This document shows positions 1 to 33,993 of a stretch of DNA of 33,993 nt, one piece after another. The notes beneath the pieces were generated by a model that did no database searches, had not been told where the DNA came from, and saw nothing but the letters and a program-made list of their open reading frames with translations. Positions within the stretch are counted from its first letter, which is position 1; each line of letters opens with the position of its first letter. The position numbers and the translations under genes were made by a program. Origin of the DNA: a virus; IMG/VR virus record IMGVR_UViG_3300024255_000089, positions 1 through 33,993 of that record, one strand, 5' to 3'.

Positions 1-3000
1 GTAATATATCAGGCTTAACAGCTGCAACAGCTGGAATTATATCAGGTGCTATAAAAGTACCGGAAGGAGTTATATCATTAGCTGCTGATTTAATAGATTT
101 AGGTTTAGATACAAACTCAGCCGCAAAGGTTGAACAATTTTTTGACACAATAAATCCCTTTGAAGAATTAGCACAAGAAAGAGCTATAGGTAGACTTACA
201 GAGGCTTTAGTTCAAATTGGAATACCTGGTGCCGTAGGTGCTAAGGTTGCAACCAAACTAGCTACAAAAGCTTTAAATGCTAAGAAAACAGGTAACTATC
301 TTAATCTTGGTAGTAAAAATGTTAGAAATGGACTTAAAGCAACAGAAAATTTAAATAAACTAACCGGTAGACAGAAGTTTGGAGCAGTTGTTGTCGGTGG
401 TCTAGCCGGAGAAACATTTGTAGCTGACGTTGAAAAACTAGGGACGATTGGAGATGCGTTTGAAGCTGGTCCAACTCAACTAGATAGAAATATTAGAGAG
501 ACTGAAAGAGATGATGCCTCAAGAAGATTATTAAACAGACTTAAATTTGGTTCTGAGTCCGTATTAGTTACCCCAATTGTTTATGGATTAGGAAAAGGAG
601 CATCACTTTTATTAAATAAAAAAGGTAAAGACTTAGCATATAGTGATAATGCAATTGAAAGAAAACTAGATAAGTTCGGGGGTATTTTTAGATTTAGAGG
701 AAACAAACCGGTTCAACAAGCTTTAGCTAAAGAACAAGAGTCAGCTAGTAAAATGGTTGATACTAGTTTTGCAATGGAACAAGTAGGTAGAATTGATAAA
801 GAAGTAAATAAAATTTTCCCTGAAACTAGAAACATATTGTTTGCAGCTAATACTGCAGAACGAAAACAATTATACAAAGAGATGAATGATCTTCTGTTTG
901 AAGGTGATTTAATGAAAGGATTAGATGAAACTAAGACTGTAGACTTTGTAGATTTACTAACTAGAAACGGAGCAACACCAGAAGGGGTTGAAACAATTTT
1001 AAATGGAATAAAAAATAGTAGAAGTTACTTTGTAGAACTTTTAAAGGCTGCTTCCAACAGTCCATCAGTTGGTGATCTTCCCAGAACTATGCAAGGAGAA
1101 TTTTCTAGTTTATTAGGTAGTAGAGTAAAAGATAGTATAGCAAATACTTTTGAAATATTTGAAAATGCAGATGCAGGCTTATTACAAAAATACAAACCTA
1201 CTAAAAAAACTGTAGATAGAGTTGCTAATATTTTTATGAGATACGCTGCAAAAAATAATCAACCGATTACAAGACTACAAGCAGAATCTTACGTTGATGA
1301 CATCGTAAAACAAGCTCGTGAAATGAATCCTAAAAAAGATGCACTACCAACTTTTGAATATGTAAATTTAACTAAAGGTGCTGACACTCCTTATAATATT
1401 AAAACATTTAGACAAACGTTAGAGAAAAATTTACCGGATGGTACAAAAGATTTCCGTGTTATAGGTAAGGGAAGTAAAGCATTTAGACAATTATTTGGTG
1501 AAGTAGAAGACGCACGTCACTCTATATTCGCATCTGTTTCAAGACTATCCACAATAGCTAGACGTGGTGAAATGTTTCAAGATATGCTTGATGCAGACAA
1601 AGCAATAAAATCTAGAATCACAGCTGAAACTCCTGAAGGCGCTAGAGGTTTTTTTCATTCGACTCCATTAGCAGCTAAACAAGCTTTTGGAACAAAAACT
1701 CCAATAGTAAAAATGCCAGAAGAAATGACTAAATACTTTCCTGATGAAAATCTTTACACTTCTAAAGATATTGCAGAAGGTTTTGAAAGTGTGACTGGAC
1801 TTCAAGACTGGATGCGAGGAGAAGCAAAAGGTCAAGGTGTTTTAGGAAAAACAGCCGCCGCTGCATATAGATATGGATTACTTACTCCAAAAGCTGGTGC
1901 ACAGTTTGCTAAGACTGTTTTATCTATACCAACTCACATAAGAAATTTTTTAAGTTCAGGTGCTTTTGCACTTGCTAATGGTACATTAATGACAAGTCCT
2001 AAATTAATTGCTCAAGCTATGAATGAAGCTAGAAAAGTAGTTCAAGTAGGTATGAGAAAACCAGAAGCGATGGCCAAGTATCGAGAATACTTAGACTTAG
2101 GTATTGTAAATACAAACGTAAGACTTGGAGATATCCGTAATCTATTTAAAGATGTTAGATTTGGTGATGGTAATATTGCTACAGACAGTGTTTTAAAACC
2201 TTTGTTAAATAATTTAGGTAAAGGAATAAGTAGAGGTGTTAAAAAAACTACCAAAGCTTTTCAAGATGCATATGTTGCAGAAGATGATTTTTGGAAAATA
2301 TATAATTTTGAAGTCGAGCTTGCTAGATTAAGAAATGCATATGCAAAAAAAGGTTTACCTATTCCCCAAAGTTTAAAACAAGAAGTAGCAGAGATAGTAA
2401 AAAACACAGTTCCAAACTATGCAAGAGTAGGTCAGTTTGTAAGAGGTATGCGTATGTCTCCTTTCGGTAATTTTATGTCATGGCCTTCAGAAGTATTTAG
2501 AACAGGTTTTGGTATTTTCAATCAAGGATTAAAAGAAATTAAAAATCCAGTAACAAGAGCAATCGGTATGAAGAGATTAACAGGGATGACTTTTGCTAGT
2601 GCTGTAATACCTTATAGTATTGTTGAAGGTTCTAAATCTATTTTTGGAGTGACTAATGAAGAGTCAGATGCAATTAATTATTTTGTTGCCCCTTGGTCAA
2701 GAGATTCACAAAAAATATTATTTAAAAATCCTACTACTGGAGATTTCTATTACATTGATTGGTCTAAGAATAATGTTTATGACACTCTTACAAGACCTTT
2801 CCAAACAGTTTTATTTAATATTCAACAAGGTATTGAAGACGAAGAAGTATTAACTAAAGGTTTCTTAAAAGGAATTTTAAATGCAACTGCACAAACTGCT
2901 TCGCCATTTGTATCTGAATCTATTTATACAGAAGCGTTTATGGACATATATTCTAGAAATGGAAGAACAAGAGAAGGAAGACAGCTTTACGGAGATAGAA

Positions 3001-3848
3001 CTCCGGACATGGAAAAATATTTAATTATATCTGAACACCTTGCTAAAACAATGTTGCCATCTACACAACCATTTCAAAGAACTATAAAAGCATTTACAGG
3101 AGAACCTGGAAAAGGTGCTGCAACTTATGAAATAGGTCCAGAGATTGCAGGTATATTTGGTATGCGACCAATTAAAATTGACCCTGAAAGAAGCTTAGAC
3201 TTTTATCTTGGAAGGTTTCAAAAAGAACAATCGGAAGATAGAAAAAACTTTACGTCAGGGAGATTTGGAGTTTTGAGTGGTGAGAGAAAAACACCGAGAG
3301 AAGTAGTCGAAAGATTTTTTACTGCAAACAAAACTTTATTTGAAACACAAAGAAATATGAAACAAGTTTTAAATGCAGCTGAAACTCTAGGCTTAAAAGA
3401 CAAAGACTTGAAAGATGTATTTGATAGAAGAAATATTTCTAAAAAAACTTTAAAAAGATTATTGAGAGGGAAGTTTAACGCTTTTGAAATTACAGATGGT
3501 ATTGAAGAAAGATTTGAACGTAATGCAGAAAAAGGTGGGATAGAAAATCCTTTAATACCAGTTGAATCTTTAATAAAACAAATGGTTAAAGATTTTGAAA
3601 ACCAAAGTTTAGATAGTCCTTTACAATTAAATATAGAGAATTACCTACCTCAATTAGAAAATATTCAAGGGCAACAGTCGTCGATGACACCTTTACCACC
3701 TACACCAATGCCGAATCCAGGTTCTTTTCAAACACCGGTTCAGCAAAATCCAATGATGGCTTCAGGTTTAACACCTATGGAAGAATCATATCTATCACCA
3801 ACAGAAAAACAAATAAGACTAAGATCAAGAGGAATTAACAATGTCTAA
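1..3848 (+). CDS. Very large virion/polyvalent-type protein, 3' part (5' end outside window)
   Basis: The frame is open from base 3 to the stop at 3846-3848, so this is a 5'-truncated gene of at least 1281 codons; the internal ATG at 753 is not its start. The N-terminal part visible here has hydrophobic Gly/Ala-rich stretches (about nt 3-110 and 390-420). Around nt 1850-2700 there are further hydrophobic segments in a Lys/Arg-rich context. The C-terminal ~45 residues are rich in Pro, Gln and Met. I recognise no catalytic motif. Size and composition recall internal virion or ejected proteins, or the 'large polyvalent proteins' of phages; that is inference from family knowledge. If the sequence is circular it joins in frame to the open frame at the window end. 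Its stop overlaps the next start by 8 nt (ATGTCTAA). Confidence 0.85.
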   Translation, partial: NISGLTAATAGIISGAIKVPEGVISLAADLIDLGLDTNSAAKVEQFFDTINPFEELAQERAIGRLTEALVQIGIPGAVGAKVATKLATKALNAKKTGNYLNLGSKNVRNGLKATENLNKLTGRQKFGAVVVGGLAGETFVADVEKLGTIGDAFEAGPTQLDRNIRETERDDASRRLLNRLKFGSESVLVTPIVYGLGKGASLLLNKKGKDLAYSDNAIERKLDKFGGIFRFRGNKPVQQALAKEQESASKMVDTSFAMEQVGRIDKEVNKIFPETRNILFAANTAERKQLYKEMNDLLFEGDLMKGLDETKTVDFVDLLTRNGATPEGVETILNGIKNSRSYFVELLKAASNSPSVGDLPRTMQGEFSSLLGSRVKDSIANTFEIFENADAGLLQKYKPTKKTVDRVANIFMRYAAKNNQPITRLQAESYVDDIVKQAREMNPKKDALPTFEYVNLTKGADTPYNIKTFRQTLEKNLPDGTKDFRVIGKGSKAFRQLFGEVEDARHSIFASVSRLSTIARRGEMFQDMLDADKAIKSRITAETPEGARGFFHSTPLAAKQAFGTKTPIVKMPEEMTKYFPDENLYTSKDIAEGFESVTGLQDWMRGEAKGQGVLGKTAAAAYRYGLLTPKAGAQFAKTVLSIPTHIRNFLSSGAFALANGTLMTSPKLIAQAMNEARKVVQVGMRKPEAMAKYREYLDLGIVNTNVRLGDIRNLFKDVRFGDGNIATDSVLKPLLNNLGKGISRGVKKTTKAFQDAYVAEDDFWKIYNFEVELARLRNAYAKKGLPIPQSLKQEVAEIVKNTVPNYARVGQFVRGMRMSPFGNFMSWPSEVFRTGFGIFNQGLKEIKNPVTRAIGMKRLTGMTFASAVIPYSIVEGSKSIFGVTNEESDAINYFVAPWSRDSQKILFKNPTTGDFYYIDWSKNNVYDTLTRPFQTVLFNIQQGIEDEEVLTKGFLKGILNATAQTASPFVSESIYTEAFMDIYSRNGRTREGRQLYGDRTPDMEKYLIISEHLAKTMLPSTQPFQRTIKAFTGEPGKGAATYEIGPEIAGIFGMRPIKIDPERSLDFYLGRFQKEQSEDRKNFTSGRFGVLSGERKTPREVVERFFTANKTLFETQRNMKQVLNAAETLGLKDKDLKDVFDRRNISKKTLKRLLRGKFNAFEITDGIEERFERNAEKGGIENPLIPVESLIKQMVKDFENQSLDSPLQLNIENYLPQLENIQGQQSSMTPLPPTPMPNPGSFQTPVQQNPMMASGLTPMEESYLSPTEKQIRLRSRGINNV

Positions 3849-4038
3849 AAAAGATCTAGCTTTAGAGAAAATTGAATCACACGAAAAACTCTGTAGAATA
3901 ATGCAAAAACAAACTCACCAAAAAATTTCAGGAATAGAAAATGATATTAAAGAAATTAAAAATCATATGCGTTATGCAATGACTTCGTTAGTTGGTGGTA
4001 TGTTTGCTATAATAATTATTTTAATTCAGGGACTATAG
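3841..4038 (+). CDS. Small coiled-coil/single-TM protein (XhlA-like topology)
   Basis: A 65-aa protein. Residues 1-42 are charged and helical with heptad-like Ile/Met spacing (KISGIENDIKEIKNHM), followed by one C-terminal transmembrane segment (about 46-64, LVGGMFAIIIILIQGL). This layout is that of XhlA/hemolysin-type membrane proteins and of some accessory holins, so a role in lysis or membrane contact is possible but not shown. Translation is probably coupled to the preceding large gene through the 8-nt overlap at 3841-3848. The last 23 nt overlap the convergent kinase-like gene on the other strand. Confidence 0.75.
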   Translation: MSKKDLALEKIESHEKLCRIMQKQTHQKISGIENDIKEIKNHMRYAMTSLVGGMFAIIIILIQGL

Positions 4039-4420
4039 TTTTTATTACATCATCATAATTATAATCTTTAATATGAATCAAAGATTCTGTTAAATCAGGT
4101 TTTTCAAACATTTGATTAGTATCTTCAAATCTACTTAATTCAATAGTATCCATCCAAATCATGATATCATAACCTTTTCTATATTTATTAAATGGACAAA
4201 CAAATTCTACGACAGATGTTTTATTTGTCATGCTACAAAGTTTTTCCATTCTTTTAACTTGTCTAATTCTTCCCTCTTTTGAAAAATCCCAGTCGTGAAA
4301 TATGCGTCTTATTTCATCAGCATTAAAATACGCAACATCCATGTTGTTTACTAATTTTTTAGTGAATGTTGTTTTACCCGAACCCGGTAAACCAAATACT
4401 AATATTTTTTTTATATCCAC
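4016..4420 (-). CDS. Adenylylsulfate kinase-like P-loop protein
   Basis: A 134-aa P-loop kinase. Seen: Walker A GLPGSGKT (10-17), NADEIRR (33-39, in the place of the DGDNVR motif of APS kinase), a basic helix RIRQVKRMEKL, FVCPFNKYRK (73-82, compare FISPFR) and a shortened C-terminus containing RFEDTNQMFEKPD. Order and spacing match the APS kinase (CysC) fold and the short phage 'adenylylsulfate kinase' forms; bacterial CysC is nearer 200 aa. APS kinase makes PAPS from APS and ATP. A generic nucleotide or polynucleotide kinase remains possible. It overlaps the upstream helicase gene by 10 nt and is probably co-transcribed with it. A sulfotransferase-fold gene, whose family uses PAPS, lies on the same strand. 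Confidence 0.75.
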   Translation of the reverse strand: MDIKKILVFGLPGSGKTTFTKKLVNNMDVAYFNADEIRRIFHDWDFSKEGRIRQVKRMEKLCSMTNKTSVVEFVCPFNKYRKGYDIMIWMDTIELSRFEDTNQMFEKPDLTESLIHIKDYNYDDVIKTIVPELK

Positions 4421-5841
4421 GATTTAATTTCTTCTCCCATAATTTGACTCGCAATATTTTGTTTTTTACGCAAAGCTAAAACTATTCTATCATCAACAGT
4501 ATCTTCAGAAATAATATCAATGTAAGTCATAGGTTTAGTTTGACCAATACGATCTATACGAGCTTCTGATTGAGTTCTTTTTTCTAAATCATAACCATTA
4601 GAAAAATAAACCATTGTACTTGCAGCAGTTAATGTGATACCATAACCGCCAGTTTGTGTTGTACCTATAAAAAATCTGCACTTGTCATCTTCTTGAAACT
4701 TCTTTATATTATCTTGTCTTTTTTCTTGAGGTGTTAATCCATAATAATCAACATAACTATCTTCACCGTACTCTTTTGATAGGGCATTTATAATTTTATT
4801 AATGTCTCTTTGATACTGAGCCCAAATAACAACCTTACCTTCAACTTGTGCAACAATGTCTAAAAGTTCATCAACTCTCTTACAAGGTAAGTCTTTTGTA
4901 GAGCCGTCATCAGCTACAAAGTGGCCACAAGTTATTTGATGTAGACGCATCAGTTGAGTTAATACAGTATTAGTAGTTAATACTTTTCCATCTAAATGAG
5001 CTAAAGCAGTTTGTTTCATTTCTTTATAAACTTTTTCTTGTTCTGGAGTCATTGATACAGTTCTTTTCATCCAAGTTTTTTTAGGTAAATCTAAACAATC
5101 TTCTTTTAAAACCCTGTATGAAAAAGGTTTTAATTTATCTGAAAGCTCACCTAAGTTTCTATAACCAACAATAACTTGAACAGTTCTTGCACCTAAATTC
5201 ATGTTACGCATAACAGCGTACCTAGCTCTAAAAGTAAAAAAAGAATGATGACCTAAAAGATATGGGTCTAAAAACTCACACTGAGAATATAAATCTAAGG
5301 GTGATTTAGTAATAGGAGAACCTGTAAGTATTCTTCTATACTTAGAGTCTTTTGATATCTTTAAAATATTTTTAGTTCGTTTAGCAGAAGGGTTTTTAAT
5401 AGTTGTAGCTTCATCAATGGCAATCATAGACTTATGAGAAGATAAAAATTTATCTGCAAACTCTAAACCTTTTTTAGTAGAGAAGGCTTCAACATTCATA
5501 ATTAAAATATGTAGATCAGTCCCTGTTTCAAACAAAGTGTTTAGTTCTTTTAATTTTGGTTTGGTATGTGATGCAGTCCACAAAACAGTTTTCTTTTCAA
5601 TATGGTCAGCCATGTGTACCGGTATTTCAGAGTCGTACCAATTTTTATAAACACCCTTAGGTGCAATTAAAAGAAGACCATTTATTTCTCCTTTGTCATA
5701 CAGCATAGATACATTATCAATTAATACTTTTGATTTACCTGTACCCATTTCCATAAAATAAGCATAAACTTCTTTGTCCCAAGACATTTCTAAGGCTTTA
5801 AGTTGATGCGCAAAAGGCTTTGTTTTAAATTTATAGAACAT
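4411..5841 (-). CDS. SNF2-family DEAD/H-box helicase/ATPase
   Basis: A 476-aa two-lobed SF2 ATPase. Motif I is MGTGKSK (32-38), motif II is IDEAT (142-146; the usual DEAH is DEAT here), motif III-like LTGSPITKSPLDLYSQ follows, and the C-terminal lobe has EARIDRIGQTKP (motif VI, SNF2-type RIGQ) preceded by GGYGITLTAAS. SNF2-like phage proteins translocate on double-stranded DNA and act in replication, recombination or remodelling. Length fits a minimal helicase core without extra DNA-binding domains. It has its own promoter-like sequence in the 52 nt after the sulfotransferase stop, and its 3' end overlaps the kinase-like gene. Confidence 0.93.
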   Translation of the reverse strand: MFYKFKTKPFAHQLKALEMSWDKEVYAYFMEMGTGKSKVLIDNVSMLYDKGEINGLLLIAPKGVYKNWYDSEIPVHMADHIEKKTVLWTASHTKPKLKELNTLFETGTDLHILIMNVEAFSTKKGLEFADKFLSSHKSMIAIDEATTIKNPSAKRTKNILKISKDSKYRRILTGSPITKSPLDLYSQCEFLDPYLLGHHSFFTFRARYAVMRNMNLGARTVQVIVGYRNLGELSDKLKPFSYRVLKEDCLDLPKKTWMKRTVSMTPEQEKVYKEMKQTALAHLDGKVLTTNTVLTQLMRLHQITCGHFVADDGSTKDLPCKRVDELLDIVAQVEGKVVIWAQYQRDINKIINALSKEYGEDSYVDYYGLTPQEKRQDNIKKFQEDDKCRFFIGTTQTGGYGITLTAASTMVYFSNGYDLEKRTQSEARIDRIGQTKPMTYIDIISEDTVDDRIVLALRKKQNIASQIMGEEIKSWI

Positions 5842-5864
5842 AATATTTTATACTTTCTAAATAT

Positions 5865-5893
5865 AAAATAGGATAGATTAGGATAGTTGTCAA
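5865..5893 (-). promoter_or_regulatory. Promoter for the SNF2 helicase/kinase pair
   Basis: Reading the minus strand: TTGACA (5893-5888), 17-nt spacer, TATTTT (5870-5865), 23 nt before the helicase ATG. A perfect -35 with standard spacing. The spacer has the ATCCTA elements seen near other promoters of this window. Confidence 0.55.
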
Positions 5894-6688
5894 CTACTTA
5901 TAATTAAATTTTTTGCAGTATTCACTGTATTTTTCCATAGCGATTTGACAAGCTTTTGGGAATTTAGTTTTCATATAATCTACAGTAGCACTATTGAGCC
6001 TTTGTTTAGCTCCTGGAATTTTGTCTTTATGATCAACTCTTTTAATTTTAGATTTAAAAGTCTTCATTCTTTCTGCAAGACCTACAAGACCTGGAATTTT
6101 TTGTTCTAATTTTTTTATATCTTCACTTAGATTTTCAAATCTAATCATGTGATCAATTATATACTCACCATTTATTTCATAAAATTTTTTAAAATCTTTT
6201 ACAGGCGCTTGAATTGCATAATCTCTAAAAGACACGTTCTGTAAATCAACACCAAAAAAATAATAGTTAGATATAAGATAGTCAATTGGATGCCTTACAA
6301 TAGAAACTTTTGTATAAGAGTTAAAAATATCTTCACCTATTCTTTTTTTAATTTTTCTAGCTTCTATGTGATTATAGTATCTCTGACTATTTGCTTCAAA
6401 CACACGGAGTATTGTTCCCATGCCTTGATAACAATCATTATTCATAACATTACCAGATACGTGAAAATCAACATCTAATCCAATAACATGGTCAAAATAT
6501 TTAGCTCCATTGTTTTCATTTTGAAAATGAATTTTATTTCTTTCCAAACTAACTCTTTCATCTTCTGGAGTGCACATAGTTATTATATCTTCTGGACCAC
6601 AATAATTTCTTAATGCTAATTCAAAAGATGTACCGGCTACCTTAAGAGGTTTTATAAATATCAGTTTATGCTTATGCGATATAATCAT
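5894..6688 (-). CDS. Sulfotransferase-family protein
   Basis: A 264-aa protein with the two nucleotide-binding signatures of the sulfotransferase fold. The 5'-phosphosulfate loop is FIKPLKVAGTSFE (11-23; the family pattern is like FIHIPKTGGTSIE). The 3'-phosphate site is VSIVRHPIDYLISNYY (128-143), with Arg132 and Ser140 as expected ligands. Family members transfer sulfate from PAPS to sugar or other hydroxyls. The substrate cannot be read from the sequence; host surface glycans or a small molecule are options. The C-terminal third is Lys-rich and helical without a recognised domain. It is the first gene of a minus-strand block that ends with an APS-kinase-like gene, which suggests a PAPS-making and PAPS-using pair. 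Confidence 0.8.
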   Translation of the reverse strand: MIISHKHKLIFIKPLKVAGTSFELALRNYCGPEDIITMCTPEDERVSLERNKIHFQNENNGAKYFDHVIGLDVDFHVSGNVMNNDCYQGMGTILRVFEANSQRYYNHIEARKIKKRIGEDIFNSYTKVSIVRHPIDYLISNYYFFGVDLQNVSFRDYAIQAPVKDFKKFYEINGEYIIDHMIRFENLSEDIKKLEQKIPGLVGLAERMKTFKSKIKRVDHKDKIPGAKQRLNSATVDYMKTKFPKACQIAMEKYSEYCKKFNYK

Positions 6689-6735
6689 TGATTTCTTTCT
6701 AAAAATAGCTATACTAAACCAAAAAAGAAAGTCAA
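6688..6735. promoter_or_regulatory. Overlapping divergent promoters
   Basis: Plus strand: TTGATT (6688-6693), N16, TATACT (6710-6715), driving the gene at 6735. Minus strand: TTGACT (6735-6730), N16, TATAGC (6713-6708), driving the sulfotransferase. The two -10 elements overlap, so only one polymerase could bind at a time. Inferred from sequence only. Confidence 0.5.
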
Positions 6736-7073
6736 TGACTAAAGTTTATTTAACTCAAGAAATACCTACAGATAGAGAAACAGGTAAACCTAAATATAAT
6801 GTTATGGGTGCAGCAAAGTATGGAGAAATAAAAACTCTATTACCTATGTACTCTCAAATGATACTTTCTCCTGGTCCATTAATACAAAAACTTAGAACGC
6901 TTTTAAAAGACTACACGTCAGACGATTATCTTTTATTATCAGGCGACCCCGCAACTATTGGTGTTATTTGTTCAGTAGTTTCTGACATGACAAATGGAAA
7001 ATTTAAATTTCTAAAATGGGATAGACAAGAAAAAACTTATTATCCAATAGAAATAGATTTATTTAAAAAATAG
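6735..7073 (+). CDS. Conserved phage protein of unknown function
   Basis: A 112-aa soluble protein with no recognised domain. It starts MTKVYLTQEIPTD and contains LLLSGDPATIGVICSVVSDM (about 77-96), a hydrophobic core ending in a conserved-looking SGDP. I recall near-identical small proteins at the start of replication regions in uncultured marine phages but know no function. It is the first plus-strand gene after the divergent promoter, so is probably expressed early. A second strong promoter follows directly after its stop. Confidence 0.85.
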   Translation: MTKVYLTQEIPTDRETGKPKYNVMGAAKYGEIKTLLPMYSQMILSPGPLIQKLRTLLKDYTSDDYLLLSGDPATIGVICSVVSDMTNGKFKFLKWDRQEKTYYPIEIDLFKK

Positions 7074-7075
7074 TA

Positions 7076-7104
7076 TTGACAAAACAAAAGTCTAGGATTA
7101 TATA
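7076..7104 (+). promoter_or_regulatory. Strong sigma70-like promoter for the replication operon
   Basis: TTGACA (7076-7081), N17, TATATA (7099-7104), within TAGGATTATATA. Start codon at 7125 after GAAAGGAA. The same TTGACA-N11-TAGGATTATATA arrangement occurs on the minus strand at 23521-23493, in front of the candidate non-coding RNA. Confidence 0.75.
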
Positions 7105-7124
7105 TAATTCATGAAAGGAATTGT

Positions 7125-7703
7125 ATGAGTATAGATTATGAAGACGATAGATTAGAATCTGTAAAGCAAATAGATGCTGCAGCTTCTTTATCTAATAAAG
7201 TTATTGAGTTAAAAAATATTGAAGACGAAATTGAAAACGCAGAAAAAAGTATTTCAAAATTAAAAGAACAATCTAAAGTATTATCAGAGGTAGAAATACC
7301 AAAGATGATGCAAGAGATGAACATTACAAAATTAAAGCTTAAAGATGGTGAGTCTATAGAACTTAAACCATTTTATTATGCTTCTATTGCAAAAGGCAGA
7401 AACGAAAGTGATTCTGATTTTTTAGATAGAAAGGATAAAGCTTTTACATGGCTTCGAGATAACGGCCTGGGTGATATTATTAAAAATGATATTACCGTTA
7501 CCTTTGGTCGGGACGAAGATAACAAGGCACTGCAATATGCAGACCTTGCAAAGAGTAATGGCTTTGAACCAATTCAGCGCGAAACGGTTCATGCTGTAAC
7601 TCTTAAAGCGCTAGTCAGAGAGCGTCTTGAGAATAATCTTGAGATGCCTTCTGACATTTTTAAAATCTACGCGGGTAACAGTACAAAAATCAAAAGGAGA
7701 TAA
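7125..7703 (+). CDS. Conserved phage protein with N-terminal coiled coil
   Basis: A 192-aa protein. Residues ~20-58 form a Lys/Glu-rich coiled coil, followed by a domain with IELKPFYYASI (about 79-89), a GLGDIIKNDITVTFG segment and a basic tail (STKIKRR). The coiled coil followed by a 'DG.xhExxxxxxA.I.....AFxWLRxNG.GDhIKN' pattern is one I associate with a conserved family in podo- and siphophage replication regions, of unknown function; DNA binding is plausible. First gene downstream of the 7076 promoter, with AAGGAA upstream of the ATG. It ends two bases before the next start. Confidence 0.88.
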   Translation: MSIDYEDDRLESVKQIDAAASLSNKVIELKNIEDEIENAEKSISKLKEQSKVLSEVEIPKMMQEMNITKLKLKDGESIELKPFYYASIAKGRNESDSDFLDRKDKAFTWLRDNGLGDIIKNDITVTFGRDEDNKALQYADLAKSNGFEPIQRETVHAVTLKALVRERLENNLEMPSDIFKIYAGNSTKIKRR

Positions 7704-7704
7704 C

Positions 7705-8430
7705 ATGGAAACGAGTAACGAGAAACAAGTAACTATAAAAAAAGAAAATCTGCCTTCAGATATTTTATTTGAAGCGGATGCAGCACAAGGTTTAGAAAAC
7801 GTAAGAACAGAAAATCTGGCTTTACCAATTCTAAAACTTTTACAAAACGGATCTGGAGAAGCTCAGAAGCGTAATCAAAATTACGTTGAAGGTGCTGAAC
7901 CAGGTATGTTCCTAAACACCGTGACTAAAAAATGTTATGACGGTGCTAACGGAATAGAGGTTGTACCCTGCTATTACAAACTTGAGTTTCAAGAATGGGC
8001 AGACTTTGGTACAGGTTCAGGAAGACCAGAAAATATTTTTGGTCATGATTCTGATATTTTATCTAAAACAACTAAAGATACTGGAGGTAAAGATCGTCTT
8101 GAAAACGGTAATTACATTCTAACAGTTGGTCAACATTTTGTTTTAATTGTTGATGGTGAAAATACAGAACCTGCATTAATCTCTATGAGTTCTTCTCAAG
8201 GTAAAGTGAGTAGAAAATGGAATTCAATGATGGCTTCAATTACACTTGAAGGCAAAAATGGTCCTTTCACTCCTGCTACTTACAGTCATAAATATGTCCT
8301 GTCTTCTGTACTTAACAGTGGAAAAGGTAATCAATGGTATGGCTTTAATGTTGTAAGCGGTGCTATGATTGATAACGCATCACTCTACGAAAGAGCGAAA
8401 AAGTTTCACAACTCATTCGCCGGCAAATAG
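7705..8430 (+). CDS. Conserved phage protein, possible ssDNA-binding/recombination accessory
   Basis: I place the start at ATG 7705 (AAAGGAG seven bases upstream), not at an upstream in-frame ATG at 7627 that overlaps the previous gene by 77 nt. The 241-aa product has a Gly-Asn-rich N-terminal half (ILKLLQNGSGEAQKRN), a central beta-rich part, and GNQWYGFNVVSGAM near the C-terminus. It has no catalytic motif. Its position directly before the primase and helicase genes and its likely beta-rich fold suggest a single-strand-binding or replication accessory role; that is inference. Good RBS and operon placement make the gene itself secure. Confidence 0.87.
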   Translation: METSNEKQVTIKKENLPSDILFEADAAQGLENVRTENLALPILKLLQNGSGEAQKRNQNYVEGAEPGMFLNTVTKKCYDGANGIEVVPCYYKLEFQEWADFGTGSGRPENIFGHDSDILSKTTKDTGGKDRLENGNYILTVGQHFVLIVDGENTEPALISMSSSQGKVSRKWNSMMASITLEGKNGPFTPATYSHKYVLSSVLNSGKGNQWYGFNVVSGAMIDNASLYERAKKFHNSFAGK

Positions 8431-8440
8431 TGTGAAAAGT

Positions 8441-8468
8441 GGGCGCCTAGGGGAGACTCAAAGCGCCC
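8441..8468 (+). promoter_or_regulatory. Hairpin in front of the primase gene
   Basis: GGGCGC (8441-8446) and GCGCCC (8463-8468) can pair around a 16-nt loop that holds the Shine-Dalgarno-like GGGGAG (8450-8455). The stem ends directly before ATG 8469. It could act as a translational control element or a weak attenuator. Confidence 0.45.
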
Positions 8469-8492
8469 ATGCAACGACAGACAGGACAGGAC

Positions 8493-10049
8493 ATGACAGA
8501 CATATTAAAAAAATTTAAAAGTATATTTGAAGGTTTAGACATAGCTCGTGGTGAAACCCGTAAGACAGGTGAGGTATCTGCAAAAGGTAAAAGTATTACT
8601 AGGTCTAAAACAATTACAGAACCGCCTACAGATAAACTGTGGGAAGATCATTTAAAAGGTACAGAACCTGCATTAGGTATAATTCCAATAAGAAGAGACA
8701 ATACTTGTATATGGGGATGTATTGACTGGGATGTATATCCTTTAGATCACAAAGAAATAGTGAATGATTTAAAAAAGAAAAAGATACCACTGACAGTATT
8801 TAGATCAAAGTCTGGTGGTGCACATTTATTTTTATTTACAAAAGAACCTGTCCCTGCAGTTATGATGAGAGATAAATTAAAAACATATGCTTCAGCTATT
8901 GGTCATGCAAGAGCAGAGATATTTCCAAAACAAGAAAAGATAAATATTGATCGTGGTGATGTAGGTAGTTTTTTAAACTTACCTTATCACAACTTAGAAA
9001 ATACAGTTAGATATGCTTTCAATAATGATGGTGAACCAATATTAGATGTTGAAAAGTTTTTTGAACATTATGAAAACCAAGTTTTAAGTGTAGATCAATT
9101 TAATAATTTAAAATTAAAAGAAACTGAAGAAGATGATTTTCTTGAAATGCCACCATGTTTGGTTACGCTTTTATCTGAAGGTGTTGGTGAAGGAATCAGA
9201 AATGAAACTATGTATAACTTAGGAGTGTATGTAAAGAAAAGATTTTCTGAAGATGATCTTTGGAAAAAGAAAATGAATCACTACAACATAAAATATTTTA
9301 AACCACCTATTAATGCATCAGAACTTGTTAAGACTCAAGAATCATTAGAAAACAAAGATTATTTTTATAAATGTAAAGATGAACCTTTATCATCTTTTTG
9401 TAATTCGAAACTATGTGTAACAAAAAAATATGGTGTAGGTGATGATGATGCACCAGTACAAACTATAACTAATATTAGAAAGTACAACTCTGATCCACCA
9501 TTATTTTTCTGTGACATCGATGGACAAACAGTGATGGTTGAAACTTCAGTTCTTCACGACCCGGATAAATTTTCAATGGCATGCTTAGAACAAATTAATA
9601 GACCACAGATGCCTATGTCTAAAATTATATGGCGTAAGATGTTAATAAAACTTTTACAGGAAAAACAAGAAACAGATGAAAAAGCTACAGAAGACCTTAA
9701 AGTTGAAAATCAATTAAAAGAATACATGGAAGACTTTGTAAATAAAGTTAAAGGTAAAGATATAAATGATATTCAAAGAGGTGTTGCGTATACTGATGAT
9801 AACTATAGTTATTTTAAAATGAAAGATTTTTGGAAACATTTAGTAAAAAATAAATGGCCAGATAAAAGATATCCAAAACATGTAGTAGTACAAAAACTAC
9901 AAACTCAATTAAAGATTGAAGAGGATTATCCAAAAATAAACGGTAAAACAGTGCGTTGCTTTAAGATGTTAAAGATTGTATCTGTTGAACCAGAGAAAGC
10001 AAAATATGAAAGTCAGGAACCGTCATGGAAAAGAAAAATAGAACAGTAA
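8493..10049 (+). CDS. TOTE-type archaeo-eukaryotic primase (AEP)
   Basis: A primase of the AEP superfamily. Numbered from ATG 8493: metal-binding DWD (D78, D80 in GCIDWDVY), SKSGGAH (105-111, the SxH motif), and EIFPKQ (142-147), a hallmark of TOTE-conflict-system AEPs, followed by GSFLNLPYHN. A small Cys cluster (CKDEPLSSFCNSKLC) lies between the catalytic domain and a Lys-rich C-terminal region. AEPs lay down primers and some extend DNA. Here it replaces a DnaG or T7-gp4-type primase, next to a UvrD-type helicase and PolA. ATG 8493 has AGGA six bases upstream; ATG 8469, eight codons earlier, is the alternative. Its 3' end overlaps the helicase gene by 25 nt. Confidence 0.85.
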   Translation: MTDILKKFKSIFEGLDIARGETRKTGEVSAKGKSITRSKTITEPPTDKLWEDHLKGTEPALGIIPIRRDNTCIWGCIDWDVYPLDHKEIVNDLKKKKIPLTVFRSKSGGAHLFLFTKEPVPAVMMRDKLKTYASAIGHARAEIFPKQEKINIDRGDVGSFLNLPYHNLENTVRYAFNNDGEPILDVEKFFEHYENQVLSVDQFNNLKLKETEEDDFLEMPPCLVTLLSEGVGEGIRNETMYNLGVYVKKRFSEDDLWKKKMNHYNIKYFKPPINASELVKTQESLENKDYFYKCKDEPLSSFCNSKLCVTKKYGVGDDDAPVQTITNIRKYNSDPPLFFCDIDGQTVMVETSVLHDPDKFSMACLEQINRPQMPMSKIIWRKMLIKLLQEKQETDEKATEDLKVENQLKEYMEDFVNKVKGKDINDIQRGVAYTDDNYSYFKMKDFWKHLVKNKWPDKRYPKHVVVQKLQTQLKIEEDYPKINGKTVRCFKMLKIVSVEPEKAKYESQEPSWKRKIEQ

Positions 10050-11569
10050 TACCTGGACCACCAGGAACCGGTAAAACATATAGATTATTAAATCATTATA
10101 TGGTCAAAGAAATAAAAGAAAATAAAACTGATCCTAAAAAAATTTGTTACATTACTTTTAGTAAAGCAGCTGCAGAAGAAGCAACTGAAAGATTTGAAGA
10201 ATTATTTCCTAAAGAAAAACTTGGATACATAGGGACTATGCATGCATTAGGTGTAAGAGAATTAAATATAGATGTAAGTGCAAAATTATTAAAAGGTAAT
10301 AGTCAATGGAATCAATTTAAACTTTATGAGCCAATGGCAGCTAGATTGAATACTGATGCGAGTATCGATTCAATCACTGGTAAAACTAGATTTAAAGACC
10401 CTATACTAACTACAAGAGACTATGCAAAAAATAAAAAAATATCTTTGAATGAAGCTGCAATACAAAAAGGTATGGCAGGTTGGTCAGACATACACATTGC
10501 AGAAAAAATAGATGGTGCACTAACGCAATATAAAAAAGACACAGGAGTCATAGAATTTTATGACATGATAGGTTTGTTTACGGATAAAATAAAAACTAAA
10601 GATAGTTTTTATGACGTTATATTTTTAGATGAAGCTCAAGATTTGAACGCACTACAATGGGATATGTTTTTTGAATTAGAGAAACTAAGTAATAGGTCCT
10701 TCATTGCGGGTGATGACGATCAAACTATTTATGGTTTTCAAGGCGCAGATGCATCTACATTTATAAACCTAGAAGGAACTATCGATGAACAAGTTAAGTC
10801 GAGACGAGTACCGAGAAGCGTGCATCGAGTGGCTTTAAGTATATTAGATAGACTCAACGAACGTAGAACAAAGAATTGGGAAGCGAGAGACGAGGAGGGT
10901 GAAGTTAATTATGAAACATCACTGGAGAATATAGACTTTGCAAAAGGTAAGTGGATGATACTTGGTAGAACCAATAAACTTTGTGAAAAAGCAAGAGATC
11001 ATTTGTATATGAAAGGTTTAAGATATGAATTTACGGGTGATAAATATTTAGATAAAAATTCTATGTTAGCATTTACCGCCTGGAAAAGATTAAACAATGG
11101 TGCAAGTATTGATTCAAAAGATGTCAAAGTAATGTATTCTTTTTTAAAAGTAAAACTAGGTCATCTACAAAGAGGTTTTTCTAGTGGTAAAACTTTAGAT
11201 TCTGTTTTTTCTGTGACGTTAGAAGAACTAAAGAAAGATCATGGTTTACTTGTTGAAGGTAGTTGGGAACATCTTGACTTTGATGAAGATACAAAAGTTT
11301 TCATGAAACATTTAATACAAAACAATTATGATCTTATGAAAGAAGCTGACATAAAGATAATGACCTTACATGGATCAAAGGGAAAAGAATGTGAAAACGT
11401 AGTTTTATTTACAGATTTTGGTGCGGATGAATATCAAAGTAATTTTATTGAAGGTGAGTTTGAAAAGTCACCAGACAATGAACATAGATTATTTTTTGTT
11501 GGAGTTACCAGAGCTAAACAAAAACTTTATTTACTACAATCAGAGGAGGGTACAGGTTATGTCATATAA
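10025..11569 (+). CDS. UvrD/PcrA-type SF1 DNA helicase
   Basis: A 514-aa 3'-5' SF1A helicase. Motif I is GPPGTGKT (11-18), motif Ia YITFSKAAAEEA, motif II DEAQD (202-206), motif III GDDDQTIYGFQG (229-240), motif V IMTLHGSKGKECENV, motif VI FFVGVTRAKQKLYLL. All hallmark elements are intact; it is shorter than cellular UvrD (about 720 aa) because the accessory subdomains are reduced. It probably unwinds DNA during replication with the upstream primase and downstream polymerase. The start lies within the primase gene (25-nt overlap), and the end overlaps the DUF3310 gene by 11 nt, so translation is likely coupled. Confidence 0.95.
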   Translation: MEKKNRTVIPGPPGTGKTYRLLNHYMVKEIKENKTDPKKICYITFSKAAAEEATERFEELFPKEKLGYIGTMHALGVRELNIDVSAKLLKGNSQWNQFKLYEPMAARLNTDASIDSITGKTRFKDPILTTRDYAKNKKISLNEAAIQKGMAGWSDIHIAEKIDGALTQYKKDTGVIEFYDMIGLFTDKIKTKDSFYDVIFLDEAQDLNALQWDMFFELEKLSNRSFIAGDDDQTIYGFQGADASTFINLEGTIDEQVKSRRVPRSVHRVALSILDRLNERRTKNWEARDEEGEVNYETSLENIDFAKGKWMILGRTNKLCEKARDHLYMKGLRYEFTGDKYLDKNSMLAFTAWKRLNNGASIDSKDVKVMYSFLKVKLGHLQRGFSSGKTLDSVFSVTLEELKKDHGLLVEGSWEHLDFDEDTKVFMKHLIQNNYDLMKEADIKIMTLHGSKGKECENVVLFTDFGADEYQSNFIEGEFEKSPDNEHRLFFVGVTRAKQKLYLLQSEEGTGYVI

Positions 11570-11780
11570 ATCATTAGATAAACAAGTTCAGGGGAATCAT
11601 TATCAAGACTTTAAGATTCAACCAGCAGAGTTTGTGAACCAAAACAAGTTGCTTTTTGCAGAAGGCAACGCTATAAAATATATCTGCAGACATTCTAAGA
11701 AAGGTAAACATTACGACATTAAAAAGGCAATACATTATTTAGAAATGATTTTAGAAAGGGATTATGGAGAATTTATTTAA
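11559..11780 (+). CDS. DUF3310 family protein
   Basis: A 73-aa protein. The start at ATG 11559 follows AGGAGG eight bases upstream; a longer upstream frame belongs to no gene because it lies in the helicase. The sequence has the DUF3310 (SaV-type) pattern: HYQDFKIQPAEFV (15-27), EGNAIKYICRHSKKGK (35-50), DIKKAIHYLEMIL (53-65). DUF3310 proteins are frequent in phage replication regions, are sometimes annotated as nucleotide kinases, and have no firmly known role. It overlaps both neighbours (helicase and DNA polymerase). Confidence 0.9.
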   Translation: MSYKSLDKQVQGNHYQDFKIQPAEFVNQNKLLFAEGNAIKYICRHSKKGKHYDIKKAIHYLEMILERDYGEFI

Positions 11781-13638
11781 CGAAGAGATGTGGAATTCAC
11801 CGGACGAGTTTAAAGATTTAAGTAGTTATAAATACATAGCAATTGACTTAGAGACAAAAGACCCAAACTTAAAAAAGATGGGTTCAGGTTCTGTAAGAGG
11901 TGATGGAGAAATTATTGGTGTTGCTGTTGCAGTAGATGGTTGGTCCGGATATTATTCTTTCGGGCATGAGCAGGGTAATTTTTTTGCAAAAGAATCTGTA
12001 ATGAAATGGGTTAAAAGTATTTGTGCTTTACCCTGTCCTAAAATATTTCATAATGCAATGTATGACGTATGTTGGCTAAGAGCGTATGGTGTAAAGATAA
12101 ACGGAATTATTGTGGATACAATGATGATGGCAGCTGTATTAGATGAAAACAGATTGTATTACTCATTGAATTCATTATCTTTTATAGAGTTAGGTAAAGT
12201 TAAGAATGAAAAAGCTTTACAAGATGCAGCAGACAAAGCTGGCATAGATGCAAAATCTGAGATGTATAAACTTCCTGCATCAATGGTTGGAGCATATGCT
12301 GAAGCAGATGCTGAACTAACCTTACAACTATTTAAAAAATTTTCAGGGCAAATAAGAGATCAAAACTTACAGAGAATATTTAACTTGGAGACAAGTTTAT
12401 TTCCTATGTTGGTAGATATGAAATTTAAGGGCGTTCGAGTAGACGTTGATAAAGCGATTCAACTGAAACATGTGCTAGAGAAAAGAGAAGGGCTATGCCT
12501 TGCAAAAGTAAAACAAGAAACAGGAGTAGAAGTACAAATATGGGCAGCAAGATCGATCGCCAAAGTATTTGACAACCTTGGACTACCTTATTCCAGAACT
12601 GCGAAAAGTAACGCGCCATCATTTACAAAAGCTACACTAGAAAACCATGAAAATCCAGTAGTAAAAAACATTGCAGAAGCTAGAGAATTGAACAAAGCGC
12701 ACACTACATTTATAGATACAATACTAAAACATGAACACAATGGACGTATTCATGCTGACATAAATCAATTAAGATCAGACGCAGGTGGTACTGTAACTGG
12801 ACGTTTCTCATATTCTAATCCAAACTTACAACAAATACCTGCAAGAAACAATTTATTAGGTCCTGCAATTCGTGGTCTATTTATACCAGAACAAGATTGT
12901 GATTGGGGTTGCTTTGACTATTCACAACAAGAACCTAGATTAGTTTTACACTATGCAGCAGAACACCCTATCTTAAAAAATTCTGAGTCTGTAATTGAAA
13001 TGGTTTCTAAGTTTAACAAAGACCCCAAAATGGACTTCCATGGAATGGTAGCTAAACTTGCAAACATAAAAAGAAAAGAAGCTAAGACTATTAACTTAGG
13101 TTTATTTTATGGAATGGGTAAAGCAAAACTTCAACAGTCTTTGGATTTAGAAAACAAAGAAGATGCTGATAAACTTTTTAATAATTATCACGACAGTGTA
13201 CCTTTTGTAAAAGGTTTGATGGATGCTACGATGAGAGACTCTCAAAGAGATGGAGAGATTCAAACGATTGCCGGTAGAGTATGTAGGTTTGATAAATGGG
13301 AAGAAGCAAGGTTTGCTCCAGGTGAACTAAGAGCACCTATGACTTATGAAGAAGCTAAGGGAAAATATGGTGAAGATAGAATTAGAAGAGCCTATACATA
13401 CAAAGCTTTAAATAAATTAATTCAGGGTTCTGCGGCAGATATGACCAAACAAGCTATGTTAGATTTATATAATGAAGGTATTACACCACATATACAAGTG
13501 CATGATGAACTTGATATATCTGTTGAATCAGATCACCAGGCTCAAAAAATTATTGCAATTATGCAAGATGCAGTTAAACTTTCTGTTAAAAATAAAGTTG
13601 ATTATGAAAAAGGCCCAACTTGGGGTGATGTAAAATGA
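11764..13638 (+). CDS. polA: DNA polymerase, family A, with 3'-5' exonuclease
   Basis: A 624-aa replicative polymerase. Exonuclease motifs are intact: DLE (D28/E30), NAMYD (N97/D101), YAEAD (Y178/D182). Polymerase motif A is DYSQQEPR (385-392), motif B RKEAKTINLGLFYG (437-450, with R437, K441, Y449), motif C HDE (580-582). The residue matching E. coli Pol I Phe762 is Leu445. There is no 5'-3' exonuclease domain, as usual for phage PolA. It starts inside the DUF3310 gene (17-nt overlap) and closes the primase-helicase-polymerase operon. Proofreading and polymerase activity should both be present. Confidence 0.97.
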   Translation: MENLFNEEMWNSPDEFKDLSSYKYIAIDLETKDPNLKKMGSGSVRGDGEIIGVAVAVDGWSGYYSFGHEQGNFFAKESVMKWVKSICALPCPKIFHNAMYDVCWLRAYGVKINGIIVDTMMMAAVLDENRLYYSLNSLSFIELGKVKNEKALQDAADKAGIDAKSEMYKLPASMVGAYAEADAELTLQLFKKFSGQIRDQNLQRIFNLETSLFPMLVDMKFKGVRVDVDKAIQLKHVLEKREGLCLAKVKQETGVEVQIWAARSIAKVFDNLGLPYSRTAKSNAPSFTKATLENHENPVVKNIAEARELNKAHTTFIDTILKHEHNGRIHADINQLRSDAGGTVTGRFSYSNPNLQQIPARNNLLGPAIRGLFIPEQDCDWGCFDYSQQEPRLVLHYAAEHPILKNSESVIEMVSKFNKDPKMDFHGMVAKLANIKRKEAKTINLGLFYGMGKAKLQQSLDLENKEDADKLFNNYHDSVPFVKGLMDATMRDSQRDGEIQTIAGRVCRFDKWEEARFAPGELRAPMTYEEAKGKYGEDRIRRAYTYKALNKLIQGSAADMTKQAMLDLYNEGITPHIQVHDELDISVESDHQAQKIIAIMQDAVKLSVKNKVDYEKGPTWGDVK

Positions 13639-13647
13639 GGATTTTTT

Positions 13648-14298
13648 ATGGCATACTTAAATGCAAATATACCACCGACTTATGCACAAATCAGAAGAGA
13701 GTATTTATATGATCTTAAGAAACATAAAGGAGAAGTTGAGGACTGTATCATCTTTGGTATTAGCGCTCTTACAGGACGTGCAATACTATTTCATGCTATT
13801 ATGGAAAACGGTGCAATATTCTATCGCCTACCTATTAGCGCTTTTATTCAACAGGGATTTGATGCATCCGGAGTGCCCACAAGAAGACTTGATGAACTAC
13901 AGCTCTGGAATTGTTTTTCTTATTACCCTGCTGTTCATCGTTGGGATATATTAGACGGACAAGCCGGTAAGTATATAGGAAAAGACAAGAAATGGCACCC
14001 TGGAAAGTATTTATTTACCGTTGACTTTGCGCATCCAGATAGTAATATACTTGACACCGATCATTCGGAAATACCGCACGAACATAAGTGCGCTCACATA
14101 ATTGCTCTCGATGATGGCAATTTTGCAGCACAACCTAACAACAGATGTATATGGGACATACCTTCTTTCACTGTGAAAGATAATACTCCCGACTGGAAAG
14201 TGCAAACTTCTGAATGGAACGTAGAAGATAGTAGAGCATGGCGGACAGAAGATACCGACAAGTTCTTCTATGAAATAGAGGAGAAAAAAAATGATTAA
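13648..14298 (+). CDS. Conserved phage protein of unknown function
   Basis: A 216-aa soluble protein, rich in aromatic residues and His (LWNCFSYYPAVHRWD; HPGKYLFTVDFAHPD; HSEIPHEHKCAH). I recognise no family with a known activity, but I recall close relatives in many marine phages near the DNA polymerase. The His/Asp-rich middle part (about 120-155) could bind a metal; that is a guess. It follows the polymerase stop by 9 nt with GAGGA in front. Its stop overlaps the next start by 8 nt (ATGATTAA). Confidence 0.9.
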   Translation: MAYLNANIPPTYAQIRREYLYDLKKHKGEVEDCIIFGISALTGRAILFHAIMENGAIFYRLPISAFIQQGFDASGVPTRRLDELQLWNCFSYYPAVHRWDILDGQAGKYIGKDKKWHPGKYLFTVDFAHPDSNILDTDHSEIPHEHKCAHIIALDDGNFAAQPNNRCIWDIPSFTVKDNTPDWKVQTSEWNVEDSRAWRTEDTDKFFYEIEEKKND

Positions 14299-14374
14299 AA
14301 AAACTTTAAAATGGGTTTGGAATATAATTTGCTGGCCCTGGAAAAAATTTATAGAGTGGGTTTGGTCTAGTTAA
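14291..14374 (+). CDS. Tryptophan-rich 27-aa microprotein
   Basis: ATG 14291 to TAA 14374 encodes 27 residues, six of them Trp (positions 8, 10, 15, 17, 23, 25), with five Lys: MIKKTLKWVWNIICWPW then KKFIEWVWSS. GAGGAG lies seven bases before the ATG, and the start overlaps the preceding stop by 8 nt, as in several other gene pairs here. A cationic, amphipathic, Trp-rich peptide of this kind would be expected at a membrane interface. It sits just upstream of the membrane-anchored and endolysin genes, so a lysis role is conceivable. No homologue is recognised with confidence. Confidence 0.65.
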   Translation: MIKKTLKWVWNIICWPWKKFIEWVWSS

Positions 14375-14536
14375 ATGACCAGTTGCAAGACATGTTTTCA
14401 TCCTTGTCATTGCGGTGAAGATAATGATCTTCACGCAGATGAATATGGTGTGTGCACCTGCGAAAAGTGTACTTGCAAACGAACTTACAAAAAAGAAAAA
14501 GATCACAGTACGGACATAACATACGAAAATGAGTAA
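14375..14536 (+). CDS. Cys-rich (metallothionein-/zinc-knuckle-like) 53-aa protein
   Basis: Starts on the base after the previous stop and ends by an 8-nt overlap with the next start (ATGAGTAA). It has eight Cys: CKTCFHPCHC (4-13) and CTCEKCTC (27-34), with His at 9, 12 and 20 and a charged tail. The dense CxC/CxxC spacing implies one or two bound zinc ions, or a metallothionein-like metal cluster. I recall similar tiny Cys-rich proteins in marine phages, none characterised. Confidence 0.7.
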   Translation: MTSCKTCFHPCHCGEDNDLHADEYGVCTCEKCTCKRTYKKEKDHSTDITYENE

Positions 14537-14909
14537 CAAACCTTTGGATATCGGAGAAGAGGCAAGAGTGCAAATGCCAATGAAGACAGTAGCATCGCTG
14601 ATCGTGCTGGTAGCAATGGGCGTTTTCGCTTATACCGAGCTGACTGCGAGGTTAGTATCGTTAGAGACATCAAGAGAATTATTTGAAAATGATTTACTTA
14701 AAAAATCTGAACAAGTTCCTACAGACCAGGAGCAACATTTTTTATTGGAAGATTTATACAAGACCGTAGAGAAATTACAGTCTACTCAAGAAATGAATAT
14801 GACAAACAAAGTTAATATAGAATTTTTAAAAACACAATTAGATAAAGCATTAGAAGATGTTGAAGAACTAAAAGATAAGGTAAGAGCAAATGGAAACGGT
14901 CATCAGTAG
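14529..14909 (+). CDS. Membrane-anchored coiled-coil protein (possible holin/spanin component)
   Basis: A 126-aa protein with one transmembrane segment at about residues 19-36 (KTVASLIVLVAMGVFAY), then a long charged region with coiled-coil character (about 85-120, LKTQLDKALEDVEELKDKV). An N-in membrane anchor with a periplasmic coiled coil is the layout of i-spanins, and also of other phage envelope proteins. It lies two genes before another membrane-anchored protein and three before the M15 endolysin, which favours a lysis role; there is no decisive motif. It overlaps both neighbours. Confidence 0.8.
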   Translation: MSNKPLDIGEEARVQMPMKTVASLIVLVAMGVFAYTELTARLVSLETSRELFENDLLKKSEQVPTDQEQHFLLEDLYKTVEKLQSTQEMNMTNKVNIEFLKTQLDKALEDVEELKDKVRANGNGHQ

Positions 14910-15129
14910 CGTAGTAGCTCTTTGTATGTTTATAGGAGGTGTTCTTACAGAACATAGAATACAGGTTGACCCAGATACAGGGAAACCCTCTATGGCTACT
15001 TGTTTAAAAGGAAAAAGGGTTGCGGAACGTACAGCAAATGATAATATTCAGTACAAATGCGGGAAAGTAAAAGTTGAACTCGAAAAAAATATCGATGGAT
15101 CTAAAGCAATCAAAAAAATAATAGAATGA
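14890..15129 (+). CDS. Small membrane-anchored/secreted protein near the endolysin
   Basis: A 79-aa protein with a hydrophobic N-terminus (residues 3-19, TVISSVVALCMFIGGVL) that is a signal anchor or signal peptide, and two later Cys (38 and 57) that could form a disulfide in the periplasm. The start overlaps the preceding gene by 20 nt and the stop overlaps the next start (ATGA). Overlap with an upstream anchored coiled-coil gene recalls Rz/Rz1 pairs, but there is no clear lipobox. Function unknown. Confidence 0.72.
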   Translation: METVISSVVALCMFIGGVLTEHRIQVDPDTGKPSMATCLKGKRVAERTANDNIQYKCGKVKVELEKNIDGSKAIKKIIE

Positions 15130-15263
15130 TAAAAAATTGTAATAAATGTAAAAAAGAGTTTGAAGCTAAAGAACAATTAGATTTATTCTGTAGCCAAGAA
15201 TGTAAAGAAGAAGCTCTAGCTGACCTTGACAACGACAGTGATGAGTGTTTAAGCTGTCAATAA
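15126..15263 (+). CDS. Mini zinc-ribbon/treble-clef protein, 45 aa
   Basis: ATG 15126 to TAA 15263, between two overlapping/abutting genes (ATGA overlap before, next ATG directly after the stop). The product has CNKCKKEF (5-12), FCSQEC (21-26) and CLSC (41-44). CxxC plus FCSxxC is the pattern of small treble-clef zinc fingers. Function unknown; it is one of several mini zinc proteins here. Confidence 0.65.
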   Translation: MIKNCNKCKKEFEAKEQLDLFCSQECKEEALADLDNDSDECLSCQ

Positions 15264-15740
15264 ATGAATCTTTCAAGAAATTTCTCTCTTCAGGAGCTTA
15301 TCAAGTCTGATACTGCAATACGTAAAGGTATTAATAATAATCCAAATGCAGGTCAAATAGAAAAATTAAAATCACTTTGTGAAAATATTTTACAACCCGT
15401 CCGGGACCATTTTGGTAGAGTTAAGGTCACATCAGGGTTCCGTTCAGAAGACCTTTGCTATGCCATAGGTTCAAGTCGGGACAGCCAGCATGCAAAAGCT
15501 GAGGCCGCAGACTTCGAATGTGTTGGAGTCGACAATGCAGAAGTCGCTGATTGGATCAAACAGAACCTTGAGACAGATCAATTGATCCTCGAGTTCTACA
15601 CTCCAGGCGAACCCAATTCTGGATGGATTCACTGTAGTTGGATACCTGAAGGAAGACGTGAGCAGTATATGCATGCTTATAAATTCGAAGGTAAAACTAA
15701 ATACAAACCAATAATAGGAAAAGCGAAAGATATAGTATGA
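15264..15740 (+). CDS. Endolysin, M15-family zinc peptidase
   Basis: A 158-aa protein of the peptidase M15A type (D-Ala-D-Ala carboxypeptidase/L,D-endopeptidase fold). Zinc ligands are visible: SQHAKAEAADFE (His76, Asp83) and GWIHCSW (His123), with the substrate-side VTSGFRS (55-61) and LILEF (107-111). It should cut peptidoglycan cross-links at lysis. There is no signal peptide, so a holin or similar is needed for export; the two membrane-anchored proteins just upstream are candidates. Part of the gene (about 15390-15640) has higher GC than its neighbours. Confidence 0.9.
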   Translation: MNLSRNFSLQELIKSDTAIRKGINNNPNAGQIEKLKSLCENILQPVRDHFGRVKVTSGFRSEDLCYAIGSSRDSQHAKAEAADFECVGVDNAEVADWIKQNLETDQLILEFYTPGEPNSGWIHCSWIPEGRREQYMHAYKFEGKTKYKPIIGKAKDIV

Positions 15741-15964
15741 GCATAATAGATAAAAAATCAGCTAAATTATTTAGTAAAATAGATACAGTACACGGGACTT
15801 GTGAAGAGTGTCAGGAAGAAACAATTTTAGTTGCAATTGTTTCAGAATTTTATAGATGTACTAACTGTGGCTTTGATACAAAACAACATATCAATGGCAG
15901 AATCAGATATCTTAAATTAGATGAGTCTGATAAGAAATGGATAAAAGATAATTATATTAAATAA
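15737..15964 (+). CDS. Zinc-ribbon protein, 75 aa
   Basis: Two CxxC knuckles, CEEC (22-25) and CTNC (41-44), separated by a hydrophobic strand (ETILVAIVSEFYR), make a classic zinc ribbon, followed by a charged C-terminal helix (KKWIKDNYIK). The start overlaps the endolysin stop (ATGA) and the stop overlaps the next start by one base (TAATG). I recall very similar proteins in marine phages. A transcription- or replication-linked nucleic-acid binding role is plausible, not shown. Confidence 0.85.
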   Translation: MSIIDKKSAKLFSKIDTVHGTCEECQEETILVAIVSEFYRCTNCGFDTKQHINGRIRYLKLDESDKKWIKDNYIK

Positions 15965-16101
15965 TGGCTAAGAAGTTTAAATCATTCGAGACACGTGACA
16001 AGCCTAGAAAACGTGGACCTCGTCAGCACAAGAAAAATAAAAGTAAGCACGAGAAACGTCAGAAAAAACAGACGAGATACAAGGGACAAGGAAAAGGATA
16101 G
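15964..16101 (+). CDS. Very basic 45-aa protein, probable nucleic-acid binder
   Basis: MAKKFKSFETRDKPRKRG, then an almost pure Lys/Arg/His/Gln sequence (for example RQHKKNKSKHEKRQKK); about half of the residues are basic. The 1-nt TAATG overlap with the previous stop and the tight fit to the following gene support it. I recall tiny proteins with the same 'KxFKxFxTRDxPRKR' start in marine phages and cyanophages. DNA condensation or ribosome/RNA binding are possible roles; none is known to me. Confidence 0.72.
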   Translation: MAKKFKSFETRDKPRKRGPRQHKKNKSKHEKRQKKQTRYKGQGKG

Positions 16102-16102
16102 T

Positions 16103-16684
16103 TTGTCTCTCATACCTGAAAATTTTATTTTTGTAAAAAAATACAATAATATCAATAGTTTAAAAGAAAAAGTCTTAAAATATACAAAAGAAGACTGGCA
16201 CAAATACGACTACAGACAAAAAAATTATATGGTCCATATGAATACAAAGACCATACCTTTGATATGGAATGAAATGGATAAATATAATCAAAGAAATTTA
16301 GAAAAAGATAATAGAAAGTTTTGGCCTGAAGCAGATAATTATAAAACAGAGTTAGATTCTCTTTCACAAATACTTACAGAAAAATACGGTGAAGGTTTTA
16401 TTACAAGTGCGTTGTTAATTAATCTACCTTCTAGGTCTATCATTGCTCCTCACGTAGATAATCAAGATGCTTATTTTGATCTTGTCAAAAGAACTCATTT
16501 AGCTATTATATCTGATGATGAAGTAAGATTTATTGTAGGTGGTGAAGATAAAAATATAAAAGAAGGTGAGATATTTGAGATTAATAATAATGAAAAACTA
16601 CATGAAGTTAAAAACAATTCTGAAATAGACAGGATTCATTTATTAACTGATTGGTTAACTATAAAAGGAGAAAGAAATGAGTGA
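16103..16684 (+). CDS. Aspartyl/asparaginyl beta-hydroxylase-type 2OG-Fe(II) dioxygenase
   Basis: The C-terminal half has the AspH family layout: APHVDN (HxD iron ligands), THLAIISDDEVRFIVGGE, KEGEIFEINNNEKLHEVKN (distal His ligand) and RIHLLTDW (2-oxoglutarate-binding Arg). The N-terminal half is Lys/Asn-rich. The frame is open further upstream, but that part lies over the basic 45-aa gene. I place the start at TTG 16103, with AAGGA four bases before it, giving 193 aa; start choice is uncertain. Such enzymes hydroxylate Asp/Asn or other residues of proteins; the target is unknown. The stop overlaps the next start by 8 nt (ATGAGTGA). Confidence 0.78.
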   Translation: MSLIPENFIFVKKYNNINSLKEKVLKYTKEDWHKYDYRQKNYMVHMNTKTIPLIWNEMDKYNQRNLEKDNRKFWPEADNYKTELDSLSQILTEKYGEGFITSALLINLPSRSIIAPHVDNQDAYFDLVKRTHLAIISDDEVRFIVGGEDKNIKEGEIFEINNNEKLHEVKNNSEIDRIHLLTDWLTIKGERNE

Positions 16685-16898
16685 GAAGAAACTAACATTA
16701 AAAGCAACAAACGTTACTCAGAAACAATGGGGCGTACTTGTTCTTGAACTTAACATACTTAAGAAAGCATGGAAGAGTTATGGAGTAGATATAGATTTGT
16801 CTGGTCACGGAATTAAATCTATTGTTGAAAAAGGTACAAGAATCTACGAATTTAAAAACGCTGATGAAAAAACTAAGAAAAATGAATTAAGCGGGTAG
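16677..16898 (+). CDS. Conserved small phage protein of unknown function
   Basis: A 73-aa, helical, Lys-rich protein: NVTQKQWGVLVLELNILKKAWKSYG in its first half, then HGIKSIVEKGTRIYEFK. I recall the same architecture in many marine phage genomes, without function. It is translationally coupled to the dioxygenase gene by an 8-nt overlap. The last 12 nt overlap the convergent minus-strand gene. Confidence 0.82.
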   Translation: MSEKKLTLKATNVTQKQWGVLVLELNILKKAWKSYGVDIDLSGHGIKSIVEKGTRIYEFKNADEKTKKNELSG

Positions 16899-17162
16899 CT
16901 TAGGTTTTCTTGGTGGAACAATAATATCTGGAAGTCTTATTTCTCTACATTCAAATTTGACAACAAGTCTATTTTTTTCAATGTGCTCTGCATCAACATT
17001 TTCAAGTTTTTTTAATTCCACATAAGTCTGTTGAGCAACTGCATATCCATTTAATACACAATCGTAGTGTGTATTAAATTCATTCTTTACTGAAAAATGA
17101 CTAGTGGGACATTGTCCTGTAATCATGGAACATAAATGTAATACAATTATAAATTTAGTCAT
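16887..17162 (-). CDS. Small exported Cys-containing protein
   Basis: A 91-aa protein with an N-terminal signal peptide (TKFIIVLHLCSMITG, residues 2-16), no convincing lipobox, and Cys at 18, 35 and 72 in the mature part. The C-terminus is Pro/Lys-rich (LPDIIVPPRKPKLP). It should be periplasmic or surface-exposed. I recall homologues in marine phages that share the 'signal peptide - C - (H/D)YxxCVxxGY - FxCRE' layout, of unknown function; superinfection exclusion is one possibility. It is the only minus-strand gene between 6.7 and 20 kb and is divergent from the ribbon-helix-helix gene. Confidence 0.8.
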   Translation of the reverse strand: MTKFIIVLHLCSMITGQCPTSHFSVKNEFNTHYDCVLNGYAVAQQTYVELKKLENVDAEHIEKNRLVVKFECREIRLPDIIVPPRKPKLPA

Positions 17163-17191
17163 TGACTCCTGTTGTAATTTTAATATATAAT
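17162..17191 (+). promoter_or_regulatory. Promoter for the ribbon-helix-helix operon
   Basis: TTGACT (17162-17167), N18, TATAAT (17186-17191), then TCCTATATG and, 38 nt after the -10, the ATG at 17229 preceded by GAAAGGA. The -35 touches the start codon of the divergent exported-protein gene. Confidence 0.6.
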
Positions 17192-17228
17192 CCTATATGT
17201 CAGAAATAACTTTGAAAGGATATAACAA

Positions 17229-17399
17229 ATGACAGATATAAGCAAATACAAAAGTATAGCAATTGATCATGACTGCTATAATAAATTAACGAAACTATCA
17301 AAACATCTCGCTCCCAAGCATGCCAAATTGTCTAGGGCACAAGTCGTAAGAGTATTAGTCGAAGAGAAAGTGGAGAAGTTAAATGGCAAACTTAGATAG
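17229..17399 (+). CDS. Ribbon-helix-helix (Arc/MetJ-like) DNA-binding protein
   Basis: A 56-aa protein: a short strand (SIAIDHDCYNKL, 9-20) followed by two helices (TKLSKHLA; SRAQVVRVLVEEKVEK), the ribbon-helix-helix layout with the Ser-Arg cap before helix B. Such dimers repress nearby promoters. It is first in its operon, directly behind the 17162 promoter, so autoregulation is likely. It overlaps the next gene by 17 nt. Confidence 0.72.
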   Translation: MTDISKYKSIAIDHDCYNKLTKLSKHLAPKHAKLSRAQVVRVLVEEKVEKLNGKLR

Positions 17400-17556
17400 A
17401 GAAATATGTCCCGTATGCAATGGAAACGGGTATGTATTATCGGGCGTAACCGTTTATCAATGTAGTTACTGTGAATCTCAAGGCGAGATACCGAAGCGAG
17501 AGGCGAGTGTCGAGGAATTAAAAAACCATGGTCGGGACAATGATATCGGAAATTGA
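17383..17556 (+). CDS. DnaJ-type mini zinc-finger protein, 57 aa
   Basis: CPVCNGNGYV (9-18) is a CxxCxGxG knuckle as in DnaJ, and CSYCESQG (27-34) is the second half. One zinc ion would be bound by the four Cys. A charged tail follows. It overlaps the ribbon-helix-helix gene (17 nt) and the LAGLIDADG gene (29 nt). Function unknown. Confidence 0.65.
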   Translation: MANLDREICPVCNGNGYVLSGVTVYQCSYCESQGEIPKREASVEELKNHGRDNDIGN

Positions 17557-17968
17557 TTGCGCATACATTGCAGGTTTGTTTGATGGTGAAGGTTCAATAC
17601 ACATAAGACGTGGTATTGAAAAAAAGAAAAAACACAAAGGTAAACCTGGATATAGATTATCTAATTCTATGCGTATCAGTATGGAAATTACTATGACAGA
17701 TAAATCTGTTTTAGTTTGGGTCCATGAAGTATTGGGTGTAGGTACACTTACACCTAAGAAAGTAAAAGGAAACAGAGTTGATGGTACACCTTACCTTAAA
17801 CAATATAGATGGCGTTGTACGTTTCGTGATGCTTATCGTGTTTGTTGTTTGCTTTGGCCCTTTGCACATACAAAGTTGCCTAAGATACAACAAGTAATAG
17901 ATCATTACTCAGACAGTAATATAGTTGATTTAACAGAGTACAGAGTAGCAAAGGAGTTAGAAATTTGA
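17528..17968 (+). CDS. LAGLIDADG-type homing endonuclease
   Basis: A 146-aa protein with a single LAGLIDADG motif, YIAGLFDGEGSIHI (about 13-26; catalytic acidic residue in the DGEG), and the alpha-beta-beta pattern of the family. One motif implies a homodimer. No interrupted gene or intron is visible around it, so it looks free-standing. ATG 17528 has GAGGAA ten bases upstream; ATG 17540 is an alternative. It lies among small zinc-protein genes and overlaps both neighbours. Confidence 0.85.
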   Translation: MVGTMISEIDCAYIAGLFDGEGSIHIRRGIEKKKKHKGKPGYRLSNSMRISMEITMTDKSVLVWVHEVLGVGTLTPKKVKGNRVDGTPYLKQYRWRCTFRDAYRVCCLLWPFAHTKLPKIQQVIDHYSDSNIVDLTEYRVAKELEI

Positions 17969-18144
17969 ACTGTTGGCACTGTAACACTGAATTAATATGG
18001 GGTGGCGACCACGATACCGAAGATAATGAGGATTATGATATAGTTAGTAACTTATCATGTCCTGAGTGTTATGCAGCGGTTGACGTGTGGCATCCATCAG
18101 AGAAATTAATAGAGGAGTATAAAAAACATGAAAACGATAAGTAA
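17965..18144 (+). CDS. Zinc-ribbon protein with TTG start, 59 aa
   Basis: TTG 17965 follows AAGGAG by eight bases and overlaps the preceding stop (TTGA). The product has CWHC (3-6), the signature TELIWGGDHD (8-17) and CPEC (32-35), then an acidic/basic tail. I recall the 'CWHCxTELIWGGDHD...LSCPxC' protein as common in marine phages, of unknown function. Confidence 0.75.
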   Translation: MNCWHCNTELIWGGDHDTEDNEDYDIVSNLSCPECYAAVDVWHPSEKLIEEYKKHENDK

Positions 18145-18196
18145 TAAAAGATGGAATAAGAAATACGGATTTAGATCAAAGAGGAGAAAAAAATGA
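18128..18196 (+). CDS. Possible 22-aa basic microprotein
   Basis: ATG 18128 to TGA 18196, with GAGGAG ten bases upstream and ATGA overlap with the next gene: MKTISNKRWNKKYGFRSKRR plus two Lys. Eleven of 22 residues are basic. Good context, but such a short frame may be leader sequence only. Confidence 0.4.
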   Translation: MKTISNKRWNKKYGFRSKRRKK

Positions 18197-18522
18197 AACT
18201 GAAAGATAATGTAACACTTACGGAAACAGTTGAGAAGTTAAACAAAAAAAATATTAAGTTGTTAAAACAAGTCAAAGCTCATGAGGAAGAAGTTACAGAA
18301 CTGACTGAGTATGTTGATTCTTTAGAAGCACAGATTGCAGACTACAAGAGAAGATTTGTACCTGATTTTGATATGCTTCAAAAAGGTGGTGAGTCGGTCC
18401 CAATATCTGATTTAAAAATTATGTCAGACAAAGCGAGACGTTCTATGGCCAAGAGATTCCTTAAAAAATATGGTGAGGAATGGGTCAGAATTAATATCTT
18501 GGAGAACGAGGATTTAAAATAA
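18193..18522 (+). CDS. Coiled-coil protein of unknown function
   Basis: A 109-aa protein. Residues ~8-55 are a clear coiled coil (LTETVEKLNKKNIKLLKQV onwards); the C-terminal half is basic and helical (DKARRSMAKRFLKKYGEEW). GAGGAG lies six bases before the ATG. The stop overlaps the next start by one base (TAATG). No family recognised; an oligomeric nucleic-acid-associated protein is possible. Confidence 0.82.
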   Translation: MKLKDNVTLTETVEKLNKKNIKLLKQVKAHEEEVTELTEYVDSLEAQIADYKRRFVPDFDMLQKGGESVPISDLKIMSDKARRSMAKRFLKKYGEEWVRINILENEDLK

Positions 18523-18722
18523 TGCCTAAAAGATGTTACGTTAAAAAAGAAATAAAGATAAGCAAACATAAATTTTTATTAGAAATCTACTATGCTTTAG
18601 AAGGACATAAAGACCTCTGTTGGGAAGTATTTCCATATAATCACCAGGCGTCTTTGTATGCTTTTGAAAATAAACAAAAAATAGAAAAACTAATAGAAAG
18701 GAAACATTTATATGAAAAATAA
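18522..18722 (+). CDS. Hypothetical protein, 66 aa
   Basis: A basic protein (pattern VKKEIKISKHKFLLEIYYAL) with no recognised motif and two separated Cys. TAATG overlap with the previous gene and 11-nt overlap with the next indicate a translated operon member. Confidence 0.72.
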   Translation: MPKRCYVKKEIKISKHKFLLEIYYALEGHKDLCWEVFPYNHQASLYAFENKQKIEKLIERKHLYEK

Positions 18723-19002
18723 ATTAGACAAATTAAAGAAGAAAGAAACTTTTACGGATGAAGAGGACTATGTCTATTCACTTATGGGGTGGTTAGTTGC
18801 TAATGCTGATGATGATCTAACTAAAAAATATTTAGATCATAGAAACAGAAGATTTTTTAAACATAGTTTAGAAAAAATTAGAAACCATTTAGAGGTAACT
18901 GGTTGGTACGAACATTCTGGGAACTATTTTACTAGTGAATTAGGTTGGCCAGAAAATTTTAGTATGGAACATGGTTACGGACAAGAGGATAAAATAATAT
19001 GA
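18712..19002 (+). CDS. Hypothetical protein, 96 aa
   Basis: A charged helical protein with aromatic-rich C-terminal half (VTGWYEHSGNYFTSELGWP). No known domain seen. GAAAGGA lies upstream of the ATG. Its stop overlaps the nuclease start (ATGA), so it is likely co-translated with that gene. Confidence 0.77.
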   Translation: MKNKLDKLKKKETFTDEEDYVYSLMGWLVANADDDLTKKYLDHRNRRFFKHSLEKIRNHLEVTGWYEHSGNYFTSELGWPENFSMEHGYGQEDKII

Positions 19003-19712
19003 AATGGAATAAAAAATTTATCTACCCTACATCAACAAGGTCACTTTTAAATGATGAGAGAGTCTATGACGTATCTCAAGAAAAGTTACCAAGTGTTACA
19101 ACCATACTATCAGCTACTCAGCCTCAAGATAAGTTAGATTCGTTGGCTAGATGGAAAGCTAAAGTTGGAGAAGTTCAAGCGGATAAAATTAAGAATCTAG
19201 CTGCTAATCGAGGAACTATTATGCATAGCATTTTAGAGGGTTATATACTTGAAAAAGAGGTGCTAGACATGACTGAGGCGGGCGTACAAGCTCATTCGAT
19301 GGCTAAAACGATCATCGATAAGGGTTTGCCTGATTTGGAGGAGATATGGGGCTCTGAGGTGGTAGTAAGCTATCCTGGACTGTATGCCGGTGCAACTGAT
19401 CTAGTTGGAGTTTATATGGGGCGTGATAGTATAATTGACTTCAAGCAATCGAACAAGCCTAAACGTATCGAGTGGATAACTGATTATAAGTTGCAGATGG
19501 TAGCTTATGCGATGGCCCACAACTACGTTCACGATTCTGAGATCGAGCAAGGAGTTATATTGATGTGTACTCCTGATAATTTTTTTCAACGATTCATAAT
19601 CAATGGCTCCGAGTTTCGAGCACTTAGTCACGAGTGGCTAGCCCGAGTTGATGCTTATTACAAGGTTCGAGCAGCTAGGAGCGAGAGTCGAGAAACGGGG
19701 AAAAATGAGTAA
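18999..19712 (+). CDS. PD-(D/E)XK exonuclease (Cas4/RecB-like)
   Basis: A 237-aa nuclease. It has an N-terminal SVTTILSAT segment, RGTIMHSILEGYI (about 69-81, the RGxxxH motif of RecB-type nucleases), GATDLVGV (about 131-138, catalytic Asp), IIDFKQS (about 144-150, the D/ExK site) and YKLQMVAYAMA (about 162-172, motif QxxxY-like). These match RecB/Cas4/MGME1-like exonucleases used by phages in recombination or end processing. It comes directly before the TTCCACA array. The stop overlaps a small downstream frame by 8 nt. Confidence 0.88.
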   Translation: MKWNKKFIYPTSTRSLLNDERVYDVSQEKLPSVTTILSATQPQDKLDSLARWKAKVGEVQADKIKNLAANRGTIMHSILEGYILEKEVLDMTEAGVQAHSMAKTIIDKGLPDLEEIWGSEVVVSYPGLYAGATDLVGVYMGRDSIIDFKQSNKPKRIEWITDYKLQMVAYAMAHNYVHDSEIEQGVILMCTPDNFFQRFIINGSEFRALSHEWLARVDAYYKVRAARSESRETGKNE

Positions 19713-20013
19713 AATTAATTTGTGGAACTTTTGTGGAAACGACGAAAATTTTGTGGAAAATCGTTTTTACTTTAGAATGATTCTAAACTTTTGTTACATT
19801 CTGACGCAGATTTTGGCCATTTTCCACATTTTCCACATTTTTTTTCGACGAAATGTGGAAGATTTTGTGGAACTTTTATTCAATGATTTCAACTACTTAA
19901 GGGTTGTTTTTATGATTTCCACATTTTCCACAGCGTTTCAGAAATATTTTCAGAATTTTTATATTTATATATATTTATATCTTATAAAGTGGAAAGGGAT
20001 CAGCTATGAATAA
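19705..20013 (+). CDS. Doubtful 102-aa frame over the TTCCACA repeats
   Basis: ATG 19705 overlaps the nuclease stop by 8 nt (ATGAGTAA) and its own stop overlaps the next start by 8 nt (ATGAATAA), the overlap used by several real pairs here. Composition is extreme (Phe, Ile, Tyr, Asn; for example IFHIFHIFF), and the TTCCACA/TGTGGAA copies fall in all three frames of it, so the DNA motif rather than the peptide seems conserved. It may be translated, mainly to carry ribosomes across. Confidence 0.3.
   Translation: MSKINLWNFCGNDENFVENRFYFRMILNFCYILTQILAIFHIFHIFFRRNVEDFVELLFNDFNYLRVVFMISTFSTAFQKYFQNFYIYIYLYLIKWKGISYE
19721..19932 (+). repeat. Array of nine TTCCACA/TGTGGAA motifs; candidate replication origin
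   Basis: TGTGGAA starts at 19721, 19732, 19752, 19854 and 19866; TTCCACA starts at 19822, 19831, 19917 and 19926. Four fit the DnaA-box consensus TTWTNCACA exactly as TTTTCCACA (19820-19828, 19829-19837, 19924-19932 and, inverted, 19752-19760). A very AT-rich tract (about 19935-19987) follows, as at many origins. A palindrome, TTTAGAATGATTCTAAA, lies inside (19771-19787). Confidence 0.7.
19771..19787. repeat. 17-bp palindrome shared with 22921-22936
   Basis: TTTAGAATGATTCTAAA is symmetric around the central base. Sixteen bases (19771-19786) recur in inverse orientation at 22921-22936. It could be an operator for the ribbon-helix-helix protein or another dimer. Confidence 0.5.
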
Positions 20014-20287
20014 AAAATCAAAATACAGACATGTAGTGCTTAAAAAGAAGAAATATTACTTCTACAAAATAACATGGGTTGATATTTTAGGTGATAGCGG
20101 GCATGCGACAGCTTATGAGTTTAGTGGTATGATGCCTTCAGTAATGGTTACTAATGCTTACCTATATGAAAGAGATTCTAAATGTATAAGAACGTTCGCC
20201 AGTTATGATGAGGCCGATGGTTTATTCTCTGACCGAAATGTATTTCCTAAAGGTTGTATTGTTAAAATGGAAAAAATATTATTGTAA
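20006..20287 (+). CDS. Conserved phage protein of unknown function, 93 aa
   Basis: A basic N-terminus (KKSKYRHVVLKKKKYYFYKI) is followed by WVDILGDSGHAT, a middle segment, FSDRNVFPKGCIVKMEKI and the stop. I recall close relatives in many marine phages next to the terminase; function unknown. The ATG is preceded by AAAGGGA and overlaps an upstream stop by 8 nt. The 3' end overlaps the convergent terminase small subunit by 9 nt. Confidence 0.83.
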   Translation: MNKKSKYRHVVLKKKKYYFYKITWVDILGDSGHATAYEFSGMMPSVMVTNAYLYERDSKCIRTFASYDEADGLFSDRNVFPKGCIVKMEKILL

Positions 20288-20866
20288 TGAAGGTTCTGGC
20301 TCTTCTGGAATGGGTTCTTCAAGTAACTCTTGGTCTGTTTCTTCTATGGTTTCTATTTCATCTTCCGGCTCTGATGATAGCTCTATTAGCGGTTGTTCTT
20401 CTGTAGATTGACCTTCAATTATTTTCGAATGATCCTCTACCATTTTTTCTAGTTTAGACATTAACTGATCTCTATCAAGATCATCTATCTTACCTGTCTT
20501 AATCATTTTTCTATCAATGTAATATCCGGCAACCTTTCCTCTGGCTACTTCCATATTACCCGCTGCAGAATATGCTCCCTTCTTCAACGCTTGGTCACGT
20601 ATTTTTGCAAGCTGCTCAAGGTGTCTGTCCATAGTAACCTCATACTTCTTTCTAGCTTCCTCACGCAGATCACCAATGTACTGAACTACAAGAGGGTACA
20701 ATTGAGGATTAGTTAATCTTGAAGAGGCGACTCTTGCTGCAAGGTCGGACGTTGGGCCGTAGCCAGCTTCTTTTGCACACTCCCAAGCATCTCTGCTTCC
20801 GTCGTTGTACACAATAAGCTCAGCAAATTTTTTCTGCTTCTCTGTCAATCTTTTAGGTAATCCCAT
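20279..20866 (-). CDS. terS: Probable terminase small subunit
   Basis: A 195-aa protein. The N-terminal LTEKQKKFAELIVYNDGSRD (7-26) followed by AWECAKEAGYG (27-37) is the helix-turn-helix pattern of Terminase_2-type small subunits, which recognise the packaging site. The middle is helical (HLEQLAKIRDQALKKGAYSA). The last ~45 residues are strongly acidic (many Glu, Pro), typical of a C-terminal tail that contacts the large subunit. It lies on the minus strand about 5 kb before the large subunit, an unusual separated and opposite placement. Confidence 0.8.
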   Translation of the reverse strand: MGLPKRLTEKQKKFAELIVYNDGSRDAWECAKEAGYGPTSDLAARVASSRLTNPQLYPLVVQYIGDLREEARKKYEVTMDRHLEQLAKIRDQALKKGAYSAAGNMEVARGKVAGYYIDRKMIKTGKIDDLDRDQLMSKLEKMVEDHSKIIEGQSTEEQPLIELSSEPEDEIETIEETDQELLEEPIPEEPEPSLQ

Positions 20867-20904
20867 GTTTGACTTTTACCCTAACATTTTATAAAAGGCA
20901 AGGC

Positions 20905-21072
20905 ATGAGAGATACAAAGAAATTGACTGAATACGCAGAGCAAGCCAAACGAAAACTAAAAGAAAACTTCTTGTTTAAACACCTGGTTAAGGCTGTTGAA
21001 TCAGGAGCAAATGGAACATTAAAATACATAGTCAAAAAAGGTCCAGGAAAAGGAAAGGAACCAAAAAAATAA
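20905..21072 (+). CDS. Basic 55-aa protein
   Basis: I use ATG 20905 rather than an earlier in-frame ATG at 20869, which abuts the divergent terminase start. The product is helical and Lys-rich with a KKGPGKGKEPKK tail. It is coupled to the next gene by TAATG. No family recognised. Confidence 0.68.
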   Translation: MRDTKKLTEYAEQAKRKLKENFLFKHLVKAVESGANGTLKYIVKKGPGKGKEPKK

Positions 21073-21302
21073 TGTACGTAAGACACCTTCAAGAATATCT
21101 TGACAAATTTACAGATGGTACTAAAGGCAACGCCGTAAGTAATGCTACGATCTACATGGATAATGGCAGCGGAAATATTTTCCCGATTGGTAAAATTGAA
21201 GTACAGGAATCGACTATAATAGGCCAACCTTCTGTTAGAGTTGTGATCAAACCTGACCTCAAAGATCAGATACCAAAACTGAAAAAATTCATACTTACAT
21301 AG
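21072..21302 (+). CDS. Hypothetical protein, 76 aa
   Basis: A small mixed alpha/beta protein (VRHLQEYLDKF; NIFPIGKIEVQES; SVRVVIKP). It resembles small phage proteins with a helix followed by a 'D.G....PIG.I' beta hairpin, of unknown role. One-base overlap with the preceding gene. Confidence 0.75.
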   Translation: MYVRHLQEYLDKFTDGTKGNAVSNATIYMDNGSGNIFPIGKIEVQESTIIGQPSVRVVIKPDLKDQIPKLKKFILT

Positions 21303-21324
21303 GCACCTGTTAGGGTGAATATTA

Positions 21325-21717
21325 ATGAAACCTGAAACAAAATTTTGGCATGAAATTAAGAAAAATACTAAGCAAATTAGTTGGACTAGACTTGAAAACC
21401 TTAGTGCTTTTGGTACTCCCGATCTATTGGGCTATAATACTAATAGGCACTTTTTTACATTGGAACTGAAGATAACAAGAGCTAACAAGATTAAGTTCTC
21501 ACCCCATCAAATTGCCTTCCATATTAAGCATCCTGACAATACTTTCATCTTAGTTTCTCGCCTCTTGTCTCGAGGCTCAAAACTTTTTGAGAGAGAAGAG
21601 GTTTACTTGTACAGAGGAAAGAGAATACAGGAGCTTGTTGCTTGTGGCTTGAAGCTTGACGCTTGTCGCTCAGGCCTTGATGCTTGCATCAATCATCTCG
21701 AACAGCTTGGAGCTTGA
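21325..21717 (+). CDS. VRR-NUC/Holliday-junction-resolvase-like nuclease
   Basis: A 130-aa PD-(D/E)XK-fold protein: ETKFWHEIKKN (about 4-14, first Glu), AFGTPDLLGY (about 28-37, catalytic Asp), FTLELKITRANKIKFSPHQ (about 44-62, ExK), then FILVSRL. The pattern matches VRR-NUC-type nucleases that resolve branched DNA. From about residue 100 on, the protein is encoded by GCTTGNN heptad repeats (VACGLKLDACRSGLDACI), so the repeat array has been read into its C-terminus. It converges with a minus-strand gene whose tail is made of the same repeats. Confidence 0.83.
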   Translation: MKPETKFWHEIKKNTKQISWTRLENLSAFGTPDLLGYNTNRHFFTLELKITRANKIKFSPHQIAFHIKHPDNTFILVSRLLSRGSKLFEREEVYLYRGKRIQELVACGLKLDACRSGLDACINHLEQLGA

Positions 21718-21798
21718 CGCTTGCTGCTTGACGCTTGTTGCTTGAAGCTTTCTAAAGATTGGAGCGTGATGCTTGGTGCTTGTGGCTTGCTGCTTGGC
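21633..21798 (+). repeat. GCTTGNN heptanucleotide array 1 (16 copies)
   Basis: GCTTG occurs in strict 7-bp register at 21633, 21640, 21647, 21654 and 21661, then at 21682, then 21705-21740 (six units), then 21771-21792 (four units), with degenerate units between. The last two positions vary. It covers the 3' ends of two convergent genes. Confidence 0.85.
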
Positions 21799-21936
21799 GT
21801 TCTTATCGTAACGCACACACCAGCCGGATCCATTTTTAAAAAATGTAATATAACCTGGCGCACGCCCGCGGCCGTCCGTCGATGGCTTTGGGCTAATGGC
21901 CTTCTTCACACGTGAAGCTTTTCTAGTGTTTACCAT
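21670..21936 (-). CDS. Small protein with repeat-derived C-terminus
   Basis: An 88-aa frame overlapping the 3' end of the GP88 gene by 14 nt. The first ~47 residues look like a normal protein (KPSTDGRGRAPGYITFFKNG then SGWCVRYDKN); the remainder (KQQATSTKHH, KLQATSVKQQASSSK) is a translation of the GCTTGNN repeats on the opposite strand. No clear Shine-Dalgarno is seen. I have a vague memory of similar proteins in phages with such repeats. It may be a real gene extended by the array. Confidence 0.45.
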   Translation of the reverse strand: MVNTRKASRVKKAISPKPSTDGRGRAPGYITFFKNGSGWCVRYDKNAKQQATSTKHHAPIFRKLQATSVKQQASSSKLFEMIDASIKA

Positions 21937-22522
21937 AACTAATGTTTTTAATGTCTTTATTCCAGCATGCTCTACAATCTAAACACTGGCCGCCTTGATT
22001 AGGCGCTGGACAGCTGGGGCTCCCATCGGTCACCACTGTTGACGAATGCGACCAGGCATTGCCTGCGGTCCCGTCTACACGTGCAGCGGATAACCTAATA
22101 ATTAAATTCGCTGGAACCTCTTCAGGAGCTGGCAAGTATTGCCGCTCTTGAGTTGGTAACCAGTGTTTGGTGTCAGGTGTGAGCTTGCACACTTCTATGA
22201 TTTTTGCCATATGCTCATGACTTTGTACGTCTCCCGCGTCATGCCATCTAAACCATTTTTGACGCTTGATCACAGCAGCCATTGCGGTGACCCAGTCAGG
22301 GTGATTGATAGCGTCCAGTCTTCTATATTGCGCTTCTCTTATTGCAGGGTATCTTGTATAGTTACCCTTCAGGGCGTAACAGCCGTAACACGGTGAAGTC
22401 TTAACGAGTCTTAGCTTGGAGCCAGTTTGGCAGGCCCACGCTGGCAGGCTGTAACTTAAGCCAGGCATCTTAGACGTTCTAGTGAATGAGTCTGTAATTT
22501 TTAATGCTTCTTTTACTTTCAT
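21923..22522 (-). CDS. GP88-family phage protein
   Basis: A 199-aa protein matching the 'gene product 88' family of phages: KMPGLSYSLPAWAC (18-31), a Cys cluster SPCYGCYALKGNYTRYP, AINHPDWVTAM, KWFRWHDAGDVQS, TKHWLPTQERQ, and a C-terminal CLDCRACWNK. Conserved Cys in the first and last parts suggest a bound metal or iron-sulfur cluster; the biochemical role is unknown to me. GC content and codon use are clearly higher than in neighbouring genes, pointing to acquisition from elsewhere. GGAGAAAG lies in front of the ATG and a promoter with TTGACA-N17-TATAGG just upstream. Confidence 0.8.
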   Translation of the reverse strand: MKVKEALKITDSFTRTSKMPGLSYSLPAWACQTGSKLRLVKTSPCYGCYALKGNYTRYPAIREAQYRRLDAINHPDWVTAMAAVIKRQKWFRWHDAGDVQSHEHMAKIIEVCKLTPDTKHWLPTQERQYLPAPEEVPANLIIRLSAARVDGTAGNAWSHSSTVVTDGSPSCPAPNQGGQCLDCRACWNKDIKNISYGKH

Positions 22523-22542
22523 AATTCTTTCTCCTTTATTAT

Positions 22543-22571
22543 CCTATACTATAAATCTTTTGACCTGTCAA
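22543..22571 (-). promoter_or_regulatory. Promoter for the GP88 gene
   Basis: Minus strand: TTGACA (22571-22566), N17, TATAGG (22548-22543) within ATAGTATAGGATAAT, a 15-mer repeated exactly at 22833-22847 in the next promoter. A GCTTGNN array starts 8 bp upstream of the -35. Confidence 0.65.
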
Positions 22572-22578
22572 GCCCCCT

Positions 22579-22620
22579 GCTTGCCGCTTGTTGCTTGCGG
22601 CTTGCTGCTTGTAGCTTGAG
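22579..22620 (+). repeat. GCTTGNN heptanucleotide array 2 (6 copies)
   Basis: GCTTG at 22579, 22586, 22593, 22600, 22607 and 22614 without interruption. It lies directly upstream of the GP88 promoter. Confidence 0.85.
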
Positions 22621-22626
22621 ACTCTT

Positions 22627-22668
22627 AAAAAATTTGTCACAGCTGCGAAGGTAACCTTGCGGCAGCTG
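22627..22668 (-). terminator. Rho-independent terminator-like hairpin
   Basis: CAGCTGC (22640-22646) pairs with GCAGCTG (22662-22668), with an inner AAGG-TAA-CCTT stem. On the minus strand a six-T run follows seven bases after the stem. It lies 35 bp after the 37-aa gene, so would end its transcript before array 2. Confidence 0.5.
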
Positions 22669-22702
22669 GTTATGCGGCCGCAAGAAATAGTGAGTGAGAT
22701 CG

Positions 22703-22816
22703 TTATTCCTGATCTTCATCCGGGAACCTTTTCGCCATCTTCTCCTGGTCCGCCTTCACCAGTCTCAGGATCTCTTCCAGGGCGTCTGCTATTCTTTTCA
22801 ATTGTGTATCATTCAT
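22703..22816 (-). CDS. 37-aa helical microprotein
   Basis: ATG at 22816 and TAA at 22705-22703, preceded on the minus strand by AAAGGA seven bases upstream and a TTGACA-N17-TAGGAT promoter. The product, MNDTQLKRIADALEEILRLV then KADQEKMAKRFPDEDQE, is one amphipathic helix with a charged tail. Its GC is higher than the genome average. I recall near-identical small proteins in marine phages, none characterised. Confidence 0.68.
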   Translation of the reverse strand: MNDTQLKRIADALEEILRLVKADQEKMAKRFPDEDQE

Positions 22817-22835
22817 AATTATTCCTTTCAATATT

Positions 22836-22864
22836 ATCCTATACTATCTTATACCAGCTGTCAA
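22836..22864 (-). promoter_or_regulatory. Promoter for the 37-aa gene
   Basis: Minus strand: TTGACA (22864-22859), N17, TAGGAT (22841-22836), 20 nt before the ATG at 22816. GCTTGNN array 3 starts six bases upstream of the -35. Confidence 0.65.
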
Positions 22865-22869
22865 GCGTT

Positions 22870-22895
22870 GCTTGCTGCTTGATGCTTGAAGCTCG
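22870..22895 (+). repeat. GCTTGNN heptanucleotide array 3 (3 copies plus a degenerate one)
   Basis: GCTTG at 22870, 22877 and 22884, then GCTCG at 22891. It abuts the promoter of the 37-aa gene. Confidence 0.75.
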
Positions 22896-22907
22896 GCTCT
22901 TCTCTTC

Positions 22908-22936
22908 TTTAGAATGAAACTTAGAATCATTCTAAA
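22908..22936. repeat. 10-bp inverted repeat containing the shared palindrome
   Basis: TTTAGAATGA (22908-22917) and TCATTCTAAA (22927-22936) form a perfect 10-bp stem around AACTTAGAA. The right part, TTAGAATCATTCTAAA (22921-22936), is itself palindromic and matches 19771-19786 in inverse orientation. It lies just past the 3' end of the RNA candidate; there is no T-run, so it is more like an operator than a terminator. Confidence 0.55.
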
Positions 22937-22937
22937 C

Positions 22938-23486
22938 TGGCAATTCATATACCAGCAACGCCATCCTGATCAGGGAAGCCAGCGCTGCTGGTCCAAGTAT
23001 CGACGCTACCCTTTCAGGTCACTGCTTAGGTCCAGGGAAATGCCATAGGCAAGATATGTACCCCTAACTTGGTTCATCATTAGCAGGACCCATCCAGCTG
23101 CGCGCGTTTACCTCCAACTTGGGTCCAGCAAATAATAATCTTAGGACCTACAATGGTAGAGCATCGTAGATCCATAAAATTTTACTGATCAGTCACTATG
23201 CTACGCGGGGCCTAGAGATCGTCAGTTATCTAGTCTCATTGGACCGGTATCCCAATTATCTTCACCCGTGTTCTAGTGTTTATTCTCACAGTCAACAATG
23301 ACTGATCCCAGATCTTATTAGAGATTGACCAACCATCCTTTCAGGTCGTAACCTCCAGTGATCAATTGGAAGCTTAGGCCAAGTTAATAAGATCAGGGAT
23401 CAGTGGGCTATACTCGGGATCAAACCTTTCTAGCCGTAATCCTGCTAATTTGAGTTTTTTAATTCCGTATATTAGCAAAAGGGAAT
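22938..23486 (-). ncRNA. Candidate large structured non-coding RNA
   Basis: About 550 bp without a plausible gene and with higher GC than the flanks. The minus strand has a TTGACA-N17-TATATA promoter just upstream. Stems (plus coordinates): 23301-23320 with 23385-23404 (19 of 20 pairs); 22951-22961 with 22982-22992 (11 pairs, one G-U only on minus); 23086-23092 with 23120-23126; 23406-23410 with 23431-23435; 23443-23449 with 23471-23477. ACCU-GAAA-GGGU (23019-23008) is a GNRA hairpin. UAUGG (23176-23172) and CCUAAG (23145-23140) flank a 6-bp stem as in the 11-nt tetraloop receptor. GACCUGAAAGG occurs twice, CCUAAG three times. The 3' end is unknown. It recalls GOLLD/ROOL-class phage RNAs in scale, but I cannot assign it to one. 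Confidence 0.7.
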
Positions 23487-23500
23487 ATCTCCTATATAAT
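23472..23500 (+). promoter_or_regulatory. Promoter for the 320-aa gene
   Basis: TTAGCA (23472-23477), N17, TATAAT (23495-23500). Its -10 overlaps the -10 of the minus-strand RNA promoter. An inverted repeat, ATTGACA-TTATT-TGTCAAT (23504-23522), lies just after. An alternative is TTGACA (23505) with TATAAA (23525) at short spacing. Confidence 0.45.
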
Positions 23501-23521
23501 CCTATTGACATTATTTGTCAA
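23493..23521 (-). promoter_or_regulatory. Promoter for the structured RNA
   Basis: Minus strand: TTGACA (23521-23516), N17, TATATA (23498-23493) within TAGGATTATATA, the same arrangement as the strong promoter at 7076-7104. The predicted transcript start is near 23486. Confidence 0.7.
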
Positions 23522-23565
23522 TAGTATAAATTAAAAAAATAAAAATAATTAACAGAAAGGTCAAA

Positions 23566-24528
23566 ATGACAAAAATAAGAATGAATACTGAACTACGAAA
23601 TAAGTTGTTCAATAAAATAAAAGATGTCTTTGAGAATGAGGACACGCAAGAAAGAGAAGCATATCTTCAAGCAAGAGAATGGGTTGATGAAAAATATGTT
23701 ATGGCAAGTCAACTTGCAAAACAAGTTGTTGAGAGAGCATATCCAATAGATGATGTTGCAACACTCCGAACTTTCAAAAAGAAATATGGAAGTCCTTGTG
23801 ATGTTGTAGCAAAAGATAAATGCTTTTACTTTGCACACAACGAGGGTGTTGATGATGAGGGCGAACCAACAGAAACTAAATCTCATTTTGATTTTGGTTT
23901 GTTTGGTAATCTAAATGGTAGTGAGTATAGTGATGAAGACGGAAAGAAATTTGCAGTTGCATATTTTAGAGAAGATTTAAAAGCACTTGATTGCAACCCA
24001 GATATCTATGCACAACAAAATGACAAGCAAGATAATCCACACAAAACAAAACATGTTGAAGAATGTATGAAAGCACTCGGCAAAGTTGGTAGTTATAATG
24101 GTAATGATAATACGGGAATGACTAAAACATTTGATGACCAATATTATCTTGATGTCATTGGTACATCTTATTGCAGATCAAGAGCAATCGCTTGTACTAA
24201 AAATGAGTACGAGCAATTTGAAACTTGGCGAATTGCAAAAGGCAATCTAGTATCTAAACACCAAACATGGATTGATACAATTCAAAAACAATCTGACCAA
24301 TTAAAGATTGGATTGAAAGCATACAGATACTTGAGTGAGGGAATTGAACTTGCAACTGAACTTGGAATACAAGTTGATGAGGCAGAATTAATTAGAACTA
24401 ACTCAACGGGATTGACTATCTACAACCCTAGCAACTTGGCTAGTATGATTAAAGGTATGAAGAACAAGAACCAATCAAGAGAGGCGAAAATATTGGCAAG
24501 AAAAAAATATGAAGAAAGTCTAAATTAA
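23566..24528 (+). CDS. Phage protein of unknown function, 320 aa
   Basis: A secure gene with AGAAAGG upstream. The N-terminal half is helical and charged (MNTELRNKLFNKIKDVF, 6-22); the middle has KKYGSPCDVVAKDKCFYFA, HFDFGLFGNLNG and DNPHKTKHVEECMKALG; the C-terminal part is helical with YNPSNLASMIKGMKNK. Cys and His in the middle could bind metal. The start 'MNxELRNKI' faintly recalls the Nmad5 (nucleotide-modification-associated) group, but I would not assign it. It begins a run of accessory genes and has fewer G/C than the island to its left. Confidence 0.88.
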   Translation: MTKIRMNTELRNKLFNKIKDVFENEDTQEREAYLQAREWVDEKYVMASQLAKQVVERAYPIDDVATLRTFKKKYGSPCDVVAKDKCFYFAHNEGVDDEGEPTETKSHFDFGLFGNLNGSEYSDEDGKKFAVAYFREDLKALDCNPDIYAQQNDKQDNPHKTKHVEECMKALGKVGSYNGNDNTGMTKTFDDQYYLDVIGTSYCRSRAIACTKNEYEQFETWRIAKGNLVSKHQTWIDTIQKQSDQLKIGLKAYRYLSEGIELATELGIQVDEAELIRTNSTGLTIYNPSNLASMIKGMKNKNQSREAKILARKKYEESLN

Positions 24529-24531
24529 AGT

Positions 24532-24560
24532 TTGACAAATAGGGCTATCTGTTATAGGAT
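24532..24560 (+). promoter_or_regulatory. Promoter with TAGGAT -10, module 1
   Basis: TTGACA (24532-24537), N17, TAGGAT (24555-24560), in an inverted repeat TAGGA-TAG-TCCTA, followed by a leader ending TTAGAAAGGTATATATG. The same layout recurs at 25274-25332. Confidence 0.65.
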
Positions 24561-24587
24561 AGTCCTATTACAATTAGAAAGGTATAT

Positions 24588-24776
24588 ATGACAAACAAAA
24601 CATTTTACATTACATATTGGGCTAGTAAGCACAAGAAACACATTACAAGAAAAGGTAAGCATGACGAAAAATCTCGTTATGGTGTTGCAAAGAATGGAAC
24701 ACCTTTTTATGTTTATTATGACTTAGATAGTCATGGTTATAGAACTGCAACTACAACATGGAAAGTGAGGCACTAA
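24588..24776 (+). CDS. Conserved small protein, 62 aa
   Basis: A basic N-terminus (YWASKHKKHITRKGKHDEK) followed by NGTPFYVYYDLDSHGYRTATTT, a short beta-rich segment. I recall 'G.P..VYYDLD...YRTAT..W' proteins in marine phages, of unknown function. AGAAAGG precedes the ATG, and a dedicated promoter lies 28 bp upstream. Confidence 0.75.
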   Translation: MTNKTFYITYWASKHKKHITRKGKHDEKSRYGVAKNGTPFYVYYDLDSHGYRTATTTWKVRH

Positions 24777-24778
24777 AA

Positions 24779-24952
24779 ATGGCACAACAAAACGAAGAAC
24801 ATTTTGAAGTTATAAGTGGCAACAAAGCGAAAGCTTATGAAGAACAAAAAGAAATGCGACAAGAACTAATTAAATGGATTAATTCTTGTGACAAGTTTCA
24901 AATGTTAGAACTTTATAGCGAAATGAGAAGAATGAAAAGGAGTGCACTATAA
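24779..24952 (+). CDS. Small helical protein, 57 aa
   Basis: I use ATG 24779, with GAGG nine bases upstream, rather than ATG 24758 inside the preceding gene. The protein is helical and highly charged (KAKAYEEQKEMRQELIKWI; LELYSEMRRMKR). TAATG overlap with the next gene. Function unknown. Confidence 0.7.
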   Translation: MAQQNEEHFEVISGNKAKAYEEQKEMRQELIKWINSCDKFQMLELYSEMRRMKRSAL

Positions 24953-25299
24953 TGCCAAACAAACATTTTTGCCAAGGACCTAATTGCCATAGACACCCAA
25001 CACAAGATAGATTTCTAAAATCGCGTGGAGTAATTCGTGGAAGATATGCATATGCAACAATGGACAGAACACCTAATCAATATGGTTGGGTTCCAAATGG
25101 TTCAGATATTTATTTTTGTAGTCAATCATGTAAATTTGATTGGTTATCATTGAACATGGAAAACATCGAACAAGGTCGACCGATAGAGTTTATCAGACAC
25201 AGACGAGAGAGCCAAGGTTATGCCAAGGTTAAGAGTGAGGAAAGGTGGGGTCCAGAATATAATATTCAAAGGGTTGACAATGAACAGATTGTAGAGTAG
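24952..25299 (+). CDS. Zinc-binding protein, 115 aa
   Basis: CQGPNCHRHPTQDRF (7-21) and YFCSQSCKFDWL (54-65) form a split Cys/His zinc-binding site like a treble clef, followed by a basic segment (EFIRHRRESQGYAKVK). A nucleic-acid-binding role is plausible. It is coupled to the previous gene by TAATG. The promoter of the next gene lies inside its 3' end. Confidence 0.78.
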   Translation: MPNKHFCQGPNCHRHPTQDRFLKSRGVIRGRYAYATMDRTPNQYGWVPNGSDIYFCSQSCKFDWLSLNMENIEQGRPIEFIRHRRESQGYAKVKSEERWGPEYNIQRVDNEQIVE

Positions 25300-25302
25300 G
25301 AT
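25274..25302 (+). promoter_or_regulatory. Promoter with TAGGAT -10, module 2
   Basis: TTGACA (25274-25279), N17, TAGGAT (25297-25302), in an inverted repeat TAGGA-TTA-TCCTA (25297-25309), then a leader ending ATAGAAAGGTATATATG. Nearly a copy of the 24532 module. Confidence 0.65.
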
Positions 25303-25329
25303 TATCCTATAACAAATAGAAAGGTATAT

Positions 25330-25581
25330 ATGAAAACAATTAAATACAATAACAAAGAATACAAACTACCATTTGATGTTGCGTTACCAGATGACCCAAC
25401 AGCAGAGGTAGAAATTAAAAATAGATTTGGAGGAGAGAGTACAACTCTTCCAGAGTTTGCGGCAGCTGTCTACGATACTATCATTGGCGCTGAAATGTTT
25501 GGGGACTATGATACAGTACGTAAGGGACTTGATTGGTTCAGACAACACTTCGCAAAACAATACATGGTGGTTCTAGACTAG
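25330..25581 (+). CDS. Conserved small protein, 83 aa
   Basis: A soluble acidic protein: DVALPDDPTAEVEIKNRFGG, then LPEFAAAVYDTIIGAEMFGD and KGLDWFRQHFAKQYMVVLD. I recall the LPEFAxAVYD...GLDWF pattern in marine phages; function unknown. It has its own promoter and RBS copied from the 24588 gene. Confidence 0.8.
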   Translation: MKTIKYNNKEYKLPFDVALPDDPTAEVEIKNRFGGESTTLPEFAAAVYDTIIGAEMFGDYDTVRKGLDWFRQHFAKQYMVVLD

Positions 25582-25799
25582 CCAACCTTTCTACCTTTGG
25601 CCCTTGGTTATAGTAACTAGGGGCGAGGGGTCCCAATCCATTTGGTTTCTCAAACACTTTTTTAATATATCAATCCCTTATATATATAAAGGGGTCCCAC
25701 TACTCTAGGTTGTAAAGCTTGATTTAGACATTTATAGATGGTATTTTCATTTTACATCTGAAATAAGATGCTAAAAAAATTATAAGAAATTTTTTTCAA
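25582..25799. other. Intergenic region before the terminase with repeated AGGGGTCCCA
   Basis: 218 bp without a gene. AGGGGTCCCA occurs at 25626-25635 and 25690-25699, the second right after a TATATATATAAA tract. A pattern of GC-rich motif beside TATA-like tract could be a late promoter or packaging/recognition site. No typical -35/-10 pair is seen in front of the terminase ATG, whose upstream is a T-rich tract without a strong Shine-Dalgarno. Confidence 0.45.
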
Positions 25800-27296
25800 A
25801 TGAAAATAGATATAAACGACCCTAAAAAGATATTAGATATCGCTGCTAAACTACCACCTGATGTAGCGAAAGAGTTTACTAAAACATACTTTCAGATTCA
25901 AGAACTGGATAAAAAAGGAAACATTCAACATGACTTCATGGGTTTTGTTAAACATGTTTGGCCTGACTTTATTGAAGGTAAACACCACCAACAAATCGCT
26001 GATAAGTTTAATGACATTGCTACAGGTAAAATTAAAAGATTAATTATTAACATGCCGCCTAGACATACCAAGTCTGAGTTTGGTTCTTACCTCTTACCCG
26101 CCTGGATGGTAGGTCGTAATCCTAAATTAAAAATTATTCAATCAACTAACACAACAGAATTATCTGTAAGGTTCGGACGTAAAGCAAAACAACTTATGGA
26201 TGACCCTCTGTATAAAGAAGTGTTTGATACAAGACTAAGAGAAGACTCGCAAGCTGCCGGTAAGTGGGAGACAGAACAAGGTGGTGAATATTATGCTGCC
26301 GGTGTTGGATCAGCAATCACAGGTCGTGGTGCTGACCTTCTGATTATTGATGACCCACACACTGAGCAAGACGCATTGAACTCACAAGCCTTAGATAGAA
26401 CTTATGAGTGGTACACTTCTGGTCCACGTCAACGTCTCCAACCTGGAGGATCGATTGTTGTTATTATGACAAGATGGAATCAAAAAGATTTGACCGGTAG
26501 ATTATTATCAGCTCAGTCAGAAGCAAAAGCTGACAAATGGGAAGTAGTAGAATTTCCAGCGATCATGCCATCAGGTAAACCTGTTTGGCCTGAGTATTGG
26601 AAGATAGAAGATTTAGAATCTGTTAAGGCTAGTATTCCTTTAACAAAATGGAATGCGCAGTATATGCAAGACCCAACATCTGAAGAAGGTGCAATCATCA
26701 AAAGAGAATGGTGGCAAGATTGGGAAAAAGATTACATGCCTCGTTTAGACCATGTCATACAATCTTATGATACAGCATTTATGAAAAAAGAAACTGCAGA
26801 CTATAGTGCTATTACTACTTGGGGTGTATTCAGGCCAAAAGAAGATGGACCACAATGTATTATGTTATTAGATGCTGTTAAAGACAGATTCGAGTTCCCC
26901 GAACTTCGTCGCGTGGCTCTAGAACAATATAGATATTGGGAACCTGAAACAGTTATTGTTGAGGCTAAAGCAACTGGATTGCCATTAACTTACGAATTAA
27001 GAAACATGGGAATACCCGTAATTAACTTCTCTCCATCAAAAGGTCAGGATAAACATACCCGAGTAAACGCAGTTGCACCTTTATTTGAATCTGCTATGAT
27101 ATATGCTCCAAAGAAAAAGGAGTTTGCGCAAGAGGTCATCGAAGAGTGCGCAGCCTTTCCTTTTGGCGATCATGACGATCTTGTGGACTCGATGACACAG
27201 GCTATCATGCGTTTCAGACAAGGAGGTTTTTTATTACACCCCGAAGACTATGAAGAAGAGGAACAACCAAAGAAAAAATTTGAATATTACTGGTAA
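25800..27296 (+). CDS. terL: Terminase large subunit (packaging ATPase-nuclease)
   Basis: A 498-aa protein. The ATPase domain has PPRHTKSE (about 82-89, Walker A-like of the Terminase_6 class), LLIIDDPHTEQDAL (about 179-192, Walker B plus catalytic residue), and VVIMTRWNQKDLTGRL (about 220-235, coupling motif). The RNase H-like nuclease domain has QSYDTAFMKKETADYSA (first Asp), VIVEAKATGLPL (Glu) and DHDDLVDSMTQAI (last Asp). All catalytic elements are intact. It pumps DNA into the prohead. It heads the rightward structural block but has no portal gene after it in this window. Confidence 0.95.
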   Translation: MKIDINDPKKILDIAAKLPPDVAKEFTKTYFQIQELDKKGNIQHDFMGFVKHVWPDFIEGKHHQQIADKFNDIATGKIKRLIINMPPRHTKSEFGSYLLPAWMVGRNPKLKIIQSTNTTELSVRFGRKAKQLMDDPLYKEVFDTRLREDSQAAGKWETEQGGEYYAAGVGSAITGRGADLLIIDDPHTEQDALNSQALDRTYEWYTSGPRQRLQPGGSIVVIMTRWNQKDLTGRLLSAQSEAKADKWEVVEFPAIMPSGKPVWPEYWKIEDLESVKASIPLTKWNAQYMQDPTSEEGAIIKREWWQDWEKDYMPRLDHVIQSYDTAFMKKETADYSAITTWGVFRPKEDGPQCIMLLDAVKDRFEFPELRRVALEQYRYWEPETVIVEAKATGLPLTYELRNMGIPVINFSPSKGQDKHTRVNAVAPLFESAMIYAPKKKEFAQEVIEECAAFPFGDHDDLVDSMTQAIMRFRQGGFLLHPEDYEEEEQPKKKFEYYW

Positions 27297-27301
27297 AATA
27301 T

Positions 27302-30300
27302 ATGGGTAACTTATTAAAACTATTAGCCGCAATCACAAACCTAACTAGAGGAGGCGGACTTAAAAGTATTGAACAAGTCTATAAAATTGCAAAAAGAGAA
27401 CTAGGTGACACGTTTGATACAGCCAAAAAACAGATTGATGATGCCTTTAAACAGGGGAAAGAACAAAAAAAATTAGATGACAGAACTAAAGACTTAAAAA
27501 AAATAGACGAACAAGGTATTAAAAGTGTTGAGACAGAACAGTCTGAGTTAATGAAAAGACTTGAAGACAAAGTCAAGAATCTAGCAAACGTTGAAAACAT
27601 TTCAACAGGTCTTACAAGAACAATAGCTAGAGAAATATTAGAAAAAAGAGGAATTCAGATACCTAAAGGAACAGATGCCATACAACTATTTAAACAAAAA
27701 TTTGGTCAAGATATATTACTTGATATAAACGATCTTGCTGAAGAATTAGTTGATATAGATAGAGTGGGTGGAAAACCTAAACCATTAACTGAACTTATAG
27801 AACAAGAAGGTTTCTTCGATCTTAAAATGCCTAAGGAACCACCTCAAGGATACACTCCAGATGAGCTAGCAGAGATTCAAAAAGAAATAGATCAAGAAGA
27901 CATGCTACTTAAGTTTGACCCTACTGGTAGAAAATCAAATTCAATGGGTGGTATTAATAGACTTAATTTTGCAGATGGTCCTAAAGATCCTAAGAAAAAA
28001 GCATTAATAAACACAATTAAAAAAATACCTAAAGTAGGTAAGATTGTTGGAGGTGTTTTAGAGATTATAAACTATGTAAAAACATTAGACCCAATAGAAG
28101 CTATGAAAGAAGTAAACAAAGTCATAGCTAGAAAAGGTAAATATAAAAATATAACAGATAAAGAATCTCAAAAAATATTTGATGACACACAAGATCATAT
28201 TTTTGAAAGAGAACCTAAACCAACAGAATTCGATATTGATATTGATGAAGTAGAGTCAACTAGAGCACTAGCACCTAAGATGACTGAAAGATTAGAAATA
28301 AAAGCAAAGTATCCAGGTATTGATGATGAACTTGTAGATAAGATTTTAATAGATGATAATCCACAAAGAAAAGCAGAACTACTAGCAACAATTGATGAAG
28401 CTTTTAGAATGATGGAAAAAGGCAAAAGTACTGATGAGATTATTGATACATTTAAAAATCAAAACAGAACTAAACAAGCAATGGGAACTGGCCCTGAAGG
28501 TTTATCTGAAATAACAGATTTGTACGACAAAATAAGAATTAACAATATTCAAAAACAAAAAGATGCAGGTGATAATAAACAAATGCGATTTAGAAAACTT
28601 CTTTCATCAAATAAATTTCCAGAGTTAAATTCTTTTTTAGAAGCAGAGCTAAATGAAGATGATGAAAAAGTAGAACTAGATGTTAGAACAAATTTTGCAA
28701 TAGGTAGTCCGCCATTCACACCAGGACAAGTAGCTCAAAGAAAAAACCAATCATACGTAGATTTCCTTGCAAGACAAGGAGTCGGCCAGTCTGGAACTAC
28801 AACAGGTCCAGCACCTACTTTTAATCCGTTCACCGGCACAGGAACCACGCCGCCCGCTACGGGAGGCTCGCAGCCAGGAACTGGAGGAGGTGGAACTACA
28901 TCACCGAATACAGGAACAGGCGGTGGAGGAAATACAAATACAGGCTCAGGTAATACCGGAGGAGGAACAGGAGGTTCATCAGGAGGTTCATCAGGAGGTT
29001 CATCAGGAGGATCGAGCGGCGGGACTGGAGGAACGAGCAGCGGGAGTAATCTTTATACCGGTGCAGGTAACTATCCTCCAGGTATGGGAACTAATACAGG
29101 TGGTAGCTCTACAGGTGGTTCACCAGGAGGTTCAACAGGTGGCGGTTCAGGATTAACTCCAAGCACAGGAAACACAGATCATGGTGGAGGATATACAACA
29201 GGCGGTGGATCTATTGTAAAAGACAAAACAGGTAACTCAGGTGTTTTATTGGATAACTCCGTTTCCGGGCAAGCTGCAGTTGATGCATATAAAAAATACT
29301 TATCAACTGCCGATCGAGATACAGAAGCATATAAAGATTTTAATACATGGAGACAAGATACAGAATTTTCAGGAGACAACCTATTATTTGATATGACAAC
29401 TTCGGAAGGTCAAAAACAATATGAAGCTGCTGCAAAATTTTTAGGTAGTGACAACGGATGGCAAGACCCACAAACAAAAGCTGGTACAAAGCTAATGGAG
29501 GACTATTTGTCATTTGCAGCGCAAAACAAAGGCAAAGACTCAATGATGGATTTTACGGGTTGGGCAAAAGCAAATAATAGACGAACTGACGTAAGTTTCA
29601 GAAAAGAAGACTCGGACAAAATACTTGGAGTCGATACTGGTGCAAATTTCAGTTCAGTTAATAATGCAGTTGACACTGGAGATCTTGGAAGTGAAGCAGC
29701 TAATGATGCAGCAAATCAAGCGGCTACAGGATTAAAAGATCCATCTACTATGGACGCTAAAGAATTAAGAGATGAAGCTCAACAATATGTAGACGAAGCG
29801 AAAGCAAAATGGTTGGAAGAAAATCCAGGTGCGACAGCAGAAGATTTTTCTAGAGGAGGTGGCAGATGGATTGATTTAGCTGAAGACATGGTAAAAGATA
29901 AATACAATGAGCAAAAAGATATGGGAGCTACATCTGATGATGGTTTTGAAGATCAATCAAAAGATTATTTCGGCGACATGTATAGTGAAAATCGAATAAG
30001 AGATTTCGATGGAGTAAACAGACGTATGGTTACTGTTGATGAATTAAAAAATTCACAAGAAGAATATAGACAAGCTTTAGCATCTGGAGAATATCAAGGT
30101 GTTGCACAACCAGGGAGTACATTCGACATAAATAACTTTCAAAAAGAAAAATATGGAGCTCCTTTAATAATTACAAATGAAACGGAAATAAATAGATACA
30201 ATAGAGCACGAGATTTACAAGCGCCAAGAAGCGATGGAAAATATGCTGACCAAGTAAACGAACTCCAACCTATGCCAAAAGATATAGGTGGAGGTATTAA

Positions 30301-32083
30301 AAGTTTCGCTGGAAAACTTTATAACACAGCAGGTCAAATAGTTGACACAGCTGGAAGAGTACTTGATAGTAAACCAGGACAACTAGCACTTGCGCTGTCT
30401 GGGGTTGGTTTAGGTGGAAAAGCCTTACAGACCGTGAGCAACATTAAAACCGCTGTTGATACTGTAAACAAAGGTAAAGATATTATAAATGAAGTTAAAG
30501 ATGTGTATAATCAATCAATAGATGATACTTTAAATAATGCACAAGGTATTACAGGAAATATAGATTTAAGAGAACCTAAATCAACAGGCGGTAGAGTAGG
30601 AAAAGCAGTAGGTGGATCACTTGATTTAGCAGCTAGACAAAAACAATCACAATTAGATTTTTTAAGAAGACAACCGGGTGCGCAACCTGCGCAACCACAA
30701 GCACCGAAAGCTAATCCTTTTAACCCTTTTGCTTTAACAGCTACACCAACAGCTCCACCTGCAGTTAATCCTCAACCACCGGCAACACAACCGTCAGGTA
30801 TGACAAGTGGCGCGGCAACTACTATGGGATCATCTATGGGCGGCTTTACAGGGCCGGGTGTAACTCAACCTGCAGTCAATCCTCAACCACCATCAAATAG
30901 AACGTTTGATATGAATAAAATTATGAATTTTGATAATTATCAAATGGATGCATTTAGGGCGAATCTTTCACAACAAGAAAAAGCTCAATTAGATAATCAA
31001 CTTAACTCACAAGGCCCAATGGCATTCGGTCATGGAGACAGTACATATGATGAAAGATTTGGTATAACTGCTAAGGAAAGAGCCCCTGGAAAAAAATATG
31101 ATGTAGAATATTATGAAGGTGATGACATAAGTGATGACGATTACTATGATTTTTATGATAACCTTAAACCATCAGAACAAAGAGAGTACGATAGACAAGT
31201 ACAAATATATGATGGCTACGAGCCAAACATGATGGGAATGGGAGATAATCTTTTTGATAAATTTTCACTTTCTAGATTTGGAGTTGATGAAGCCGACTTT
31301 TACGATAACATGAGCACTGATGAACAATATGAACTACAAAGTGTTGCAGACTATATTGATGATCAAATGGATTATGGCGGCATTTATAATGCGGCTGAAG
31401 AATTAGAACAAAGAGGAATAGATCCAAAACAATTCATAGGCTCAGATGGAATGTATGATCGAATTGCTCTTGCAAAAACTTATGTAGACTCAGGAGTTAA
31501 AGATTTTATAGATAAAGGTTTTATAACAGAAGAGGATGCACAACGCTATGATGGACAGGGTTTTTATGGCAAGCAACAGTTACTAAGAAAAGGTCAGGAT
31601 GCGTACTATGACTCATTAAGATCACCATCTTATAATTCATATACTAATACAAACATTGGTAATTTAACACCCACCAAGACCATTGAAGTACAAATGCAAG
31701 ATATTATAAATAAACAAGGTGGAATGGGTACAGGGTCAGGTAATAGTATTAATCAAAGCACAAGTGGTTACATGAAAGGCGGCAGAGTAGGCTTTAAATA
31801 TGGAACTGATCGTTATGGACAATCTAAAAAAGTTAGTAGTGCTATGAATGTAGATTATAATGATCCATTTAAAAAATTAATGAGTAATGATTCAGGTAGA
31901 TTTATAAAATCTACGTCAAGTTTGGCAAGGTATGCTAAAAATTTAAATGCATTAAAAAACAGTAAGCAAGCGAAAGCTGCACTAAGAAAAAGTCTTTTAG
32001 TTGAAAATGAAAAAACTAGAAAAGACGCTTTAAAAAGATTAACCTTATTAAAGAAACTATATTCTGGTGGTAAAAGTGTATAA
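27302..32083 (+). CDS. Very large Gly/Ser/Thr-rich phage protein, 1593 aa
   Basis: It starts five bases after the terminase stop. Residues 1-490 are helical and charged (an opening RGGGLKSIEQVYKIAKREL, a short NRLNFADG at ~221). Residues ~498-640 are low-complexity Gly/Ser/Thr, with a 12-nt tandem repeat giving GGSS units. A mostly acidic helical part follows, then STGGRVGKAVGGS at ~1095, a Pro/Gln-rich linker with PAVNPQPP twice, a very acidic Asp/Tyr-rich part, and KGGRVGFKYGTDRYG near 1491. I recall large marine phage proteins with recurrent GGRxGF/FADG motifs next to terminase genes; none has a known function. A virion or ejected protein is likely by position and size. Confidence 0.88.
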   Translation: MGNLLKLLAAITNLTRGGGLKSIEQVYKIAKRELGDTFDTAKKQIDDAFKQGKEQKKLDDRTKDLKKIDEQGIKSVETEQSELMKRLEDKVKNLANVENISTGLTRTIAREILEKRGIQIPKGTDAIQLFKQKFGQDILLDINDLAEELVDIDRVGGKPKPLTELIEQEGFFDLKMPKEPPQGYTPDELAEIQKEIDQEDMLLKFDPTGRKSNSMGGINRLNFADGPKDPKKKALINTIKKIPKVGKIVGGVLEIINYVKTLDPIEAMKEVNKVIARKGKYKNITDKESQKIFDDTQDHIFEREPKPTEFDIDIDEVESTRALAPKMTERLEIKAKYPGIDDELVDKILIDDNPQRKAELLATIDEAFRMMEKGKSTDEIIDTFKNQNRTKQAMGTGPEGLSEITDLYDKIRINNIQKQKDAGDNKQMRFRKLLSSNKFPELNSFLEAELNEDDEKVELDVRTNFAIGSPPFTPGQVAQRKNQSYVDFLARQGVGQSGTTTGPAPTFNPFTGTGTTPPATGGSQPGTGGGGTTSPNTGTGGGGNTNTGSGNTGGGTGGSSGGSSGGSSGGSSGGTGGTSSGSNLYTGAGNYPPGMGTNTGGSSTGGSPGGSTGGGSGLTPSTGNTDHGGGYTTGGGSIVKDKTGNSGVLLDNSVSGQAAVDAYKKYLSTADRDTEAYKDFNTWRQDTEFSGDNLLFDMTTSEGQKQYEAAAKFLGSDNGWQDPQTKAGTKLMEDYLSFAAQNKGKDSMMDFTGWAKANNRRTDVSFRKEDSDKILGVDTGANFSSVNNAVDTGDLGSEAANDAANQAATGLKDPSTMDAKELRDEAQQYVDEAKAKWLEENPGATAEDFSRGGGRWIDLAEDMVKDKYNEQKDMGATSDDGFEDQSKDYFGDMYSENRIRDFDGVNRRMVTVDELKNSQEEYRQALASGEYQGVAQPGSTFDINNFQKEKYGAPLIITNETEINRYNRARDLQAPRSDGKYADQVNELQPMPKDIGGGIKSFAGKLYNTAGQIVDTAGRVLDSKPGQLALALSGVGLGGKALQTVSNIKTAVDTVNKGKDIINEVKDVYNQSIDDTLNNAQGITGNIDLREPKSTGGRVGKAVGGSLDLAARQKQSQLDFLRRQPGAQPAQPQAPKANPFNPFALTATPTAPPAVNPQPPATQPSGMTSGAATTMGSSMGGFTGPGVTQPAVNPQPPSNRTFDMNKIMNFDNYQMDAFRANLSQQEKAQLDNQLNSQGPMAFGHGDSTYDERFGITAKERAPGKKYDVEYYEGDDISDDDYYDFYDNLKPSEQREYDRQVQIYDGYEPNMMGMGDNLFDKFSLSRFGVDEADFYDNMSTDEQYELQSVADYIDDQMDYGGIYNAAEELEQRGIDPKQFIGSDGMYDRIALAKTYVDSGVKDFIDKGFITEEDAQRYDGQGFYGKQQLLRKGQDAYYDSLRSPSYNSYTNTNIGNLTPTKTIEVQMQDIINKQGGMGTGSGNSINQSTSGYMKGGRVGFKYGTDRYGQSKKVSSAMNVDYNDPFKKLMSNDSGRFIKSTSSLARYAKNLNALKNSKQAKAALRKSLLVENEKTRKDALKRLTLLKKLYSGGKSV
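28969..29014 (+). repeat. 12-bp tandem repeat coding Gly-Gly-Ser-Ser
   Basis: AGGAGGTTCATC is repeated exactly three times (28969-29004) and then partially, in frame inside the 1593-aa gene. It is prone to slippage, changing the linker length in steps of four residues. Confidence 0.8.
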
Positions 32084-33993
32084 GCCAAGTCCAAGTCATC
32101 AGAAATTTATAGACATTCTTACAGAAAAAAACAGACCTAAGAAAACAGCTAATCTTATGGATGAGTATTTAGGTGATCAAAGAGAATACCAAAAAGCAGT
32201 AGATGATGGATTTCAAGGAACTTACGAAGAGTTTCTAAGAATTAAATCTATGAGAGAGAACGCAGCGCAAGGTGGTGTTATCGGTGAAGGAGGCATGTTT
32301 AGAGGTCAAGACATGGGAACTAGAGAAGGATTTGCTGAGGCTAAATTTAACGATCCAAGTGCTGGTATAAAAGTTGGGGATGATTTAGGAAATGGTATAT
32401 CACAACAAAGAATTAAAAAAGATGGCAGTGTAGTATATAGAGTTTATAAGGGAAAAGTAAAAGGCAAACAATTAGAAAGTAGATCAATTCCTTCCTATGA
32501 AGATGCATTGGCAGAAAGAGAAAAATATGTACCTTTTAAAAAAGGTACAACACTTTCTAAAAAACAGATTAGAAATGAAAACAAATGGAAAAAAGCAAAT
32601 CCAAACTTAAATTATGATGATTTATCTGACACTGTAAAATATAGTATAAGAAAAACAGGTCGTACAAACTTAGGAACTATTGGACAAGGGAAAGCAAATC
32701 TTTTTTTAACAGGTGAAGATAGTCCTTTTTATAATCCTCTATCAAAAAAAGGTGAAAAAATTGCAAAACATGTCTATGGAACGACGGACATAACTGACGA
32801 TCGAAGATTACGAATAAATAGTGGTCAAACAACTATGGACACCAAACCTGTAAAATTTGAAAAAGGTAAAGATATTTCTCTTAAAATGAAAAGAGGATCA
32901 GAGGAAGTCACAGACATTGTTTTCCCTAATAAACAAGTAGAAAAAGATTTTATTAAAGCTATCAAAGCTAGAGTTTTACAACCACAAAAAGCAGTTGTTG
33001 ATTTTACAAATAAAGAACTTTCTGAATTATTTGATATTAGTGAAAAACAAGCAGGGAGGGCAGCAAGATATTTAATAAATAAATTAGGTTTAAAATATAA
33101 AAAGGTTCCTACAAGCACAAGCGCTGAAATTATAAAAAAAACTAGAGATTCACTAGCAAAAACTTCTTCAGTTTTACAAGAAGATAGAATTAGAGCAGCA
33201 AAAACTCCTATTTTAAAAGAAAAAAATTTAAAAAAGAAAATAGATATTGCACATAGAGTTTCTAAAAAACAAATGGAAAGATTAGGTTTACAATTTAGTA
33301 CCGATACTGTGGGAATAGACTCAAGGCTTATAAATCAGATAATAGTTAAACCAAGTGAAATAAAATTAAATAAATTATACACTAAACAATTTAATGCTTT
33401 TGAAAAACTTAAAAAAAATTCTAATTCAACTGAAGCTATTAAACAATTAGAAGATATTAATAAGCAAGTTAATGATATTGTAAAAAGCACTAGCGGTAGA
33501 TTAGTTGGAATAAGTATTGATCCTAAAACTTTAGAACCTTCTTTTGTAGGTATGAAAAAAAAATATTCTTTTAGTAATGTTTTAGGAGAAAGTATGACTA
33601 TGAAAGAATTAGAAATTTTACCTGAAGATGAACAACGTAAATTTTTAAACAAGCAACTTCCTAAAGCAATTGATTTAGAAATAAAAAGAGGCTTTGTTCC
33701 AAATGATTTTAAAAACATATTATCTAATAAAGAATCACAAAAATCTATTTTAGAGTACACTAAAAAAACTGCACCAGAATTATTAGGATCAATAAAAAAA
33801 GCAATCGCAAACCCAACTTCTAAAGCTTCAATGAAATTAATGAGTGCAATGCCAACTGTGGCCCTCCCTGGATTAGCAGCATATGGAGTATATAAATATG
33901 GTGAAGATATTTTAAAAGATAGCGGCTTGGTAGATAGAAAATTTGAACAAACTGCATCAGCAGGTGATGCACCCCTTGTGGAAGAAGGATTTA
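32076..33993 (+). CDS. Very large virion/polyvalent-type protein, 5' part (3' end outside window)
   Basis: Open from GTG 32076 to the last base, 639 codons. GTG overlaps the preceding stop by 8 nt (GTGTATAA), with GGTGG before it; ATG 32157 is a less likely start. Residues ~50-80 have GGVIGEGG. Residues ~105-155 (NGISQQRIKKDGSVVYRVYK then a basic stretch and an acidic helix) resemble an AP2/integrase-arm-like DNA-binding module. ELSELFDISEKQAGRAARYL (about 310) looks like a helix-turn-helix. The end has a hydrophobic segment (VALPGLAAYGVYKYG). If the sequence is circular, the frame continues without a break into 1-3848. DNA-binding domains within such a protein suggest an ejected, multi-domain role. 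Confidence 0.78.
   Translation, partial: MYKPSPSHQKFIDILTEKNRPKKTANLMDEYLGDQREYQKAVDDGFQGTYEEFLRIKSMRENAAQGGVIGEGGMFRGQDMGTREGFAEAKFNDPSAGIKVGDDLGNGISQQRIKKDGSVVYRVYKGKVKGKQLESRSIPSYEDALAEREKYVPFKKGTTLSKKQIRNENKWKKANPNLNYDDLSDTVKYSIRKTGRTNLGTIGQGKANLFLTGEDSPFYNPLSKKGEKIAKHVYGTTDITDDRRLRINSGQTTMDTKPVKFEKGKDISLKMKRGSEEVTDIVFPNKQVEKDFIKAIKARVLQPQKAVVDFTNKELSELFDISEKQAGRAARYLINKLGLKYKKVPTSTSAEIIKKTRDSLAKTSSVLQEDRIRAAKTPILKEKNLKKKIDIAHRVSKKQMERLGLQFSTDTVGIDSRLINQIIVKPSEIKLNKLYTKQFNAFEKLKKNSNSTEAIKQLEDINKQVNDIVKSTSGRLVGISIDPKTLEPSFVGMKKKYSFSNVLGESMTMKELEILPEDEQRKFLNKQLPKAIDLEIKRGFVPNDFKNILSNKESQKSILEYTKKTAPELLGSIKKAIANPTSKASMKLMSAMPTVALPGLAAYGVYKYGEDILKDSGLVDRKFEQTASAGDAPLVEEGF

Follow-up and report, generated by a model that had tools for sequence, protein, structure and literature searches.

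The window, i.e., the whole stretch of 33,993 nucleotides analyzed here, contains a gene-free gap of about 550 bp between a GP88-like gene and a divergently oriented gene that has no Pfam or PHROG match. No open reading frame (ORF) of at least 50 aa overlaps positions 22883 to 23565, and the GC content of the region (0.43) exceeds that of the DNA just to its right (0.32 to 0.35) and of most of the window (~0.27 to 0.40). A perfect TTGACA-N17-TATATA promoter is present on the minus strand (23521 to 23493). All of this agrees with a sequence-only reading of the window, which had proposed that the gap encodes a large, apparently undescribed structured RNA on the minus strand. In most of 124 relatives, TTGACA-N17-TATATa/t is found ~45 to 55 bp from the divergent ATG. 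The promoter -35 box is held within a TTGACA...TGTCAA dyad (TTGACAAT...ATTGTCAA; window positions 23505 to 23521), also found in relatives, in which the divergent -35 boxes overlap and which looks like an operator common to the RNA and the divergent gene. The features of the locus are listed in Table 1.

Table 1. Features of the RNA locus, ordered from the divergent gene toward the GP88-like gene.
Feature	Position	Strand	Basis or remark
Divergent neighbor gene, 320 aa	23566..24528	+	Locus marker; 87.6% identical to HTVC027P gp35
Promoter TTGACA-N17-TATATA	23493..23521	-	Sequence; kept in most of 124 syntenic relatives
Whole RNA, ~540 nt (predicted)	22945..23486	-	Alignment of 22 group-A relatives, promoter position, fold z-score
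Leader hairpin GCUAAU...AUUAGC	23444..23476	-	Leader in 42 IMG/VR loci; sequence
Second leader hairpin GGCUA...UAGCC	23406..23435	-	Common to many aligned relatives
5′ arm: closing helix CUGAUCCC-u-GAUC../..GAUC-u-GGGAUCAG and exchanged inner cassette	23301..23404	-	
Central ("mid") module: variable arm enclosed by an invariant outer helix and junction	23187..23307	-	Model R1
ACCGGU, variable-arm loop of the central module, candidate homotypic contact	23243..23248	-	
Optional stem-loop with exact 11-nt GAAA-receptor motif (UAUGG/CCUAAG)	23140..23186	-	
3′ arm: closing helix AUUAUUUGCUGGACC...GGUCCUGCUAAUGAU around exchanged cassette	23076..23139	-	
Loop hexamer CGCGCG, self-complementary	23101..23106	-	Relatives have CCCGGG, CCUAGG at the same place
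Flavobacterium-1 (RF02976) 3′ domain	22951..23072	-	cmscan; one copy in record
Palindromic apical hairpin CCUGAUCAGG in the 3′ domain	22965..22974	-	
Conserved tail AUAUGA closing the RNA	22945..22950	-	Also in stand-alone copies and in the unrelated second 3′ module
GP88-like gene (PF17338), downstream	21923..22522	-	Locus marker; 94.5% identical to HTVC027P gp33

A blastn search against 50,697 phage records returned only Pelagibacter phage HTVC027P, which carries its copy of the RNA in the unannotated gp34-gp35 gap and was grown on HTCC1062, a strain of SAR11, the most common bacteria of the ocean. HTVC027P is an HTVC023P-type pelagiphage (PMC12753301). Because of the high identity of the flanking genes to those of HTVC027P (Table 1), the window phage is most likely of the HTVC023P type as well, and from this kinship we infer a SAR11 host. 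To collect further homologues, the conserved heart of the 3′ domain was used for an exact-pattern scan of IMG/VR, which gave 85 stretches. Twenty-four of them are window-like, with ~430 nt upstream conserved in blocks, and about 60 share the ~120-nt domain alone, mostly with a stop codon or a promoter immediately before it. A mid-RNA pattern was found in at least 119 IMG/VR stretches and a 5′ leader pattern in 42. Two matches to the core pattern in the 85,000-species GTDB collection (L221 and L222) lie in unrelated DNA, miss the flanks of the domain, and look like chance. In 124 relatives, the RNA region, ~300 to 600 nt long, occupies one fixed locus with the divergent gene on one side and the GP88-like gene, on the same strand as the RNA, on the other; the gap measures 551 to 2102 bp.

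The 5′ end of the whole RNA was predicted from the -10 box, and its 3′ end (..GGUAUAUGA) was placed where conservation stops in the group-A alignment. Compared with dinucleotide shuffles, the minus-strand fold of the region has a z-score of -4.1, with none of 100 shuffles as good, against a weaker -2.9 for the plus strand. The individual helices listed by the sequence-only reading are borne out. The 20-nt arms 23301 to 23320 and 23385 to 23404 are 95% complementary, and the helix 22951 to 22961/22982 to 22992 is the 11-bp 3′ stem of RF02976, with a U-G pair that exists on the minus strand only. The minus-strand pairings AUCUAC/GUAGGU and ACCU-GAAA-GGGU, the exact 11-nt GAAA-receptor motif (23172 to 23176 and 23140 to 23145), two copies of GACCUGAAAGG, and three of CCUAAG are all in the sequence.

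Covariation in homologues, which the same reading had named as a check, is present in the 5′ arm, the 3′ arm, and the central module. Among 98 unique 5′ arms, 749 of 784 pairs at helix positions 10 to 17 are Watson-Crick pairs, compared to 502 ± 9.6 when the 3′ halves are shuffled (500 times). Departures from pairing comprise 31 G-U and a single A-C, and therefore the pairing strand is the minus strand of the window. Positions 3 to 8 of the 3′ arm likewise gave 264 Watson-Crick pairs in 52 unique arms, compared to 188 ± 6.5 after shuffling. The central module, which scores 98.8 bits with our model R1 in the window, has about 45 invariant positions among 103 distinct sequences; columns 43 and 109 pair as CG (55), AU (28), UA (12), or GC (6), and the covariation score of the module (0.087 versus 0.036 shuffled) was reached by none of 500 shuffles. 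On this comparative evidence, the structure of the region is far beyond chance. A conserved open frame was not found across relatives, the longest ATG frame within the window RNA being 31 aa, and arm lengths vary freely among relatives, which speaks against a protein-coding region. With covarying homologues and no conserved reading frame, the proposal of a large minus-strand structured RNA in a marine phage holds.

The description of this RNA as undescribed was only partly right, because its 3′ fifth (22951 to 23072) belongs to the Rfam family Flavobacterium-1 (RF02976); the other ~415 nt have no Rfam family. The RF02976 match is the single one above threshold in the whole window, is full length (model positions 1 to 121), and stands well over the cut-off (114.6 bits versus a gathering score of 58.9; E value, 3.9e-22), and the HTVC027P copy scores 90.2 bits. 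The last 122 nt of the window RNA are thus a full-length family member, but the whole RNA exceeds the family: Rfam models a small RNA on its own, whereas the window has it as the final domain in a multidomain RNA of ~540 nt, the other domains being without an Rfam model. The window holds no stand-alone copy, while relatives also carry the domain as a separate small RNA, with GUGCAC or GUCGAC at the position of the apical hairpin. The sequence-only reading had further assigned the RNA either to a known giant class or to a new one, and the former found no support: the GOLLD, ROOL, OLE, HEARO, and IMES models have no match in the window region, at gathering score or at E values of up to 10, nor at gathering score among 34 related loci. 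Other Rfam families obtained at lax thresholds in 22938 to 23521 had E values of 5 to 8 and were discarded as noise. Our literature search found no paper naming Flavobacterium-1 and none on a pelagiphage noncoding RNA.

The strongest features of this RNA, i.e., cassette exchange, self-complementary loops, and a fused-or-split 3′ domain, were all absent from the sequence-only reading. Arm interiors are swapped wholesale inside conserved closing helices and fall into 91 unrelated cassette families. The 79 unique 5′-arm interiors form 66 unrelated clusters and the 38 3′-arm interiors form 26, nine interior clusters being found in both arm types. Optional modules, among them the receptor stem and a second 3′ module that has a distinct sequence but keeps the AUAUGA tail, also come and go among relatives. 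The receptor stem-loop is present in about 8 of the 22 aligned group-A relatives, where its stem stays paired via G-U and A-U changes. Relatives retain the GAAA loop whether or not they have this module, so the loop may or may not dock on it. A receptor flag across relatives gave inflated counts, because UAUGG and CCUAAG occur inside the 3′ domain too.

The 3′ domain can be fused to the rest of the RNA or separate from it. Across 38 records, RF02976 and the central module each occur 0 or 1 time per record, except that central modules stand in tandem within one RNA at two loci. The tandem central modules lie at L029 (4045 to 4367) and in the record of L017 (G020, 754 to 1160). The central module and RF02976 are fused as one RNA in about 12 of the 38 records and split in about 11, with RF02976 elsewhere, on the opposite strand, and mostly kilobases away; a fused and a separate copy together were seen in none, although many records are fragments, in which a missing part proves nothing. 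At the level of regions, 43 of 102 central-module regions carry a fused Flavobacterium-1 domain. This fused-or-split distribution is the pattern expected of two cooperating parts.

Stand-alone Flavobacterium-1 copies at L031, L038, L044, L057, L075, L080, L085, and L086 lie directly behind TTGACATTATCCTAGAATATCCTATA with their own promoter, and other stand-alone copies come after stop codons. The second 3′ terminal module (..ACATTCCGCTCACCAAATGCTTCGCGCTAAGTGACTTC..) replaces Flavobacterium-1 at L187, L190, L199, L207, L212, L213, L217, and L219, where it has no Rfam match. It ends in the same UUUAUAUGAUU tail as Flavobacterium-1 RNAs, and the two were never found together in one region.

Three cassette families, P1 to P3, have constant flanks around one short variable window each. 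All eight hexamer variants of P3 (GGCCCUG-N6-..UAAACAA) are palindromic (CCUAGG, UUGCAA, AUGCAU, UCCGGA, GCCGGC, GUCGAC, GUGCAC, and GUUAAC), and so are all five octamers of P2 (GCCCGGGC, ACCGCGGU, GCCUAGGC, GCUCGAGC, and GUCCGGAC), an extra P2 variant, GCCUGGGC, self-pairing through G-U. P1, the family of the window's own 3′ arm, has CGCGCG, CCCGGG, and CCUAGG (3/3 palindromic). No other variable window in the P1 to P3 families is mostly palindromic. In the central loop M1, six of eight octamers are perfect palindromes (GGGAUCCC, GGGUACCC, GGAGCUCC, AGGAUCCU, GGAUAUCC, and GAGAUCUC), the other two being one G-U variant and one exception; the M1 and M2 loop results cover central modules only, looser patterns having picked up unrelated DNA. 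Homologous central-module loops of other subtypes carry differing palindromes.

An alignment-free test with one representative of each of the 91 cassette families, using dinucleotide shuffles as a control, gave the same picture. Palindromes of 6 nt occur in 72 families (44.2 ± 4.7 shuffled) and of 8 nt in 41 (13.7 ± 3.3 shuffled), and isolated palindromes unable to form a hairpin apex number 55 (33.4 ± 4.3 shuffled). Where an RNA has two palindromic loops, the two differ in 16 of 16 cases; two P-type loops in one RNA were never seen (2.4 expected; p = 0.045), a weak mutual exclusion. A global flank-based search had its palindrome signal diluted by background, and single-sequence MFE folding put only some of the palindromes into hairpin loops (3.7% versus 1.6% expected). 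Of 101 central-module regions, 37 are without any listed palindromic loop, so that a contact of a recognized type is not universal. The loop positions of this RNA covary as palindromes in the sense of PMC12286853. Because they vary yet stay self-complementary, and neighboring bases are unable to pair in one strand, pairing is expected between two RNA copies; OLE loop L9.3 and GOLLD loop L21a have been interpreted by the same argument, and their contacts are visible by cryo-EM (PMC12286853). In P3, a short hairpin may have the palindrome at its tip, which would leave a kissing contact of 4 nt.

These loops suggest that RNA copies join into a larger particle, and we conclude that this is an ornate phage RNA class of combinatorial build whose members probably form homo-oligomers. 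The free RNA would be transcribed from its own promoter during infection and would fold so that conserved closing helices hold exchangeable hairpin cassettes. Copies would then bind through homotypic kissing loops, with at least two different contacts per molecule, to give a closed or repeating homo-oligomer, which the Flavobacterium-1 domain would join as a second part, in cis if fused and in trans if separate. We consider such a free-standing, self-associating RNA, with Flavobacterium-1 in cis or in trans, fairly likely to be the right account. The stronger version, in which monomers assembled combinatorially from the cassettes bear several different strain-specific loops, these loops let the RNA of each phage recognize its own copies and not those of relatives within a self-assembling particle of very abundant ocean phages, and Flavobacterium-1 is an obligate partner, fused or in trans, is more tentative and somewhat more apt to be wrong than right.

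In HIV-1 DIS and phi29 pRNA, too, RNAs contact one another through loops, homotypically or in rings. GCGCGC and GUGCAC, which are DIS palindromes, both occur in the SAR11-phage RNA, but the sequences are otherwise unrelated. The RNA is positioned between terminase genes, from which our analysis implies no packaging role. IMES RNAs are marine structured RNAs without protein, and the window RNA has no Rfam match to them. A close likeness is to GOLLD and ROOL, which are also large, ornate, phage encoded, of unknown function, and built of a variable part beside a conserved one, with self-complementary kissing loops backed by palindrome covariation (PMC12286853). However, they match the window RNA neither in sequence nor by model and are often near tRNA islands, whereas the window is without tRNA; cassettes are exchanged between arms in the SAR11-phage RNA, and its oligomer is a predicted one. 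In the OLE dimer, L9.3 switches among the palindromes GGCC, GAUC, and AGCU, much like the P1 to P3 loops (PMC12286853), but OLE is bacterial and protein associated, has no Rfam match to the window RNA, and has a palindrome signal reported for one loop rather than several.

Other explanations were weighed against self-association. The RNA could act as a monomer, in trans or by binding protein as a regulator or decoy, its variable arms being used for recognition in an arms race and its palindromes pairing with another partner. Such a role would suit the 91 unrelated interior families beside a near-invariant central junction, as for a protein or ligand site, and raiA and HEARO are large RNAs without self-assembly (PMC12286853). 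It leaves unexplained why homologous loops covary in a way that preserves self-complementarity, with departures mostly G-U in the RNA sense, and we regard it as unlikely.

Octamer palindromes are common in DNA-level sites as well, and the locus could be a DNA element in which nested inverted repeats form recombination or replication structures, hairpins move as cassettes, and transcription is incidental. Cassettes indeed move between arms (nine clusters in two arm types), and the palindromes are DNA-like, with nested inverted repeats around GATC. Yet the departures from pairing favor one strand (31 G-U versus 1 A-C), the RNA 5′ end has a strong, conserved promoter, and a curated RNA domain, RF02976, lies at the other end on the same strand, which makes a DNA element highly improbable. 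Least probable of all is a riboswitch-like 5′ leader belonging to the GP88-like and gp34-like genes downstream, even though the RNA is always upstream of them on their strand and HTVC027P gp33 and gp34 make up a separate temporal cluster with high expression at 6 to 9 h (PMC12753301). That cluster is circumstantial only, because gp34 and gp33 each have an apparent TTGACA...TAGGAT promoter of their own downstream of the RNA. Both these promoters and the 3′ domain, which can be kilobases away on the other strand, speak against a leader.

Returning to the self-associating RNA, it is conjecture that it acts in the infected SAR11 cell as a container, scaffold, or decoy. Infected cells lose ribosome signal (PMC11066056) and GOLLD binds ribosomes in pull-downs (PMC12286853), which together may serve as a lead, not as evidence. 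What was already known is the family of the 3′ domain, and the whole RNA would work like an ornate self-assembling phage RNA. Within the reach of our tools, novelty lies in the RNA at full length, the group of hosts and the locus in which it occurs, the swapping of cassettes, the self-complementary loops particular to each strain, and a partner domain that is either fused or split. The orphan family Flavobacterium-1 thereby gains a context, as a domain of a larger RNA or as its partner. GOLLD and ROOL were found in 2025 to be phage RNAs able to build protein-free cages, and the SAR11-phage RNA is unrelated to them in sequence. Dozens of natural palindrome variants offer a ready comparison series, and HTVC027P, which bears the RNA, is culturable on a SAR11 strain whose genome has been sequenced. 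Strand-specific RNA-seq of its infection is public; the published transcriptome counted annotated genes only (PMC12753301).

Two minor observations concern the DNA beside the RNA. Repeated tracts of CTTGAAGC/GCTTGCTGCTTG, and TATTATCCTATACTAT (window positions 22537 to 22616 and 22832 to 22893; L087 8600 to 8680), precede minus-strand genes alongside TTGACA..TAGGAT promoters and recur intergenically in these phages. A similar small ORF in the window (22703 to 22816) has no Pfam match, and HTVC027P gp34 (L087 8394 to 8534) is a 46-aa ORF adjoining the RNA that was published with a C33 peptidase-associated domain.
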